NCBI RefSeq assembly: GCF_003367905.1
Contig: NZ_CP029462.1
Span: 124,001-188,000, forward strand
Source: Megasphaera stantonii
GTDB taxonomy: Bacteria; Bacillota; Negativicutes; Veillonellales; Megasphaeraceae
Direction of reading: 5' to 3'
DNA: 64,000 nucleotides
Of the stretch, positions 1 through 64,000 are shown piece after piece. The notes under the pieces are model-generated. The model was given only the letters and a program-made list of their open reading frames with translations, was not told the origin of the DNA and ran no database searches. The translations under genes were made by a program, and so were the position numbers. Every line of letters starts with the position of its first letter. Positions within the stretch are counted from its first letter, which is position 1.

Positions 1-689
1 CCGCTGGCGGCGGCGATGATATTGCCTTCGACGTCGATGTTGAATACGACGATGGGAATGTTATTGTTCATGCACAGCGTCGTAGCCGTCGCGTCCATGA
101 CTTTGAGCTCTTTATTGATGACATCCATGTAGGACAAGCGGCGGAACATCTTCGCGTCGGGATTGAGCTTCGGGTCGCTGTCGTATACGCCGTCTACGCC
201 GTTCTTTGCCATGAGGATTGCGTCGGCTTCGATTTCTGCAGCCCGCAGTGCCGCCGTCGTATCCGTAGAGAAATAGGGATTGCCCGTACCAGCGCCGAAG
301 ATGACGACGCGGCCCTTTTCCATGTGGCGGATCGCCCGGCGGCGGATGTACGGTTCTGCAACCTGCTGCATGTTGATAGCCGTCTGTACGCGCGTCGCAA
401 CGCCGTTCTTTTCCATAGCGTCCTGCAGCGCCAGGGCGTTCATGACCGTTGCCAGCATGCCCATGTAGTCAGCTGATACGCGGTCCATGCCTTTTGCGCT
501 GCCCGACAGGCCGCGCCAGATATTACCGCCACCTACGACGATAGCTACCTGAATGCCCAGCTTATTTACTTCTACGACTTGCTTGGCAATTGTTTCGACC
601 GTTTCCGGGTCGATGCCGTATCCCTGGGCTCCCGCCAACGCTTCGCCGCTCAATTTCAATACAATGCGATTATATTTTTTCGTTTCCAT
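1..689 (-). CDS. pyrH: UMP kinase, 3' end cut by window edge
   Basis: This is the N-terminal 229 or so residues of uridylate kinase, which phosphorylates UMP to UDP in the cytoplasm for pyrimidine nucleotide synthesis. The protein begins [20 protein letters not shown], the typical amino-acid-kinase start with the KLSGEA phosphate-binding segment. The [10 protein letters not shown] glycine loop and the [16 protein letters not shown]-like nucleotide-binding stretch follow (a second T is present in that run). The start ATG at 689 has a GGAGG-type ribosome site just upstream. It is the last visible gene of rpsB-tsf-pyrH, a common order in Firmicutes. The C-terminus lies outside the window, so completeness cannot be judged. 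Confidence 0.95.
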
Positions 690-742
690 ACCAAGGCCTC
701 CTGCTCCCGGCGCTGCCGCGCCGTATAAAGTCACATTAGAAA

Positions 743-773
743 ATAAGAGAACACGAAAATGGTGTTCTCTTAT
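743..773 (-). terminator. 12-bp hairpin in the tsf-pyrH gap
   Basis: ATAAGAGAACAC at 743-754 pairs perfectly with its complement at 762-773. There is no T-run behind it on the minus strand, so it is more likely an RNA processing or stability element, or a weak attenuator inside the operon, than a full terminator. Confidence 0.4.
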
Positions 774-781
774 ATGCAATC

Positions 782-1429
782 TTATTTAGCTTGTGCCATA
801 ACTTCGGAAACGAAATCGTCGTTGCGCTTCTGGAGGCCTTCGCCCAATTCGTAGCGGGTGTAACGGCGGATGTCGATTTTTTCACCGATTTTAGCGATAT
901 TTTCAGTAATAACCTGCTGAATCGTCTTGTCGGAATCTTTGATGAATTCCTGGTCGAGCAAGCAGTTTTCTTTGTAGAATTTTTCGATACGGCCGACGAT
1001 CATCTTTTCGACGATTTTTTCCGGTTTGCCTTCGTTCAGAGCCTGCTGGCGGAGAACTTCTTTTTCATGTTCGAGAACGTCTTCCGGAACGTCTTCTCTC
1101 TTGAGGTATGCCGGGTTAGCTGCGGCGATCTGCATTGCAATGTCTTTGCAGAGGTCTTTGAAGTTGTCCGTCTGGGCTACGAAGTCCGTTTCGCAGTTGA
1201 TTTCTACGAGAACGCCGATGCGGCCGTTGCCGTGGATATAGGAGTAAACCAAGCCTTCAGCTGCGATGCGGTCTGCTTTTTTAGCAGCGGCTGCCAAGCC
1301 TTTTTCGCGAAGGAAGTCGATTGCTTTTTCCATATCTCCATCCGTAGCTGCGAGCGCTTTTTTGCAGTCCATCATGCCAGCGCCAGTTTTTGTTCTTAAA
1401 TCTTTTACCATGCTTGCTGTAATAGCCAT
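782..1429 (-). CDS. tsf: Translation elongation factor Ts (short form)
   Basis: EF-Ts is the nucleotide exchange factor for EF-Tu and acts in the cytoplasm during translation. The 215-residue protein has the N-terminal UBA-like domain ([19 protein letters not shown], about residues 8-26) and the EF-Tu-contact motif [14 protein letters not shown] near residues 80-95. It is clearly shorter than the roughly 280-residue enterobacterial protein and resembles the shorter forms known from several other phyla. It lies between rpsB and pyrH on the same strand, as expected for this operon. The start ATG follows a clear AGGAGG site. Confidence 0.97.
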
Positions 1430-1467
1430 CTTAGATATTCCTCCTAAACATAATATACAGTTTGAAT

Positions 1468-1498
1468 AAAGGTAAGGAATGAAGCACTCCTTACCTTT
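1468..1498 (-). terminator. 11-bp hairpin between rpsB and tsf
   Basis: AAAGGTAAGGA at 1468-1478 pairs perfectly with 1488-1498 around a 9-nt loop. The minus-strand sequence after the stem is only moderately T-rich. It probably adjusts the rpsB to tsf ratio by partial termination or mRNA processing. Confidence 0.45.
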
Positions 1499-1535
1499 AT
1501 ATAATGAGCCATGTAGTTCTCAAAGGGCCGATGTC

Positions 1536-2285
1536 TTAGTTTTCTTCAGCGACAGCTTCCGTTTCAACGGCTGCTTCTTCAGCGGCGCCTTCTTCAACCT
1601 GTTCGCCCTGGTTGCCTTCCAAAACGGCGTCGGCGATTTTGCCGGTCAGCAGTTTTACGGCGCGGATAGCGTCGTCGTTTGCCGGAATCGGGTAGTCGAT
1701 GAGGTCGGGATCGCAGTTCGTGTCAACCGTAGCGATGATGGGGATGTTCAATTTGCGGGCTTCCGATACGGCGATTTCTTCTTTTTTCGGGTCGATAACG
1801 AAGAGAGCGTCCGGAAGTTTCTTCATGTCTTTGATGCCGCCGAGGTATTTCTGGAGTTTTTCCATTTCGTGTTTCAAAATGGTAACTTCCTTCTTCGGCA
1901 ATACGTCGAACGTGCCGTCTTCAGCCTGTTTTTCCAGCGTCTTCAAGCGTTTTACGCGTTTTTCAATCGTCTGGAAGTTGGTCAGCATGCCGCCGAGCCA
2001 GCGTTCGTTTACATAGAACTGATTGCAGCGTTCGGCTTCGTTTTTAATGGATTCCTGAGCCTGTTTTTTCGTGCCGACGAAAAGGATCTTGCCGCCTTCA
2101 GCAGCCAGGTCGCGTACGAAATTGTAAGCTTCGTCCATTTTCTTTACGGTTTTCTGCAAGTCGATGATGTAGATGCCGTTGCGTTCCGTGAAGATGAAAC
2201 GAGCCATTTTAGGGTTCCAGCGGCGAGTCTGGTGACCGAAGTGAACGCCTGCTTCCAATAATTGTTTCATAGATACTACTGCCAT
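1536..2285 (-). CDS. rpsB: 30S ribosomal protein S2
   Basis: S2 binds late to the 30S subunit and is needed for S1 docking and translation initiation. The 249-residue protein starts [20 protein letters not shown] and carries the diagnostic [14 protein letters not shown] segment, followed by the family's [17 protein letters not shown] and [14 protein letters not shown] blocks. The last 20 or so residues are an acidic Glu/Ala tail. It is the first gene of the rpsB-tsf-pyrH operon. The start has a GGAGGAG site five to eight bases upstream. Confidence 0.98.
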
Positions 2286-2403
2286 AATTGTTACTCCTCC
2301 TGTTGTTCCTCCGCCCGGTCATCGCCTGCCGTCACTGCCGAGCAGCACAGCTGCAGGCTCACCAAGCGTGCGTATTTTTAAGCATAGTACTTAAACCTTT
2401 GCT

Positions 2404-2432
2404 ATTATATCACATTGTCTTCGACTGCACAA
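2404..2432 (-). promoter_or_regulatory. Sigma-A-type promoter of rpsB operon
   Basis: On the minus strand a TTGTGC -35 (2427-2432) and a perfect TATAAT -10 (2404-2409) are separated by 17 bp, about 120 bp upstream of rpsB. The leader between them and rpsB is long enough for an S2-type autoregulatory structure, but I could not identify one with confidence. Confidence 0.65.
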
Positions 2433-2445
2433 GCCGTTTTTACGC

Positions 2446-2483
2446 AAAAAAAGCCGCTCCTGCATGTACTGCCCGGAGCGGCT
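2446..2483 (-). terminator. Intrinsic terminator of the 3D-domain gene
   Basis: AGCCGCTCC (2452-2460) pairs with GGAGCGGCT (2475-2483) and a run of seven T follows on the minus strand. It starts a few bases after the stop codon of the 3D-domain gene. Confidence 0.85.
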
Positions 2484-2489
2484 CCGCCT

Positions 2490-3467
2490 CTATTCCAAAA
2501 TATATACCGGCACGGTGCGCCGTCCGAAGACCATGCAGGAATTGTAATCTTCCATGCACAAGTCGATGCGGTTTCCTAAAATATCTCCGCCCGTATCTTC
2601 GGCAATGGCTACGCCGTATCCCGGGATATACACCCGCGTTCCCAGCGGAATGACGTTGGGGTCTACGGCGACGACGCCGTAACGGGCGACGGTACCCATC
2701 TTGGTAATGCCCGCGCCGTTGCCGTCCGACGGCAGGTACGCTGTCGCTTCCATCGTAAAGACTTCCTTATACTTGGACACGTCGCCCGTATTGAGCGTTA
2801 CGGTCTCCTGCGTGCCTACGCGGCGGATCAGGGGCTGCATTTCCGTCACCAGCGTCGTAGAGACGACTTCCTTCCCGACGACCTGGCCGTCGAGGCTGAT
2901 GATATGAACAGTGACCTTCTTGCGGCCGTTCATCCCTTCCTGGACGATTTCTTCCTGACCCTGGCTCAGATTTTCATCAGGGATGCTTTCAATGGCAAAG
3001 GGAACGACTTCGTCTTCCGTGATGGCCTTGCGGGAAATATTCCCAATGCGTATCGTCATATCAGGAACGACCGGCGCGGACGTATCGCCGTAGGGACGAT
3101 AATTCTCCGCGTCGTATCCATATTGTTCGGCTACTTCCTGTACGGTCTTTTTGGCGGACATAACAGTTTGTTGTTTACCCTTATGTTCCAATATGACGGG
3201 AACGGCCCGGCGAACCGTAACGGCAGTTCCTTCTAATAATTCGGATGTGGACATTTCAATTTCATCATATGACCCGAGCGCAATATTATTTTCGCGCATC
3301 AGCGCGTCAGCATTGACGGCGTGCGTATAGACAGAACGAGTCGCGCCGTCGGTCTGGATTGTGACGGATTTTCCTTTGTCAATAAATCCAGCTAAGGAAA
3401 CTATGATTAATAAAGCGACTAAGGTTGCATACATGCGAGTAATGGGCCCTTGATATCGTTTGTTCAT
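2490..3467 (-). CDS. YabE-like cell-wall protein with G5 and 3D domains
   Basis: The protein is predicted to act outside the inner membrane on peptidoglycan. It has an N-terminal membrane anchor or signal (residues about 10-30), a DUF348-like repeat region, a G5-type domain (about 150-220) and a C-terminal 3D domain. The 3D domain shows MEATAY, GVVAVDPNVIPLGT and the two catalytic-type aspartates in AEDTGG and IDL. Such proteins resemble resuscitation-promoting-factor or lytic transglycosylase relatives of Firmicutes. I set the start at ATG 3467, 6 bp after an AGGAGG site; a TTG one codon upstream would sit too close to it. The gene stands alone between its own promoter and terminator. The exact substrate is not known. 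Confidence 0.85.
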   Translation of the reverse strand: MNKRYQGPITRMYATLVALLIIVSLAGFIDKGKSVTIQTDGATRSVYTHAVNADALMRENNIALGSYDEIEMSTSELLEGTAVTVRRAVPVILEHKGKQQTVMSAKKTVQEVAEQYGYDAENYRPYGDTSAPVVPDMTIRIGNISRKAITEDEVVPFAIESIPDENLSQGQEEIVQEGMNGRKKVTVHIISLDGQVVGKEVVSTTLVTEMQPLIRRVGTQETVTLNTGDVSKYKEVFTMEATAYLPSDGNGAGITKMGTVARYGVVAVDPNVIPLGTRVYIPGYGVAIAEDTGGDILGNRIDLCMEDYNSCMVFGRRTVPVYILE

Positions 3468-3553
3468 CAAATCCCTCCTAACTGGAAATCATTCTATCAA
3501 AGGCCTGTTACCCTGTCAATTTTTATCGGTTAACAATAATAGCAAAAATGAGG

Positions 3554-3583
3554 TAAATATCATATCTTCAGCACGATTGTCAA
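3554..3583 (-). promoter_or_regulatory. Probable promoter of the 3D-domain gene
   Basis: A perfect TTGACA -35 (3578-3583) lies 18 bp from a weak TATTTA -10 (3554-3559), about 90 bp upstream of the start. The rest of the gap from 3584 to 3794 is AT-rich and shows no gene or structure I can support. Confidence 0.5.
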
Positions 3584-3794
3584 CATTAAAGGGCCTGCGA
3601 AAAGGCTGTTTATACTGCGTGATAAGGGCGATTTTGAGAGAGCTTTACATGGTTTCCCACATTAAAGTAAAATTTTTTCAAAAAAGTATATTTTTGTGGT
3701 GAAAAAATCCTGTTTTTCTTGCAAAATATATCCTGTCCCCCACTTTCCTCATATGCCGTCCCTTTTATATTGGTTTTCTGCTCCATGAAAGCGC

Positions 3795-3820
3795 AAAAAA
3801 CGTCCCCTCCGCAGGGAGGG
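3795..3820 (-). terminator. Intrinsic terminator of ppk1
   Basis: CGTCCCCTCC (3801-3810) pairs with GGAGGGGACG around a four-base loop (the complementary arm runs to about 3824). Six T follow on the minus strand. It directly follows the ppk1 stop. Confidence 0.88.
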
Positions 3821-3839
3821 GACGTCGAAGGCACGGCGC

Positions 3840-5945
3840 TTAACGGCGCTTGCTTTTCTTATGCTTTTTGTGTTTTTCTTCTGCTTCATGCTGGAGCATC
3901 ATCTGGGCGTGAATCGGCGCTGCATCGGTCGGCCGTTCGTCGGCAATGTAGCGATACGTGCCGTCGGAATTCATGGCGTAGGCTTTTACATTGTCGTTGA
4001 AATACAGCGACAGGATTCCCTTGATGCGTTCCTTATGGGGACCGTATTCGACGGGAATCATCAGTTCCACCCGTTCGTTCAGGTTGCGGGGCATCCAGTC
4101 GGCCGACGAGATGAATACGTCTTCTTCCCCGTTATTGTAGAAGTAGAATAAACGGCTGTGTTCGAGGAACCGGCCGACGACGCTGTGCACTTCGATGTTT
4201 TCGCTGATTCCCGGCAGTCCCGGCCGCAGGACGCAGATCCCGCGGACGATGAGATGGATTTTAACGCCGGCAGCCGACGCTTCGTACAATTTAGCGATGA
4301 CCTCCTTGTCAAGGAGGGAATTCATCTTGGCGACGATGAAGGCTTTCTTGCCCTTTTTAGCCCAGGCCGTTTCCTGTTCTATCTTTTCATAAATCCGTTC
4401 GCGCAGATTCAGCGGCGCGACGGCCAGCTTGTTCCACTGCGGCGGGTCAGAATATCCCGACAGGAGATTGAAAAAGGCTGAGGCGTCGACGCCGATGAGC
4501 GTATTGGCCGTCAGGATGCCTACGTCCGTGTAAATGCGGGCCGTCTTGCCGTTGTAGTTGCCCGTCGCCAAATGGACGTAACGGCGGATGCCTTCTTCTT
4601 CTCGGCGGACTACCAGGGTGATTTTCGAATGGGTCTTTAATCCCATGATGCCGTAAATAACGTGGCAGCCGGCCTTTTCCAGCTTGCGGGCCATGAAGAT
4701 GTTGTTTTCTTCGTCAAACCGGGCCTTAACTTCCATGAGGACCGTGACCTGTTTGCCGTTTTCTGCAGCTTCCGCCAATGCGGCGATGATGGGAGACCGG
4801 CTGCTGACGCGGTACAGGGTCTGCTTGATAGCCAGCACATCCGGGTCTGTAGCAGCTAATTTGATAAAGTTCTCTACAGTATCAAAGGTTTCGTACGGAT
4901 GATGTACCATAATATCCTGCTTAGCAATGGCCGTCCACATATCAGGTGCGCCAAGTTCTTCCAATTCATACGACGGCTGAGGCGACGCGGCAGGATAACG
5001 GAGATGATCATACCCCTCGATTCCCGTAAAGGAGAAAAATACCTTGCAGTCCAAGGGGCCGGGTATCATATACAAGTCCTTGTCTTCCAGCTGCAGCTCG
5101 CCGCGCAGGAATTCCCGGACCATACGGCTCGCCGACTGGGCCAGTTCCAAGCGGACGGCTGCGCCCTTGCGGCGTTTTTTCAGGGATTTTTCCACTTCTA
5201 CGAGCAAATCTTCCGCTTCGTCGTCAATATCTAGGTCGGCGTCGCGGGTTATGCGGAACGGCACGGCTTCGAGGATATCGCAGCCCAGGAAGAAACGGTT
5301 GGCATAGGCGCCGAGGATGTCCTCCAGAAAGAGGAACTGCTTCGCGTCGCCGGCAGCTACGGGCACCTTGATGATGCGGGGAATGATCGGCGACGGCACG
5401 GGCAAAATGGCCGTCTTTACCGACGTATCGCCCTGTTTCTTGCGCAGCAGGACGGCCAGATTCAGATTCAGGCTGGCGAGGAAGGGAAAGGGATGGCTCG
5501 AGTCGACGGCCATAGGCGTGACGACGGGGTAAATTTCCCGCTCGAAATAGCTGTCCAGCCAGATGCGCTGCTCTTCATTCAGCTCGTCGACGCTGACAAA
5601 ATGAAGGCCTTCCTGCTGCAGCTTGTCCTGAATGACCGAATAATATTCGTACTGCTGGTCCACCAGCGTGTGTACCATAGACTGGATGGCTTCAAACTGC
5701 TCTTGCGGCGTCATGCCGGCAATGTCGATATGCTTAACGCCGCTTTCGATGAGGTGTTTGACGCCGGCCACGCGGATCATAAAGAATTCGTCCAGATTTG
5801 ACGCGGCAATAGCTACGAAATTCAGCTGTTCCAGCAAGGGATTGGACGGCACGATGGCTTCCCGCAGAACCCGTTCGTTAAACTTGATCCACGTACATTC
5901 CCGGTTTAAATAATTTTCTGGTTCTGTATACTTCAAAATAGTCAC
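3840..5945 (-). CDS. ppk1: Polyphosphate kinase 1
   Basis: PPK1 reversibly transfers the gamma phosphate of ATP to growing polyphosphate. The 701-residue protein shows the N-terminal NRECTWIKFNERVLREA block. The two catalytic-histidine regions are RYVHLATGNYNGKTAR in the first phospholipase-D-like domain and FLEHSRLFYF in the second. Length is normal for the family. The start is GTG at 5945, immediately after the stop codon of the upstream Ppx/GppA-like gene, with an AAGGAT site inside that gene, so the two are likely translationally coupled. The C-terminus is rich in Lys/His/Arg. The gene ends at a strong terminator. Confidence 0.96.
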   Translation of the reverse strand: MTILKYTEPENYLNRECTWIKFNERVLREAIVPSNPLLEQLNFVAIAASNLDEFFMIRVAGVKHLIESGVKHIDIAGMTPQEQFEAIQSMVHTLVDQQYEYYSVIQDKLQQEGLHFVSVDELNEEQRIWLDSYFEREIYPVVTPMAVDSSHPFPFLASLNLNLAVLLRKKQGDTSVKTAILPVPSPIIPRIIKVPVAAGDAKQFLFLEDILGAYANRFFLGCDILEAVPFRITRDADLDIDDEAEDLLVEVEKSLKKRRKGAAVRLELAQSASRMVREFLRGELQLEDKDLYMIPGPLDCKVFFSFTGIEGYDHLRYPAASPQPSYELEELGAPDMWTAIAKQDIMVHHPYETFDTVENFIKLAATDPDVLAIKQTLYRVSSRSPIIAALAEAAENGKQVTVLMEVKARFDEENNIFMARKLEKAGCHVIYGIMGLKTHSKITLVVRREEEGIRRYVHLATGNYNGKTARIYTDVGILTANTLIGVDASAFFNLLSGYSDPPQWNKLAVAPLNLRERIYEKIEQETAWAKKGKKAFIVAKMNSLLDKEVIAKLYEASAAGVKIHLIVRGICVLRPGLPGISENIEVHSVVGRFLEHSRLFYFYNNGEEDVFISSADWMPRNLNERVELMIPVEYGPHKERIKGILSLYFNDNVKAYAMNSDGTYRYIADERPTDAAPIHAQMMLQHEAEEKHKKHKKSKRR

Positions 5946-7490
5946 TTATCCTTTCAGTAATTTAGGCGAAATGCCGAAGACTTCGGCGAAATTGACGGCC
6001 GTCTTCATGAACGTCCACCGTTCCAGGGAAATATCCAAATCGGAATGGTAGCGGACGATGAGTTCGTTGCCGACCAATTCGGCCTGTATGCGCTTTATCT
6101 TTCCTAAATGGCTCTTGTCGAGGGAGTCGGCCAGGCTGAAAATCGCCGCGAGCTTGGCCGCCGTAATCTTCTGCTCCGGCGACAGGACGTCGTACATGTC
6201 CGACGAATCCTGTATCACGCCACCGTCGGCGTAATAGGCAATGTTGGCCAGCACTTCCTTTTCTTCGTCTGTAATGCCGAATAAGTCCGTTTCCATGATA
6301 AGGTGATACGTGCAGAGATTGTGCTTGCGGATGTTGACGTATTTGCCCGTTTCATGAAGGATCGACGCCAGCTGCAGCAAGTAGCCGCACGAGAATTTCA
6401 AGCCGATTTCCTTATACACGGCGTTGAACAAAATACCGCAGAACTCGCCTACGCAGGCGGCATGTTCCGGCGCGTACCAATACTTGCCGGCAATGCGGCG
6501 CGTCAAGTTGAGCAGCAGCCCCCGCTGATGGGCTACGTAAGAATTATCGGTCTGCTCGGCTACGTAATGCATGGAATAGCCCTCCGTAAAGGTCGTGCTC
6601 ATCATGACCAGCAGGTCGACGTCGATGATGCGCAGGAGCTCGTAATACAGGAGCAGCGTCGGCATGATGACGTTGGCCAGATTTTCCGAAAGCTTGCAGC
6701 GCTGCATGAGCTTAAAGGGCGTAATGCCGTGGAAGGAATTGACGAACTGGCGCAGCTCGTCGGCCTTGATGAGGCGGACGCCGTTCGTTTCTTCCTTATG
6801 CATGAGCTTGCCGATGAGCGTTGCCGCCCGGCCCGACAGGACGATGTATTTAATATCGTGATGGCGCACGCTGGCCCACAGGGGGGACAAGGCGCCGTAG
6901 ATGTATTCGCGGGCTGCCGTCGGAAAGGTCAGCTCTTCCCGCTGCTTAGGCGTGAAGTTTTCCAAAATGCGCAGCGAGCCGATGTGGACGTTTTGCTGAA
7001 ACAGGAGCTCGTCCGATTTCCAGCAGGTCAGCCCTACGCCGCCGGACGTAATATCCAGCAGGAGGACGGCCTTGTCGGCAAAGTTGAATTTCCCCTTCAG
7101 TACGTGATAATACAAGCCGAAGAATTTATAGTAAATTTCCTTGGCCATGCGCACGACAGTGACGCGGAAGCCCGTGCGGAAATAAATTTGATCGATGACA
7201 TTGAGCAGGTTGTCGGCTTCGCGGATAGCCGTCGTCGACAAGACGCGCACGTCCGTGACGTCGTAGTCCCGCAGGAGCTGCTTGAATTTATTTAAAATCG
7301 TGCAGATTTCGTTGAGAGACTGGAAGCTGACGTGATGGCGCGTAAAGACTTCCCCGCCGTACTGGACTTCCCGCGATACATTTTCAATGACCTCCATATC
7401 GTCCAGCGACGAATACGCGATGATTTTCAAGGTCATATTGACCGTGCCGATATGTATGATGCCAAATTGCCGCTTGGCCTGATATTCCAT
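5946..7490 (-). CDS. Ppx/GppA-HD-like protein with degenerate active sites
   Basis: The 514-residue protein has the layout of a Ppx/GppA exopolyphosphatase: two ASKHA lobes (about 1-310) and a C-terminal HD-type helical domain (about 320-510). Alignment by eye with the intact paralogue at 7792-9324 shows key losses. The first phosphate loop reads IHIGTVNMT instead of IDMGSNSIR. The catalytic-Glu segment reads VRMAKEIYY instead of ITGEREAYL. The second loop reads LDITSGGVG instead of FDLGGASVE. The HD motif reads LHETGKYVN instead of LHDVGKIIN. I infer a non-catalytic sensor of polyphosphate or (p)ppGpp, possibly controlling the coupled ppk1, but catalysis cannot be excluded without assay. Confidence 0.8.
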   Translation of the reverse strand: MEYQAKRQFGIIHIGTVNMTLKIIAYSSLDDMEVIENVSREVQYGGEVFTRHHVSFQSLNEICTILNKFKQLLRDYDVTDVRVLSTTAIREADNLLNVIDQIYFRTGFRVTVVRMAKEIYYKFFGLYYHVLKGKFNFADKAVLLLDITSGGVGLTCWKSDELLFQQNVHIGSLRILENFTPKQREELTFPTAAREYIYGALSPLWASVRHHDIKYIVLSGRAATLIGKLMHKEETNGVRLIKADELRQFVNSFHGITPFKLMQRCKLSENLANVIMPTLLLYYELLRIIDVDLLVMMSTTFTEGYSMHYVAEQTDNSYVAHQRGLLLNLTRRIAGKYWYAPEHAACVGEFCGILFNAVYKEIGLKFSCGYLLQLASILHETGKYVNIRKHNLCTYHLIMETDLFGITDEEKEVLANIAYYADGGVIQDSSDMYDVLSPEQKITAAKLAAIFSLADSLDKSHLGKIKRIQAELVGNELIVRYHSDLDISLERWTFMKTAVNFAEVFGISPKLLKG

Positions 7491-7791
7491 AGTAGTTCCT
7501 CGCCTTCCTTGCTGATGACGCGAAGACTCTCTCCCCGCCGTCTCTTCATATATTATACATGAAATACCGGCGATGGTGGCGATCTTTTTGTATAATTTGT
7601 GTAAAAAATGAAAAAAGCTTGTATAATAGGCGGCTCTGCAAAAAATACGGAAGAATCCTCCCCATTTTCTTTAGTCATACGAATTATTTCCATTTCGTTT
7701 TAACGGCAAATTTTGCAAAATCGTTTCATCGTCTCGGCAAGATGTAGTATAATAACAGAAGATTATGGATTACAAAGAAAAGAGGTATACA
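7491..7791. promoter_or_regulatory. Divergent intergenic region of the two Ppx-like genes
   Basis: This AT-rich 301-bp gap must carry divergent promoters. A perfect TATAAT (7748-7753) sits 38 bp before the start of the plus-strand ppx gene, with only a weak TTTCAT -35 at 18 bp. For the minus-strand gene I see several TATAAT-like hexamers and no clear choice. Confidence 0.4.
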
Positions 7792-9324
7792 ATGGAAAAA
7801 TTAGCCATCATCGATATGGGCTCCAACTCCATCCGGTTTGTCGTCCTCCAGATAAACGACAACAAATCGTATTCCTTCCTGTATCAGGAAAAAGAATCCA
7901 TACGCCTCGGGCAAGGCCTTACCCAGACGGGCGAACTGAGCGACGCCGGCATGGAACGGGCCATGAAATGCTTAAAGGTATATAAGCACATCATGGAGGT
8001 TATGGAAATCCAAAACTGCATCGCCGTCGCCACCGCCGCCGTGCGCAACGCCTCGAACGGCGACGAGTTCCTGAAGCGGATTTACGCGGAAACGGGCGTA
8101 GCCATGACTGTCATTACAGGCGAACGGGAAGCCTATCTCGGCTATTTGGGCGTCATCAACACCATCGCCATGAAGGACTTTCTCCTGTTCGACTTGGGCG
8201 GCGCCAGCGTCGAGCTGACCCTGGTGCAAGAAGGCGAACCAGTTCATTCCGTTTCCATCCCCATCGGCGCCGTAACGGTTACGGAAAAATTCAATCTCCA
8301 GGGCAACGTAGACGCAATCGCCCTGCAGGACTGCCTGAAATTCGTACGGAAAAAGCTCCTCGCTGCCGACTGGATTAAAAATCTGCGCCTCCCCCTCGTC
8401 GGCATTGGCGGCACGGCCCGTACTTTTGCCAAGATGGATCAGCGGACAACGAATTACGAGCTGACGAAGGTGCATAACTACATCCTGCCGGCAGAGCACT
8501 TCGACGCCCTGTATACGGAAATTACGACGCGGACCAGCGCCAACCGCAAGAAGATCCCCGGCCTGTCGAGCGAACGGGCCGACCTCATCGTCGCCGGCGC
8601 CGCCGTCATCAAGACCCTGTTCGATACGGCAGGCAGCCCGGAACTGGTCGTCAGCGGCTGCGGCCTGCGCGAAGGGCTGTTCTTTGAATACTATACCTCT
8701 TACTTCCACCTGCCTGCGCCTCGTTTTGACGATATCCTGAAATTCAGCATCCGCAACTTCGTCGGCACCCTGGGCGGCATCGTCAACGAATCCCACTGCC
8801 AGCAGGTCACCCATACAGCAGGCCTTCTCTTTGACCAGCTGAAAGACCTGCACGGCTACGGCGAGCGGGAACGGCTGTACCTCACGACGGCGGCCCAGCT
8901 TCACGACGTAGGCAAAATCATCAATTTCTACGATCACGCCCGCCACTCGGCCTTCATGATCGGCCACGCGCCCCTGTACGGCCTGACGCAGCGCGAGCAG
9001 CTCATCGTCAGCTTCATCGCCGGCTTCCACCACGGCATCAGCCGCAAGACCCTGCGGGCCTACCGCTACGCCAACATGGTCACGGCAGAAGACTGGGCGA
9101 TGGTCCGCAAGCTCTCCACCTTCCTGGCCTTGGCCGAAGCATCGGACATTACGTACGAGCAAGTCGTCCAGGATATTCACGTCACCACTGCGGAAAACGT
9201 CGCCGTCGCCGTCATTACGACGGCTCCCGGCGTAGCCTACAACGCGGCGGACTACGAAATGAACCAGCTGACCAAGCAATTCAAAAAGGAATTCGGCATC
9301 TCCCTGCTCCTCGTCTGGAAGTGA
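7792..9324 (+). CDS. ppx: Exopolyphosphatase / pppGpp phosphohydrolase with HD domain
   Basis: Members of the Ppx/GppA family split phosphate from polyphosphate ends or convert pppGpp to ppGpp. The intact loops are AIIDMGSNSIRFV near the N-terminus, TGEREAYLGYLG (catalytic Glu region, about residue 112) and LFDLGGASVELTL (about 136). A C-terminal HD-like domain has LHDVGKIINFYDHARHS. At 510 residues it matches the longer Ppx class. I set the start at ATG 7792, six bases after AAGAGG; an ATG nine codons upstream lacks a ribosome site. It is divergent from the pseudoenzyme-ppk1 pair, which suggests joint control of polyphosphate level. Ppx versus GppA specificity cannot be told by eye. Confidence 0.92.
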   Translation: MEKLAIIDMGSNSIRFVVLQINDNKSYSFLYQEKESIRLGQGLTQTGELSDAGMERAMKCLKVYKHIMEVMEIQNCIAVATAAVRNASNGDEFLKRIYAETGVAMTVITGEREAYLGYLGVINTIAMKDFLLFDLGGASVELTLVQEGEPVHSVSIPIGAVTVTEKFNLQGNVDAIALQDCLKFVRKKLLAADWIKNLRLPLVGIGGTARTFAKMDQRTTNYELTKVHNYILPAEHFDALYTEITTRTSANRKKIPGLSSERADLIVAGAAVIKTLFDTAGSPELVVSGCGLREGLFFEYYTSYFHLPAPRFDDILKFSIRNFVGTLGGIVNESHCQQVTHTAGLLFDQLKDLHGYGERERLYLTTAAQLHDVGKIINFYDHARHSAFMIGHAPLYGLTQREQLIVSFIAGFHHGISRKTLRAYRYANMVTAEDWAMVRKLSTFLALAEASDITYEQVVQDIHVTTAENVAVAVITTAPGVAYNAADYEMNQLTKQFKKEFGISLLLVWK

Positions 9325-9357
9325 GCCTGTAAGGAGGCCATGTAATAGTATAAAGAA

Positions 9358-9397
9358 AGACACTTTCCAACGACATGTCAGAAAGTGTCTTTTTTTA
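9358..9397 (+). terminator. Intrinsic terminator shared by ppx and thiC
   Basis: AGACACTTTC pairs with GAAAGTGTCT (9381-9390) and seven T follow on the plus strand. On the minus strand the stem is followed by CTTTCTTTA, so it may also serve the convergent thiC. Confidence 0.82.
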
Positions 9398-9422
9398 TGT
9401 CTGTATATCAGATAGTTTCAGG

Positions 9423-10724
<1,302 letters not shown>

Positions 10725-10789
10725 AAAACGTACCTCCTGCTAATGAGTTTAACCTAAATATAGAAAGAAATGATAGAAACAGGTAAATA

Positions 10790-10818
10790 AAAAAGCTCAC
10801 CTCCGCAGGTGAGCTTTT
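10790..10818 (-). terminator. Riboswitch-controlled terminator upstream of thiC
   Basis: AAAAGCTCACCT (10791-10802) pairs perfectly with AGGTGAGCTTTT (10807-10818) around a four-base loop, and T residues follow on the minus strand. It lies between the TPP aptamer and thiC, as in transcription-terminating riboswitches. Confidence 0.88.
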
Positions 10819-10828
10819 TAATCCCGTA

Positions 10829-10916
10829 AAGCTTCCCTACGTCGGCATTATCCGAATCAGGTACATGAGGGACAAGCGCGAATCCAAACGCTTTCTCAGC
10901 CTTGCGGCGCCCCTAG
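10829..10916 (-). promoter_or_regulatory. TPP riboswitch aptamer (THI element)
   Basis: Read on the minus strand, the region has the conserved thi-box parts in order: GGGGCGCC at the 5' side, GGCTGAGA, the ACCTGATTCGGATAATGCC core and GCGTAGGGAA closing the helix. With the terminator just downstream, binding of thiamine pyrophosphate is expected to stop transcription before thiC. Confidence 0.94.
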
Positions 10917-10937
10917 CTTTTTTAGTTATCTCGCTTT

Positions 10938-10966
10938 ATTATAATATACTTGCGTAGATAATGCAA
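10938..10966 (-). promoter_or_regulatory. Promoter of the thiC riboswitch transcript
   Basis: TTGCAT (10961-10966) and TATAAT (10938-10943) are spaced 17 bp, so the transcript starts shortly before the aptamer. The remaining gap to 11126 shows no gene or structure I can support. Confidence 0.7.
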
Positions 10967-11126
10967 ATATAAATTATCGTCCGGCAAATTGACGGCAGCA
11001 TCGCTCCTATGTTTCCGGAAGATATTTTTATGCAGAAAAAGGCTGCGGCCGATTGGAGGTACAATAACTCGGATTAGATAGTTTTTGTTGCCCTTTACAA
11101 ATTACAGGAATCCTCCTCCCCGTTTC

Positions 11127-11957
11127 TTATCTGGGTTTCAGCGGACCGTAAAAGTACGAGGCCGTCGCGCCGCCGTCAATGAGGAAATCGGCACCTGTAA
11201 TAAACGCGCCTTTTTCGCTCAGCAGCAGCTCCGCCACGTGGGCTATTTCGTCAGCCGTTCCTGGCCTGCCTGCCGGACATTTTGCAAACATATTTTTGTA
11301 AAAATCGCCGCGCGGACCGTTAAATTCGTCCTGGGCCAGAGGCGTTACAATAATCCCCGGCGAAATAGAATTGATGCGGGCGCCACGCATTCCCCAGCGA
11401 ACTGATTCAGCCATCACTCTCTTGACGTTGCAGCGTTTAGCCAGCTGATAGGCATGAAGGGTATCACGGATACGCGAGGGATGCAGCATATCCAATGTCA
11501 GCAGGTCTTCGGCAGGCGTACAGGCCAGCAGTTCGTCTTCTTCCGGACTAAGAGCCGACAGACGATGCCCTGACTGACTGGAAATAGTTACGCCGACACC
11601 TCCGTCGGCGATGACCTTGCCGACTTCTTCCAGCAAAACGGCCGTACCATACAAGTCAACATTTAAAATCGTTTTAATCGGAGCCTGGCTTGGCGATACG
11701 CCGGCGGCATTTATTAATACAGAAATATTACCATACGCTCTTCCAACGCTTATATATTCCTGAATAGACGCACGGCTTGCCAAATCCATTTCCATAGGAA
11801 CGGCATCAAATCCGGCTCCTTGCATCAATCCGGCAGTGCGCTTTGCTTTTTCCAGTATTTTATCTCCTATGATAATCTTCATCCCCGTTCCTGTACGGCG
11901 GGCAATAGCCATACCGATGTCTCCTGCACCAACCCACAGCATTACGCATTTTGTCAT
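11127..11957 (-). CDS. Short-chain dehydrogenase/reductase
   Basis: This is an NAD(P)-dependent SDR of 276 residues acting in the cytoplasm. The cofactor loop is WVGAGDIGMAIA near the N-terminus, where an SDR would usually have TGxxxGIG. The INAAGV motif, the catalytic Ser in TISSQSGH and the YxxxK pair in AYQLAK are all present. A C-terminal FLIDGG block is typical of the classical family. The unusual glycine loop and a long insert between the Ser and Tyr motifs set it apart. A LysR regulator lies just upstream on the same strand and may control it. The substrate is unknown. Confidence 0.8.
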   Translation of the reverse strand: MTKCVMLWVGAGDIGMAIARRTGTGMKIIIGDKILEKAKRTAGLMQGAGFDAVPMEMDLASRASIQEYISVGRAYGNISVLINAAGVSPSQAPIKTILNVDLYGTAVLLEEVGKVIADGGVGVTISSQSGHRLSALSPEEDELLACTPAEDLLTLDMLHPSRIRDTLHAYQLAKRCNVKRVMAESVRWGMRGARINSISPGIIVTPLAQDEFNGPRGDFYKNMFAKCPAGRPGTADEIAHVAELLLSEKGAFITGADFLIDGGATASYFYGPLKPR

Positions 11958-12141
11958 AAAAATTCTCTCCTTTGCTGTTTTTCATAACAGGCAGCCGTCT
12001 TAATCCGTAAGCATCACAGCAGCCTCATGCACCTATTATTGTAGAGACAGGGTCCAAAAACAGCAATCTCGATTTCAGCAGCAATTCATAAGTACTGCTT
12101 ATGTAAAAACTGCATCTTCATTAAGAGATACAGATGATGAC

Positions 12142-13032
12142 TCATTCATGACGAACTAGTTTTCGCAGCGTTTCAGCAAATTCTTCTATATAATACTGGG
12201 TATGCTCCCTGCGCCAAAACAGGCAGTACGTGCGACATAACTGACGCTTCCCCTGGCAGATGGGCAGCCGCCGTATAGACGCGTGAGCCGGCGGCAGCGT
12301 GCCCATACGTTCAACAGGCAAAAATCCCCTGTTTCCCAAAACCATCAGCCGGCCTTCTTCCAGCGTAGGGGCAAATAAGAAGCTTCCGCCGAAGTTCAGC
12401 GTCTTCTCATAATATTCCTGCTCTGCACGGCGCTGCTCTTTCGTAGAAATCAAGATGCATGGGACAGATTTTAAATCCTGAAGCTGTACCGACTCCTGTC
12501 GGCTAAGAGGATGCCGGGCAGACAATTCAGCATAGCAGCTGCACGATAAAAGCTGATAATTCACATAATCGTCAGAAAAGGCTCTCCGCTGATCACTTAG
12601 AATAATATCGACGCCGCCATGACGAAGCAAATTATATAATTCTTCATGCGTACCCGTTGCAATATCAATGAACACTTCAGGATATACTTGAGAAAAATCG
12701 GCTACAGCCTGATATAATTCCTGGCCGCTGTAGCAGCGCAGATACCCGATGCGCAGCACCGATTCCGCATCGCGTCCGATGCGGGATGTTTCATAACATA
12801 TGTCATCGACTTCTTTCAGCAGCCCCTTGCAGCGCATATAAAAATATTCACCGGCCGGCGTCAGGGAAAACCGGCGTTTCTCTCGTATCAAAAGGGAAGC
12901 GCCTAATTCCTTTTCCAAGGCCTGTACCTGCTGAGATACGGCAGATTGTGAAATATAACATCGCTCTGCCGCATCCGTAAAGCTGCCGCAGTCTACGACA
13001 GCCATAAAATACTGTATTTGCCTGAGCAACAT
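12142..13032 (-). CDS. LysR-family transcriptional regulator
   Basis: The 296-residue protein has the LysR winged-helix domain at residues 1-60 (MLLRQIQYFMAVVDCGSFTD, then YISQSAVSQQVQALEKELG). A periplasmic-binding-like effector domain follows to the C-terminus. LysR proteins usually control a neighbouring gene together with a small molecule. The nearest candidates are the SDR gene 184 bp downstream on the same strand and the oxidoreductase group at 13.4-17.1 kb. The gap 13033-13298 upstream holds no gene I can support. Confidence 0.88.
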   Translation of the reverse strand: MLLRQIQYFMAVVDCGSFTDAAERCYISQSAVSQQVQALEKELGASLLIREKRRFSLTPAGEYFYMRCKGLLKEVDDICYETSRIGRDAESVLRIGYLRCYSGQELYQAVADFSQVYPEVFIDIATGTHEELYNLLRHGGVDIILSDQRRAFSDDYVNYQLLSCSCYAELSARHPLSRQESVQLQDLKSVPCILISTKEQRRAEQEYYEKTLNFGGSFLFAPTLEEGRLMVLGNRGFLPVERMGTLPPAHASIRRLPICQGKRQLCRTYCLFWRREHTQYYIEEFAETLRKLVRHE

Positions 13033-13298
13033 CCGTATTGCCTTCTTTCCTTAGTTACTGTTTTTATTATATACATATTTTAATGCCTAGATTGCGGCAA
13101 TGCAAAAAACATACCTATCTCTGTACTTTATAAAAGACATCGGAAAATGCATCAAGCAAAAAAATGGTACATGCTGCTCCGCTCCCTTGCCTGCTGTGCG
13201 CCGTATTCCCCATCAAGGCAGCCTTAGGATATCCCTGTATATCCGGCGTAAATCTGCCCTAAACGGAGACATAAAGGATATATTGCGACAGACCAACA

Positions 13299-13332
13299 AA
13301 AAAAATCGAGACTCCTTATGAAGTCCCGATTA
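13299..13332 (-). terminator. Terminator of the RibD-like reductase gene
   Basis: AATCGAGACT pairs, with one mismatch, with AGTCCCGATT around the loop at about 13313-13320, and a run of A on the plus strand gives eight T on the minus strand. Its stem resembles the terminator at 17121-17152. Confidence 0.78.
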
Positions 13333-13360
13333 TACTCGAATGACAGGATATATGGCAAAA

Positions 13361-14083
13361 TCATGCAGACACCCGACTATACCGCAGCCATAAGACATGG
13401 CCTTCCCTGACGTTTGCTTCTTTCAGATGAAACGCCACAGGCCGGCCTTCCGGAAGAAAAGCCGCCTTGTCAAATAACGACGCCGACTCCGTATTTCCAT
13501 CTACTACAGGTGCAATAACCCAGCTCAGCTCGTCGATAAGTCCTTCCTGCAAAAAGGATTCATTCATGATGCCGCCGCCGGCAACCATAACTTTATCAAC
13601 AGAAAAATACTGAACCAGTTTTTCCAGCAAAACAGCACAATGTATCTGCTTTTCGCCGGCAAATACATAAGAAATGCCGATGCTTCGCAAATAGGACAGA
13701 TAGGCCGGCGATGCAGATTCAGTCAGTACCTCGATAATATGAGCTGCCGGGCGGCCCTTCTTTTCCATCACAGGTGATGAAAAGGCCACAGTGCCCTGAG
13801 GATCAACGGCGACGATAAATTGTTCTGCATTCCTTCCGTATGGACTAATATAATCTTCTTTCGGCAAGATCTCTTCTGCAGGCGGCAGTTCCGGCAGCAA
13901 GCCGTCAGAATAGCTGCCCAAAATAGTGGCCATGCCATATATGGTTGCCTGGCACTGGTAAACATTTCTCAGCTCGCCGTACAGCTGCAGTGCCGGAGCC
14001 GTCTCAGCAGCTCCGAAAAAGGGACCGTCGATTTTGCCGTCTACAGACGTGAGCATATGGCATACGACAAAAGGTCGTTTCAT
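13361..14083 (-). CDS. RibD C-terminal / DHFR-like reductase
   Basis: The 240-residue protein begins MKRPFVVCHMLTSVDGKIDG, the typical start of the RibD C-terminal reductase family. It has the VMVAGGGIMNESFLQEGLIDEL segment (shown in part) near residues 165-186, where NADPH-dependent members bind cofactor. Stand-alone members are often annotated as dihydrofolate-reductase-like proteins. No riboflavin genes are nearby, so a role in riboflavin synthesis is not supported. It precedes a strong terminator and lies downstream of an aldo/keto reductase on the same strand. Confidence 0.82.
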   Translation of the reverse strand: MKRPFVVCHMLTSVDGKIDGPFFGAAETAPALQLYGELRNVYQCQATIYGMATILGSYSDGLLPELPPAEEILPKEDYISPYGRNAEQFIVAVDPQGTVAFSSPVMEKKGRPAAHIIEVLTESASPAYLSYLRSIGISYVFAGEKQIHCAVLLEKLVQYFSVDKVMVAGGGIMNESFLQEGLIDELSWVIAPVVDGNTESASLFDKAAFLPEGRPVAFHLKEANVREGHVLWLRYSRVSA

Positions 14084-14195
14084 TATACTATTCTCCTTTC
14101 GATTAAATATATATCATTATCATTTAACTAAATTTAAATATACAGTTCTGCACATTCTATTCCGCAGTGTTTCCTCTTTCCTGCTGCGCCGGTCC

Positions 14196-15194
14196 TTACG
14201 CCTTCGTCGCCGTGCCGCCGAAGACGGCAGACATGGGAACGGACTGGAGGGCCTGATCCAGGGCTGATACTTCATCTGCCGTCAGCATGATATCTGCAGC
14301 TCCGGCATTTTCTGCCATTCTTCCTTCCTGACGCGTGCCGGGAATCGGAACGATCCACGGCTTCTTGCACAACATCCAGGCCAATGAAATTTGACTGCAC
14401 GTCGCTCCTTTGGCTTCTGCATATATCTGCAGGAGATGCAGCAATTCCTGATTGACGGCAAGGTTCTCTGGCTGGAACTGCGGCATAGCGCTGCGGTAAT
14501 CGTCTTTGGAATTAAACGATGAATCTCTGCCGTAGCATCCCGTCAAAAATCCATTGGCCAAAGGCGAAAAAGCAACCAGTCCGATACCCAGTTCTTCTAA
14601 TACGGGAAAGAGCGCTTCGTAATGGCGGGCCATCATGGAGTACCGATTCTGCACAGCCGCAACAGGGCAGACAGCATGGGCACGGCGCAAATACGCTTCG
14701 TTCACTTCAGAAATGCCCCAATGAAGAATTTTTCCCTCCTTGATGAGCTCGGCCATAACACCGGCAACGTCTTCAGCCGGAATCCTGGGGTCGACGCGGT
14801 GCTGAAAATACAGGTCGATGTAGTCCGTCTGCAGCCGCCGCAGTGAGCCTTCGACAGACCGGCGTATTTGTTCAGGACGGGAATCGGTTATAAGCGGATA
14901 CGGCGTCGTGCCAGACGACGTATCAAAGACAATGCCGAATTTGGTAGCAATCTGCACCTCGTGCCTGCATGACGCCAGCGCTTTCCCGACAATGCGTTCA
15001 TTGTCATGGGGATCTGACGGCGTTCCATATACTTCAGCCGTATCAAAAAACGTATATCCCATTCCGACAGCTCGTCGAATACGCCATATTGCCTCAGAAG
15101 GCGCTGTCGGCGCGCCGTAGGCATGAGAAAATCCCATGCAGCCGAGCCCTATAGCAGAAACGGACAATGTATGTCCCAGCAATCGCTGTTTCAT
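14196..15194 (-). CDS. Aldo/keto reductase
   Basis: This 332-residue NADPH-dependent reductase acts on an unknown carbonyl. It shows the aldo/keto barrel motifs: GLGCMGFSHAYG, FDTAEVYG with the catalytic Asp and Tyr, the Lys in IATKFG and the His in YFQHRVDP. The cofactor motif IPGTRQEGRMAENAGA lies near the C-terminus. I chose ATG 15194, which follows AAAGGAGA; a TTG ten codons upstream has no site of its own. An SDR gene lies just upstream on the same strand, and the two are probably cotranscribed. Confidence 0.9.
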   Translation of the reverse strand: MKQRLLGHTLSVSAIGLGCMGFSHAYGAPTAPSEAIWRIRRAVGMGYTFFDTAEVYGTPSDPHDNERIVGKALASCRHEVQIATKFGIVFDTSSGTTPYPLITDSRPEQIRRSVEGSLRRLQTDYIDLYFQHRVDPRIPAEDVAGVMAELIKEGKILHWGISEVNEAYLRRAHAVCPVAAVQNRYSMMARHYEALFPVLEELGIGLVAFSPLANGFLTGCYGRDSSFNSKDDYRSAMPQFQPENLAVNQELLHLLQIYAEAKGATCSQISLAWMLCKKPWIVPIPGTRQEGRMAENAGAADIMLTADEVSALDQALQSVPMSAVFGGTATKA

Positions 15195-15220
15195 CTGTAC
15201 TGATCTCTCCTTTATCAATG

Positions 15221-16045
15221 TCAAAAATCTGAACTGACACTTAAATCTTTCTGAGCCTGCGCTTCAGCCAGCCGTCGTTCTAGTTCAGCGCAGACAATGG
15301 CTGAGGCGTCGCTGCCCAACAAAAGGCGCTGCGGAGGATTTGGCTGCTCAACCGCATCTACGATAACGCGTCCGGCTTTTTCCGGGTCTCCTGGCTGGTC
15401 ATGATGGTTTATAATGTGTTCCTTTCGGTTTTTACCGGCTGTTTCTGCATAATCCTTGATTTTCACGGCCGTTCCTTTCAGGGAGTCGTCAAAAAAGCGC
15501 GTGCGGAATGCTCCTGGTTCTACAGTCATTACGGTGATGCCAAGGGGTGCTACTTCCTGCCGCAAGGCATCGGAAAGAAGTTCCAGCGCACCTTTTGTCG
15601 CTGCGTAATAGCCTGAACCGACGACGGCGCAGACGGCAGCTATAGAGGACACGTTGATAATGGCCCCTGCCTTTTGCCGTCTCATCTGAGGCAGTACCGC
15701 TTTCATGAGCGCTACCGGGCCGAAGAGATTCGTCTGAAAAAGTTCAGACACATTATTATCTTCTCCCTCCTCCAGAGCAGCTCTATAACCGTGTCCCGCA
15801 TTATTGACCAGAACGTCGACAGGTCCGAATCGCTCTTCGGCTGCTTGAAGAGCCTTCCTAATGCTGTCAGGTTTCGTCACATCCAATGCGGCTGCCAGAG
15901 CCCTTTGCGGATAAGCCGCTGTAAGGTCCTGCACCGTTTCCAGTCTGCGGGCTGTTGCCACAACCTGATATCCCTTCTGCAGAGCTGCCTTGGCAATGCC
16001 TCGGCCAATTCCGCTGGAACAGCCTGTAATAAGCCATGTTTTCAT
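15221..16045 (-). CDS. Short-chain dehydrogenase/reductase
   Basis: A classical SDR of 274 residues with the cofactor loop LITGCSSGIGRGIA, the NNAG motif, the catalytic Ser in INVSSIAAV and YYAATKGALE with the Tyr and Lys. The start ATG 16045 follows AAAGGAGA at eight bases; an upstream in-frame start would have no site. It is followed after 26 bp by the aldo/keto reductase, which suggests one accessory redox operon. The substrate is unknown. Confidence 0.9.
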   Translation of the reverse strand: MKTWLITGCSSGIGRGIAKAALQKGYQVVATARRLETVQDLTAAYPQRALAAALDVTKPDSIRKALQAAEERFGPVDVLVNNAGHGYRAALEEGEDNNVSELFQTNLFGPVALMKAVLPQMRRQKAGAIINVSSIAAVCAVVGSGYYAATKGALELLSDALRQEVAPLGITVMTVEPGAFRTRFFDDSLKGTAVKIKDYAETAGKNRKEHIINHHDQPGDPEKAGRVIVDAVEQPNPPQRLLLGSDASAIVCAELERRLAEAQAQKDLSVSSDF

Positions 16046-16074
16046 ATGTTTTCTCCTTTTCACAATCATTTATA

Positions 16075-17088
16075 CTATTGAAGCTGCCTTTCCCAAAAAC
16101 AGACGGCCTCGTCAAGCCACCCCTCAGCCGGCGTACCCGTACCGAGACCAAAGCCATGACGCAGTCCTGGATAATGGTGAAATTCCGTGTCAATACCCAA
16201 GGCTTTTAATTTTTGAAGACGCCTTTTCATGGTCAGCCAATCAGCAATGCCGTCTTCTTCTCCCACACAGGCATACGTCGGCGGATCGGCAGCGCTGTAC
16301 TCACTGTACCCCGTATACTGCATGATGACCGCAGCCGGTTTTGGCAAATTTCCTCCGCTAAAAGCAGCCGTTCCATACGATCCGACCCAGGCAGCCATGC
16401 GGGCACCAGCAGATCCTCCCCACAAAGAATATCCATAGGTCCTAACTCCCAGCTCATCAGCATGGGCAAAAATGAAGGCAATGGCCCGAGACAAATCTTC
16501 ACAAGCCTTTTGCGCATCGGGACGGTAAATCAGCGCAAAAGCATTATACCCTCTTTTGGATAATTCCAGCGCCTGCGGAAAGCTGTCATGCATAGCTGCT
16601 ACATAGGCAAATCCGCCGCCGGCGCTGCAGACGGCAAAAGGCGCACCGGCTCTTCCTTTAAAAAAGAACAATCCCGTATTGTTTTTTTCTGAATCCGCTG
16701 CCTTTTCTTCTTCTGTATATATATCATAAAAAATGGTTTCTCCCGCTTCGGCGCGCTTTTTTAAATAGTTGGCTATTTCTACAGTTTTCTTCGGATCTAT
16801 GCAGCTGTACCACGTCAGCTGCAAGCTGCCCAAGGTACGACCGTTGTAATACCAGGGCTGCTGCGGAAACAGAAGCCGCCCATAGTCAGCAAAAACGGGA
16901 TCGCCTGCAACGTCTGAAATCGGAGTATATGCAGTATAGGCACCGTCAGTTTGAGAATGAGGCGCCGTCTTCATTTCTCCCCGATACGGCAGCGTCACCT
17001 CTTGTGTCTGACTCGTTTCGGCACTGCAGCCAGAGGCAATACACGCCGTCAGACATCCGAACAACCCGAACCACATCTTCTTTGACAC
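16075..17088 (-). CDS. Lipoprotein alpha/beta hydrolase (esterase-like)
   Basis: The protein of about 337 residues has a signal peptide ending in a lipobox (IASGC), so it is probably a membrane-anchored lipoprotein. The alpha/beta-hydrolase signs are an AGGGF oxyanion-type stretch, the nucleophile elbow GGSAG, an Asp in VGEEDG and the His in LRHGFGLG near the C-terminus. These fit a BD-FAE or carbohydrate-esterase-like enzyme. I place the start at GTG 17088 behind GAGAGGTG. The ATG at 17109 has no ribosome site. It lies 29 bp upstream of the SDR and may share its transcript. The substrate is unknown. Confidence 0.78.
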   Translation of the reverse strand: MSKKMWFGLFGCLTACIASGCSAETSQTQEVTLPYRGEMKTAPHSQTDGAYTAYTPISDVAGDPVFADYGRLLFPQQPWYYNGRTLGSLQLTWYSCIDPKKTVEIANYLKKRAEAGETIFYDIYTEEEKAADSEKNNTGLFFFKGRAGAPFAVCSAGGGFAYVAAMHDSFPQALELSKRGYNAFALIYRPDAQKACEDLSRAIAFIFAHADELGVRTYGYSLWGGSAGARMAAWVGSYGTAAFSGGNLPKPAAVIMQYTGYSEYSAADPPTYACVGEEDGIADWLTMKRRLQKLKALGIDTEFHHYPGLRHGFGLGTGTPAEGWLDEAVCFWERQLQ

Positions 17089-17120
17089 AGCTTTCACCTC
17101 TCTTTCCATTACAGATTATA

Positions 17121-17152
17121 AAAAAATCGAGACTTCGGCAGAAGTCTCGATT
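17121..17152 (-). terminator. Intrinsic terminator of the maf-radC operon
   Basis: AATCGAGACTTC (17125-17136) pairs perfectly with 17141-17152 around GGCA. A run of T follows on the minus strand. Confidence 0.88.
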
Positions 17153-17196
17153 CGTTAACACATATAATCTATAAGTTAGGAGTCACCATATTTAAT

Positions 17197-17883
17197 TTAC
17201 ATATATCCCAGCTCACAAAGGCTCGAAAAGGTGCCGTCGCCGATGATGATGTGATCCAGGACGGGAATTTCCATGATATGGCCGGCCTGGGCTATTTGTC
17301 TCGTCACGGCGATATCGTCGCTGCTGGGAGCGGGATCGCCGCTGGGATGGTTATGTACCAGGACGACGGCGGCAGCGTTGTACTGAATAGCAAATCGAAA
17401 GACCTCGCGGGACTTTGCCAAGCTGGAATTTATCGTGCCGATCGTCAGTGTCCGCACGGCGATGAGCTGATTTTTCGTCGATAAGTATACGGCACGGAAC
17501 TGCTCCTGCGGCAGGAAGCGCATATCTTCCATGACGTATTCGGCAATGGCTGCAGGCGTACTGAAATCAGGAGCATTCTGCTTGACCCGCTGGCGGGCAA
17601 TGCGCCGTCCCAACTCGACAGCCGCGCAGATCGTCACAGCCTTATCGGAGCCTACGCCGCGAACGGCACATAAGTCCGCCACGCTGGCTTCGCTGAGGTA
17701 ATAAAGGTTCTCTCCAGGCAGAGAGCGCAGCAGAGACCGCGATACGTCTAAAACGGAGTGCCCCTTTACGCCCGTACGCAGCAAAATGGCCAACAAATCC
17801 TGATCCGTCACGGCTTGCGCGCCTTGCTGGAGAAATTTTTCCCGCGGCTTTTCACAGCAGGCCATAGGCTGGACCGGGCTCAT
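17197..17883 (-). CDS. radC: RadC-family JAMM/MPN+ protein
   Basis: RadC proteins have an N-terminal helix-hairpin-helix-like part and a C-terminal JAMM metalloprotease-like domain. The domain is seen here as VHNHPSGDPAPSSDD near residues 171-185, with the metal-binding His, His and Asp. The real cellular role is unsettled, and the old DNA-repair name rests on a mis-assigned mutant. The 228-residue length is standard. The start ATG overlaps the maf stop as TGATG, so the two are coupled. Confidence 0.93.
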   Translation of the reverse strand: MSPVQPMACCEKPREKFLQQGAQAVTDQDLLAILLRTGVKGHSVLDVSRSLLRSLPGENLYYLSEASVADLCAVRGVGSDKAVTICAAVELGRRIARQRVKQNAPDFSTPAAIAEYVMEDMRFLPQEQFRAVYLSTKNQLIAVRTLTIGTINSSLAKSREVFRFAIQYNAAAVVLVHNHPSGDPAPSSDDIAVTRQIAQAGHIMEIPVLDHIIIGDGTFSSLCELGYM

Positions 17884-18443
17884 CAGAAGGCTACCTTGGC
17901 CTTGTGAAGCATCCGGCAGACTTGAGATAATGGCAGGCCGACGACGTTCGTATAGGAACCGTTGATCTTATCGACAAAGGAGGCTGCCCGTCCTTGAATG
18001 CCATAGGAACCGGCTTTATCCAAGGGATCGCCGCTGGATACGTAGGCATCGATTTCCTGATCTGTCAGCCGCCGAAACCATACCTTCGTTTCGACGACCT
18101 TTGTGTATATTTCCTTATCGCGCACCAGAGCCACGCCGGTCAATACGGAGTGCTTCCCATTGGAAAGGCGATGAAGCATGGCCGAAGCCTCTTTGGCATT
18201 GCGGGGCTTTCCTAATATTTCGCCGTCTACGACGACAATCGTATCGGCTCCCAGCACCCACTGGCCGGGATATTTTTCAGCAACGTCGCAGGCTTTGCCG
18301 ACGGCCTGGGCCTGTACGTATTTTTCCGGGTCCTTCTTTTTCGGCGAATCTTCCTGATACGTACTGGGGTTTACCATATAGGTAATACCGGCCTGAGTGA
18401 GTAATTCGCGCCGCCGCGGCGACCCTGAAGCTAAAATCAACAC
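17883..18443 (-). CDS. maf: Maf-family nucleoside triphosphate pyrophosphatase
   Basis: Maf proteins hydrolyse modified or non-canonical nucleoside triphosphates such as dTTP/UTP derivatives, and have been linked to septum control. The 186-residue protein begins MLILASGSPRRRELLTQAG, the signature of the family. It carries VLGADTIVVVDGEILGKP and the KAGSYGIQGRAA block. It is followed by radC with overlapping codons and preceded by a small DUF4321 membrane protein, an order seen in other Firmicutes near mreB-type loci. Confidence 0.95.
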   Translation of the reverse strand: MLILASGSPRRRELLTQAGITYMVNPSTYQEDSPKKKDPEKYVQAQAVGKACDVAEKYPGQWVLGADTIVVVDGEILGKPRNAKEASAMLHRLSNGKHSVLTGVALVRDKEIYTKVVETKVWFRRLTDQEIDAYVSSGDPLDKAGSYGIQGRAASFVDKINGSYTNVVGLPLSQVCRMLHKAKVAF

Positions 18444-18457
18444 GGGAATAACCTCCT

Positions 18458-18730
18458 CTAACTGACGTGACGATAGATAAACAACGCTACGAAGATCCCA
18501 AGGATGCTCAGCAAGTTGGGAGCAAAGCGAATGCCAAAATTAATCTGCATGATATATAAGTTTAAATCGACGTTCTGAATATTAAAGATTTCATAATGCT
18601 GCGACAGCATGGGCATGAGGTTGCCCAGCTGGATTCCCGATAAAACTTCTCCAAGAATGCCGCCCAACAGGCCGCCTGCCAACAGAAACAATATGAGAAG
18701 CAGCACGCCATGAGACCCAATGGATTTCAT
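18458..18730 (-). CDS. DUF4321 small membrane protein
   Basis: This 90-residue protein has two predicted transmembrane segments (about 8-32 and 66-86) separated by a short external loop, and matches the DUF4321 pattern by its GGLLGG start and the GIRFAPNLLSILGI block. Function is unknown. It is 14 bp upstream of maf on the same strand, so it is probably the first gene of a DUF4321-maf-radC operon. Confidence 0.85.
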   Translation of the reverse strand: MKSIGSHGVLLLILFLLAGGLLGGILGEVLSGIQLGNLMPMLSQHYEIFNIQNVDLNLYIMQINFGIRFAPNLLSILGIFVALFIYRHVS

Positions 18731-18807
18731 AACTTATAGTTCCCCCTCTACCAGTAATGGTGTGATTTCATTATACAGTGTTCCCTGCGGCACTGCAACT
18801 GAAATAC

Positions 18808-18864
18808 AAAAACGAACCGGTATTCTCATCGAAATTTAAGACCGATGGAAAGACCGGTTCGTTT
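18808..18864 (-). terminator. Intrinsic terminator of glnS
   Basis: AAAACGAACCGGT (18809-18821) pairs with ACCGGTTCGTTTT (18852-18864). The loop is 30 bases and holds a smaller internal pairing. T residues follow on the minus strand. Confidence 0.75.
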
Positions 18865-18904
18865 TCTCATGCTATTTTAATCTTCTTTTAAGATTTCTCT
18901 CATC

Positions 18905-20593
18905 TTACTGCTTTTTCTGCATCTTGGCCCACGTATCGCGCAGCCCGACGATGCGGTTTACGACGAGGCGTTCCGGCGTCGAGTCCTTGTCGATGACGAA
19001 GTAGCCCTGACGGAGGAACTGGAATTTGTCGCCGGCATGGTAGGAAGCCAGAGCGGCTTCGCCCTTGCTGGCAAAGGTTTCCAGGCTGTTGGGGTTGATC
19101 TGGGACAGAAAATCCTTCTTGTCGCCTTCGGCGTCGTCCGATTCATCGGTCTTAAACAGGTAGTCGTAGACCCGCGTTTCGACGTCGACAGCGTCTTCGG
19201 CGTTGACCCAGTGGAGGGTGCCCTTCACCTTGCGGCCTGCATTGGCGCCGCTGCCGCTCTTGCTTTCCGGGTCGTACGTGCAGTGCAGCTCGACGATGTT
19301 GCCGGCTTCGTCCTTGACGACGTCTTCACACTTGATGATATAGCTGTATTTCAGGCGGACTTCCTTGCCCGGAGCCAGGCGGAAGAACTTCTTAACCGGT
19401 TCTTCCATGAAGTCGTTCTTTTCGATGTAGATGGTCTTGCTGAAGGTAATCTGACGGGTGCCCATGGCTTCGTTTTCCTGATTGTTTTCCGCCGTTATCG
19501 TTTCCGTCTGGCCGTCGGGATAGTTGGTAATGACGACCTTCAGGGGATCGATGACCGTCATGAGACGCGGCGCTTTGAGCTTTAAGTCTTCACGGATGCA
19601 GTACTCGAGAAGGGATATGTCAACCATGCTGTCAGCTTTGGCTACGCCGATGCGTTCGCAGAAGTCGCGGATGGCTTCGGGCGTGTAGCCGCGGCGGCGA
19701 ATACCGGAAATGGTCGGCATACGCGGGTCATCCCAGCCGCTGACGATGCCTTTTTCTACGAGGGTGCGCAGCTTGCGCTTGCTTGTAATCATATTGGTGA
19801 CGTTCAGACGGGCGAATTCAATCTGGCGCGGCTTCTGGCCTTCCGGGTCGTCCCATTCTTCGAGGACCCAGTTGTACAGGGGGCGGTGGTCTTCAAATTC
19901 AAGGGTACAGATCGAGTGGGTAATCCGTTCAATGGCGTCCGATACGGGATGGGCGAAGTCGTACATCGGGTAAATGCACCATTTGTCACCTGTGCGGTGA
20001 TGATGGGCATGGACGATGCGGTACAGGACAGGATCGCGCATATTGAGGTTCGGGCTGGCCATGTCGATCTTAGCACGCAGTACTTTTTCGCCGTCGCCGT
20101 ACTTGCCTTCCTTCATTTCGGCAAAGAGCTTCAGGTTTTCTTCGACGCTGCGGCTGCGGTACGGGCTTTCCTTGCCCGGCGTGCTGAAGGTGCCGCGGTA
20201 TTCGCGGATTTCATCGCCTGACAAATCGTCGACGTAGGCCTTGCCCAATTTGATCAATTTGACGGCGTAGTTGTACAGGGTATCGAAATAATCAGAAGCG
20301 TAGAACATGCGGTCGTCCCAGGTAAAGCCCAGCCACTGGACGTCTTCCTTGATGGAATTGACGTATTCTACGTCTTCCTTGGACGGGTTCGTATCGTCGA
20401 AGCGCAGGTTCGTAATGCCGCCGTACTTTTTGGCGATGCCGAAGTTCAAGCAAATCGATTTCGCGTGACCGATGTGGAGATAGCCGTTCGGTTCCGGCGG
20501 AAAACGGGTGTGGATGCGCTTTCCATATGTATTTTTTTCGTTATCTTCATCGATAATATTTTCAATAAAATTCTTTGTGATTTCGTTATCCAT
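18905..20593 (-). CDS. glnS: Glutaminyl-tRNA synthetase
   Basis: GlnRS charges tRNA-Gln directly with glutamine. The 562-residue class I synthetase has the HIGH motif in [14 protein letters not shown] and a KMSKS-type loop reading ITSKRKL. The family-typical [15 protein letters not shown] block and a C-terminal anticodon-binding beta-barrel region follow. Length is normal. Many Firmicutes lack GlnRS and use the GatCAB route, so its presence is of phylogenetic note and may reflect old transfer. It has its own terminator. Confidence 0.96.
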
Positions 20594-20740
20594 GAACGAG
20601 TCTCCCCTTTATGCCTTATGTATGATGTTTTATTTTATCACAAATTACAGAGCCTTTCTACTTATAAATTCAGCAAACCAGCCGGTTTCTGGCATTTTCA
20701 AGATATTTTTCTACAGAATCGCAGCCAAAATTCACCTATA

Positions 20741-21247
20741 TCACATATTGTCGGAATCGTTCTGCATATATTGGCGGCAGGCCTGTTCCAGCAACGGGAA
20801 ACAACAGCATCGCTGCATAACTTTTTTGTCAATCGATTTCAGCGTATCGCCCCCGACAAAGAACAGATTTCGTAACGCCCTTGCAATTTTTATAATGTTC
20901 GCTTCGTCTTCTTTGATGTATTCATATTGATGCTGCAGCAGCCGCCGATACTGTTTATCTTGAATGGCGTCGAAATCAATGAGCAGTAATTCCGCGACGG
21001 GTACTGGAATCATATTGTTAAAATTAATAGCGCCGTATACGCCTTTATTAATTTTTCTAAAATCTTTTCCGTTTTTCATTTTCAAATGCTTGGGCTTAGG
21101 CGACGATAAAGGCGCGTAATACGTCACGCCCCCTACTTCTACGACAATTCCTACATACGGTCGCTTTTGATTTTTATTATCCGGCACTTTTTCATCAAAC
21201 TGCTTTAGATATTGTATATACGTATCGCTGACATGATACAGACGCAT
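20741..21247 (-). CDS. toxN: Type III toxin ToxN/AbiQ-family endoribonuclease
   Basis: ToxN-family proteins are endoribonucleases that cleave mRNA and their own antitoxin RNA. They stop phage growth by abortive infection. The 168-residue protein has the family pattern: an N-terminal YHVSDTYIQYLKQFD, then RPYVGIVVEV, the catalytic YYAPLSSPKPKH segment, and FNNMIPVP. The ATG at 21247 has an AAGGAGA site. Directly upstream are a terminator-like hairpin, three 37-nt direct repeats and a strong promoter, the exact order of ToxIN, AbiQ and TenpIN loci. It lies next to an IS element and away from the conserved operons, so it is probably an acquired defence gene. Confidence 0.9.
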   Translation of the reverse strand: MRLYHVSDTYIQYLKQFDEKVPDNKNQKRPYVGIVVEVGGVTYYAPLSSPKPKHLKMKNGKDFRKINKGVYGAINFNNMIPVPVAELLLIDFDAIQDKQYRRLLQHQYEYIKEDEANIIKIARALRNLFFVGGDTLKSIDKKVMQRCCCFPLLEQACRQYMQNDSDNM

Positions 21248-21265
21248 AGCTTCTCCTTTTTATAC

Positions 21266-21294
21266 AAAAATAGAGGACGTTTTCACGCCCTCCA
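21266..21294 (-). terminator. Attenuating terminator between toxI and toxN
   Basis: A 10-bp stem with two G-U pairs (21271-21280 with 21285-21294) closes a GAAA tetraloop and is followed by five T on the minus strand. In type III systems such a leaky terminator sets the excess of antitoxin RNA over toxin mRNA. Confidence 0.85.
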
Positions 21295-21297
21295 TCG

Positions 21298-21408
21298 TTT
21301 TTTAGGTCCTCACTTTATGGTAGAGGCTCACCGCTTTTTTAGGTCCTCACTTTATGGTAGAGGCTCACCGCTTTTTTAGGTCCTCACTTTATGGTAGAGG
21401 CTCACCGC
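21298..21408 (-). ncRNA. toxI: ToxI-like antitoxin RNA, three 37-nt repeats
   Basis: Three exact tandem copies of a 37-nt unit lie at 21298-21334, 21335-21371 and 21372-21408. On the minus strand the unit contains GGTGAGCC, CTACC and AAAGTGAGG and ends in A6, which fits the pseudoknot-forming ToxI pattern with A-rich linkers where ToxN cuts. Known ToxI antitoxins have about three to five repeats of 34-39 nt. The processed RNA should bind and inhibit ToxN as a ring-like complex. Confidence 0.9.
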
Positions 21409-21422
21409 TTTCTTTCATTTAT

Positions 21423-21451
21423 ATTTTACAAAACATTTCTTCCGCAGTCAA
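21423..21451 (-). promoter_or_regulatory. toxI-toxN promoter
   Basis: TTGACT (21446-21451) and TAAAAT (21423-21428) are spaced exactly 17 bp and lead into the first toxI repeat about 8 bp later. The end of the IS element is only 16 bp further upstream. Confidence 0.82.
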
Positions 21452-21459
21452 TACGCATT

Positions 21460-21467
21460 CTCGTCTC
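21460..21467. repeat. Left target-site duplication of ISLre2 copy 1
   Basis: CTCGTCTC occurs here and again at 23038-23045, directly flanking the element on both sides. The exact 8-bp match fixes the element ends. Confidence 0.85.
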
Positions 21468-23037
21468 GACAGTGTCAAGTTGTTGTGGGTATATATTTGA
21501 CAGAAACATCTTGGCATGTAAATCCGGCCTTTTAGTATCTAATGTATATGGTGATATCCACTGTTTTGGATATCTTTCATCCATCTTCCGTGTAATGCGC
21601 CTTCGCTCCCCGGCATACGGCAGCTGTGCTCTGCATCATACACGCAGTACGGCAGCCGCCGGCGTCGGCATTGCCTCGTCAATTCCTGTTCATTCAGGTC
21701 TGGTACTGTATCGGAGTGTTTCTTCGTCAGGCAATCTAAGGCATAGCGCCACACGTCGCCGCCGTTTTCTGCCAGCGTCCGCAATCGGGCAATCCGTTCC
21801 GCCCCGTCTTTGCTCCAGCCCATTCCACGTGAGCTCAGCCGGGCCGACAGGATATGACTGACATGCCCTTCCGTACTGCTGGCGAATGTCTCCCGGTTCT
21901 GCAGCCAGTCCCGAATCCCTTCCCAATGGTTCAGGATATATTGCTGACCTCTTCGAATCGCTTTTCTCCGATACGGACGGTGCCGTATCTTCTGTTCAGC
22001 TTCCCGGCAGAATTGCTCCCGGTCATTGGCCAGCAAGGCGTCATACAGAGGTTGGATCGTTTCCGTCCCCGCTATCTGCCGCAAGTATTTGACAACATGA
22101 AATCCGTCCGTGACGCAGCGGCTCTTTTCCAGGTACGACGTCGCGCTCTGTATCCACGCCGCCCCGTCTCCCAGAATCGTAATCTCTGGACTGTCGTATA
22201 CGGTTTGGATATATTCCTTGATTTCCTTCCAAGGCATCCCATATCCCGTAAACACCCGTTTGGCTGTCAGTGTTCTCCGTTTTTTTCCCTCCGCTACTTT
22301 CCCTTCATATACATAGGCCAGCCGCAGCTGCCGGCTGTTTCCCTGCTGCATAGCCACATGGTCTTCGTCGGCTTCGATGAACAGTTCGGATACCTTCGGC
22401 CTCCGTTCCGGCAGGGGAGCCGCCGTATTGGGGATCGTCCCCAACCGGCATAAGACGTTCCGCACGCTCTGTTTGCTTACCGGGACCGGAGTGGCTACTT
22501 GGGCTGCTTTCGCATAACTCATATCCTTGGCATGTTCTGCCATTCGGGCCTGACAGGAAGCCTCGATCCGGCTGTACGCCGGTAGCTGGCACCATTCGTC
22601 CAGCAGATAGGTGTAGCGGCCCGTGTCTTTCTGTCGGTAATACCGGCGGTGAAAGGTGATTTCTCCAAACGTGGTTACCAAGGTACGCGAACGGGCTGTT
22701 TCTTTGATCTGATAGGTACGTTGCGGCTTCACCGTTTCATAGATGGCTTCATCGGCCTGTTCTAACATTGCCGACAACACCTCCCGCCCCAGGTTCTGCA
22801 CAAACTCTTGTACAGCCAGCGTCACGTCGGTCAGGGACGCCTGGCCCGTTACTAACGATTCCATGTTTGTATTAAAAAAGTCTGTACTGAGAGAAAGAAT
22901 CTGTTGTATAATGTTCATGAGAAGGACTCCTTTGCGTGAGATTGTGGTGATTTCATTATACCAAAGAAGTTCCTTCTCTTTTTATATGTTCTTCACTTTT
23001 GTGCAGTAAAGTTTTCCCACAATTATTTTACACTAAC
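21468..23037 (-). mobile_element. Intact ISLre2-family insertion sequence, copy 1
   Basis: The element is 1570 bp, bounded by 8-bp direct repeats CTCGTCTC. The imperfect 22-bp terminal inverted repeats are GACAGTGTCAAG...TTGTGGG on the left and GTTAGTGTAAAA...TTGTGGG on the right, with 16 of 22 positions equal. It holds one transposase gene on the minus strand. A second copy in the opposite orientation begins at 63866. Confidence 0.92.
21539..22918 (-). CDS. ISLre2-family (UPF0236) transposase
   Basis: The 459-residue transposase is full length for the UPF0236/ISLre2 type. It has an N-terminal helical part, a beta-rich domain (about 90-130, TFGEITFHRRYYRQKD) and an RNase-H-like catalytic core. 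Candidate acidic residues of the core are in FIEADEDHV, ILGDGAAWI and the late Glu in the STEGHVSH block. Its start ATG at 22918 follows AAGGAG, and a TATAAT lies in the inverted end region. There is no frameshift or stop, so the gene is probably active. Confidence 0.93.
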   Translation of the reverse strand: MNIIQQILSLSTDFFNTNMESLVTGQASLTDVTLAVQEFVQNLGREVLSAMLEQADEAIYETVKPQRTYQIKETARSRTLVTTFGEITFHRRYYRQKDTGRYTYLLDEWCQLPAYSRIEASCQARMAEHAKDMSYAKAAQVATPVPVSKQSVRNVLCRLGTIPNTAAPLPERRPKVSELFIEADEDHVAMQQGNSRQLRLAYVYEGKVAEGKKRRTLTAKRVFTGYGMPWKEIKEYIQTVYDSPEITILGDGAAWIQSATSYLEKSRCVTDGFHVVKYLRQIAGTETIQPLYDALLANDREQFCREAEQKIRHRPYRRKAIRRGQQYILNHWEGIRDWLQNRETFASSTEGHVSHILSARLSSRGMGWSKDGAERIARLRTLAENGGDVWRYALDCLTKKHSDTVPDLNEQELTRQCRRRRLPYCVYDAEHSCRMPGSEGALHGRWMKDIQNSGYHHIH

Positions 23038-23045
23038 CTCGTCTC
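23038..23045. repeat. Right target-site duplication of ISLre2 copy 1
   Basis: CTCGTCTC, identical to 21460-21467, adjoins the right inverted repeat. Confidence 0.85.
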
Positions 23046-23122
23046 AGCGCTATATTGCCTATAACATATGTGATATAATAAAATATACATATATCTTTAA
23101 GAATTAAAGGAGACGATTGGAC

Positions 23123-24025
23123 ATGATGATAAAAAAATTAGTAACCTACGAGGATATGGGCCTGGTGCAGTGGGGCGTCCTCGACGAGACGGAAACAGGC
23201 GTATACGGTGCCATTGCACTGGAAGAGGCCTTCTTTACGCCGCTGCCGGAAACGCTTCTCGAATTCATCCGTCAGGGAAATGAAGGCCTGCTGGCCTTAG
23301 CCGACGCGCTGGAGCAGAATGAAAAGACCTACGCCGTCGCGGCTCAGCCCCTGGATACGGTTCGCATTATGGCTCCCATTCCTCATGTAGAGCGCAATAT
23401 CTTCTGCATCGGCAAGAACTATGCCGACCACATTGCCGAATTTGACAAGACCGCCGTGCCGGAGCTGCCGAAATATCCCATGATTTTCACCAAGGCCACG
23501 ACGTCGGTCATCGGCCCTGACGACCTCATCGATCCCCATAAAAACGTCACCAGCGCCCTCGACTATGAAGGCGAGCTGGCCGTCATCATCGGCAAAGAAG
23601 GCTCCGATATTCCCGTCGGCGAAGCCATGGATTACGTATACGGCTTTACGATTTTAAACGACGTGACGGCCCGCGACCTCCAGGCTAATCACGGCCAATG
23701 GTTCCACGGCAAGAGCCTGGATACGTTCTGCCCTATGGGGCCCTTCCTGCTCCTGCGGGACGCTGCGCCCGATACCTTTACGGTCGTCACCAAGGTCAAC
23801 GGCGAAGTGCGACAGGACGCGACGACAGGCGAATTTATCTTCACCATTCCCCAGCTCATCCAGACCCTCTCGCAGGGAACGACCCTCCTGCCCGGCGACA
23901 TCATCGCTACGGGCACGCCGTCCGGCGTAGGCGTAGGCTTCAATCCGCCTAAGTTCATCCATTCCGGCGACGTCGTAGAAATCTCCATTTCCGATATTGG
24001 AACGCTGACTAACAAAGTAAAATAA
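23123..24025 (+). CDS. Fumarylacetoacetate hydrolase family protein
   Basis: FAH-family enzymes hydrolyse or decarboxylate acylpyruvates and related beta-diketo acids with a bound divalent metal. The 300-residue protein has an N-terminal domain (1-75) and the FAH core. The core shows NIFCIGKNYADHIAEF, DYEGELAVIIG with the metal-binding Glu pair, the ARDLQ block, KSLDTFCPMGPFL and GTPSGVGVGFNPPKF. The start is ATG 23123 behind AAAGGAG; a TTG two codons upstream is possible. It follows the IS element and faces htpX. The physiological substrate is unknown; oxaloacetate decarboxylase or acylpyruvase activity is typical of relatives. Confidence 0.9.
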   Translation: MMIKKLVTYEDMGLVQWGVLDETETGVYGAIALEEAFFTPLPETLLEFIRQGNEGLLALADALEQNEKTYAVAAQPLDTVRIMAPIPHVERNIFCIGKNYADHIAEFDKTAVPELPKYPMIFTKATTSVIGPDDLIDPHKNVTSALDYEGELAVIIGKEGSDIPVGEAMDYVYGFTILNDVTARDLQANHGQWFHGKSLDTFCPMGPFLLLRDAAPDTFTVVTKVNGEVRQDATTGEFIFTIPQLIQTLSQGTTLLPGDIIATGTPSGVGVGFNPPKFIHSGDVVEISISDIGTLTNKVK

Positions 24026-24035
24026 AGGGCTATGC

Positions 24036-24087
24036 AAAAACAGCTTCTCTCTGCCAAATATCACCGGCAGGCAGAGAAGCTGTTTTT
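24036..24087. terminator. Bidirectional terminator between FAH gene and htpX
   Basis: AAAAACAGCTTCTCT (24036-24050) pairs with AGAGAAGCTGTTTTT (24073-24087). A and T runs on both flanks let it work for both convergent genes. Confidence 0.85.
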
Positions 24088-24155
24088 CATACAAAACGCC
24101 CCGCTCCTAAGGGAAACGGGACGTTTGCGTCATTCATATGTCGTTGTCAGGGCTA

Positions 24156-25013
24156 TTACCCGTGCAGTTCCCGATCCAGGGCTTCTAAGCGGGCAATGCG
24201 GTTTTCCGTAGACGGATGGGTGCTGAATAAATTCATCAAATTGCCTTTGAGACCCGAGAAGGGATTGATGATGCACATGTGGGCCGTCGACTGAGTCGCA
24301 CCGGGCATGACCCGGTAATGGGCGTAGTTATCGATTTTAGCCAGCGCTCTGGCCAGAGCCAGCGGGTCGTCGATCATGCGGCCCCCTTCTTCGTCGGCCA
24401 TGTATTCGCGCGTACGGGAAATGGCGAACTGAATCAGCGCCGCCGCAATGGGCGCAATGATAATCGTGCCGATCAGGGCGATGGGATTAGTGCTTTCGCC
24501 GTCTTCATCACGGCCGCCGCCGAAGATAGCCGCCCACTGGGCGATGTTGGCGATCATGGAAATGACGCTGGCGAAGCAGGCGACAATCGTGCTAATCAGG
24601 ATATCGCGGTGCATGATGTGGGACATTTCATGGGCCAAGACGCCGCGGATTTCGTCTTCGTCCAGCATCTCCATGATGCCCTCCGTAGCCGCGACGGCTG
24701 CATGGGAAGGGTTGCGGCCCGTAGCAAAGGCGTTGGGCACGTCCGTCGGAATGACATATACCTTCGGCATGGGAAGTTCCGCCCGCCGGGCTAGGTCTTC
24801 GACGATATGGTACAGGTAATGGCCTTGGCCGACTTCCTGGGCTTTATACATTTTTAAGACAATCGAATCGCTGAACCAATAGGAAAAGAAATTCATCCCT
24901 AAGGCGATGACCAGCATGATCATGACGCCGCCGCGGCCGCCGAAGGCTCCGCCGATGAGCATCATAATACAAGCCAGCAAAGTCATCAAAAACACTGTTT
25001 TTACACTATTCAT
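24156..25013 (-). CDS. htpX: HtpX-like membrane zinc metalloprotease
   Basis: HtpX is an inner-membrane M48 protease that degrades misfolded membrane proteins. The 285-residue protein has two N-terminal transmembrane segments (about 5-22 and 27-45) and the zinc site HEMSHIMHRD near residue 128. Further membrane segments lie at about 143-163 and 178-195, and the third zinc ligand is in the EYMADEEGG block. Length and order match the family. It is transcribed alone; heat- or envelope-stress control is usual for the family but no operator was seen here. Confidence 0.94.
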   Translation of the reverse strand: MNSVKTVFLMTLLACIMMLIGGAFGGRGGVMIMLVIALGMNFFSYWFSDSIVLKMYKAQEVGQGHYLYHIVEDLARRAELPMPKVYVIPTDVPNAFATGRNPSHAAVAATEGIMEMLDEDEIRGVLAHEMSHIMHRDILISTIVACFASVISMIANIAQWAAIFGGGRDEDGESTNPIALIGTIIIAPIAAALIQFAISRTREYMADEEGGRMIDDPLALARALAKIDNYAHYRVMPGATQSTAHMCIINPFSGLKGNLMNLFSTHPSTENRIARLEALDRELHG

Positions 25014-25124
25014 GGTGACGTCTCCTCACTCTTCAAGGAATATAAAAGTCAAAAAGTAAAATGGTGTACTATTATTATATATGAGAATCTTTTTTATGTC
25101 AATAGAACATGGACTTTTGTCTTG

Positions 25125-25676
25125 TCATTCCTTTAAAACATGATTATTGTATCGGCGGATGACGACGGCATACATGCCGTCCTTATCCTTTTCCGCCTTA
25201 GCGAAGACGACGATAGTCACGTCGCCGCGGACCCACGTCGTCATGCGGCCGCTCTGCCTGACGGGAAAGTCGTCCATGGCGGCGTAAATGCTGGCGCGAA
25301 GACGCCGGTAGATGTCGCGGGCCGTCTTTTTGTCGGCCGTGCGGAAATAATTGTCGAAGGCTAATACCTTGCTGTCAGCCGCCGTATCGTCCGTCAGGAT
25401 GACCAGGCCTTCCTGCACGGTCACGCCGTCGCGGGTCACAGACCGCTCCGCCCGTTCCAGCTTGGACGTCGTATTTCCGTAAAAAGTCCAGCCGGGCAAC
25501 GCGGAAAAGTTAGCGTCGAAATCTGCCCGGGACATGCCCAGGTGCACCGTGTCATAGGCCGTCGTCGGGCTGAGGGAAATCTCGTCGACAGACTGATCGT
25601 AGTCGAAGGCCGACGCCGTCATCGGGCCTAGCACCAGGCAGCAGGCAAAGGCGAGGGCGCAAAAAATCCGTTTCAT
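25125..25676 (-). CDS. Secreted protein of unknown function
   Basis: The 183-residue protein has a clear signal peptide (MKRIFCALAFACCLVLGPMT start, cleavage after ASA near residue 23). I do not recognise its family. The mature part is mixed alpha/beta, with a LGMSRADFDANFSALPGW segment that recalls small outer-envelope beta-domain proteins. It contains no cysteine after the signal. It lies 20 bp downstream of the M50 protease gene on the same strand and is probably cotranscribed with it. It should be periplasmic. Confidence 0.7.
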   Translation of the reverse strand: MKRIFCALAFACCLVLGPMTASAFDYDQSVDEISLSPTTAYDTVHLGMSRADFDANFSALPGWTFYGNTTSKLERAERSVTRDGVTVQEGLVILTDDTAADSKVLAFDNYFRTADKKTARDIYRRLRASIYAAMDDFPVRQSGRMTTWVRGDVTIVVFAKAEKDKDGMYAVVIRRYNNHVLKE

Positions 25677-25696
25677 AGTTTAAACCTGCCTTTCTC

Positions 25697-26323
25697 TTAT
25701 AAAAAAGGAAGCAATGCCAGACTAAATACGCTGAATACGAGCCGCTGCAGGGGAATCAAAATATACGAGAAGACCGGCGTCATCATCAAGGCAATGAGGA
25801 TGATAAAGCTGTACCGTTCCAGGCTCGCCAGGCGATAGTTCCATTCCGACGGCAGGAAGCACATGAGGATGCGCGAGCCGTCCAGCGGCGGCAGGGGCAG
25901 CAAGTTGAAGATGGCAAAGTTGATATTATATATGACGATCATGCTCAGGACAAGCTGCAGGGCCGTACCGGTAAATAAATCCAGTCGGCTGAAGACAACC
26001 TGGGCGACAAGGGCGACGAACGCCACGATCAGATTGGCCGCCGGACCGGCAAAGGCTACGCACAGCTCCCCCTTCCGCCAGCTGCGGAAATTATTGGGGT
26101 TGATCATGACCGGCTTGGCCCAGCCGAAGCGGGCTACGAGGAGCATGAGCGCCCCGATGGGGTCGATATGGGCCATAGGGTTCAGCGTCAGCCGTCCCAT
26201 CAGGCGCGGCGTGTCGTCGCCCATATAATCGGCCACGAGCGCATGGGCGTATTCGTGCATGACCATGGCGATGAGCAGGCCGGGAATACCAGCGACGATA
26301 TGCAATATGTTGAAATCAAACAT
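25697..26323 (-). CDS. Site-2 protease family (M50) membrane protein
   Basis: The 208-residue membrane protein has the zinc-binding HEYAHA motif in the first transmembrane segment (about residue 24) and the second site NLLPLPPLDGSRIL near 141-154. Both are typical of the small M50/YwhC class of rhomboid-independent intramembrane proteases. Four to five hydrophobic segments are visible. The natural substrates of this class are mostly unknown. The ATG has an AGGAGGAA site. It heads a two-gene unit with the secreted protein. Confidence 0.9.
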   Translation of the reverse strand: MFDFNILHIVAGIPGLLIAMVMHEYAHALVADYMGDDTPRLMGRLTLNPMAHIDPIGALMLLVARFGWAKPVMINPNNFRSWRKGELCVAFAGPAANLIVAFVALVAQVVFSRLDLFTGTALQLVLSMIVIYNINFAIFNLLPLPPLDGSRILMCFLPSEWNYRLASLERYSFIILIALMMTPVFSYILIPLQRLVFSVFSLALLPFL

Positions 26324-26403
26324 GTATGTTCCTCCATTATACGTTGTTGTAAAATATACTATTTATGTATTTTATAGTAATATACGATGCGCAAAAAGTC
26401 AAC

Positions 26404-26442
26404 GACAACGAGCCGCTGAAGCAGCTCCAGCGGCTCGTTGTC
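26404..26442 (-). terminator. Terminator of the SIMPL-protein gene
   Basis: GACAACGAGCCGCTG (26404-26418) pairs perfectly with 26428-26442. On the minus strand it is followed after three bases by GACTTTTTG. Confidence 0.75.
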
Positions 26443-26499
26443 CTCTATCGTTTACCTAAATTTTACATTCCGGCGGCCTGAATGCGGCTCTATCGCCTC

Positions 26500-27156
26500 T
26501 CAGCAGATTTCCCATACAAAGGTTGCCGAATCGCCGGCGTGAATATCTTCCGGTTCCATATCGATGGATTTCACGCTCTTCACGCTGCTCAGACATTCGC
26601 TTTCGTAGGAAAAACGGGTCGACGAATAGATAGACAGCTCGTCCCAGCTGTAATGTATCGACAGCAGAGCGCCCAGGGACGCCCCCGACGCTTCACACAG
26701 GATTTCAGCCCTGCGCCGCGCGTTTTCCGCAGCCGAGCGAAGGATGTCGTCTTTTAATTTCTCCGAGTCCTTTACGGAAAAGCGGATTTCTATTTCCGGA
26801 GCGGATATGCAGGCCGCCATAGCTGAAAGAGCCTGCGACAGGCGGCGCGATTCGAAATCAAACTGCAGCCTTACGTCGTGATGCACGACAAACCCTTCAA
26901 ATATGCGCTTATAATTGCCATCTCTGTCCTTTATCGTGTCATATGCCGTATCGACCCTGAACTTCGTCGTCTTAAGGTCGTCGGCTCCAAATCCGGCATG
27001 TTTCAGCGCCCGGCTGAGGCCGTCGATCTTTTCCGCCGCCCTATCCATCGCCGTATCATATTCCATGTCGCTCGTCTTCATAGACATATTGATAGTAACG
27101 AAGTCGGCTTTCGCCGTCGCTTTTCCTACGCCCCGCACGGTAATAGTTCTCGTCAT
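26500..27156 (-). CDS. SIMPL-domain (DUF541) protein
   Basis: The 218-residue protein begins TITVRGVGKATAKADFVTI, the usual start of the DUF541/SIMPL fold. It keeps the long central helix and the RRRAEILCEASGASLGALLSI repeat block (shown in part), typical of this family. Most relatives are secreted or periplasmic, but this one has no signal peptide and may be cytoplasmic. Function is unknown; some relatives protect against oxidative stress. It is divergent from the MFS gene. Confidence 0.85.
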   Translation of the reverse strand: MTRTITVRGVGKATAKADFVTINMSMKTSDMEYDTAMDRAAEKIDGLSRALKHAGFGADDLKTTKFRVDTAYDTIKDRDGNYKRIFEGFVVHHDVRLQFDFESRRLSQALSAMAACISAPEIEIRFSVKDSEKLKDDILRSAAENARRRAEILCEASGASLGALLSIHYSWDELSIYSSTRFSYESECLSSVKSVKSIDMEPEDIHAGDSATFVWEIC

Positions 27157-27212
27157 GTTACATTCCTCCTATGCTAAATACAGTATTCCATATCACTTCA
27201 TTTAGAAAAAAA

Positions 27213-27240
27213 TTGACAACAAGCCGCTGCCGGTTATAAT
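27213..27240 (+). promoter_or_regulatory. Promoter of the MFS transporter gene
   Basis: TTGACA (27213-27218) and TATAAT (27235-27240), both consensus hexamers, are spaced 16 bp, about 50 bp upstream of the start codon. Confidence 0.8.
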
Positions 27241-27288
27241 GAAAGTCATCACTACAAGTAACAACATAACTAAAAGGGACGTGACGAC

Positions 27289-28464
27289 ATGACAAAAGAA
27301 GCTTTGTGGACTAAACCGTTCTTGCTGACGGGCGGCGTCAATTTTTTCCAGCTGTTTACCCAATATATCCTGATTACGACGCTGCCCCTCTGTATCATCG
27401 ACGAATTTCATGGCAGCGAGCTCGAAGCCGGCCTGGCCATGACGTTTTTTCAGATCGGCACCAGCGTCTTCCGGCCTGTCGCCGGATATTTGGTAGACGA
27501 AAAGCAGAAGAGACGCCTCCTCTTAGGCTCCCTGGTTTTATTTTTCCTGGTCATGGCCGCCTTCAACGCCGCCGACTGCGTCGAAGCGCTGTACGGCCTG
27601 CGCCTCGTCCACGGCATCGTCTTCGCTTTGGCTACGACGACGGCTGCTTCTATCGCCGTGTTAGTCATTCCGCCGTCGCGGCGCGGCGAAGGCATTGGAT
27701 ATTTTTCCGTCACGACCAATATGGCGATGGTCGTCGGGCCGCTGGCCGGGCTGCTGTTATACCAGACGCTCCGCATATCTGGCTTGTTCCTGGCCCTCGC
27801 AGTCCTGGCCGCTCTGATTCTCGCCGCGGCCTCGGCCATTTCCCTGCCGCCAAAGGCGGTGCAGCCATCGCCCTCTGCCTCTAAAACGCCTTTTTTTGAA
27901 CATTTCATCGAAAAGCGCTCTCTTTTAGCGTCATTCTTAGGCGGACTGGTATTCTTCGCCTACGGCGGCATCCTGACCTTTATTCCCCTGTACGCCGCGT
28001 CCCTGCACATGGCCGAAAGCACAGGATTATTTTTTGCCGTCTTTGCCGTCGTCATCGTCGCCAGCCGCCCCGTCGTAGGAAACGTACTGGACCGCGTCGG
28101 CCCCAGCCACGTCGTATATCCCGGCTTCGCCTTATTTATCATCGGCTTTATTCTCTTCGGTTTTGTCAGTACGAAGCTGTGGTTTCTCCTGTCGGCGGCT
28201 ATCCTCGGTCTCGGCTTCGGCGCTCTCAGTCCCGTATTTCAGACACTGGCCGTTCAAAGCGTTCCTGCCAGCCGGGCCGGCGCCGCTACGGCCACGTACT
28301 TTTGGTTCCTGGATATCTTCGTCGGCCTGGCCGCCATGACCTTAGGCCTCGTCGCCCAATGGTTCGGCTACAGCCTGCTCTACGGCGTCCTCTGCCCAGC
28401 CGTCGTACTGGTCACGGCAGCCCTGTATTACGTCGAGTATACCCGCCGCTGCTTTCACTCCTAA
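27289..28464 (+). CDS. Major facilitator superfamily transporter
   Basis: The 391-residue protein has twelve predicted transmembrane segments and the MFS signature between segments 2 and 3 (GYLVDEKQKRRLLL). The SRPVVGNVLDRVGP segment in the second half matches the repeated loop motif. It resembles drug or metabolite exporters of the YceI/YfkF-like group, but the substrate cannot be told. It has its own strong promoter and terminator and no regulator beside it. Confidence 0.9.
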   Translation: MTKEALWTKPFLLTGGVNFFQLFTQYILITTLPLCIIDEFHGSELEAGLAMTFFQIGTSVFRPVAGYLVDEKQKRRLLLGSLVLFFLVMAAFNAADCVEALYGLRLVHGIVFALATTTAASIAVLVIPPSRRGEGIGYFSVTTNMAMVVGPLAGLLLYQTLRISGLFLALAVLAALILAAASAISLPPKAVQPSPSASKTPFFEHFIEKRSLLASFLGGLVFFAYGGILTFIPLYAASLHMAESTGLFFAVFAVVIVASRPVVGNVLDRVGPSHVVYPGFALFIIGFILFGFVSTKLWFLLSAAILGLGFGALSPVFQTLAVQSVPASRAGAATATYFWFLDIFVGLAAMTLGLVAQWFGYSLLYGVLCPAVVLVTAALYYVEYTRRCFHS

Positions 28465-28522
28465 AAGAATATCGCCTTTATGTATAGGATATTATCACAA
28501 GACGACAGATCTTGTCGCTGCC

Positions 28523-28557
28523 AAAAAGTCCCAGAATATATTTCTGAGACTTTTTTT
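28523..28557. terminator. Bidirectional terminator of MFS and LRAT genes
   Basis: AAAAAGTC-C-CAGAAA pairs with TTTCTG-A-GACTTTTT with one mismatch; A and T runs flank both sides between two convergent genes. Confidence 0.85.
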
Positions 28558-28566
28558 GCGCCCAGT

Positions 28567-29070
28567 CTAATCCAGCAGTTTTGCCACGAGCTTTACCGTC
28601 GAGATGCAACCCATCAGGCCGTCGACCTGGCGGGATTCGGAAATGCCCGTCTTGCACCACAAGGCGAAGTGTTCGCAGTTGTTTTCCAGCAAATCGTAGG
28701 ATTTTTCGCCAATGCGCCGCCTGGCCCTGGCTATGGTAGACTGAGGCGTATACAGATGAAACTGCTCCTTAGGCTCTTCTTCGCCGACGATGGCCTCCAA
28801 GGCCGAGCGAAATATGTCCCACCACGAATCATCATCGTCATCGCGATGGTCGTCCTCAGAAAAGTCGCATACATAGTAGGTCTCATCGCCGTCTAAAAAC
28901 TCCTCCATAGAAGCCTCATGAATACAGGCCTCGTCGGCGTCAAACTTGAATTCGCCCTTTGGCGGCGCATAGTGTATGACCCGGTCGTGTCCGACATATA
29001 CGCCGAAATGGCGAAACAGCCCCCGGTCTACAAATATGACGTCGCCGGCCTTTGCCTTCTTCTTTGCCAT
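28567..29070 (-). CDS. LRAT-domain (NlpC/P60-like) protein
   Basis: LRAT-fold proteins form a thiol-dependent acyltransferase or hydrolase family related to NlpC/P60. The 167-residue protein shows the first histidines in RHFGVYVGHDRVIHYAP (about 20-36) and the catalytic-type Cys block NNCEHFALWCKTG (about 130-142). An Asp-rich insert (DDHRDDDDDSWWD) sits between them. There is no signal peptide, so it should act in the cytoplasm. Bacterial members are often phage- or island-linked and their substrates are unknown. It is a single gene. Confidence 0.85.
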   Translation of the reverse strand: MAKKKAKAGDVIFVDRGLFRHFGVYVGHDRVIHYAPPKGEFKFDADEACIHEASMEEFLDGDETYYVCDFSEDDHRDDDDDSWWDIFRSALEAIVGEEEPKEQFHLYTPQSTIARARRRIGEKSYDLLENNCEHFALWCKTGISESRQVDGLMGCISTVKLVAKLLD

Positions 29071-29163
29071 CGTTTCTACCTTCCTGTCTGTCCATTGCGC
29101 TAGAGCCGCCGCTCAGCGCCCGCTTATATTCATTATATCATATCAATCCAAGGATAAACGCAC

Positions 29164-29198
29164 AAAAAAACGCGGCCCCCTTTTCGGAACAGCCGCGT
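29164..29198 (-). terminator. Terminator of the amino-acid ABC operon
   Basis: ACGCGGC (29170-29176) pairs with GCCGCGT (29192-29198), and seven T follow on the minus strand just after the ATP-binding gene. Confidence 0.85.
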
Positions 29199-29208
29199 TG
29201 TGCCTTGC

Positions 29209-29928
29209 TTATAAAATTTTCGAAAGGAAGGACTTCGTCCGTTCTTCCTGGGGATGGAAAAAGATATCGTCAGGCTTGCCTTCTTCGAGGATATAGCCGC
29301 CGTCGATGAACAAGACGCGGTCGGCTACTTCGCGGGCAAAGCCCATTTCGTGAGTGACGATAGCCATGGCCATACCTTCCTTGGCCAAGTCCTTAATGAC
29401 GTCCAGTACTTCCCGGACCATTTCCGGGTCGAGAGCTGACGTCGGTTCGTCAAAGAGCATGAATTTCGGCTTCATCGCCAAGGCGCGGGCAATGGCAACA
29501 CGCTGCTGCTGGCCGCCGGACAAGGTTCCCGGATAGGCGTCCTTCTTATCGGCCAAGCCGACCTTTTCCAAGAGCTTAATTGCCGTTTTTTCCGCATCTT
29601 CCCGCGATTCGCCTCTCGTCTTCATCGGCGACAGGACGATATTTTCCAATACGGTCATGTGAGGAAATAAATTAAAGCGCTGGAAGACCATGCCGACTTC
29701 CTTGCGGATACTGTTGATGCTCTTGGCATCGCTCATGCTGATGCCGTCAACGATGATTTCACCGGCTGTAGGATGTTCCAGATAGTTTATGCAGCGAAGG
29801 ATAGTGCTCTTGCCGGAACCGGACGGGCCGATGATGACCACGACTTCTTTATCGTGAATGGTCAAGTCGATGCCCTTCAGGACATCGTGCTTGCCGAAGC
29901 TCTTTTTTAATCCTTTAATTTCTATCAT
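29209..29928 (-). CDS. glnQ: Polar amino-acid ABC transporter ATP-binding protein
   Basis: This 239-residue ATPase powers uptake of a polar amino acid. It shows Walker [10 protein letters not shown], the Q-loop [11 protein letters not shown], the signature [15 protein letters not shown], Walker [13 protein letters not shown] and the switch His in IVTHEMGF. The start is ATG 29928, behind GGAGG within the end of the permease gene, giving a 14-base overlap; a frame-open ATG further upstream would overlap more and lacks a site. No binding-protein gene is in the window, so the substrate is unsure and the symbol marks the family only. Confidence 0.92.
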
Positions 29929-30580
29929 CCGTTGCAAACCTCCGTTCCAAGAAGCTGACCAGCTGGGCAATGCTCAGGGTCATGATTAAATACAGGGCCG
30001 CGACGGTCATCCAGATTTCAAAGGAGCCGTAGGTCTTTGCGATAATGAGCTGACCGCGGCGCGTCAATTCTTCAAAGCCGATGACCGAAACCAAGGACGT
30101 TTCCTTGGTCATGGAAATGAATTCGTTGCCCAAGGGCGGGATGACATTTTTAAAAGCCTGAGGCAGGATGATGTACCGCATCGTCTGCATCCACGACAAC
30201 CCCAGGGAACGGCCTGCTTCCATCTGTCCCTTATCGACAGCCTGAATGCCGGCACGGAAGATTTCCGATACGTAGGCGCCGCTGTTGATCGAGCAGGCGG
30301 CAACGGCGGCGACAAAGGGATTGATGCGCTCGCCGATAATCATAGGCAGGGCAAAGTAAATCAGGAAGATCTGTACCAGCATAGGCGTACCGCGGATGAT
30401 ATTTACATAGCAAATCGCAATGACCCGCAGGATCTTAATGCTCGACAGGCGGCAGACGCTGGTGATCAGGCCCAGGATAAAGCCTAAGGCCACGGCAATA
30501 GCCGTGATTTCAATCGTAACGGCAGCACCGGTGAGCAGCAAGGGCAAGGAGTCTATAATAAGACTAAAATCAAATGACAT
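29915..30580 (-). CDS. Polar amino-acid ABC transporter permease
   Basis: The 221-residue His/Glu/Gln/Arg-type permease has about five transmembrane segments. It carries the EAA-type coupling loop [22 protein letters not shown], shown here by its core [14 protein letters not shown]. The [19 protein letters not shown] segment is typical of this family. The start is ATG 30580 behind GGAGT. It overlaps the ATPase gene. A strong promoter lies upstream at 30650-30678. Confidence 0.93.
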
Positions 30581-30649
30581 AAAAAACACTCCTATTCCGC
30601 AACAATATGCATAAAACATGCAATTACCAGATAAATTATACCTTGACCT

Positions 30650-30678
30650 ATTATAATTGCATTTTTATGCGTTGTCAA
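30650..30678 (-). promoter_or_regulatory. Promoter of the amino-acid ABC operon
   Basis: A consensus TTGACA (30673-30678) and TATAAT (30650-30655) are spaced 17 bp. The -35 lies only 13 bp past the pfkA stop. Confidence 0.85.
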
Positions 30679-30690
30679 CGCATTATTCCC

Positions 30691-31653
30691 TTATCGGCCC
30701 AACATATGAACAAGTTGGTACATATTATCGCTGATGGGGAAATGGAAATGCGGCGCTTCGGAATACGGCGTCGCGGCGATGCGGCGGCCAATGAGTCCGA
30801 TAACGCAGTTATATGTTCCCGCCAGCAGGGAATCAATGGCTTTCTGAGCGTATAAGCCAGCCATGGTAGCGTCGAGGGCGCTGGGCGCGCCGCCGCGCTG
30901 TACATATCCGAGAACGGTCAGATTCGGTTCGAGATAGGTGTGCTCTTTGATGTAATCCACGACATCCGTTCCCTTAGCCGCACCTTCCGCAACAACGACA
31001 ATGCTGCTCAGCTTGCCGATGCGGTGCGATTCTGCCAAGTGCTCGCACAAGCGCGGCAGGTTTACTTCATGCTCCGGCACGAGAACCGCTTCCGCCCCGG
31101 AGGCCATGCCGGCGTACAAGGCGATGAAGCCGGCGTTGCGGCCCATAACTTCGATGACGGCAACCCGTTCATGAGATGAGGCCGTATCGCGGATTTTATT
31201 GATCGATTCGAGAACGGTATTGACCGTCGTATCGAAACCGATGGTGTACTGGGTTCCCATCATGTCGTTGTCGATAGTTCCGGGGATAACCATCGTTGGA
31301 ATCCCGCAGTGGCTCAGCGCCTGGGCACCGCGCATGGAGCCGTCGCCGCCGATGACGACGAGGGCGTCGATTTCCAGGGACCGCAGGTAATCTGCCGCTT
31401 CCTTCTGCACGTCTTTTTCCATAAATTCCAGACAGCGGGCTGTGCGCAGGATCGTACCGCCGCGGTGGATGATGCCGCCGACAGTCCTGCGATCCAAGGT
31501 TATCGTTTCATGACGAAGCAGTCCTTCGTAACCGCGGATAATCCCTTCAACAGCCAAACCCTTTTCAATCGCATAGCGCGTTACGCCGCGAATAGCCGCA
31601 TTCATGCCCGGGGCGTCGCCGCCGCTGGTCAATACGCCGATTTTACTAATCAT
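30691..31653 (-). CDS. pfkA: ATP-dependent 6-phosphofructokinase
   Basis: PfkA converts fructose 6-phosphate and ATP to fructose 1,6-bisphosphate in glycolysis. The 320-residue protein matches the bacterial length. It begins MISKIGVLTSGGDAPGMNAA, with the ATP-binding GGDAPG loop, then GGDGSMRGA, the catalytic PGTIDNDM motif, EVMGRNAGF and the GYVQRGGAPS block. The start is ATG 31653, with AGGAG 12 bp upstream. It follows the shikimate kinase gene by 7 bp and is probably cotranscribed. Confidence 0.97.
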   Translation of the reverse strand: MISKIGVLTSGGDAPGMNAAIRGVTRYAIEKGLAVEGIIRGYEGLLRHETITLDRRTVGGIIHRGGTILRTARCLEFMEKDVQKEAADYLRSLEIDALVVIGGDGSMRGAQALSHCGIPTMVIPGTIDNDMMGTQYTIGFDTTVNTVLESINKIRDTASSHERVAVIEVMGRNAGFIALYAGMASGAEAVLVPEHEVNLPRLCEHLAESHRIGKLSSIVVVAEGAAKGTDVVDYIKEHTYLEPNLTVLGYVQRGGAPSALDATMAGLYAQKAIDSLLAGTYNCVIGLIGRRIAATPYSEAPHFHFPISDNMYQLVHMLGR

Positions 31654-31660
31654 AATGACA

Positions 31661-32206
31661 TCATACTCCTTTTTCTCTGGCAATAAACTGCACTTTCTTT
31701 TCTTCTATCTTCTGGACAATCGTATCAACGATTTGCGATGCTCCGCCCCGCGTCGTATCGACGACACAATCGCAGTAGGGATAGATTTCTTCCCACTGGC
31801 GCATCATCTTATGGACAAATTCCCGTAAGTTGTCGTAATCGACAGTAGGCCGCTTGCCGATGTGACGGCTCACCCGCTCTTCTACGCGGAACGGCTCCGA
31901 CAAAAGGGCGATAATGAAACCATGGCGGTGCAAAATCCGGTAGGTCTCTATACTCATGGGAAAATTGCCGCCAAAGGAAATAACCGCTTCGTGATAGCGG
32001 CTGACCTGGTGCAGGACGTTGAGCTCCCGTTCGCGAAACCCCTTTTCGCCGGCATGGGCGTAGAATTCGGCGATGGTCATGCCGACGGCCCGCTCGATGC
32101 GCCGGTCCGTGTCGACGAACTGCCATCCTAGACGCTGAGCCAGTTTTCGTCCTATATGACTTTTGCCGCTCCCCATCATGCCTACGAGAACAATATTCCG
32201 TTTCAT
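31661..32206 (-). CDS. aroK: Shikimate kinase
   Basis: Shikimate kinase phosphorylates shikimate in aromatic amino-acid synthesis. The 181-residue protein has Walker A GMMGSGKS, the substrate Asp in FVDTDRRIE, FRERELNVL and SFGGNFP in place of the usual GGG loop. The lid RPTVDYDNLREFV and an adenine-site Arg further on also fit. The start is ATG 32206 after GGGAGGTG; the reading frame is open further upstream without a site. The pairing with pfkA is unusual, since aro genes more often sit together. The GGN in place of GGG is a small oddity. Confidence 0.88.
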   Translation of the reverse strand: MKRNIVLVGMMGSGKSHIGRKLAQRLGWQFVDTDRRIERAVGMTIAEFYAHAGEKGFRERELNVLHQVSRYHEAVISFGGNFPMSIETYRILHRHGFIIALLSEPFRVEERVSRHIGKRPTVDYDNLREFVHKMMRQWEEIYPYCDCVVDTTRGGASQIVDTIVQKIEEKKVQFIAREKGV

Positions 32207-32294
32207 CGTCGCACCTCCCTTGCTTAGTATTCTCCATCTTTGGGTACGTTTTCTATTATAGCAAAATTTTTCTATCTTGCCACATGAAAATGAT

Positions 32295-32350
32295 AGAAAA
32301 AGGCGCATTTTACATATAATTTCTTTCAAAAATATGTAAGATGCGCCTTG
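32295..32350 (-). terminator. Terminator of the RND efflux operon
   Basis: AAGGCGCATTTTACATAT pairs with ATATGTAAGATGCGCCTT (32332-32349) with one mismatch, and T residues follow on the minus strand. Confidence 0.8.
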
Positions 32351-32437
32351 TATTTCTTTTTGGTCCCAATGATACTGCCGGATGACCGACGGACGAGGCG
32401 GGCTGTTCGCGACCCTGCGGGGGACGAAATGTCTACC

Positions 32438-35400
32438 CTACTCCGGGTAAATGCGGAACCATGCCGCATACATCGTCGGCAGGACTAGTAAAGTCAGCAC
32501 GGTCGCGCCGAGAAGGCCGCCGGCAATGGCCACGGCCATCGGTCCCCAGAAAATGCTGGTCATGAGGGGAACCATGCCGAGAATCGCCGCCGCAGCCGTC
32601 AGCATGATCGGGCGGAACCGCAGGACGGCCGAGTCGATGACGGCGTGCCACGGGTCTTCACCGGCAGCCAAATGCTGCTTAATCTGGTCGATGAGGATGA
32701 CCGAATTGCGGATGATCATGCCGCCCAGGGCCAAGATGCCCAGATACGCCACAAACCCCAGAGACTTGCCGAGCAGCAGCATGGCGATGGCTACGCCGAC
32801 AACGCCCATAGGAGCTGTAATCAGGGTCAGAGCCATGAGAGAGACGCTGCGGAGCTGGATCATGAGCAGGGTCATGATGAGCAGCACCATGACCGGCACG
32901 GGCTTGAGCAGATATCCAAGGGATTTTTGGCTGTTTTCCAAATCGCCGTCTACTTCAATGGAATACCCGAAGGGCAGACTACTGCGGATGGCCGCCGTGT
33001 CGTCGTAGGCCTTCTGCGTCGCGTCGTTGGCCGTACCGGAGCGAATCGTCCCTTCGACGGTGATGGTCGGCTTCAAATCGCGCCGCCAGATAAGGCCCTC
33101 TTCAGCGCCGTAGGAAATCGTCGCCACCTGCTCCAGCGGCACGTAGCCTGCCGTGCCGGCGTAGACGGGCAGGCTGCGGATACGGGATAAATCATTCCGC
33201 CCGTCCGGCGAAAGGCGAAGCTGGATGGCGATGGTCTTGTCAGGAGCCCCGTAATACTCAGCAATCGTCGCGCCGCTCAGTTCCGTATACAGCGTCTGGG
33301 CAATGGTCTGACCCGATGCGCCCATAGCCCGCAGCTTTTCCTGATCGAGGCGGACCTGGACGATTTCGCTCTTCTGTTCCCAGTTGAGGAAGACCTGACG
33401 GACATTCAGGTCCTGCCGCACCGCGTCGGCGGCCTGGGCAGCGTAGGCCTTCACCTTGTCTATGTCATAGCCGGACACGCGCAGCATGATAGGATAATCC
33501 GAAGGCGGCCCCAGGGGGATGCTCTTGATATTGCAGCGCACGCCGGGCTGTCTTTCTTCTATTTCGCGCCGTATATCCTCGGCCAGGGCTTCCCGCCCCT
33601 CTACGTCGGCCGCTACGACGACGAACTGGGCGTAATTGTCAGCCGGAAGGACGGGCTCCAGGGTCAGGACAAAGCGGGGCGCCCCTTCGCCGACATAATA
33701 AGAATAATTTTTTATCTGGCCGGGCTTCGTATCCAGATACCGGGCCAACGCAGCTGCTTCCTTTTCCGTCGCCGCCAGCGACGAGCCTTCGGGCAAGGTC
33801 ATTTCAACGATGATTTCCGGCCGCAGGGACGGCGGAAAAAATTCCTGGGGAATATACTTCATCAGTCCCGCCGCGGCAATGCACAACGCCGCCGTGCCGC
33901 CTATAACGGCCCGCCGATGAGACAGGCACCATACGAGAACGGCGCGGAACCCATCGTAAAAGCGGTTTTGGTACAGCGTCTCTTCCGTCTTAACCGCTTT
34001 CACCCGGATAAGATAGTACCCGAACAAGGGCGCAGCCATGACCGACACGAGCCACGACAACACCAGAGCCGACAAGATAACCGGGAACAAGGCCTGACAA
34101 AATTCCGATGCCGCGCCGTCGGAAAAGGCCACGGGGATAAAACCGGCGCAGGTGACGAGGGTCCCCGTCAGCATGGGCTTGGCCGTCACCTTAAAGGCAT
34201 GGCAGGCCGCGTCGAGACGGTTCATGCCCCTCTCAAGCTGGACGCTCATCATTTCCACGGCGATGATGGCGTCGTCGACGAGAAGGCCCAGGGAAATGAT
34301 CAGGGCCCCTAAGGATACCTTGTGCAGGTCAATGCCGGCCACTTCCATGACGCAGAATACGCCCGTCAGGACCAGGGGAATACAGCAGGCTACGACAAGG
34401 CCCGTCCGCAGGCCCAGGCTCAGGAAGCTAACGGCCAGCACGATGAGGATAGCTTCGCGGAGGGTATCGACGAAGTCGTCGATAGATTCCTCGACGACCT
34501 TAGGCTGGTCCGATACCTGATGGAGCTCCATGCCGGCCGGTAAATTTTGCTTGACGTACTGCTGCATCTCTTCCAGATTGCTTCCCAGCTCCAATATATT
34601 GCCGCCGTTTTTCATGGACAAGGCAATGCCTACAGCAGGTTTACCGTCGAAAAACATCTTCGGGTCCGCCGGCTCCGTATAGCGCCGTTCGACGGAAGCG
34701 ATATCGCCGAGGCGGAACAGACGGCCGTTGGCGTTTATGGGCAGGTTGCGGATGCTTTCCAAATCGTCAAAGACGCCGCTGACGCGGAGGTATACGTTGT
34801 CTGATTCCGTATCGACCATGCCGGCCGGCGTCATGGCGTTCTGCCCGCTGACGGCGTCGGAAATAGCCGTCGGCGGAATTCCCAGCTCGGCCAATTTATC
34901 GTTGGCAACTTCTATGTAGACTGCTTCCGACTGCTCGCCGACGAGCTCTACCTTGCTCACGTCGTCGACGGTCAGCATGATGCGGCGGATTTCCTCGGCC
35001 TTCTGCCGCAGCTCTTCATAGGAGTAGTCGTCGCCGGTTACGGCGTACACCGAGCCGTATACGTCGTCGAAGCGGTCGTTGAAGAACGGCCCGACGACGC
35101 CGTCAGGCAGCTCCGATTTCATGTCTTCCGTCAAATTGCGCACCTCGTGCCACGTGTCGCGGATACTGTCCCGCGGCGCCTGGTCGGTCAGGTACACGTA
35201 AATGACCGTTTGGCCGGGGCGGGAATAGCTTTTCAGGTAGTCGAGGTTCGGCGTATCCTGGAGCTTCTTTTCGATTTTATCCGTCACCTGCTCTTCCATC
35301 TGCCGGGCCGTCGCGCCGGGCCAGGCGGCAGTGACGACCATTTGCCGCACTGTATAGGCCGGGTCTTCCATGCGGCCCAGCTTCATATAGGAAAAGACGC

Positions 35401-35476
35401 CGGCAATAGCGATGACGATGATGAAATACCAGACGAGGGTTCTGTTTTTAATAGCCAGTTCCGATAAGTTTCTCAT
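32438..35476 (-). CDS. RND efflux pump, inner-membrane subunit (HAE1 type)
   Basis: The 1012-residue proton-driven pump exports drugs or other hydrophobic compounds. It has twelve transmembrane segments in two repeats with large periplasmic loops. The proton-relay aspartates are in SLGLLVDDAIIAVEMM near residue 405. Length fits AcrB/MexB-type relatives, a little shorter. It follows the adaptor gene with an ATGA overlap and a MarR regulator. No outer-membrane channel gene is in the window, so the pump must share one encoded elsewhere. Substrate unknown. Confidence 0.94.
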   Translation of the reverse strand: MRNLSELAIKNRTLVWYFIIVIAIAGVFSYMKLGRMEDPAYTVRQMVVTAAWPGATARQMEEQVTDKIEKKLQDTPNLDYLKSYSRPGQTVIYVYLTDQAPRDSIRDTWHEVRNLTEDMKSELPDGVVGPFFNDRFDDVYGSVYAVTGDDYSYEELRQKAEEIRRIMLTVDDVSKVELVGEQSEAVYIEVANDKLAELGIPPTAISDAVSGQNAMTPAGMVDTESDNVYLRVSGVFDDLESIRNLPINANGRLFRLGDIASVERRYTEPADPKMFFDGKPAVGIALSMKNGGNILELGSNLEEMQQYVKQNLPAGMELHQVSDQPKVVEESIDDFVDTLREAILIVLAVSFLSLGLRTGLVVACCIPLVLTGVFCVMEVAGIDLHKVSLGALIISLGLLVDDAIIAVEMMSVQLERGMNRLDAACHAFKVTAKPMLTGTLVTCAGFIPVAFSDGAASEFCQALFPVILSALVLSWLVSVMAAPLFGYYLIRVKAVKTEETLYQNRFYDGFRAVLVWCLSHRRAVIGGTAALCIAAAGLMKYIPQEFFPPSLRPEIIVEMTLPEGSSLAATEKEAAALARYLDTKPGQIKNYSYYVGEGAPRFVLTLEPVLPADNYAQFVVVAADVEGREALAEDIRREIEERQPGVRCNIKSIPLGPPSDYPIMLRVSGYDIDKVKAYAAQAADAVRQDLNVRQVFLNWEQKSEIVQVRLDQEKLRAMGASGQTIAQTLYTELSGATIAEYYGAPDKTIAIQLRLSPDGRNDLSRIRSLPVYAGTAGYVPLEQVATISYGAEEGLIWRRDLKPTITVEGTIRSGTANDATQKAYDDTAAIRSSLPFGYSIEVDGDLENSQKSLGYLLKPVPVMVLLIMTLLMIQLRSVSLMALTLITAPMGVVGVAIAMLLLGKSLGFVAYLGILALGGMIIRNSVILIDQIKQHLAAGEDPWHAVIDSAVLRFRPIMLTAAAAILGMVPLMTSIFWGPMAVAIAGGLLGATVLTLLVLPTMYAAWFRIYPE

Positions 35477-36555
35477 GTACCCTCACCTTCCGTTCGTACC
35501 GTCTGCCCTTCGCGCAGCATATGGACGCCGGCTGTGACGACGACATCGCCGGCGGCAAGGCCCGTCACGGCGACGGTATTATCGCCGAAGCCTTCGACGG
35601 AAACAGTCTTCAAAGATAAGGTCCCGTCTTTGCCGACGACCCAGACCTGCGGCGCATCGTCTGTCTGGTACAGGGCAGATAAGGGCAAGGTATACGAGCC
35701 GCTCCCATCTGCCGCGCTGACATGCACGCTGGCCGTCATGCCCAGCTGCATGCCTTCTGGAGGTGACGGAACGGCGACGCGCACGGCGTAGGTACGGGAA
35801 GCCGCATCAGCCATGGGCGATACTTCCCGTACCGTCCCCTGAGCCTTCTGACCGGGCAGGGCCCAAAAGGAAAGGGTTACGGCCTGTCCGACGGGGAATT
35901 CAGCCAGCTTGTTTTCAGGCACGTCGATCTGCACCTCCAGTTCGCCAGAATGGACGAGGGTCAGCACAGTCTGGCCGGCGGCAACGACCTGCCCTACTTC
36001 GCCAGAAAGAGCCGATACGACGCCGTCGGCGTCAGCCGTCAAATTCGTATAGGACAGCTGGTTCTCCTGAGCCTGCTGCAGAGCGGCCGCCTGCTGGTAT
36101 TGGGCTGCCGCCTGGTCGTAAGCCGTCTGATATTGGTCGAGGGCGGCGGCGCTCACGGCGTCCTGGGCAAAGAGCTGCTTGTAGCGGGCCAGATTCGCTT
36201 CGGCTAATTGAAGCTGGGCTTGGGCCGCACTGACCTGGGCCTGAGCCTGGTACACGGACTGGACGACGTCCTTAGGGTCCACCGTCATGAGGACGTCGCC
36301 GGCATGGACGACGCTGCCAAGCTGGACGTTGCGCGCCGTAATGCGTCCTCCGGCCTGAAAGGCCAGGGCGCTTTCATAACGGCCCCGCACCGTGCCGGAG
36401 TAAGCGCTGCCTTCTCTTTCGGCCTCAGCGCCTACGGTGACAGTACGGACCAGCTGCGGCGCTTCCGTCTCTGCCGGCTGCTGGCCGCATCCGGCCGCCG
36501 CCGCGGTGAACACGACGAGAGCCGCGACATACAGCCACGTTTGCGATGCCTTCAT
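35473..36555 (-). CDS. RND efflux periplasmic adaptor lipoprotein
   Basis: The 360-residue membrane-fusion protein has a signal peptide with a lipobox (AAAAGC near residue 23). A lipoyl/hairpin part follows: a long coiled coil of Ala/Gln-rich repeats, about 95-170, rich in QAQAQ and QQAA. The beta-barrel and membrane-proximal domains then follow. It should be anchored in the inner membrane and link the pump to an outer-membrane channel. It lies three bases after marR and overlaps the pump gene. Confidence 0.93.
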   Translation of the reverse strand: MKASQTWLYVAALVVFTAAAAGCGQQPAETEAPQLVRTVTVGAEAEREGSAYSGTVRGRYESALAFQAGGRITARNVQLGSVVHAGDVLMTVDPKDVVQSVYQAQAQVSAAQAQLQLAEANLARYKQLFAQDAVSAAALDQYQTAYDQAAAQYQQAAALQQAQENQLSYTNLTADADGVVSALSGEVGQVVAAGQTVLTLVHSGELEVQIDVPENKLAEFPVGQAVTLSFWALPGQKAQGTVREVSPMADAASRTYAVRVAVPSPPEGMQLGMTASVHVSAADGSGSYTLPLSALYQTDDAPQVWVVGKDGTLSLKTVSVEGFGDNTVAVTGLAAGDVVVTAGVHMLREGQTVRTEGEGT

Positions 36556-36558
36556 ATG

Positions 36559-37014
36559 TCATCCCTCCATTTCTCCGTCGGCTTTGTTCCAAGTCAGGGA
36601 GGCCGCGTTATCCGCCGCCTTCGTCATCCCCTGTATCGTAGTTTCTATAAGAGCGTCATCCATATCCTTGGTCAAGGCTCGAATCCATATTTCCGACAGG
36701 CGCAGCAGTTCTTTCTGAGCTTGCCGGGCCGTTTCTGTCAGATAAATATATTTAAAACGCTTGTCCTTTTCATCCTGCCTGCGCCGTACATAGCCTTTTT
36801 CTTCCAGCGATTTGACGCAGCGGGCGATTAAACCCTTGTCGACGGATAATTGCCTGCTCAGCTCATCCTGGCTGCAGCCGTCGCCGCGGTACAGCTCGAC
36901 GAGCAGCACATATTCGCTGTAGCCGATATGCCACGGCCGGCAGGCGTCGGTAATATAAGCCTGGGAACGGCGGTTCAGCACGCCGAAAGCATATCGTATC
37001 TGCGAGTAATCCAT
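36559..37014 (-). CDS. MarR-family regulator of the efflux operon
   Basis: The protein of about 151 residues has the MarR winged-helix core: QDELSRQLSVDKGLIARCVKSLEEKGYVRR for the recognition part (given in part as LSVDKGLIARCVKSLEEKG) and DKRFKYIYLTETAR for the wing. MarR proteins usually repress their own operon and release when a ligand binds. It is the first gene of the efflux operon, and a 15-bp palindrome sits at its start site. I used ATG 37014, 11 bp from AGGAGG; a TTG two codons upstream is nearer to the site and could be the true start. Confidence 0.88.
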   Translation of the reverse strand: MDYSQIRYAFGVLNRRSQAYITDACRPWHIGYSEYVLLVELYRGDGCSQDELSRQLSVDKGLIARCVKSLEEKGYVRRRQDEKDKRFKYIYLTETARQAQKELLRLSEIWIRALTKDMDDALIETTIQGMTKAADNAASLTWNKADGEMEG

Positions 37015-37045
37015 ACGCAAGTTCGCCTCCTTCACCAATTATTCG

Positions 37046-37060
37046 GTTGACTTAATCAAC
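37046..37060. promoter_or_regulatory. Palindromic operator upstream of marR
   Basis: GTTGACTTAATCAAC matches its complement at 13 of 15 positions. It lies just after a TATACT -10 (37072-37077) at the likely start of the marR transcript, a usual place for MarR autorepression. Confidence 0.6.
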
Positions 37061-37102
37061 TATCTATATATAGTATAGCAGAGTTATCCTACCGGCACAA
37101 GA

Positions 37103-37150
37103 ACAAAAAGCCTGTCCTTGCCCCTATCGGCATCACGGGGAAAGACAGGC
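37103..37150 (-). terminator. Terminator of the cobalamin operon
   Basis: GCCTGTC (37110-37116) and TT pair with AA and GACAGGC (37144-37150) around one mismatch, and five T follow on the minus strand, 26 bp past cbiC. Confidence 0.78.
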
Positions 37151-37175
37151 GTTACAAACGTAAATTATTATGAAA

Positions 37176-37808
37176 TCAGGCGTCCCGCGTCAGCTTGTAC
37201 AGCAGGGCGTTGCAGATCGCCGCGGCGATGTTGCTGCCGCCCTTGCGGCCTTTGGCTGCAATATAAGGCGCCCTGCCGGCCATGATGAGCTCCTTGGCAT
37301 AGACGACGTTGACGAAGCCTACGGGAACAGCGATGACGAGCTCCGGCCGTATCTTTCCCTGCTCCATGAGCTCGTGAAGGCGGATGAGGGCCGTCGGTGC
37401 GTTGCCGACGGCGATGATGACCGGCCCCTCGAGACGGCAGGCCTTGTCCATGCAGGCAGCGGCCCGCGTCGTCCCCTTGGCCTTTGCTTCGGCAGCTACG
37501 TCGGCGTCGGCCATAAAGCAGACCTTGCGGCACCCCAGCTTGTCGAGGGCGGCCTGGCTGATGCCCGTGCAGGCCATGTTCGTATCGGTCACAATAGTAC
37601 AGCCTTGCCGCAACGCAGCCAATCCCCGCTCCACAGCGGCATCGCTGAAACGCAGCGTCCGGGCGTACTCGAAATCGGCGCTGGTATGGATAACCCGCTT
37701 AATAACGTCCTTTTCCATAGGCGGCAGGCAGATTTCTCCCAGTTCTTCTTCGATAATTTCCATGCTGCGCCGTTCGATGTCAGCCGGCAAAATATGTTCA
37801 ATCTTCAT
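37176..37808 (-). CDS. cbiC: Cobalt-precorrin-8 methylmutase
   Basis: CbiC moves a methyl group from C11 to C12 to give cobyrinate, late in corrin-ring building. The 210-residue protein has the catalytic-His region VIHTSADFEYA, the IVTDTNMACTGI motif, then AVGNAPTAL and the PVGFVNV block. The start is ATG 37808, overlapping the cbiA end by 11 bases; an open frame upstream has no site. It is the last gene of the operon before the terminator. Confidence 0.94.
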   Translation of the reverse strand: MKIEHILPADIERRSMEIIEEELGEICLPPMEKDVIKRVIHTSADFEYARTLRFSDAAVERGLAALRQGCTIVTDTNMACTGISQAALDKLGCRKVCFMADADVAAEAKAKGTTRAAACMDKACRLEGPVIIAVGNAPTALIRLHELMEQGKIRPELVIAVPVGFVNVVYAKELIMAGRAPYIAAKGRKGGSNIAAAICNALLYKLTRDA

Positions 37809-39186
37809 GATGGCGTTCCTCCCTGTACGTACGGCATGCGGCGACGAACCGGCGGGCCCAGTCCGGATTGCTCCAGAAATGAATGTGCGGATACGCCGCG
37901 ACAATGCGGCCTTCGCTGCGCCCGCAGGGCCACGACCGCCTTCCCGACGCCTTTCGGGCCGTAAAGGCAGCGCCGTTGTCCGTGCTGTCGGAATAATGAA
38001 ATTCGTGGGCGCAGATGGTATCGCCGCGGCGGCAGAGCATTGTATCCTCTTCGGCCGTCAGCGTGACGTAGCCGAATCGGGTCAGGTGATCCGTCATCTT
38101 CGAACTTCCCGGCAGGACGCCGCACCAGGAAACGGATTGCTCTCCTGCGGAAAATTCTTCCAACAGGTACATAAAGCCGCCGCACTCAGCAACGCAGGGC
38201 ATGCCATCTGACAAAGCCCGTTTTAAACTGCCCTTCATCGCGGCGTTGGCTGCTAAGGCTTCTGCGTAGAGCTCCGGATAGCCGCCGCCGAGGTACACGC
38301 CTTCGCAGTCAGGCAGCCTTTCGTCGTGGAGGGGACTAAAATATACCAGCTCCGCTCCCAGCTGCTTCAGCAAGGTCAGACTGTCTTCATAATAAAAGCA
38401 GAAGGCTTCGTCCCGAGCGACAGCGATCCGGGCAGGTCCTGCCGGCTTCAGTACAGGCTCTTCGTACGGCAAAGGCCGGGCTGACCGGGCCAGGGACAGG
38501 AGAGCAGCCACGTCGACAGACTGCATTACCTGCTCGGCCAGTGCGTCTATTTTACTTCGGAAATCTTTAATCTCCCCGGCTGTGACCAATCCTAAATGGC
38601 GGCTGGCAAAGGCGCAGCCGGCCATGTCGGGAAAACAGCCGAAGGCGGTCAATCCTGTTTCTTTTTCCCACACATCCTTAAAATACGCGTACACGCCGGG
38701 CTTAATGCGATTGACGATAAACCCGGCAATCCGGCTATCCCTGCGGAAAGCCGCCGTCCCTTTAATTTGAGCCGCCAGGGACAGGCCTGCGCCGGAGCCG
38801 TCGATGACGAGGACGACGGGCGTATTCGTGACCTTAGCCAAATCATAAGCGCTGGCCTCGCTCGTCGTGCCGACGCCGTCGTAATAGCCCATGGCGCCTT
38901 CCAATACGGCGATATCTGCGCCGTCGCTGCCTGACGCCAGCAAGTAACGGGCCGTTGCTGTCCCCTGCTCGCCTCTTCCGAATAAAAACAAATCCAGATT
39001 ATGAGACGCCGTCTGGAGAACGCGGCTGTGAAATAAGGGGTCGATGTAATCGGGGCCGCTCTTAAAAGCTGCCGCCGTCAATCCCATCTTCTGCAGGGCC
39101 CGCAGAAGCGCGCAGACGATGGTCGTTTTGCCGCCGCCGCTTTTAGGGGCGGCAATCATCAGCCGCGGCGTCCTCGTCTCCTTCAT
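37798..39186 (-). CDS. cbiA: Cobyrinate a,c-diamide synthase
   Basis: CbiA amidates carboxylates a and c of cobyrinate with glutamine and ATP. The 462-residue protein begins with a P-loop (APKSGGGKTTIVCALL). The C-terminal type I glutamine amidotransferase half has YLGGGYPELYA, the nucleophile Cys in CVAECGGFMYL and the His in CAHEFHYSD. It overlaps cbiC and the upstream cbiET by a few bases. Length is as expected. Confidence 0.95.
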   Translation of the reverse strand: MKETRTPRLMIAAPKSGGGKTTIVCALLRALQKMGLTAAAFKSGPDYIDPLFHSRVLQTASHNLDLFLFGRGEQGTATARYLLASGSDGADIAVLEGAMGYYDGVGTTSEASAYDLAKVTNTPVVLVIDGSGAGLSLAAQIKGTAAFRRDSRIAGFIVNRIKPGVYAYFKDVWEKETGLTAFGCFPDMAGCAFASRHLGLVTAGEIKDFRSKIDALAEQVMQSVDVAALLSLARSARPLPYEEPVLKPAGPARIAVARDEAFCFYYEDSLTLLKQLGAELVYFSPLHDERLPDCEGVYLGGGYPELYAEALAANAAMKGSLKRALSDGMPCVAECGGFMYLLEEFSAGEQSVSWCGVLPGSSKMTDHLTRFGYVTLTAEEDTMLCRRGDTICAHEFHYSDSTDNGAAFTARKASGRRSWPCGRSEGRIVAAYPHIHFWSNPDWARRFVAACRTYREERHHED

Positions 39187-40397
39187 AGGCGTCCCTCCTT
39201 CGGCAGCGCCGTCAGGATATAGACGGGATTTTGCCCCGTCATCATGTGGTACGGGCCGACGCGCCGGCTCTCGGCTGCGCTGAGCTGCGTAATATCCAGC
39301 GTATACCGTTTCTTTTCTTTATAATAAGCCGTAATATCAGCCAGCGTCTCGATGGTAATAGCCGTCATGACGATGCGGCAGGCCGCGTTTTTTCCGTATA
39401 TGCCGTCCAGGATATCCGTCATCTTTCCCTTCGTGCCGCCGATAAAGGCGCAGTCCGGCGCTGGAATAGGCTCCATCGTTTCGGCGGCGTCGCCCGGGAC
39501 GATGGAAACGTTTTCCACGGCGAAGCGGCGGCAGTTTTCCTGCACCAGGGATAAGGCCTCTTCGTCGATTTCAAAGGCGAATACATGTCCAAAAGGAGTC
39601 TGGCGAGCCAGCTCGACCGTGCAGGACCCCGTACCGGATCCGATATCGTACACGCAGTCGCCGGCCTGCGGCGCCAGATGGGAAATGGCGACAGCCCGGA
39701 CAGAACGCTTGGTCATAGGTGCGCCGCTGCGGACAAAGGCGTCGTCGGGCAGGCCGTGGACAGGCGTCGTCGTCGGCAAGGGATGATCGTTGTATATCAT
39801 CATGACGGCCAGGCCGCCAATATCCTGCGCCGCCATCTCTTCCGCCGTGCCGGACAGAATTTGCTCGTCTTCATAGGATAAATTCTGTCCAACATCGACG
39901 CGGACATGGCCTAAGCCGGCCTGGCACAGCTCCCGGCAAATCAGAGATACGGTATCGCTGCCGCCGGTCAGGCAGAATACCTTATGATGGCCGTATACGG
40001 CGGCGGCGACAGACTCCCGGCGGCCGTGCCGGCTGACGCAGTACGCATCGTGCCATGGCGTCCGCACTTTAGCGGCAAAATACGCGAGGCTGCTGATACC
40101 CGGGCAGGATATGACCGTACAGCCCGGAATGTCCGTCAGCAGCCGTCCTAAACTAAAAAAGCCGACGTCGCCGGACACGACGACGGCCGCCGGCCCGTCT
40201 CCGTCTTCCATAGACGCTAAGACGCGCCGTATTTCCGACGGTTTATACGTTGAAATGATTTTCTTTCCCAGGGAAGAAAAGGCCTCGGTCATCCGCCTGT
40301 CGCCCAAGATAACCTGGCTTTCTTCGACAGCCCGTTTTCCCTGTATCGTCAAAAAATCAGGATGTCCCGGCCCCATGCCGACGATATACACCTTCAT
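39183..40397 (-). CDS. cbiET: Fused cobalt-precorrin-7 C5/C15 methyltransferase-decarboxylase
   Basis: The 404-residue protein is a CbiE-CbiT fusion (CobL type) that methylates C5 and C15 and removes the C12 acetate carboxyl. The CbiE part (1-190) shows VGMGPGHPDFLTIQGKRAV and SCPGISSLAYFAAK. The CbiT part (210-404) has the class I SAM motif VYDIGSGTGSCTVELA and the IGGTKGKM stretch. It overlaps both neighbours by four bases, so translation is coupled. Confidence 0.94.
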   Translation of the reverse strand: MKVYIVGMGPGHPDFLTIQGKRAVEESQVILGDRRMTEAFSSLGKKIISTYKPSEIRRVLASMEDGDGPAAVVVSGDVGFFSLGRLLTDIPGCTVISCPGISSLAYFAAKVRTPWHDAYCVSRHGRRESVAAAVYGHHKVFCLTGGSDTVSLICRELCQAGLGHVRVDVGQNLSYEDEQILSGTAEEMAAQDIGGLAVMMIYNDHPLPTTTPVHGLPDDAFVRSGAPMTKRSVRAVAISHLAPQAGDCVYDIGSGTGSCTVELARQTPFGHVFAFEIDEEALSLVQENCRRFAVENVSIVPGDAAETMEPIPAPDCAFIGGTKGKMTDILDGIYGKNAACRIVMTAITIETLADITAYYKEKKRYTLDITQLSAAESRRVGPYHMMTGQNPVYILTALPKEGRL

Positions 40398-41158
40398 GCC
40401 ATTTCCTCCTCACAAGCTGCCTGCCGCAGCCGTTTTGTTGCGTCTTCCAGTGAACTTCCCCTTTCCGCCGTCCGCTTCACGACGATAAGGACTGCGCCGG
40501 CTCGACGGGCTCCCTCTTCTTTTTCGCCATAGCCTCCGGCCTGCCCTGAGTCCTTGGTAACGACATAGGACGCCCGGGTCTGGGCAAACATAGCGGCGTT
40601 CAGGTCAGCCGAAAAGGGTCCCTGCATGCAGATAATATGGGCCGGGTTATAGCCCAGATTCAGCGTCCGCTCCAGAGATGACGGCAGGGGCAGAATGCGC
40701 AGATACATGCGCTCCCTGTAATCGGGAACGGCGGCAAAGATATCCAAATCCTTGCTGCCTGTCGTCAGGAATATCCTTCCCGTCGTATGGCTCAGCATGT
40801 CCGCTGCCTCTTCCATCGAGTCGACTGTGACGACGCCGCCGTGCTCCGTACAGGGCCGGACGACGCGGCAATAAGGAACCCTCCCTTCCCGGCAGGCTGC
40901 CTGTATGTTTTCCGTCGCCGCCGCGGCGTAGGGATGGGTCGCGTCGACGGCCAGCCGTATATGATACTCGCGCAGAAAGGCAATCATAGCCTGCCGGTCC
41001 ATGCGCCGCCGGACAATGCGGATATGATCCGCCTTCGGCAGCAGGGCTGCGCCGTAGTCCGTTGCGACGGACACGTATACCGTCAGGGGCAGCCCCGCCG
41101 CGTATTCCGCCAGCAGCCGACCTTCCGTCGTGCCGCCGGCAATCCAGACGGCCGTCAC
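40394..41158 (-). CDS. cbiJ: Cobalt-precorrin-6A reductase
   Basis: CbiJ reduces one double bond of cobalt-precorrin-6A with NADPH. The 254-residue protein starts VWIAGGTTEGRLLAEYA, then RLAVDATHPYAAAATENIQ and FLTTGSKDLDIF, all family blocks. VVTKDSGQAGGYGEKEEGA marks the C-terminal part. It overlaps cbiH and cbiET. Confidence 0.94.
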   Translation of the reverse strand: MTAVWIAGGTTEGRLLAEYAAGLPLTVYVSVATDYGAALLPKADHIRIVRRRMDRQAMIAFLREYHIRLAVDATHPYAAAATENIQAACREGRVPYCRVVRPCTEHGGVVTVDSMEEAADMLSHTTGRIFLTTGSKDLDIFAAVPDYRERMYLRILPLPSSLERTLNLGYNPAHIICMQGPFSADLNAAMFAQTRASYVVTKDSGQAGGYGEKEEGARRAGAVLIVVKRTAERGSSLEDATKRLRQAACEEEMA

Positions 41159-41886
41159 AGGACGTACCCGCGCGGCGTCACCATCTTCTCCTTCAGCACT
41201 TTGGTCTGGCTGTTGCCGATAAAGACAGTGGAAAACATATCCAGCACCATGTCCTGCAGCTGTGTCAGCGTCGTGATTTCCGCCGTCTCGCCGTCGCGGC
41301 CGATATGGCGGACGATGCCGGCCGGCGTATTTCCCGGCCGATAAGGCAGGATAATCTGACAGGCCTTGCGCAGGTAGCCGGCCCGTTTTTTGCTGGCCGG
41401 ATTGTACAGGACGATGACGAAATCGCCTTCAGCGGCGCAGCGCAGGCGCTTTTCGATGACTTCCCAGGGCGTAAGCAGGTCGCTGAGGGAAATGAGGCAG
41501 ACATCGTGAGTCAAAGGTGCGCCCAGCAGAGCTGCCCCCGAGCAGGCCGCCGTCACGCCGGCCACGACGACGACGTCGATGTCATCGCAGTCCGCCGCCA
41601 CTTCGTGCATGATGCCGGCCATGCCGTACACGCCGGCGTCACCGCTGGAAACGAGGGCCACCGTCTTGCCTTCGCGGGCCTTGTCTATGACCAAGCGGCA
41701 GCGGTCGGCTTCCTTCGTCATCCCCGTATCTAACAGCTCTTTATGAGAGTACTCTTCTTTTATCAGTCCAATATACGTAGTGTATCCAATAATGCAGTCG
41801 CAGCGGTCCAGCACCTGACGAGCCTCGGCCGTCATGCCAGCAGGGCCGCCCGGCCCGATACCGACGACATACACCGTATGCTTCAT
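41155..41886 (-). CDS. cbiH: Cobalt-precorrin-3 C17-methyltransferase
   Basis: CbiH methylates C17 and drives ring contraction in the anaerobic cobalamin route. The 243-residue protein shows the tetrapyrrole-methylase start YVVGIGPGGPAGMTAEA, then ALVSSGDAGVYGMAGI and VVVAGVTAACSGAALLGAPL. The FVIVLYNPASKKR block is typical of CbiH/CobJ. Overlapping start and stop codons tie it to cbiG and cbiJ. Confidence 0.94.
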   Translation of the reverse strand: MKHTVYVVGIGPGGPAGMTAEARQVLDRCDCIIGYTTYIGLIKEEYSHKELLDTGMTKEADRCRLVIDKAREGKTVALVSSGDAGVYGMAGIMHEVAADCDDIDVVVVAGVTAACSGAALLGAPLTHDVCLISLSDLLTPWEVIEKRLRCAAEGDFVIVLYNPASKKRAGYLRKACQIILPYRPGNTPAGIVRHIGRDGETAEITTLTQLQDMVLDMFSTVFIGNSQTKVLKEKMVTPRGYVL

Positions 41887-42947
41887 ACCTTGTCCTCCTT
41901 CTTGCCGAACTGGACGACGTATTCTTCGCAGGCAATGGCTACAGTTACGCCGTCGCGGCCCGATTTTTCCAGCAGCAGCCGGCCGCCATGGCTGGATAAG
42001 ACGGCAGCCCGTTCGCAGACGTTATCCGTACCGACGACGCGCCGCACAAAGCCTGACGAAATAAATTTTCCCGGTGCGTCGTTGAGCTGCCGCGCCGTAT
42101 AGTAGCGCACCGGCAGATGGCGTGCCCGGGCAAATTCCGTAATACCTACTTCGTCCTTCTTTATATCAATCGTGCTGACATCGGCTACGGCATCCCAGCT
42201 CAGGTGGAGCTGTTCCATATCCTCGCCGACGCGGCGGGCGATGAAATCGGCGCTCGCGCCGCGGCGGCAGCCTACACCGATGTGCAGGATCGGCGGGCGG
42301 GCTACGACGGTCACGGCGAAGGGATGGCATTCGTCCTTTACCGTAACAGCTAGACCTGCCGGGCCCTGTTCGGCCTGCACCAGACTGGCCGGCACGTCGC
42401 CGCCTAAGGGAAAGTCGCTGTACAAGCCAGCCTGTCCCCGTTCGAGAAGAGCCGCGGCGAAGGCCTTGGCGTCGGTCAGAGACGACAAGCGCAGTCCCTG
42501 CACTGCCGCCCATTCGTCGACGGCAAAGAGATTGTTGACGTCCGTCGCCGTCGTGATGACGGCATGGCCGCCTAATCCCTTCGCCAGATACCGGGCGATG
42601 TTGTTCGCCCCGCCGATATGGCCGGACAGCAGGGGAACAACGTATTCCCCTTTTTCGTCGACGACCAGCACGGCCGGATCCTTCTCCTTGCCCCGCAGCT
42701 GCGGAGCGACAGAGCGCACGGCGATGCCTGCCGCGCCGACGAAGACGAGGGCCTCGGCGTTGCGGAAAGCCAGGCGGACGCTTTCGGCTACATTCAGTGG
42801 AAAGGGCCGCAGCACGGCCGGGTTCATAGGAATAAATTTATTCATCGTTTCATGGGTTACGATGAATCCCAATTCAGATAATACGGGGCCGATGCGCAAG
42901 CTCAGCGCCGTCCCCGCGGCGGTAAATGAAAAAACGACTGCTTCCAT
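41883..42947 (-). CDS. cbiG: Cobalt-precorrin-5A hydrolase
   Basis: CbiG opens the delta-lactone and releases acetaldehyde, a step found only in the anaerobic pathway. The 354-residue protein has the N-terminal LVFVGAAGIAVRSVAPQL-like segment (AEALVFVGAAGIAVRSVAP), VPLLSGHIGGANNIARYLA, and the C-terminal CbiG domain with IGVGCRRGASADF. Its presence with CbiD and CbiF shows that corrin synthesis here is the oxygen-independent, early-cobalt route. Confidence 0.94.
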   Translation of the reverse strand: MEAVVFSFTAAGTALSLRIGPVLSELGFIVTHETMNKFIPMNPAVLRPFPLNVAESVRLAFRNAEALVFVGAAGIAVRSVAPQLRGKEKDPAVLVVDEKGEYVVPLLSGHIGGANNIARYLAKGLGGHAVITTATDVNNLFAVDEWAAVQGLRLSSLTDAKAFAAALLERGQAGLYSDFPLGGDVPASLVQAEQGPAGLAVTVKDECHPFAVTVVARPPILHIGVGCRRGASADFIARRVGEDMEQLHLSWDAVADVSTIDIKKDEVGITEFARARHLPVRYYTARQLNDAPGKFISSGFVRRVVGTDNVCERAAVLSSHGGRLLLEKSGRDGVTVAIACEEYVVQFGKKEDKV

Positions 42948-42995
42948 ACCAATCTGCCTCCTCGTACGGGCATACCTTGCCGTATCCGGGCCGCC

Positions 42996-43754
42996 TTATT
43001 TCCTCTTTCCTTGGCGATACCCGTGGGTAAACGCAGGATCATATAATAAGCTTCTGTCATAGGCGCTGCCGAGAAACTCGCCGACGAGGATGAGGGCCGT
43101 CTTGTCGATGCCCTGTGTTTTGGCCGTCTCGGCCAGCGTACTGACAGTGCAGCGGCAGACCCGTTCTTCCGGCCACGACGCCTTGTAGACGATCGCTGCC
43201 GGCGTCTGTCCGTCGTATCCGCCTTTCTGCAGCTCCTCCTGCAGTCCTTCCAGCAAGCCGGCGCTGAGGAAAATGACCATCGTCGCCTGGTGGGCGGCAT
43301 AATCGGCGATTTTCTGCCGGTCCGGCACAGGCGTACGCCCTTCCATGCGCGTGATGACGACGGACTGGCTTACGCCGGGCAGGGTGTATTCGGCCTGCAG
43401 AGCCGCCGCCGCTGCACAGAAGGAGCTGACGCCGGGCACGACGTCGAAGGCGATTCCCTTCTCCGCCAGGATATCCATCTGCTCGCGGATCGCTCCGTAT
43501 ACGGACGGGTCGCCCGTATGCAGGCGGACCGTGACCTTTCCTTCCGCCTCGGCTTGTTCCATGACAGAAATGACCTCTTCCAAGGTCATAGATGCGCTGT
43601 TTTTCACGACGCATCCCTCTTTAGCATACTCCAAAAGAGCCGGATTCACCAGAGATCCGGCGTAAATAATGACATCGGCCTGTTCCAGCAGGGATTTTCC
43701 CCGCAAGGTGATCAAGTCGGGCGCGCCTGGTCCGGCGCCGACGAAATGTACCAT
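42996..43754 (-). CDS. cbiF: Cobalt-precorrin-4 C11-methyltransferase
   Basis: CbiF methylates C11. The 252-residue protein starts MVHFVGAGPGAPDLITLRG, a hallmark of the CbiF/CobM group, and has RLHTGDPSVYGAIREQMD, VVPGVSSFCAAAAAL and the PVPDRQKIADYAAH block. It is separated from cbiG by 48 bp, the widest gap in the corrin part of the operon. Confidence 0.94.
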   Translation of the reverse strand: MVHFVGAGPGAPDLITLRGKSLLEQADVIIYAGSLVNPALLEYAKEGCVVKNSASMTLEEVISVMEQAEAEGKVTVRLHTGDPSVYGAIREQMDILAEKGIAFDVVPGVSSFCAAAAALQAEYTLPGVSQSVVITRMEGRTPVPDRQKIADYAAHQATMVIFLSAGLLEGLQEELQKGGYDGQTPAAIVYKASWPEERVCRCTVSTLAETAKTQGIDKTALILVGEFLGSAYDRSLLYDPAFTHGYRQGKRK

Positions 43755-43763
43755 GGCAGCCTC

Positions 43764-44468
43764 CTATTCCTTGACCAGAACGACGGAAAAATACGGCCCG
43801 TCTTCTGCGTCCTTCAGCGACGTATATATCTTCTCCCCAGCCATGCCGCACCGCTCGACCATAGACGCGGCGTCCAGCCTGCCGGCGGCGGCCAAATCCT
43901 GTTTCAAATCAGCCAGCGGCCCCGCCGGCTTCATGACGACCTTGCTTCCGTCCATGGCCAGCAATTCCCAGCGGTCGCTCCGATTTCCGGGAATGATCGT
44001 CAGCGTTTCGTCCTTTTCGCACAAGGGCCGTCCCAATCGGGCCGCGGCGGCGCAGAAGCTGGGCACGCCGGGGATGATTTCCGTCTTGTAACCGTGTTTC
44101 TCGACGATGCGCTGGACGTACAGGCTTGACGCGTAGATCGTCGGGCAGCCCAGCGTAATGAGGGCGACGTCCCGTCCGGCCGCCAGCTTTTCTTCCAGCG
44201 CCGCCGCACCGGCTGCATGGGCTTTTGCCAGAGCAGCTTCGTCGCGGGTCATGGGAAAATCGATGTTCAATATGTCTTTTCCCTGCAAATCTACGTCGGC
44301 CATCGCGGCGACGGCCTGCAGCAGAATATCCTTAGCCGTCCCTACGCCGGCCCGTCCCTGCGGAGCGGCCAGTACCGGACAGGCTTGAATGCGTTTTAAC
44401 GCCTTGACCGTAATGAGCTCCGGGTCGCCCGGCCCGACGCCGATACAATATAAGGTTCCCTTCATCAT
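43764..44468 (-). CDS. cbiL: Cobalt-precorrin-2 C20-methyltransferase
   Basis: CbiL methylates C20 of the cobalt-containing ring, the first committed methylation after sirohydrochlorin. The 234-residue protein starts MMKGTLYCIGVGPGDPELIT. It has ALITLGCPTIYASSLYVQR and EIIPGVPSFCAAAARLG. I set the start at ATG 44468, behind GGGAGA, overlapping the cbiD stop; an open frame upstream lies inside cbiD and is a shadow. Confidence 0.93.
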   Translation of the reverse strand: MMKGTLYCIGVGPGDPELITVKALKRIQACPVLAAPQGRAGVGTAKDILLQAVAAMADVDLQGKDILNIDFPMTRDEAALAKAHAAGAAALEEKLAAGRDVALITLGCPTIYASSLYVQRIVEKHGYKTEIIPGVPSFCAAAARLGRPLCEKDETLTIIPGNRSDRWELLAMDGSKVVMKPAGPLADLKQDLAAAGRLDAASMVERCGMAGEKIYTSLKDAEDGPYFSVVLVKE

Positions 44469-45601
44469 AGTATCTCCCTTGTTGTATGATGCAGCAGCAG
44501 CTCCTTCGCCCGGCTCGTATATCCCAGGACGCCGTACGTATTGGAAAATAGGACGGCGCCGGTCTGCACTTCGCCATGAACGCGCTGCTCCATGTAATAT
44601 TCTATCTTTTGACACGTAAAGGCCATGACGGCCTCCCGCAGCCCTTCCTGCGTCAGGATGCGCATGGCTTCGTCCGTCGTCACGGCGTCGTATACGGCCC
44701 GTCCTGTCTTTCGGGACGCACCGCACAGCATAGCCGCCAGCGCCAGGAAAGACGTGCGCCCGTCGGCATAGGACGAATGCGTGTTCATAATACCTTGGGC
44801 TACCTTGACCAGCTTGCCCAGATGGCCGATGAGCAGGATGTCCTCAAAGCCGCAGTACAGGCCGTAGTCCAGAAGCTCTCCGACGTAGTTGCTGATCGTC
44901 ACCCGCTTGGACACGTCGACGCCCAGCCGGCTACGGCTGAAATCGACGCCGTAGTTTCCGAAGAAGGCCAGCACATGCCTGTCGCCGGCAGCCTTGCGGG
45001 AATCCATTTCCAGTCGTATCGTATCGACGAGAGCTTTCTCGCTCATGGGCTCGACGATGCCCGTCGTCCCTAAGATGGATAAGCCGCCGACGATGCCCAG
45101 ACGGGGATTGAAAGTCTTCTTCGCTACCTCTTCGCCGCCGGGAATGGAAATCGTCACGGCAAAGCCGCCGCCATAGCCGCAGGCTGTCCCTACATCTTCC
45201 AGAGCCTGGCAAATCATGCGGCGCGGTACGGGATTGATAGCCCATTCGCCTACAGGGCAGGCAAGGCCGGCTTTCGTCACCGTGCCGACACCCTCGCCGC
45301 CGCGAATAGCCACGCCCTGCGCCGTTAAGGCCACGTCGGCATAGACGAGCAGGCCGTTCGTGATATCCGGGTCGTCGCCGCCGTCCTTGACGACAGCGCA
45401 GCGCGCCTTGCCGGGCCGCATGGTGCTGTCTTGTATTTCCAAGGTCAGCACGACGCCCCTCGGCGTGGTAATCGATACGGCGGCTGCGGCCTCTCCCGTC
45501 AGAGCCATGCGGGCCGCCGCTTTCGCCGCCGCAGCGGCGCAGGAGCCCGTCGTATAGCCGCAGCGCAGCTTTTTGCCGCCTGTTACGGAAAATAAATCCA
45601 T
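44465..45601 (-). CDS. cbiD: Cobalt-precorrin-5B C1-methyltransferase
   Basis: CbiD methylates C1 in the anaerobic pathway. The 378-residue protein has the family N-terminus LRCGYTTGSCAAAAAKAA, then NPVPRRMI, ILGTTGIVEPMSEKALVDT and HLGKLVKVAQGIMNTHS. It is the first corrin-ring gene after the BtuFCD transport genes, 10 bp from btuD, with an AGGAGGGG site. Confidence 0.95.
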   Translation of the reverse strand: MDLFSVTGGKKLRCGYTTGSCAAAAAKAAARMALTGEAAAAVSITTPRGVVLTLEIQDSTMRPGKARCAVVKDGGDDPDITNGLLVYADVALTAQGVAIRGGEGVGTVTKAGLACPVGEWAINPVPRRMICQALEDVGTACGYGGGFAVTISIPGGEEVAKKTFNPRLGIVGGLSILGTTGIVEPMSEKALVDTIRLEMDSRKAAGDRHVLAFFGNYGVDFSRSRLGVDVSKRVTISNYVGELLDYGLYCGFEDILLIGHLGKLVKVAQGIMNTHSSYADGRTSFLALAAMLCGASRKTGRAVYDAVTTDEAMRILTQEGLREAVMAFTCQKIEYYMEQRVHGEVQTGAVLFSNTYGVLGYTSRAKELLLHHTTREIL

Positions 45602-45611
45602 AGGCCCCTCC

Positions 45612-46397
45612 TTATCGTTCCAATCCCAGGGGGATTAAAGCCCTGCGGCCGTCTGACATCTGAACCAGCTCGGCCTGTACACCGAAGACGCGGCGCATCA
45701 GATCCGGCGTCAGCACGTCGGCTGTACGTCCTGTGCAGACGATTTCTCCGTCTTTCATGACGATGGCCTGCTGCGTGTACTGCAGAGCCTGATTCATATC
45801 GTGAAGGACGACGACGATGGTCAGTCCTAATTTTTCGTTTATATGGTTCAGCAGGCGCATCATGTGCAGCTGATGGCGCATGTCCAAATACGTCGTCGGC
45901 TCATCCAAATATAAAATCGACGACCGCTGGGCCAAGAGCATGGCCAGCCAGACGCGCTGCTGCTCGCCGCCCGATAACTGCTGAACCACGGCGTCGGCCT
46001 TGTCTTCCAGCCGGACAGCATGCAGAGCCTTTTCCACATACAGTTCATCCTTCGGCGACGCCGGGCGGTAAAACGTCCGATAGGGAAACCGCCCCATGCG
46101 CGCCAATTCGCGGACCGTCATGTCGTCGGGAGCCTGATGCAACTGAGGCAATACGGCGATATGACGAGCCAGCTCCCGCCGGCTGAAGGAAGTGATGTCC
46201 CGTCCGAAAATAGTAATCGTCCCCTTGTCCGGTCGCAGCATGCGGCTCATGGTCTTGAGAAGCGTACTCTTGCCGCAGCCATTGGGCCCGACGACGGCCG
46301 TGATGCTGCCCGTTCCAATGGAAAGGGTAACATCGCGCAGGATATCCCTGCCTCCCAGGGAAAGGGACAGATGTTCTGCCGAAACGGCGTAATCCAT
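45612..46397 (-). CDS. btuD: Corrinoid/iron-type ABC transporter ATP-binding protein
   Basis: This 261-residue FecE/BtuD-type ATPase has Walker A VGPNGCGKST, signature QLSGGEQQRVWLAML, Walker B ILYLDEPTTYLDM and the switch His in VVLHDMNQAL. It pairs with the FecCD permease upstream. The cobalamin riboswitch and surrounding cbi genes point to corrinoid uptake; the symbol is inferred from context since sequence alone does not separate B12 from ferric-siderophore transporters. ATG 46397 was taken as start with GGAAG upstream. Confidence 0.88.
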   Translation of the reverse strand: MDYAVSAEHLSLSLGGRDILRDVTLSIGTGSITAVVGPNGCGKSTLLKTMSRMLRPDKGTITIFGRDITSFSRRELARHIAVLPQLHQAPDDMTVRELARMGRFPYRTFYRPASPKDELYVEKALHAVRLEDKADAVVQQLSGGEQQRVWLAMLLAQRSSILYLDEPTTYLDMRHQLHMMRLLNHINEKLGLTIVVVLHDMNQALQYTQQAIVMKDGEIVCTGRTADVLTPDLMRRVFGVQAELVQMSDGRRALIPLGLER

Positions 46398-46402
46398 GGC
46401 TG

Positions 46403-47395
46403 TCACACTTCCTTCCGCAGGAGAAATAAAAAGAACGGCGCGCCGATGAAGGCCATGATCAGGCCTGCCGGCAGTTCGACCGGCGCGAAGATCACCCGGG
46501 CCAGCGTATCGCTCAGCGTCACGACGGCCATGCCCAGCAAGGCCGAGCCGGGAATGATATAGCTGTAATTCGTGCCGACGAGAAGGCGCACCATGTGCGG
46601 CACGACGAGGCCGACAAAGCCCAGCAGGCCGGCTACGCTGACCGAGCTGGCGGCCAATAAGGCGGCCACTGCCGTGAGCAGCACCCGGGCCAGCTCGATA
46701 TTCAGTCCCAGCGCCCGGGCCATGTCGTCGCCGAGCTGCAGGACGTTGAGGTAATAAGCGCCAATCAAAGCCAGCAGCAAGCCAGCGCACCAATACGGCG
46801 CGACGACGGCCGCTTCATTCCAGCTGGCCGCCGAAAAGCCGCCGACCATCCACAACAGCGCGCCGTGCACCCTGTCGCTGTAAAATACGAGAATCCCTGA
46901 AATGCCGGCGCTCAAAAAGGCCGAAACAGCTACGCCGGCCAAAATAATCCGCACCGGCTTGATGCCGTTTTTCCAGGCCAGGGCATAAATCGCTCCGGCC
47001 GCCGCCATCGCCCCGAGAAACGCCACGGGCGTCATGAGATAGGTCATGGCCGGAAACAGGACGAGGACGACGATACCCGTAATGCCTGCACCGGCAGAAA
47101 TGCCGATAATATGGGGGTCTGCCAAGGGATTGCGCATAACCGCCTGCAAGATAGCTCCGGCTACGGCCAGATTCGACCCGACCATGGCCCCCGTCAGCGC
47201 CCTGGGCAGGCGCAGGTTCCACACGATTTGATCCGCCGTCTGGGCCGTCGGGTTCCATAAAATAGAAAGCACCTGACTAGGCGGAATCACCGCCGCCCCC
47301 TGGGCGACAGAAGCGACGATACCAATAAGGGCCGCCGCCGCAAAAACAACCAGCATGAACCAGCGCCAGGCCAGACGGTTGCGCGGCCTGATCAT
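46403..47395 (-). CDS. btuC: FecCD-family ABC permease, probable B12 importer
   Basis: The 330-residue permease has about nine to ten transmembrane segments and the family blocks RLPRALTGAMVGSNLAVAGA, NPLADPHIIGISAGAG and LLGFVGLVVPHMVRLLVG. It sits between btuF and btuD with four-base overlap to btuF. The riboswitch-controlled context makes a corrinoid the likely substrate. Confidence 0.92.
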   Translation of the reverse strand: MIRPRNRLAWRWFMLVVFAAAALIGIVASVAQGAAVIPPSQVLSILWNPTAQTADQIVWNLRLPRALTGAMVGSNLAVAGAILQAVMRNPLADPHIIGISAGAGITGIVVLVLFPAMTYLMTPVAFLGAMAAAGAIYALAWKNGIKPVRIILAGVAVSAFLSAGISGILVFYSDRVHGALLWMVGGFSAASWNEAAVVAPYWCAGLLLALIGAYYLNVLQLGDDMARALGLNIELARVLLTAVAALLAASSVSVAGLLGFVGLVVPHMVRLLVGTNYSYIIPGSALLGMAVVTLSDTLARVIFAPVELPAGLIMAFIGAPFFLFLLRKEV

Positions 47396-48366
47396 GAGAA
47401 GACCTCCGGATAGGCGAGCCTGGCCATGTAGGCTACGGCGTCGGGATAGTCGAGACCGGGATTCAGGAGGAAGTACCGCTCAGGCAAAACGTATACCTTT
47501 CCTTCCTTTACGGCCCGCAGCGTCGCCCAGGCCGGATTCGACATGACATCCTGACGAATCCGCTCTTCTATTTTTTCCGCCGGCCCCATAGAGGTGAAGA
47601 AGATAATGTCGGGATCCTTTTCCGCCAGCGCTTCCATGCTGTAGGGAACCTTTTCCATCGTTCCGCTGGTTTGGGCATCGTCGGCGACGTTGTCCAGATG
47701 AAGCATTTTGGCCGCGCAGCCGGCAATGCTGGTTTCGAGCTGTACCGTCACCGAGCTGGGCGTCGCGTGGATGATAGCGACCTTTTTATGATCCTGCGGC
47801 GCTTTGGCGACGATGGCCTCTATGGCCTCATCCATTTCCGCCGCCCGAGCCTCGGCCGCCTCTTTCTTGCCGTAAATCGTCCCGAAGACGGCTAAATTCC
47901 GCTTTACGTCGTCATAGGTCTTGCTGCGCAGGGCGATGACGGGAATGCCGTTCTGCTCCAGCAAGGACACCAGTTTTTGGTGCTGCACCTCGCTGGCTAC
48001 GACTAGATCGGGCTGGAGCTCGATGATTTTCTCGACGCTCACGTTATACACGGGCCCTACGTCCGGCACCGCTGCATATCGCTCAGGCAGCTCGGCGTCT
48101 TCGGCCTTGACCGTCGCCCGGCCGGCCAGCTCGCCGTCGAGGGCGTCGGCCATATTCAATAAGGACGTAGACAGGACGACGACGCGCTGTGGCTTCTCTG
48201 CCAGCCGTACGTTCCGGCCCATATCGTCCGTAATAACGGCATAGGCTCCGTCGGCCTGATCTCTTTCTTGGGCCGTCGCGGCGTTCTGCGGCGCGCAGCC
48301 GGCGGCAAACAGAGCAAACAAACACAAACATAGACCGGCCCAAAGGAACCACCGTTTCGTACGCAT
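47392..48366 (-). CDS. btuF: Periplasmic corrinoid-binding lipoprotein
   Basis: The protein of about 324 residues has a signal peptide with lipobox FAAGC near residue 23 and a helical-backbone type III binding fold (VVVLSTSLLNMADALD, PDVGPVYNVSVEKIIELQPDLVV). It should deliver B12 or another corrinoid to BtuCD from the periplasm. The start ATG 48366 lies six bases after GGAGGGG; an ATG six codons upstream would put the site inside the gene. It follows the receptor gene. Confidence 0.9.
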   Translation of the reverse strand: MRTKRWFLWAGLCLCLFALFAAGCAPQNAATAQERDQADGAYAVITDDMGRNVRLAEKPQRVVVLSTSLLNMADALDGELAGRATVKAEDAELPERYAAVPDVGPVYNVSVEKIIELQPDLVVASEVQHQKLVSLLEQNGIPVIALRSKTYDDVKRNLAVFGTIYGKKEAAEARAAEMDEAIEAIVAKAPQDHKKVAIIHATPSSVTVQLETSIAGCAAKMLHLDNVADDAQTSGTMEKVPYSMEALAEKDPDIIFFTSMGPAEKIEERIRQDVMSNPAWATLRAVKEGKVYVLPERYFLLNPGLDYPDAVAYMARLAYPEVFS

Positions 48367-48387
48367 CCTATCCCCTCCTGTCATCTG

Positions 48388-50271
48388 TTAAAAGCTGTAT
48401 TTCGCCCCGGCCAGCCAGAACCGCCCTGCCGACGGGTAATCGTGGTACATGTCGTACCCTTCGTTGGTCAGGTTATTTACCTGAGCGTATACGGTAAAAT
48501 CTTTCGTAACGTCATAGCTTACGCCGAGGTCCCACGTCACGTAGGAGCCGTGCATGTAGTAATCATCGTCGCGGCCTGTGCCGGCGTTCATGGTCATATT
48601 GACCTTCCAAGCCTTGTTGTGGAAATGCAAGCCGGCGTGATAGCCATTAGGACGGTTGAACGATTCGTCGCCATGCATTCCCTTGCCATCGCCTTCATCA
48701 ATTTTCGTATGAATATAAGAATATCCTAATTCATAATCCCACTTGTCGTTGATAGTCTTATTCATGGAAATTTCTATGCCGCGTTTTTCTTCTTTATTAA
48801 GATTTTTCACTTCCTTAGTAGAATCGCTTCTATACCACCGGATAGCATTGCTAAGACTGCTGCAGAAAAAGTTGACATTAAACGACGTTTTCATATCGTA
48901 TTGATAACTAAAACCTAGGTTTTGCGTATATCCTTCCTCCGGTTCCAAGAACGGATTGCCGTATGATCCCCTTTTGTCATTACTGTAGTACAGGTCATTG
49001 AGTTTCGGTGCGGAAAAAACGCGGCTCCAGTTAGCATATACATTCCATTTTTCATTTGGCTGATAATTCATAGCAATACGCGGCGTCTTATGAAAACCGA
49101 ATTCACTGTTGTCATCCAAACGAATTCCCGGCGTAATATTCAATTTACCGAAAGTCATAACATTTTCCAAATAGACGGCCCGGTTTGTCCGCTCTTTATC
49201 AATATATCCTGAGGACACATTAGTTCCCTCATCCTTCGTCCATTCTACGCCGGCCGTCAGCACGTTGTGATCACCCAGCTTCCAGCTGTTTTCAGCCTGC
49301 ACACCCTGGTAGCGGGAATGGAAATGGTAGGTCCAAAGATTTTTGGAATAGTTATTGAAATAGCGGATAAAGCCCGGTGTATCGCCGTCTTCACCAAAGG
49401 TATACGTAAGGCTGTAATTGTTGTTCAGCCGCTCAATCCGCTTGTTGGCCGTAATCGTCTGCAAACCCGGCTGTTCATCGGAGTCGTCGAAGGTCGAGCC
49501 ATGGCCCTGAAAATTCGTATGGGCAGCCCAAAAAGTCAAGGAGCTGCTGTCGTTCAGTTTCTGGTCGATGCGGGCCGTCAGGGAATCCTTATTGTAATCG
49601 CCGCGGCTTTCATCCGTATCGTATCCGTCGTCGTTGAACTGGTAATACTTCCGATGGCCCAGGCTGCCCGTGACGTACCATGACGTATTGCCGCTGGAGC
49701 CGCTCGTCGTCAAGGAGTAATTATGCGTTCCCCACGAGCCCGTATTGACGTCCAGCGTCGTCCGGTTTTGGCCGCCTCGTTTCGTAATGATGTTGACGAC
49801 GCCGCCGACAGCGCCGCTGCCGTAGCGGACGGACCCGCTGCCCTTGGTCACTTCAATCCGTTCGATATGGTCGACGCCGGGCAAGGTCTGCAAATCGACG
49901 GTGCCGCGGCCATAGGCGGCGCTCTGGGGATTGGTAATCGGCTGGCCGTCGACGAGGACGAGAACCCGGTCGTCGCCGTTCAGGCGGATATAGGCCGACG
50001 TTCCCGGCACCTGTTCCGTCACGGTGACGCCGTTTACCTGTTCCAGCGCTGTCTGCACGTCGATATATTGATTTCGTTCCAAATCTTCCGCCGTGATAAC
50101 CGCCGTGTTCGACTGTTTTTCCTGCAACGCCTGGGCCGTCAGCACCGGCTGATAGCGATCGGCCGTTACGACGATTGTATCTGTATCTGCGTCCGTTGCC
50201 GCCGCGCCGACAGGTATGCTTCCTGCCAGCGACAAGCAGATCAGCGAAAGCAGCGTTTTATGTGATGTCAT
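48388..50271 (-). CDS. btuB: TonB-dependent outer-membrane receptor, BtuB-like
   Basis: The 627-residue protein has a signal peptide (about 1-24) and a TonB box DTIVVTADR. A plug domain follows (about 45-150, with RIEVTKGSGSVRYGSGAVGGVVNIITK) and then a long beta-barrel rich in aromatic strands, ending in Phe (KYSF) as outer-membrane barrels do. Size and the short plug fit the BtuB group. Position behind the cobalamin riboswitch supports B12 or cobinamide as ligand. This gene shows the organism has an outer membrane. Confidence 0.92.
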   Translation of the reverse strand: MTSHKTLLSLICLSLAGSIPVGAAATDADTDTIVVTADRYQPVLTAQALQEKQSNTAVITAEDLERNQYIDVQTALEQVNGVTVTEQVPGTSAYIRLNGDDRVLVLVDGQPITNPQSAAYGRGTVDLQTLPGVDHIERIEVTKGSGSVRYGSGAVGGVVNIITKRGGQNRTTLDVNTGSWGTHNYSLTTSGSSGNTSWYVTGSLGHRKYYQFNDDGYDTDESRGDYNKDSLTARIDQKLNDSSSLTFWAAHTNFQGHGSTFDDSDEQPGLQTITANKRIERLNNNYSLTYTFGEDGDTPGFIRYFNNYSKNLWTYHFHSRYQGVQAENSWKLGDHNVLTAGVEWTKDEGTNVSSGYIDKERTNRAVYLENVMTFGKLNITPGIRLDDNSEFGFHKTPRIAMNYQPNEKWNVYANWSRVFSAPKLNDLYYSNDKRGSYGNPFLEPEEGYTQNLGFSYQYDMKTSFNVNFFCSSLSNAIRWYRSDSTKEVKNLNKEEKRGIEISMNKTINDKWDYELGYSYIHTKIDEGDGKGMHGDESFNRPNGYHAGLHFHNKAWKVNMTMNAGTGRDDDYYMHGSYVTWDLGVSYDVTKDFTVYAQVNNLTNEGYDMYHDYPSAGRFWLAGAKYSF

Positions 50272-50302
50272 ATATGTGCTCCTTATATACTATATAGTAC
50301 CA

Positions 50303-51064
50303 TTAACGTATTTGAAAGGGAATATTCAGCTCTCTTTCCGAAGCTACAGCCTGACCGTAGCTGTTCTGCGCCGGTTCGTACACGCAGCCGTAGGCGATCT
50401 GCACGGCCGCCTCGTCCATGGCCGCATATCCCGACGAAGCAGAAACCGACGCGCTGGCAACGGAGCCGTCCGCACTGACGACGATGTGAACCGTCACGGT
50501 TCCGCCGATATTTTTCCGCCGCAGTTCTTCCGGATAATAGGAATTCACGTCGGGTACCGATACGAGGCGGGCTTTCGTCGCCGGCCGCAGTCCGTCGCCG
50601 CCGGGAACACCGGCAGCGCTTCCGCCGGAGCCAGACTCGCTCCCCGAACCGGACGCTCCCTGCCCTGCACCGCGGCCCTGTCTGTCCGACGAAGGGCTTT
50701 GCCCAGCCGCGGATTGCGTTTTATGAGCCGCCGCGATTTCCTTAGCCTGGGCGGCGTCGACGCCCGTCTCGGCCATGATTTTCTGTACCTCCCGCTGTTC
50801 CTGCACCTCTTCGGTATAGGACTCGTCGATAGCCGGCATCGGGCTGGCCGGCGCTTCATACGTCGGGGCGCCGTCTCCGCCGCCCAATTTCGGCAGGTTG
50901 TTCATCGAATCTTCATTATATACCGTCACGTCGATTGGCTCGACCTGGGAACGGGTCTGGATAAAGGTAAACACGCCAGCCGCCGCCAGTACGACAAACA
51001 GCGTCCCATGGACAGCCAGCGAGACAAACAGAGCCAGCCGCTTATCCTTGTCCTCGCGCCTCAC
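50303..51064 (-). CDS. tonB: TonB energy-transducing protein
   Basis: TonB carries proton-motive energy from ExbBD to outer-membrane receptors. The 253-residue protein has one N-terminal transmembrane anchor (about 12-32), a variable Gly/Ser/Gln-rich linker (about 110-160) and the C-terminal TonB domain. In that domain PEELRRKNIGGTVTVHIVV and ASGYAAMDEAAVQIA are visible. The start is GTG 51064, overlapping the exbD stop. The linker is not the Pro-rich type of enterobacteria. Confidence 0.92.
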   Translation of the reverse strand: MRREDKDKRLALFVSLAVHGTLFVVLAAAGVFTFIQTRSQVEPIDVTVYNEDSMNNLPKLGGGDGAPTYEAPASPMPAIDESYTEEVQEQREVQKIMAETGVDAAQAKEIAAAHKTQSAAGQSPSSDRQGRGAGQGASGSGSESGSGGSAAGVPGGDGLRPATKARLVSVPDVNSYYPEELRRKNIGGTVTVHIVVSADGSVASASVSASSGYAAMDEAAVQIAYGCVYEPAQNSYGQAVASERELNIPFQIR

Positions 51065-51474
51065 TTCGCACCGCCGCTTTCCGCAGCCAGGCCGAAATGG
51101 GTAACGCCTGCACCCTTCAGCTCATCGAGCAGGGCCATGACTTGTCCGTAATCCAATCCTTGATCGGCTCGGATGACGACGGAAAACTGCCCGCTGCGGC
51201 GCTGCGCTTCGGCAGCCTGCCGCACTAAATCACCGCGGCTGATTTTCTTATCTTCCAGCCATAGCGTCCCGTCTTTTTTCATCGTCACGACGTAGTTGAC
51301 CTTCGTCTGAGCCTCGGCATGGACGGCCTGGGGCAAATCGACGCCGACGGTCTTCAAGTCGACCATGTACAGCGTGCTGATCATAAAGAAAACCAGGAGG
51401 AAAAACATGATGTCGATCATGGGGATAATCATGACCTCCGGCTTCGTAAATTGCCGTCTGTCCCGCAGTCTCAT
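51061..51474 (-). CDS. exbD: Biopolymer transport protein ExbD
   Basis: The 137-residue protein has one transmembrane segment with the proton-binding Asp in MIPMIDIMFFLLVFFM (about residue 21) and a periplasmic C-terminal domain. It forms the motor with ExbB. Its start overlaps exbB and its end overlaps tonB, so the three are coupled. Confidence 0.94.
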   Translation of the reverse strand: MRLRDRRQFTKPEVMIIPMIDIMFFLLVFFMISTLYMVDLKTVGVDLPQAVHAEAQTKVNYVVTMKKDGTLWLEDKKISRGDLVRQAAEAQRRSGQFSVVIRADQGLDYGQVMALLDELKGAGVTHFGLAAESGGAK

Positions 51475-52091
51475 GATACTCGCTCCCGTTCCTTGCGCGG
51501 CATCAGCTCAAGAGCAGAAAAACACAGTTCCATATCCGTGATGATGCGGTCCAAGCGCTGTGTAAAATAGGCATGAACGGCCAGAGCCAAAATGGCTACG
51601 CACAACCCGAAGGCCGTCGCCACGAGAGCCTCGCCGACGCCGCCCGTAATAGCGATAGCCTGCCCCGATTCGACGTTGAAAATGCTGAACGACGTAATCA
51701 TGCCGCTGATCGTCCCGAGAAGCCCCAGCAAGGGAGCCATGGTGACGATGACGCTCAAATAATACAAGCGGCTACGCAGCTTGGCCAGCAATACGCCCGA
51801 CTGCACTTCGACAAAAGCGCCGCGCCGCTCGTCGTCGCAAGCGAAGGCGTCGGACAAAATCAAAGCCAGACCGCCCTGCCCCCGACGGGCCGCTTCGCAG
51901 GCTTCGTCATATTTTTTCAATTTCATGTACGTGTAAAATTGCTGGGCAAAAGCCTTCCCGGCGTCCATGCGCTGATAAAAAAGCCACCGCTCGACACCTA
52001 CGTACACGACAAACAACGAACAGGCCAGCAGGGCGTACATGACGATGCCGCCCCTTTGAAACAACTGCAGGCCTTCTGCTATGGATTCCAT
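51471..52091 (-). CDS. exbB: ExbB/TolQ proton-channel protein
   Basis: The protein of about 206 residues has an N-terminal transmembrane segment (about 12-32), a cytoplasmic loop and two C-terminal segments. The MotA/TolQ/ExbB block is APLLGLLGTISGMITSF, with GGVGEALVATAFGLCVAI following. The start ATG 52091 follows GGGAGGGAG. It is the first gene of the cobalamin operon, right behind the riboswitch terminator. Confidence 0.93.
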   Translation of the reverse strand: MESIAEGLQLFQRGGIVMYALLACSLFVVYVGVERWLFYQRMDAGKAFAQQFYTYMKLKKYDEACEAARRGQGGLALILSDAFACDDERRGAFVEVQSGVLLAKLRSRLYYLSVIVTMAPLLGLLGTISGMITSFSIFNVESGQAIAITGGVGEALVATAFGLCVAILALAVHAYFTQRLDRIITDMELCFSALELMPRKERERVS

Positions 52092-52130
52092 ATCTCCCTC
52101 CCCGGCAATGCCGTCACCGTTTCCTAAATC

Positions 52131-52160
52131 AAAAAAGCCGCAAGGATATCCCTCACGGCT
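52131..52160 (-). terminator. Riboswitch terminator upstream of exbB
   Basis: A 10-bp stem with two G-U pairs (52136-52145 with 52151-52160) is followed by six T on the minus strand. It sits between the cobalamin aptamer and exbB, so B12 binding probably ends transcription here. Confidence 0.85.
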
Positions 52161-52189
52161 ATTCGCGCAACATTGAATCTCCATTCCCA

Positions 52190-52376
52190 TCGCTCGCAGG
52201 TCTATCGGTGATTATCAGTCAGGCAGTTCTTCTGGCTCAGATTCATCGCTCCGCTGCGCCTTCCCATACCCAATGGGGTACAGTGACATATTGCAGCATC
52301 GCTCCTCGTTACAGCGGCGGGACCGCGCCGGAGTTTCACCGGACTTCTCTATTAAGTCTGCGACACCTGACCTGCA
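52190..52376 (-). promoter_or_regulatory. Cobalamin (AdoCbl-type) riboswitch
   Basis: The minus strand carries the conserved core, GGTGAAACTCCGG then GCGGTCCCGCCGCTGTAA (52309-52340), and the B12 box AGCCAGAAGAACTGCC (52221-52237 region). The order and spacing fit the long AdoCbl-type aptamer. It should control all 16 genes down to cbiC. Confidence 0.95.
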
Positions 52377-52395
52377 TATAAATAGATTTTAATTA

Positions 52396-52424
52396 ACTAT
52401 AGCATGCCCCCTAGAGCCTGTCAA
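52396..52424 (-). promoter_or_regulatory. Promoter of the cobalamin operon
   Basis: Consensus TTGACA (52419-52424) and TATAGT (52396-52401) are spaced 17 bp, with the transcript starting just before the riboswitch. Confidence 0.88.
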
Positions 52425-52457
52425 TATGCGGATGGTTGTACGAACGGCTTCATTTTG

Positions 52458-52495
52458 TCATAGAAAATGAAAAGAGTCATAGAAAATGAAAAGAG
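52458..52495. repeat. Tandem duplication of a 19-bp unit
   Basis: TCATAGAAAATGAAAAGAG occurs twice in direct tandem. It lies upstream of the cobalamin promoter. No function is evident. Confidence 0.8.
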
Positions 52496-52602
52496 TCATT
52501 CCCCTATACATTCCCGACAGTATCAAGTGGTGGATGATATTTATTTGATGAGGACGTCGCAGTATCCTTTTGCTTCCCGTCCTTCGGCAGTTTTGATCGG
52601 CA

Positions 52603-52690
52603 TCATGCACATAATCCGATACTACCGCCATTTTCTTCCAATGTACGCAGCCGAATGATTCGTTTCGCCCACTTTTTACACAACTTCAAT
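52603..52690 (-). pseudogene. Fragment of an ISLre2-like transposase
   Basis: Read on the minus strand, about 52612-52675 encodes RIIRLRTLEENGGS. This aligns with RIARLRTLAENGGD of the intact transposase at 21539-22918. The aligned DNA is about 70% identical by eye, so this is a relic of a different, older element. The frame ends at TGA soon after. It marks old transposon activity at the trailer end of the CRISPR array. The stretch 52496-52602 shows nothing else I can name. Confidence 0.5.
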
Positions 52691-54339
52691 TTTCTAAACT
52701 GCCTATGCGGCAGATAACGGCAATCATTCGGCCGAGTTCTTCGTTTTGCTTTTCTAAACTGCCTATGCGGCAGATAACAACATGGCCGTATCCGCACAAG
52801 ACTTGTCGGCTTTCTAAACTGCCTATGCGGCAGATAACGTGATTTGGATTTTTTTGCTGCTGCCGTTGAATTTCTAAACTGCCTATGTGGCAGATAACCA
52901 TTTGGGCTACGACGGCGGTAATTTCCTAATTTTCTAAACTGCCTATGCGGCAGATAACGTCAAACAGCTTTGAATCGGTTAACTGCGCAATTTCTAAACT
53001 GCCTATGCGGCAGATAACGTTGTTGAAGTGTTGAAGCGTGCTGCGACTGATTTCTAAACTGCCTATGCGGCAGATAACGAAAAGCTGCGGCGGGCCGTGA
53101 CGGCGACAATTTTCTAAACTGCCTATGCGGCAGATAACGCTATGGTGATTGATTATGTTACCGGTGTACTTTTCTAAACTGCCTATGCGGCAGATAACAT
53201 TTGGGAAACTTCGGACGAATACAAAGATGTTTTCTAAACTGCCTATGCGGCAGATAACTTAGGATGGGATCAATCCCTTGAAGTCTTGTTTTTCTAAACT
53301 GCCTATGCGGCAGATAACCATATCGATGACATCTAGTTTTTTCGTCGTTCTTTCTAAACTGCCTATGCGGCAGATAACCATATCGATGACATCTAGTTTT
53401 TTCGTCGTTCTTTCTAAACTGCCTATGCGGCAGATAACTACTGATGGCGATAAAAAGGTAGACGGTCATTTTTCTAAACTGCCTATGCGGCAGATAACCA
53501 AAAGCCGCCAATCGTTACGCCGCCTTCACCTTTCTAAACTGCCTATGCGGCAGATAACGATGTCAAGCCGCTCCGCACATTGTCTACGACTTTCTAAACT
53601 GCCTATGCGGCAGATAACATCACAATGACGACGAGCTTAACCGGCGTTACTTTCTAAACTGCCTATGCGGCAGATAACGCATTAGCAAATGCCATCGTCC
53701 CCGGAAATACTTTCTAAACTGCCTATGCGGCAGATAACAAATCCGCCTTCGTAAATCCAATTTACACCTTTTTCTAAACTGCCTATGCGGCAGATAACAA
53801 ATCCGCCTTCGTAAATCCAATTTACACCTTTTTCTAAACTGCCTATGCGGCAGATAACTGTTCCCCGACGGCTTCGGCCATTTTTTCCCATTTCTAAACT
53901 GCCTATGCGGCAGATAACACATGGCATGTTTCCCTCTCCCTTTTCCATCATTTCTAAACTGCCTATGCGGCAGATAACGTCAAACAGCTTTGAATCGGTT
54001 GACAGCGAGATTTCTAAACTGCCTATGCGGCAGATAACAATTACACCCTTGTCCTCGTCAAACTCACCAATTTCTAAACTGCCTATGCGGCAGATAACTG
54101 CCGGTTGACGTCCCTTGCGGACGTTGTATATTTCTAAACTGCCTATGCGGCAGATAACAAAAAATAGTCAGCGGAAATTTAAAAAGAATTTTTTCTAAAC
54201 TGCCTATGCGGCAGATAACGCAAATGGCCCCTTGTCACCTCGATTAGTCAATTTCTAAACTGCCTATGCGGCAGATAACTTCGCACGTATTATGAACATG
54301 CTGAATCTGAATTTCTAAACTGCCTATGCGGCAGATAAC
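52691..54339 (-). CRISPR. Type I-F CRISPR array, 28 repeats / 27 spacers
   Basis: 28-nt repeats recur every 60 bp. The transcribed (minus) form starts GTTATCTGCC, has the 5-bp stem CTGCC/GGCAG with loop GCATA, and ends in the 8-nt handle TTTAGAAA. That is the Csy4/Cas6f substrate form. Spacers are 32 nt, with one of 33 (54159-54191). Repeats start at 52691 and every 60 bp to 54131, then at 54192, 54252 and 54312. One repeat (52871) has a loop change. Two spacers are exact tandem duplicates (53319/53379 and 53739/53799), and one pair shares 28 of 32 bases (52959/53979). The leader side is at 54340, next to csy4. Confidence 0.98.
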
Positions 54340-54345
54340 TGTAAG

Positions 54346-54392
54346 AAAACATACTGCCATACGGCATACATACTGGCATGGCAGTATGTTTT
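54346..54392 (-). other. 15-bp perfect hairpin at the start of the array transcript
   Basis: AAAACATACTGCCAT (54346-54360) pairs perfectly with 54378-54392; TTTTCTTACAG follows on the minus strand and the first repeat begins seven bases later. The loop holds another CATACTG copy that can pair with the same arm. It may be a cas-operon terminator, an attenuator or a protein site. Confidence 0.8.
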
Positions 54393-54396
54393 CCTT

Positions 54397-54425
54397 ATTT
54401 TACCCTAAATTTTTCCAGATAGCAA
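54397..54425 (-). promoter_or_regulatory. Probable leader promoter of the I-F array
   Basis: TTGCTA (54420-54425) and TAAAAT (54397-54402) are spaced 17 bp. Transcription would begin around 54390, at the base of the 15-bp hairpin. Confidence 0.65.
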
Positions 54426-54471
54426 AAATCCGCATATTTCCAAGGATTTTCCTTTACTCATTTTATTTTGG

Positions 54472-55047
54472 TTAAAATTCGGGTACTGCGGAATGAGGAC
54501 TCAATCCATAACTGCCAAAATGATTTTTCTCTCCTGGTTCAGCTTTCGTCCGTTTAATGAACAATCGGAATGGATTGTGGTTCGTCATGCTACACATCTG
54601 AATATACGGCAGCTGCGTCGCCCGATTCTTTGATTTCATAATCTGGAGAGCCTGTTCATAGGAAGTATCAGGATGGCGCTGGCTGTACCGTCTTGCTTTT
54701 TGATGGACGGAGCTGTCTGGCTGATATCGGCTGTACACAGCATAGCCTTTTATCTTTTTATATGGTATTTTCTTTATCTTTCCAATATCAGCATAATCAG
54801 CAAAACGCCGCAATACACCCTTTATATTCAACATTTCCAATAGGTGTTCATCTTCTGCCAAAATCCGCAGCTTAGTCCCTAATGAAGTTTCTCCATACTC
54901 TGGAAAAGATACGGCAATATTCGTAATTCCCTGCGTATTTTTTAGATCTGCCAAAGCAATATGAACTGCTGTAAATACTTTCCCCCAGAGAAAATTTACA
55001 GAAGAGCCTTCATCAGGAAGCAGCGTGATCTCCTGATAGTACTGCAT
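54472..55047 (-). CDS. cas6f: Cas6f / Csy4 crRNA-processing endoribonuclease
   Basis: Csy4 cuts the pre-crRNA at the 3' base of each repeat hairpin and stays bound to it as part of the surveillance complex. The 191-residue protein starts QYYQEITLLPDEG, has the catalytic His at residue 29 (VFTAVHIALADL, the same number as in the Pseudomonas enzyme) and the IAVSFPEYGETSLGTKLRI block. It ends with the FRLFIKR strand and SYGLSPHSAVPEF tail. It is the last of csy1-csy2-csy3-csy4, with the array following. Confidence 0.95.
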   Translation of the reverse strand: MQYYQEITLLPDEGSSVNFLWGKVFTAVHIALADLKNTQGITNIAVSFPEYGETSLGTKLRILAEDEHLLEMLNIKGVLRRFADYADIGKIKKIPYKKIKGYAVYSRYQPDSSVHQKARRYSQRHPDTSYEQALQIMKSKNRATQLPYIQMCSMTNHNPFRLFIKRTKAEPGEKNHFGSYGLSPHSAVPEF

Positions 55048-55051
55048 GATA

Positions 55052-56065
55052 TCATTCCTTTCCGCTTTGTCCGAAGACGCCGCCGCGCACTAATACGGCC
55101 ATGACATAGTGTTCGTCTTCCTCACATTCCAGCGCTTCTCCTACAGAGTATTTATCAAATAAGGTATAAAAATCCTTCTTGCTCGTGCCTGTCCGATAGG
55201 CTTTCCCCAAATTCGTAACGGCGCCGTACGGTTCTATCGCAATGGGACGCAGGACGTCGTCGTATTCCGGATACCACGTATCAATAGTCCTCAAGGCATT
55301 GCCTAACTTTTGAGAATGCATAGCCGCTGTATCGTTTACGGCGTATAAAATCTTGCTTTTTTCACTCTTCTTGTCGAGGACTAATTCTTCGCTCGGATAT
55401 ACTTCTTGTCCACGGCCCAGCAGCACATTGGCTTCGACATCAAGAAAAAGATACGGTTTAGTGCCGCACAAGGCGTCGGCAATGCAGTTTGCCAGAGCTA
55501 AGATATTGGCATCTTCATCGTCAAAATCGCGTAAGCTGTAGTCGTACGCATTAAATACCCATTGTGATTCCAGCTCTTTTGCCGTCACGATAATTTCTAT
55601 TTGCTCTGCGCCGACGCGATTTCTCCACAAAAACCGTCCGTTAGCAATATTGAAAGCATATCGTTTCGCTAATTCGGTAAAGCCGTAACGGTCTTTATAA
55701 GCTTGGATCATGCCGTTGATTTTCTGATAGTGTTCTTCATTATTACAGGCTGACGGCTGCTGCACCGGCAAAAATTTCAGTGTAAAACAAAGCTTTAACG
55801 TATCGCATTCCATAGATAAAGAAGCGCTGTCTACAGTTTGCAAATTTGCTTTTTCTACTTCTGCATTCAGTTTTGCCGGGTCATTTTTAACGGCGTTCTT
55901 CAGCCGATTGGAAATAGTGCCCCGCACCGATTTTTCTGCTAAGCGAATCGGAGTTTTTTCCGCCTTCCTCACATCCCACTGCGTTTCATACATATATCCG
56001 TCCGAAGGAACCATCCGCTTTTCAAAGGCCAATACAGACGCGATAACAGAATCTCTTTTTGCCAT
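55052..56065 (-). CDS. cas7f: Cas7f / Csy3 backbone protein
   Basis: Csy3 forms the six-subunit spine that holds the crRNA and flips out every sixth base. The 337-residue protein has the family-like start VLAFEKRMVPSDGYMYETQW, the FAFNIANGRFLWRN-like segment (YAFNIANGRFLWRNRVGAEQ) and TGTSKKDFYTL near the end. The ATG follows a strong AAAGGAGGAG site, in line with the high copy number needed. Four bases separate it from csy4. Confidence 0.95.
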   Translation of the reverse strand: MAKRDSVIASVLAFEKRMVPSDGYMYETQWDVRKAEKTPIRLAEKSVRGTISNRLKNAVKNDPAKLNAEVEKANLQTVDSASLSMECDTLKLCFTLKFLPVQQPSACNNEEHYQKINGMIQAYKDRYGFTELAKRYAFNIANGRFLWRNRVGAEQIEIIVTAKELESQWVFNAYDYSLRDFDDEDANILALANCIADALCGTKPYLFLDVEANVLLGRGQEVYPSEELVLDKKSEKSKILYAVNDTAAMHSQKLGNALRTIDTWYPEYDDVLRPIAIEPYGAVTNLGKAYRTGTSKKDFYTLFDKYSVGEALECEEDEHYVMAVLVRGGVFGQSGKE

Positions 56066-56080
56066 AACAAACTCCTCCTT

Positions 56081-56974
56081 TTACTGCAACTTCTGATTTC
56101 TGCAAATATATAGTCCCTGTTCTTCATCGTATTCATAGTGCCACATCATGTCGTCAATATCATCAAATTGATACGGCATCTTAAACTCGCCCAGCGTAAC
56201 GATATTTTCGGCAAAGCGATGCGGTTTTGTCATATCTCTCTGATGAGATACCTGCATCAGCGGCGATATCGCCTTAAATCCTACAGAAATGGGAATAATC
56301 CAGCCGGGTATTGCTCTTTCGTACGTCCAATCCGTACGATCCGATTCGGATGACGAATCGGCATGGCAATGAATCCTCAAAAACTTCAGCAATGTATCCA
56401 ACCCATCTTCGGAACCAGCGGCTTCCTGCTCCAGTATATCCCGCCGTTCAATCAGCACATATCCAGGCATCATCTTGGCAATAAGCGGCTTATACCCATA
56501 GTCTTTTTCCTCGTCAATATATACGATCTCTGCCTTACCGGCTTTGAGAATATCTCCAGAAGCGATTTTCATAGTTGGCAGCAGCATTGTGATCGCATGT
56601 TCACATCGCTCCTTATATTCCGGAAGAACCCGGCTCGTTTCGATTACCAAGGTTACAGTCACATGAACTCGTGCTTCGGCAATAAACGGCGGCCGTTCGT
56701 AGGCTCCGCCTTTCTTTTTCAGCGGATTGGCCGTCCCGATAATCGCGTTTCTGTACCCTTTTTGAACCTGTAAATTACAGGAATGGCAGACAACAGCCGT
56801 TTTAGAAAATGTAATATCTGAAAAAATGGGGTCCCATACCGATAGGTTCCGCTGCAGAGCATGCACAGCTCCCAGCCATGCTGTCATTGCCGGAAAGCCA
56901 ATGGTATAGGTGCTGCTCATCGCATTGGCATTGTGAATCTGCACATCAGGCAATACGATATACGTCTTCATCAT
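56081..56974 (-). CDS. cas5f: Cas5f / Csy2
   Basis: Csy2 pairs with Csy1 to form the tail of the Csy complex at the 5' handle of the crRNA. The protein of about 297 residues has the typical N-terminus YIVLPDVQIHNANAMSSTYT and the FPAMTAWLGAVHALQR block. GWIIPISVGFKAISPL lies in the last third. I chose ATG 56974, whose A-TG-A overlaps the csy1 stop; ATGs two codons up and one down are possible. Confidence 0.93.
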   Translation of the reverse strand: MMKTYIVLPDVQIHNANAMSSTYTIGFPAMTAWLGAVHALQRNLSVWDPIFSDITFSKTAVVCHSCNLQVQKGYRNAIIGTANPLKKKGGAYERPPFIAEARVHVTVTLVIETSRVLPEYKERCEHAITMLLPTMKIASGDILKAGKAEIVYIDEEKDYGYKPLIAKMMPGYVLIERRDILEQEAAGSEDGLDTLLKFLRIHCHADSSSESDRTDWTYERAIPGWIIPISVGFKAISPLMQVSHQRDMTKPHRFAENIVTLGEFKMPYQFDDIDDMMWHYEYDEEQGLYICRNQKLQ

Positions 56975-58128
56975 TCGCATCTCACCGCCTTATCCAGCTC
57001 ATCTCTGAACTTATGCTTAAAAAAGTGCATTTCTCCATCCCCTAAGGTGCAGCTTTCTTTCTTCAATATATATTCATAAGTACGTATTACCCAGCGTCCA
57101 AAATCAGCACTCAGCTCCTCACGCCATTCTTCTTCTTTCCGCTGCAGCGCATAATGAGGATCTAGCCAAATTTTCTGATGCTGCGGCAAGGACGCATAGG
57201 CTCCGTCGTCGCTCCATCCCTCACCCTCGCGGCGAAGGGCATAGGCCGTCATCATAGCCTGGGAAATAAGCTGATCTATATACGCTCTTACGGCGTCGCG
57301 GATTTGCTTATTATTCCTGTCCTCTTTAAACAGTACATGAAGTTCCTTAAATATGTACTTATAATTTCTAAATGAAAGGGATTCCCTAAAAAAATTCCTT
57401 TTAGGTTTCCGCACTTGCCGGCCAGACAGTACAGGCGGCAGCGAGGGCAGCAAGTACGCCGTTCCTCCGTTGGCGCTGTTTAAATAGCTGATATTCTGGG
57501 GTTTTGTCCCACCGAAGGAAATAGCCGTCAAATCCCAAAGTTCATCATAATCAGCACCAGCCTCACGGCACTGCTTCCGGTGTTCGTCTAATTGTTTAAC
57601 CTTTCCTTTCAGTTTCAGCAATACGCTGGAAGACGGCATGACCGTCAGCAAGTGATAGGCATTGCCCCCAATAGGAAAATATACTTGCTTAAGCAGTCCG
57701 TCGGTCGTATCGGGGAAGCTCGGCTGACTGCATTGCAGGATCCGTTCTTTAAAGATATGATACAATGCCTCGTCTAGGTGCAAAGCTTTAAATTCTTCTT
57801 CTACCAAAGAGCTTCCTGTTACTACATGAAAAAATACATTATGACCATCGTCCAAAAGTTTATCAAACAATAATTTAGCTGTCCCCATATACGCGGCGTT
57901 GACAGAAACATCTACATCATGAGCCGAATTCGACGTAGCAACATATCCTTTGCAAGGAGAATCAGACGTATCGTATAGGGTTACTTTAGCATCTGGATGG
58001 GAAAACTTTCCGACATGCGTAGCTATCTTGCAGAAGGGAATCTCATCTATCCGTTTTTGCATCCATTCCGTCACTGACAGCTTCTTGTTTTCTGCCTGTT
58101 CTTCTATGTACGTCTTAAGAATTCCCAT
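56971..58128 (-). CDS. cas8f: Cas8f / Csy1 large subunit
   Basis: Csy1 is the type I-F large subunit that reads the CC/GG PAM and starts R-loop opening. The protein of about 385 residues shows the family-like KVTLYDTSDSPCKGYVATSN, GGTKPQNISYLNSANGGTAYLLPSLPP-type region (given in part as GGTKPQNISYLNSANGG) and KRNFFRESLSFRNYKY. It heads the csy1-csy4 operon. I used ATG 58128, eight bases after GGAG. Its promoter at 58182-58210 overlaps the predicted target of the CreR-like RNA. Confidence 0.93.
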   Translation of the reverse strand: MGILKTYIEEQAENKKLSVTEWMQKRIDEIPFCKIATHVGKFSHPDAKVTLYDTSDSPCKGYVATSNSAHDVDVSVNAAYMGTAKLLFDKLLDDGHNVFFHVVTGSSLVEEEFKALHLDEALYHIFKERILQCSQPSFPDTTDGLLKQVYFPIGGNAYHLLTVMPSSSVLLKLKGKVKQLDEHRKQCREAGADYDELWDLTAISFGGTKPQNISYLNSANGGTAYLLPSLPPVLSGRQVRKPKRNFFRESLSFRNYKYIFKELHVLFKEDRNNKQIRDAVRAYIDQLISQAMMTAYALRREGEGWSDDGAYASLPQHQKIWLDPHYALQRKEEEWREELSADFGRWVIRTYEYILKKESCTLGDGEMHFFKHKFRDELDKAVRCE

Positions 58129-58158
58129 AATCATCACTCCGTTTCCATTGTATAATAT

Positions 58159-58178
58159 CCATTTTATTTTATTTTATA
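58159..58178 (+). promoter_or_regulatory. Predicted CreR target: CC PAM plus 18-nt protospacer at the csy1 start site
   Basis: CC at 58159-58160 is followed by ATTTTATTTTATTTTATA (58161-58178). Against the mini-spacer it matches at 15 of 18 positions, and the three mismatches are at 6, 12 and 18. The likely csy1 transcription start (about 58175) lies inside it. Confidence 0.75.
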
Positions 58179-58181
58179 AAT

Positions 58182-58210
58182 GTTATACTATAATTAGGGG
58201 AAAATGACAA
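58182..58210 (-). promoter_or_regulatory. Promoter of csy1-csy2-csy3-csy4
   Basis: TTGTCA (58205-58210) and TATAAC (58182-58187) are spaced 17 bp, about 55 bp before the csy1 start codon. The CreR-like target covers the start site just downstream of the -10. Confidence 0.75.
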
Positions 58211-58363
58211 CTATCTGAACATATACCCATTCCTAAAGAGTTGCTGTGACACGCCTTATATTGGTCAATCCAGCATGCTATTATCTCTCCCGTACAACTC
58301 TCTAACGAAAAAACGCCAACATCCAATTGAACCAGATAAAATGCAATTCCATATCCAAAAAAG

Positions 58364-58389
58364 AAAAAAGCCAGCCTGAATTAGCTGGC
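58364..58389 (-). terminator. Terminator of the CreR-like transcript
   Basis: GCCAGC pairs with GCTGGC (58370-58375 with 58384-58389) around an 8-nt loop, and six T follow on the minus strand. Confidence 0.7.
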
Positions 58390-58584
58390 AGAGAAAAAAG
58401 TTCATGCAAACAACAGCGGCACGTTCCGCACAAGTGCTCCGGACAGTGACAGAAAGTACATAGTTCCGGAAACACCATTTACAGCTGCTCACATCCATAG
58501 AACAAATAGCTCGTCAAACTGCCTTTGCGGCAGATACTCATAAATTAAAAAAAAATTTTCTAAACTGCTTATCCAGCAGATATT
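58364..58584 (-). ncRNA. creR: CreR-like cas-regulating RNA with two pseudo-repeats
   Basis: The RNA begins at a degenerate I-F repeat (pseudo-repeat 1, 58557-58584) with 23 of 28 bases conserved. Its stem CTGCT/AGCAG is held by a compensatory pair change and its handle TTTAGAAA is intact. An 18-nt mini-spacer (58539-58556) reads ATTTTTTTTTAATTTATG. Pseudo-repeat 2 (58511-58538) keeps the native CTGCC/GGCAG stem but has lost the handle. The RNA then runs to a terminator near 58364. Csy4 should cut it to an 8+18+20-nt crRNA-like guide. The guide fits the csy1 start region next to a CC PAM, which suggests autorepression. The symbol marks analogy with CreR RNAs. Confidence 0.75.
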
Positions 58585-58587
58585 CTC

Positions 58588-58616
58588 ATTATACCATGGA
58601 CATAAAAGCCTAACAA
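58588..58616 (-). promoter_or_regulatory. Promoter of the CreR-like RNA
   Basis: TTGTTA (58611-58616) and consensus TATAAT (58588-58593) are spaced 17 bp. The predicted start, about seven bases on, falls on the first bases of pseudo-repeat 1. Confidence 0.82.
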
Positions 58617-58705
58617 TGCCGAGATTGCTAGCGCTGCCACCGATAAAGGTAATCTTTTATACGTCTTTGCCGGTCTGAAATAGTTTCATGCCTATAACTC
58701 TGTTT

Positions 58706-61700
58706 TCATCTCATCTTTTTGAATATGCCGAATTGATCGTCATAAAACCATGTTTCATCGCCGCTATCAACGGGTAAAGTAATTTCTCCGTATTTGTTAG
58801 ATAGCGTCTCCAGCAGCTCTTCTTCCGGAAGGTCGTCGTCTTCTGGAATGCGGCGACAAAGCGCGTCTTCATATGTACGCGGCAGCCATATTCTTTCGGC
58901 CCCATATTCTATAGTATCTTGTTTAATATGCAGCGTATCTCCGCAGTCAATACATTCGCCGTCTTCATACATAGAAAAGTGAATCTTCCCGTCTCTATAT
59001 ACGCCTATAAGCTTCCTATCAGCCTGGCCCTCACGAAACCGGTTGAATGTCTGCGGCAGCGCCGTAAGCCACCAATACTCGTCAATCCAGCCGGACAGTC
59101 CCTGCGGCCCTGGCTCAGCACTGTTAAAATCTTCCATTGTCATATGTTCCAAGTCGATTAATAGGGAAACGTCTTTTTTATCGGTGCCATTCATGACAGG
59201 CTTTCGTATACGCAGTACGGCGTCGATTTTTTTATGAAAGGCTCCTTCATCTATAATATCATGCAGGTCGTGACTGCGGAGATGATACGGCTTGACTTCG
59301 TATCCCGGCTTTGTAAAGGCCTGCGGCTTACCCTGAAGAGCTTTTATATTGTACTGCATTACAGCAATATTCGGCTTTATAATATCCGCATACACCATGC
59401 GATGGCGCAGCACGCGCCCAGCCAGCTGAATAAAAGAACGATATGACGACGGCTCGACGACAGCCCAGTCAAAATCATGGTCCCGGCCAATTTCTTCTAC
59501 AGGCGTTGCGACGACGATAAACAAGACGTTATCTTCCTCAACGCTATCTAAATGGCGGCGAATCACCGGGTCTCGTATATCTATCGGAACGGAGCTGTCG
59601 TACTTTCGTTTCAAGACGGCGTCTAAATATTTTTCCTGCTCATGGCGCATAATCAGAAGTTGCCGACTATGGTAGGTCATAATCCGAATAGCATATCCTT
59701 TCGGCAGCATGCATTCGCTGCTCAGCAAATACGAGCTGCACGCCACGCAGGGATTGATATTAGCCAGGCGGATAAGGCCAAAGGATACGCGTTTTTTCGT
59801 CCTTTTATCAATAATGTAATTATCATCATGCAGGGCAACTGCCGCCTTCTTGGCCGCCTCAAAAAATCGGGTAATCCGGCTTCCCCCTTCCGGAGCCTCT
59901 GGGATGTCAACGATTATGCCTTTTCGTTTGATGACTTGCTTTTCCAAATGCTGTACCCGTTTATCGACAAAAGCGCCATGCATTGCTTCATAAGCCTGAA
60001 AGTCACCCATAGCAATCCGGCCTGCTACGGTCTTAAACTCATCGCACAAGACGACGCCGCACTTCTTTGCTTCGGTAAAAAACTGATTATAGCAGGCTAA
60101 GCCGCGCATATACGCCCGGAACATACCCTGAGCCAAATCAGGCGGTATCGTCGCCGAAGATATGGCTACGCTCCGTCCCATCATTCCGGCTAAATGAACT
60201 AATCGTGAAATGGCAATTAAATCTTTTTTATCAAAATCATCAATTTCATCGATGACCAAGTCGGACGACATGAGGCGCAGCAACGGAAGCATATATTTTC
60301 CGCCGCGTATGGTCTCTGTCGCAGCCATCATATAATCTATCGTCGCAGTCAAGACGGGCTTATACAAAAAGGCCTTATACTTTTGCGGGTTATGCTGGAA
60401 AAATATGTCTAAAAACGCCGTCTGTTCTGCATTGCATGTATCTTCATAGTCCAATTCCTCCTGCAGCAGGGCTTCTGTTTCTCCTACAGATGACATATCC
60501 TCTTCAGCCATTTTATCTTGTTCATGGAGCGACTGGATGACGCTGGAGCCAATCATAACGGCTAATTCGCTTTTATCCAGCCCGATTCGGGTCCTATACT
60601 CGTCTCCCGTCTGCAGCGTAAGAGTCCGCAATCCAAGAGCCAAGACGTAGCGAAGAGATTTTCCATCTTCTGATACAGCATTCATGAGCTTAGCATTGGC
60701 AATCGTTTTCCCGCATCCCGTACTCGCCATATTTACGATGAAATAGGCCATCTTCCCTCGTTCTCTCTGCCGGAATTGCTTGATTTTTTCAACAGCTCCA
60801 TCTTGCCAGCGGAAAGACCTGGGACTTTGCTTCTTCAGAAAGGCAATATCTTCTGCCTTTTCCATCCGGGCAGCAAAGTTCGGCAATTGATGAGCTATCT
60901 GCAAGGCCTGTTCCATAACGGAAACGACGTGCTCCTCCAAGGATTGTTTTAATCCTTTATTGCGATCCGTATTGGCCCATAACTCAACAGAGCTCCACGA
61001 ATGCTTCTTTTTATACGTTGCTTTTCCTGTATCTTCACAAGGCAGTGAAGAAATGTAATGGTCAGAGAGCATCAGGCACAATCGGGCATAGGTGACTATG
61101 CTGCGAAAGGCCAGATCTCCCTCCCGAATCAGCGTACACAAAACACTTTCTTCGCGAAGCATCCTGGCAGCCCATTTTTTCAAAGCTTTTTGCCAAAGGA
61201 GCCCGTCATCCCACAACAATCCTTGCTGAAAGGAAAAGCACTGTTTTTCTCTTTTCCCTTCTTCTTCATCACTTTGCTGTCTGCTGTATCCCCAGGAAGC
61301 ACGTATGCGCTCTATCATTTGCTGGAAGGAATACACGCCGTCGCTTTGGTACCCAGTTCTGTCATTCTCATCATCTATATATGGCAGCCGGTGATGAGAT
61401 AGGATAATCCACGCCAGCATACTAGCAATAGGCGGCATAGAGCCTAACGTCTCCATATTCTTGCCTGCCAGCTCAGCCAATGCTTTCGTATTAATTGTTC
61501 CTTCTGCCAAGGCAGTCAACCATTTCTTATCGTCATCATATGCGTCCGTATACCGCACTAAGGCTTCCAGCAATTTGCAGGATACCCATTCATGGCGAAA
61601 CGGATCGGCTTCCAGTTTTCCCTTTCCAGCTGTTTTTAACTTATGCTGAAACAAATCCGACGCCTTACCCCAGTCATGAAGCAGCGCTGCCAAGGCGGCA

Positions 61701-62044
61701 ATCGCTTTAATCAGGGACAAATACTGCCAATCGTTTTCCCATTCACTGTGCACGATATTTTTTGACGTATAATGCACTGGCACAATTCCTTCTTCATTAA
61801 ACTTGCTGCGCTTTCCTACGATCCATACCAGCTCGCTTCGGCTGCGAGAACGAATCCAATGACACGAAACAGCCGTACTCTTTGTCGCGCTGCGCCGCAA
61901 CAGTGTCCTAACCGTCGCAAGCCCCTCTTCCGTAATGACCGTTTTCCAGGTATCCGTGCCGATTCGCAGGGCAAAGCTGTCTAAAATCCTTCTGACAACA
62001 GGAATGGATTTTCCTTCGCTTTTACTGACAAAAATTACCATCAT
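58706..62044 (-). CDS. cas3f: Cas2-Cas3 fusion nuclease-helicase (type I-F)
   Basis: The fused protein joins spacer capture (Cas2) with target shredding (Cas3), a mark of type I-F. Of its 1112 residues, about 1-95 form the Cas2-like part (VRRILDSFALRIGTDTWKT, HWIRSRSRSELVWIVGK). The HD nuclease follows with LLHDWGKASDLFQHK (His123-Asp124) and SHHRLPY. The helicase has Walker A STGCGKT near 442, VIDEIDDFD, SSATIPPDL and the late RVLRH motif. The start overlaps the cas1 stop as ATGA. It ends 578 bp before csy1, and that gap holds the CreR-like RNA. Confidence 0.96.
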   Translation of the reverse strand: MMVIFVSKSEGKSIPVVRRILDSFALRIGTDTWKTVITEEGLATVRTLLRRSATKSTAVSCHWIRSRSRSELVWIVGKRSKFNEEGIVPVHYTSKNIVHSEWENDWQYLSLIKAIAALAALLHDWGKASDLFQHKLKTAGKGKLEADPFRHEWVSCKLLEALVRYTDAYDDDKKWLTALAEGTINTKALAELAGKNMETLGSMPPIASMLAWIILSHHRLPYIDDENDRTGYQSDGVYSFQQMIERIRASWGYSRQQSDEEEGKREKQCFSFQQGLLWDDGLLWQKALKKWAARMLREESVLCTLIREGDLAFRSIVTYARLCLMLSDHYISSLPCEDTGKATYKKKHSWSSVELWANTDRNKGLKQSLEEHVVSVMEQALQIAHQLPNFAARMEKAEDIAFLKKQSPRSFRWQDGAVEKIKQFRQRERGKMAYFIVNMASTGCGKTIANAKLMNAVSEDGKSLRYVLALGLRTLTLQTGDEYRTRIGLDKSELAVMIGSSVIQSLHEQDKMAEEDMSSVGETEALLQEELDYEDTCNAEQTAFLDIFFQHNPQKYKAFLYKPVLTATIDYMMAATETIRGGKYMLPLLRLMSSDLVIDEIDDFDKKDLIAISRLVHLAGMMGRSVAISSATIPPDLAQGMFRAYMRGLACYNQFFTEAKKCGVVLCDEFKTVAGRIAMGDFQAYEAMHGAFVDKRVQHLEKQVIKRKGIIVDIPEAPEGGSRITRFFEAAKKAAVALHDDNYIIDKRTKKRVSFGLIRLANINPCVACSSYLLSSECMLPKGYAIRIMTYHSRQLLIMRHEQEKYLDAVLKRKYDSSVPIDIRDPVIRRHLDSVEEDNVLFIVVATPVEEIGRDHDFDWAVVEPSSYRSFIQLAGRVLRHRMVYADIIKPNIAVMQYNIKALQGKPQAFTKPGYEVKPYHLRSHDLHDIIDEGAFHKKIDAVLRIRKPVMNGTDKKDVSLLIDLEHMTMEDFNSAEPGPQGLSGWIDEYWWLTALPQTFNRFREGQADRKLIGVYRDGKIHFSMYEDGECIDCGDTLHIKQDTIEYGAERIWLPRTYEDALCRRIPEDDDLPEEELLETLSNKYGEITLPVDSGDETWFYDDQFGIFKKMR

Positions 62045-63024
62045 ACGACATCACCCCCACTGCGGGCAAACATTGTGCTGCACTCCTTGACCTGAGAAAA
62101 CATAAAATCCAGCGCTTTGTGTTCTGTAAATTTCTGCAAGCAGACCTGCCTGAATTCCTGATCTGTCGTATTCCTTTCCGCACAAATAAAGGCCCAAGGC
62201 AGGACGATGGCATCCTTTATCAAATCGGCCACATCAAAAACCAGCGCGCCGCGCCGCGTTTTTCCATGCATGACAGCAAACCCATGAGGAATCCCCAATA
62301 CCCATAAGGTACAGGCCGCCAGCCCATAGGCCAGATAATTGCCATGGTTCAAAAAGACATTTGCTTTGTCATCGCCTTGCTGCCGTCTTGTAAATTCTCC
62401 CCAGTCCGATTGTTTGGCCGCATACTTGTAAAGCTTTTTCGTAAATGCAGCTTCTTTCGTAAGCAGTTCCGTCACGTTTCCCGCCTTGGGAATCTCTTTT
62501 TCATAAGTCTTTAACGCTTGTTTTATTTCCAAATCGTCACAATCAAACAGTTCATCCTGCAGTTCCCTGTCCTTACCCCAAACAGTACGTAAAAACTGGC
62601 ACCGTTCCTGTTGAAAGGCCTTAGCCGCCTCCAAGCGCTTCGCCTCGTCAAACCAAAAGGACAGCCATCCCTGCACATATACAGTCGGCCTGTATTCGCT
62701 CTGCGGATTCAGCCATTCTATTTCCGAACCGGCAAACAAAGGCGTACTGCCTCCTCCACAGAACCCAACCAGAACGCCGGCACTGGCCAATAACCGCATA
62801 GCCGCCTGCGTAATAGACGTACCTGTTCCCAATAAAATTACCGTCGTATTGGCAATCGGGATGTTCCAGTACAAATTTTCCTTTTCCGTCTCTGTCAAAT
62901 AGACAATACGGCCGTTCTTCTGCATGACACGGCATTTCTCCAGATAGAAGACATTGGCTCGCTTGGAATGAAGAATCGTTTTTAAATCGGAAGACGTTAG
63001 GTTCTGTTTCATAGGGCATCTCAT
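62041..63024 (-). CDS. cas1: Cas1 integrase (type I-F)
   Basis: Cas1 inserts new spacers into the array. The 327-residue protein starts with the type I-F-like SSDLKTILHSKRANVFYLEKC (in part) and RVMQKNGRIVYLTETEKEN. It has the NTTVILLGTGTSITQAAMRLLA block and the catalytic metal site region LNHGNYLAYGLAACTLWVLGI with GFAVMHGKTRRGALVFDVADL further on (both in part). It is the first gene of the cas1-cas2-3 unit. The array trailer of an I-C type lies 165 bp upstream. Confidence 0.95.
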   Translation of the reverse strand: MRCPMKQNLTSSDLKTILHSKRANVFYLEKCRVMQKNGRIVYLTETEKENLYWNIPIANTTVILLGTGTSITQAAMRLLASAGVLVGFCGGGSTPLFAGSEIEWLNPQSEYRPTVYVQGWLSFWFDEAKRLEAAKAFQQERCQFLRTVWGKDRELQDELFDCDDLEIKQALKTYEKEIPKAGNVTELLTKEAAFTKKLYKYAAKQSDWGEFTRRQQGDDKANVFLNHGNYLAYGLAACTLWVLGIPHGFAVMHGKTRRGALVFDVADLIKDAIVLPWAFICAERNTTDQEFRQVCLQKFTEHKALDFMFSQVKECSTMFARSGGDVV

Positions 63025-63060
63025 CCTTTGCAGAGATATTCTTTAAGGCAAGGTGTTGCT

Positions 63061-63090
63061 ATTTTATTTATTAGTACTGTTATTCGTCAA
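63061..63090 (-). promoter_or_regulatory. Possible cas1 promoter within an inverted repeat
   Basis: TTGACG (63085-63090) and TAAAAT (63061-63066) are spaced 18 bp. The -35 is part of one arm of an 11-bp perfect inverted repeat, GTCAAGAAGCC (63086-63096) with 63121-63131, so a repressor or structure could act here. Confidence 0.45.
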
Positions 63091-63189
63091 GAAGCCTCTC
63101 AATTACGAAACATGTTGCGGGGCTTCTTGACTGGTCAAAATGCTTGCAGAATTCATATTGAATAAACCTAGTATTGTCAGTGTTTAAAC

Positions 63190-63552
63190 ATTTCAATCCG
63201 CACTCCCGTACGAGAAGTGACGAAACCTGACAGCAGTCGTCATGCACAGCGCGACATTTCAATCCGCACTCTCGCACGAGAAGTGACTGTAACGGCCAAT
63301 CCGTTTGACAGCCCGCAGGAAATTTCAATCCGCACCCTCGCACGAGAAGTGACGGAACGTGGTATCCGCTTTCTGAAAGACGAAATCATTTCAATCCACA
63401 CCCTCACACGAGAAGTGACACGACGGCGACCGCATTGCACAGATTAAACTTGTATTTCAATCCACACCCTCGCACGAGAAGTGACGTAAATGAGTTTAGA
63501 TAGTCTGATGACGGGCTTCGATTTCAATCCACACCCTCGCACGAGAAGTGAC
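63190..63552 (-). CRISPR. Type I-C-like CRISPR array, 6 repeats, no I-C cas genes here
   Basis: Six 32-nt repeats start at 63190, 63256, 63322, 63388, 63454 and 63521, with five spacers of 34-35 nt. On the minus strand they begin GTCACTTCTCGTGCGAGG and end GTGGATTGAAAT, the type I-C pattern. The two right-hand repeats are identical. The others gain one to five changes toward the left, the usual decay at the trailer end, so the leader should lie at 63553 onward. It has no relation in sequence to the I-F array. Confidence 0.93.
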
Positions 63553-63865
63553 TGCTACATTTAGTATACTACAAAAACAACCTCAGCAAATATAGGCATC
63601 AATAACTGTATTTAGTAATTTATACCACTTTTTTGCATCACCAAACAGCATCGTTCCATATATGTCAGTGCGGAACCAAAGGGAAAATGCCGCATACTTC
63701 TGGTTCGCACAAGCGGCCTTATGATGTTTTCCTCTATCCGTATGGCTATCTTTATTATACCAGATGAATCCTTTCTACCGTTCATCTCATTATGATCGAC
63801 ATTGTCCCACATCTCGCTAAATCCGACAGCATTTTATCCTCCCCCATTTCCCCGCGTCTCGGCCA
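63553..63865 (-). other. Leader side of the I-C array and unexplained gap
   Basis: Next to the last repeat the minus strand holds an AT-rich stretch with TATACT (about 63562-63567), a plausible leader promoter. From about 63620 to 63865 I see no convincing gene; short open frames here lack ribosome sites. The IS element begins at 63866. Confidence 0.5.
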
Positions 63866-64000
63866 GTTAGTGTAAAATAATTGTGGGAAAACTTTACTGC
63901 ACAAAAGTGAAGAACATATAAAAAGAGAAGGAACTTCTTTGGTATAATGAAATCACCACAATCTCACGCAAAGGAGTCCTTCTCATGAACATTATACAAC
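63866..64000 (+). mobile_element. ISLre2-family element, copy 2, left end only
   Basis: From GTTAGTGTAAAA onward the 135 visible bases are identical to the reverse complement of the right end of copy 1 (22903-23037). The element runs off the window, so its other end and any target duplication cannot be seen. Confidence 0.93.
63985..64000 (+). CDS. ISLre2-family transposase, first codons only
   Basis: The window ends after MNIIQ of the same transposase as in copy 1, behind the same AAGGAG site. Only five codons are visible, so integrity cannot be judged. Confidence 0.85.

Follow-up and report, generated by a model that had tools for sequence, protein, structure and literature searches.

A complete type I-F locus of Megasphaera stantonii was found to contain, in the 568-nt gap that separates cas2-3 from csy1, a CRISPR mini-array with two repeats (58584-58511, minus strand; positions are those of the window, the 64,000-nucleotide stretch of DNA that was analysed). 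Based on the match of its guide to the csy1 promoter and on comparable loci in related genomes, the Csy complex very probably binds the promoter of its own operon by means of this guide. The mini-array is highly likely to be a cas-regulating guide of the CreR kind, which would exert negative feedback on csy1-csy4.

The reading frames of cas1, cas2-3, csy1, csy2, csy3 and cas6f are all open, are located on the minus strand and were all matched by NCBIfam models. These are cas1 (62041..63024, TIGR03637), cas2-3 (58706..62044, TIGR02562), csy1 or cas8f (56971..58137, TIGR02564, E 1e-46, 159.4 bits, which is below the cut-off of 169.4), csy2 or cas5f (56081..56980, TIGR02565), csy3 or cas7f (55052..56065, TIGR02566) and csy4 or cas6f (54472..55047, TIGR02563), the last being the putative processor of the mini-array RNA. 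The likely start of csy1, chosen by eye from the N-termini of its relatives, is the ATG at 58128. The cas2-3 translation contains HDWGK, STGCGKT and DEID, which we take to be the HD and helicase motifs. The main I-F array (52691..54339, minus strand) possesses 28 repeats (GTTATCTGCCGCATAGGCAGTTTAGAAA), with spacers about 32 nt long, and includes two spacer-repeat units duplicated in tandem, at 53301-53420 and 53721-53840. None of its spacers showed a CC-flanked match to 58101-58760 with at most one mismatch in 15 positions other than multiples of six, and main-array spacers were rejected as extra regulators of the gap on this basis. A six-unit array with a different repeat, ATTTCAATCCACACCCTCGCACGAGAAGTGAC, adjoins the I-F cas1 gene at 63185-63552. 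Its repeats, presumably of I-C appearance, decay towards one end.

Both repeats of the mini-array, R1 (AATATCTGCTGGATAAGCAGTTTAGAAA, 58557..58584) and R2 (AGTATCTGCCGCAAAGGCAGTTTGACGA, 58511..58538), are degenerate copies of the main-array repeat and enclose the 18-nt guide ATTTTTTTTTAATTTATG (58539..58556), all on the minus strand. A short spacer enclosed by two repeat-like sequences in the vicinity of cas genes is a defining feature of CreRs. R1 differs from the main-array repeat core by three mismatches, its hairpin is preserved by a paired change (CTGCC/GGCAG to CTGCT/AGCAG), and its handle (TTTAGAAA) is the same as that of the main array, while the stem CTGCC/GGCAG of R2 is unchanged. The Rfam model CRISPR-DR4 gave 22.6 bits on R1, below the gathering score of 35. 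In the predicted fold of the mini-array (83 nt) the hairpins of R1 and R2 both form, with a stability that is unremarkable compared to shuffled sequences (z -1.37). An ordinary I-F array was rejected on account of the 18-nt guide and the degeneracy of both repeats, as compared to near-identical 28-nt repeats and spacers of about 32 nt. Racr, a solitary-repeat RNA anti-CRISPR of mobile elements, was likewise rejected, two repeats and a matched guide being present inside a chromosomal cas locus.

A putative promoter of the mini-array, TTGTTA-17-TATAAT with TG preceding the -10 hexamer, was located at 58588..58616 (minus strand), ending just before R1; transcription from it would start at approximately 58581, the 5' end of R1. 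As shuffled sequences yield about as many promoter-like sites as were found in this region (1.8 expected, two found), this promoter is weak evidence when taken alone. Terminator-like sites numbered two versus 0.4 expected from shuffles, and a hairpin with a T run resembling an intrinsic terminator is situated about 120 nt after R2 (58360..58389, minus strand).

The target of the guide, ATTTTATTTTATTTTATA (58161..58178), lies on the plus strand, opposite to csy1, overlaps the predicted csy1 transcription start and is preceded on its 5' side by CC, the I-F PAM (58159..58160, plus strand). The initial annotation had described a guide and site in agreement except at positions 6, 12 and 18, next to a 5' CC. 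Direct reading bears this out: mismatches occur only at these three positions and all 15 pairing positions match, so that a spacer partly complementary to a cas promoter stands beside the PAM of the subtype, as in CreRs. The site had also been placed at the predicted start of csy1-csy4, near a TATAAC box, and this was confirmed, the predicted promoter TTGTCA-17-TATAAC (58182..58210, minus strand, 10/12 hexamer match) ending at 58182, from which it follows that the target covers about +1 of csy1. This candidate is absent from a stricter promoter scan because its sixth base is not T.

In the genome (2.65 Mb, single contig), the pattern of CC plus the 15 bases outside multiples of six has one exact match, the csy1 promoter site. 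The only other match within two mismatches is the mini-array itself, with AA replacing CC, and 58161-58178 is the only CC-flanked match to the guide at this threshold; the reversed pattern, as a control, gave three hits with two or fewer mismatches. Guide and csy1 promoter are both T-rich and the match is of low complexity. Sixteen of 2,000 dinucleotide-shuffled guides equalled the local CC-flanked match (p about 0.008). Taken alone, the match in the window is suggestive and amounts to modest evidence; the comparative data are decisive.

A search throughout the class revealed csy1 in 36 of 380 genomes, and 37 csy1 loci from 35 of these 36 were examined (G253 was left out). Mini-arrays were sought in the 700 nt upstream of csy1 based on repeat hairpins and a CTTAGAAA-like handle only, the targets being unused. 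The hairpin rule, allowing one G-U pair, admits L018 and gives 14 loci (13 without that pair), while a guide limit of 28 nt removes L010 and L028, which have ordinary arrays with 32-nt spacers. On these terms 14 of the 37 csy1 loci, the window included, carry mini-arrays, with 12 different guides of 18-27 nt. By the same scan the other 23 loci have none, which argues that the mini-array is dispensable. Among the 13 mini-array relatives, the cas3-csy1 gap measures 618 nt in L022 and 186-273 nt in the 12 others; ten csy1 loci with gaps of 9 to 154 nt showed no mini-array. On a csy1 protein tree (n=30) parsimony requires seven gains or losses of the mini-array, at least three of them forced by well-supported branches. 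L028 and L031, sisters of L024, lack the mini-array and have an ordinary array with 32-nt spacers upstream of csy1. In L010 and L028, the ordinary array upstream of csy1 has no spacer that matches the csy1 upstream stretch of its own locus, and the two 32-nt spacers in L031 gave no match either. A wider scan of contigs covered 23 loci, of which only two, from Wohlfahrtiimonas, lay beyond the class genomes (sequence was compared for four pairs); neither of these two has a mini-array by the scan. In both (L055 and L056, at about 2250-2300) a single degenerate repeat hairpin, CTCTGCTGAAAAAGCAGCTTAGCGG, is present a short distance upstream of csy1, and a second repeat was not seen by eye; this is possibly a solo-repeat regulator.

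Sites for each guide were ranked by total mismatches over 17 nt on both strands, any two preceding bases being allowed. In all 14 mini-array loci the best site is unique, flanked by CC and upstream of csy1, with 0 to 3 mismatches in the best sites and 3 to 7 in the next-best ones. Relatives in which guide and promoter differ without keeping the match, named beforehand in the initial annotation as counter-evidence, were not encountered among these loci.

The Csy complex flips out every sixth base of the crRNA in the same manner as type I-E Cascade. In the latter, the Cas7 thumbs are described as flipping out the bases at 6, 12 and 18 (PMC5965380). Within positions 1-15 of the 14 loci, mismatches occupy 14 of 28 cells at positions 6 and 12 versus 1 of 182 elsewhere (Fisher p 2e-13, a value that overstates independence because the mini-array loci are related). 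When the 12 distinct guides were each counted once, the corresponding figures were 11/24 and 1/156. The remaining phases of the six-base period had 0, 0, 0, 0 and 1 mismatches. Beyond position 15, mismatches were found at position 16 in four loci, at 17 in one and at 18 in 12 of the 14, the last of which may simply reflect where the match ends. Since the mismatch rate at 6/12 (0.50) is below that expected from local base composition in the absence of constraint (0.68), tolerance of these mismatches is favoured over selection for them. There being no excess, selected mismatches were rejected, and it is improbable that the six-nucleotide pattern is itself selected as a means of keeping the short R-loop below the threshold of Cas2-3 licensing or self-directed primed acquisition. 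If true, selected mismatches at 6, 12 and 18 would represent a built-in safety code separating regulatory from immune guides.

When guides were compared to the gaps of other loci (13 loci, without L018), 152 of 156 pairings had at least three mismatches outside multiples of six; the other four belong to two pairs of sister loci. Covariation of guide and promoter in relatives had been proposed as a check at the outset. The sister loci L013, L015 and L021 show joint changes of guide and target at positions 7, 8, 9, 13, 14 and 15, and in one comparison at 12; one-sided changes within positions 1-15 are confined to 6 and 12, every guide change elsewhere in this stretch being mirrored in the target. 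L014, L018 and L023 have one guide in common, and the differences between their targets within positions 1-15 are limited to 6 and 12; L035 and L036 show a joint change at 7 and a one-sided difference only at 6. Conservation of the match by co-change, another mark of CreRs, was therefore observed between relatives, the window's own species lying outside the comparison. These natural guide-promoter pairs constitute a mutational record in which pairing is held at the non-flipped positions and relaxed at 6 and 12, evolutionary evidence which suggests that selection sees a DNA-bound Csy complex and not an RNA-RNA contact.

The target is on the csy1 strand in all 13 relatives; in the window it is on the opposite strand, downstream of the -10 hexamer. 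With relatives' promoters taken as the best-scoring hexamer pairs, without shuffle control, 10 of the 13 targets end 5 nt or less upstream of the predicted -35, those of L035 and L036 overlap the predicted -35, and that of L038 overlaps the predicted -10. Judging from the sequences, the guide-target pair of the window is an arrangement separate from that of the relatives, and direct support consequently comes from the shared rules (gap, PAM and periodicity) and not from a shared target.

Similar elements with another function had to be considered. In Acinetobacter the cas3-csy1 gap is described as holding a CreTA module with an I-F guide (PMC10097628), and the gap of the window is unusually long, exceeding that of all the mini-array relatives except L022. 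It is nevertheless very improbable that the mini-array is a CreA antitoxin guide which keeps a gene for a small toxic RNA or peptide repressed and matches csy1 only secondarily. A scan of 740 nt in and around the gap revealed no second target in it, the runner-up site having 6 mismatches in 17. Frames with both a Shine-Dalgarno sequence (SD) and an ATG number only two in the gap (minus strand, at 58276 and 58222), each of three codons, and both are upstream of the target as opposed to downstream in Acinetobacter. As for a toxin gene, the only frame downstream of the target in a scan that sees SD-led frames only is csy1 itself, and in each of the 13 relatives csy1 is the gene that follows the predicted promoter at the target.

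A decayed CRISPR remnant, the AT-rich guide of which matches an AT-rich promoter by chance, would agree with the T-richness noted above and with the rate of about 0.8 percent obtained from the shuffles alone. Chance of this kind is removed by the data from the relatives, as all 14 mini-arrays of the class match with CC and six-nucleotide periodic mismatches, the hairpins are kept by paired changes, the guides measure 18-27 nt versus 32 nt in the array, and related guides covary with their targets; a remnant is thus extremely unlikely. Finally, the Csy complex might act at the promoter in a manner other than simple repression, by assisting or tuning the polymerase, and in 10 of 13 relatives the target is placed just upstream of the predicted -35, a position at which activators also bind. 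In the window, L035, L036 and L038, however, the target overlaps the promoter or the start itself, which fits blocking better, and both CreRs (PMC13131331) and the Acinetobacter CreA (PMC10097628) are described as repressors in these sources. Such a non-repressive role is scarcely to be expected.

Repression of csy1-csy4 by its own complex would proceed as follows. The mini-array RNA would be cut by Csy4 into a short crRNA carrying the 18-nt guide, and the loaded Csy complex would recognize CC and the 15 pairing positions observed at the csy1 start, the flipped-out bases at 6, 12 and 18 needing no pairing. The R-loop would probably be too short to license Cas2-3, so that the complex would block RNA polymerase without cutting. 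The claim of the initial annotation that an 18-nt R-loop is insufficient for Cas2-3 agrees with in vitro data reported for another type I-F1 system, in which spacers shortened by 6, 12 or 18 nt formed R-loops and left Cas2/3 unlicensed (PMC7296934). With spacers of 14-26 nt the affinity of that complex drops with shortening, 14 nt being weak and 20 nt still binding (PMC7296934). By analogy with CreR systems, occupation of the complex by crRNAs or anti-CRISPRs would ease the negative feedback on csy1-csy4. The DNA of the mini-array would be spared because AA, not CC, precedes its guide. The U-tracts of the guide could count against mini-array function through folding or termination. Together with the 13 comparable loci of the class, this well-supported case suggests that effectors of type I-F control the operons that encode them.

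Self-regulation of this kind is already known, and the Megasphaera I-F mini-array adds a well-supported case. Type II-A Cas9 is autoregulated, the effector repressing its own promoter via a natural single-guide RNA that is short and non-cutting; to our knowledge that system differs in being class 2, with a tracrRNA-derived guide and no mini-array. Shmakov et al. 2023 reportedly described, for many type I systems, spacers with partial complementarity to cas8 promoters, and are said to have tested an I-F1 mini-array experimentally as a regulatory guide. That mini-array, of the same subtype, reportedly also possesses two repeat-like sequences, with a spacer between them that pairs in part with the cas8 promoter, whereas the counts of periodicity and covariation come from the present analysis.

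CreRs are known in types I-B, I-E and V-A (PMC13131331) and have been reviewed (PMC12737573). The mini-array resembles them in being a mini-CRISPR near cas genes with a short, partly matching guide, a PAM and a cas-promoter target, and it differs in belonging to type I-F and to the Negativicutes and in having single mismatches at the flipped positions. The initial annotation was correct in pointing to CreRs of other type I and type V systems, but the novelty is lower than it suggested, as I-F guides that repress a promoter have been published (PMC10097628). According to that source, the CreTA of Acinetobacter sp. WCHA45 has its I-F guide in the cas3-csy1 gap; the PAM is CC, positions 6, 11 and 18 are mismatched, and transcription is repressed about 7-fold in a Csy4-dependent manner. 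Pairs 10, 12, 19 and 20 of this guide could be broken without loss of function, and breaking pair 1 caused a partial loss, so that the tolerated positions in that system extend beyond multiples of six (PMC10097628). The likeness thus extends to the subtype, the gap, the degenerate repeats and the PAM, with a 20-nt guide in Acinetobacter; there the guide is described as repressing a toxin RNA, whereas in the window the csy1 promoter is matched and a toxin gene was not found. Among the titles listed by a literature search outside which most subscription journals lie, none was on a csy1-promoter mini-array in Megasphaera or Negativicutes.

Among viral contigs, no exact match was found to the guide of the window's mini-array behind an I-F repeat. 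Pairs of I-F repeats around guides of 14-21 nt were observed in several of them, including L098:7781-7950 and L148:1435-1505. In total 19 such guides are present in 16 of 80 listed loci, L098 having four consecutive 20-nt units. These may be phage-borne guides against host cas promoters; 16 of them (13 loci, without L111, L122 and L127) gave no CC-flanked match in their own stretch or in the csy1 upstream regions.

A solitary I-F repeat, CTGCCGCATAGGCAGCTTAGAAA, was noted within L062:1676-3457 (C1 of its own genome, 2131675-2133456), by eye downstream of an rpsD-like gene. Two small genes and a full-length Cas7c/Csd2 lie downstream of this repeat and an endolysin-like phage gene is close by; no other cas gene was seen within the 7 kb examined. 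This may be a prophage edge which carries an I-F RNA anti-CRISPR and a decoy Cas7 against the I-C system of the host, the cas8c gene of which is at 1377061-1379043. A Cas7 similar to this Cas7c/Csd2 was found in 4 of 50,697 phage records.
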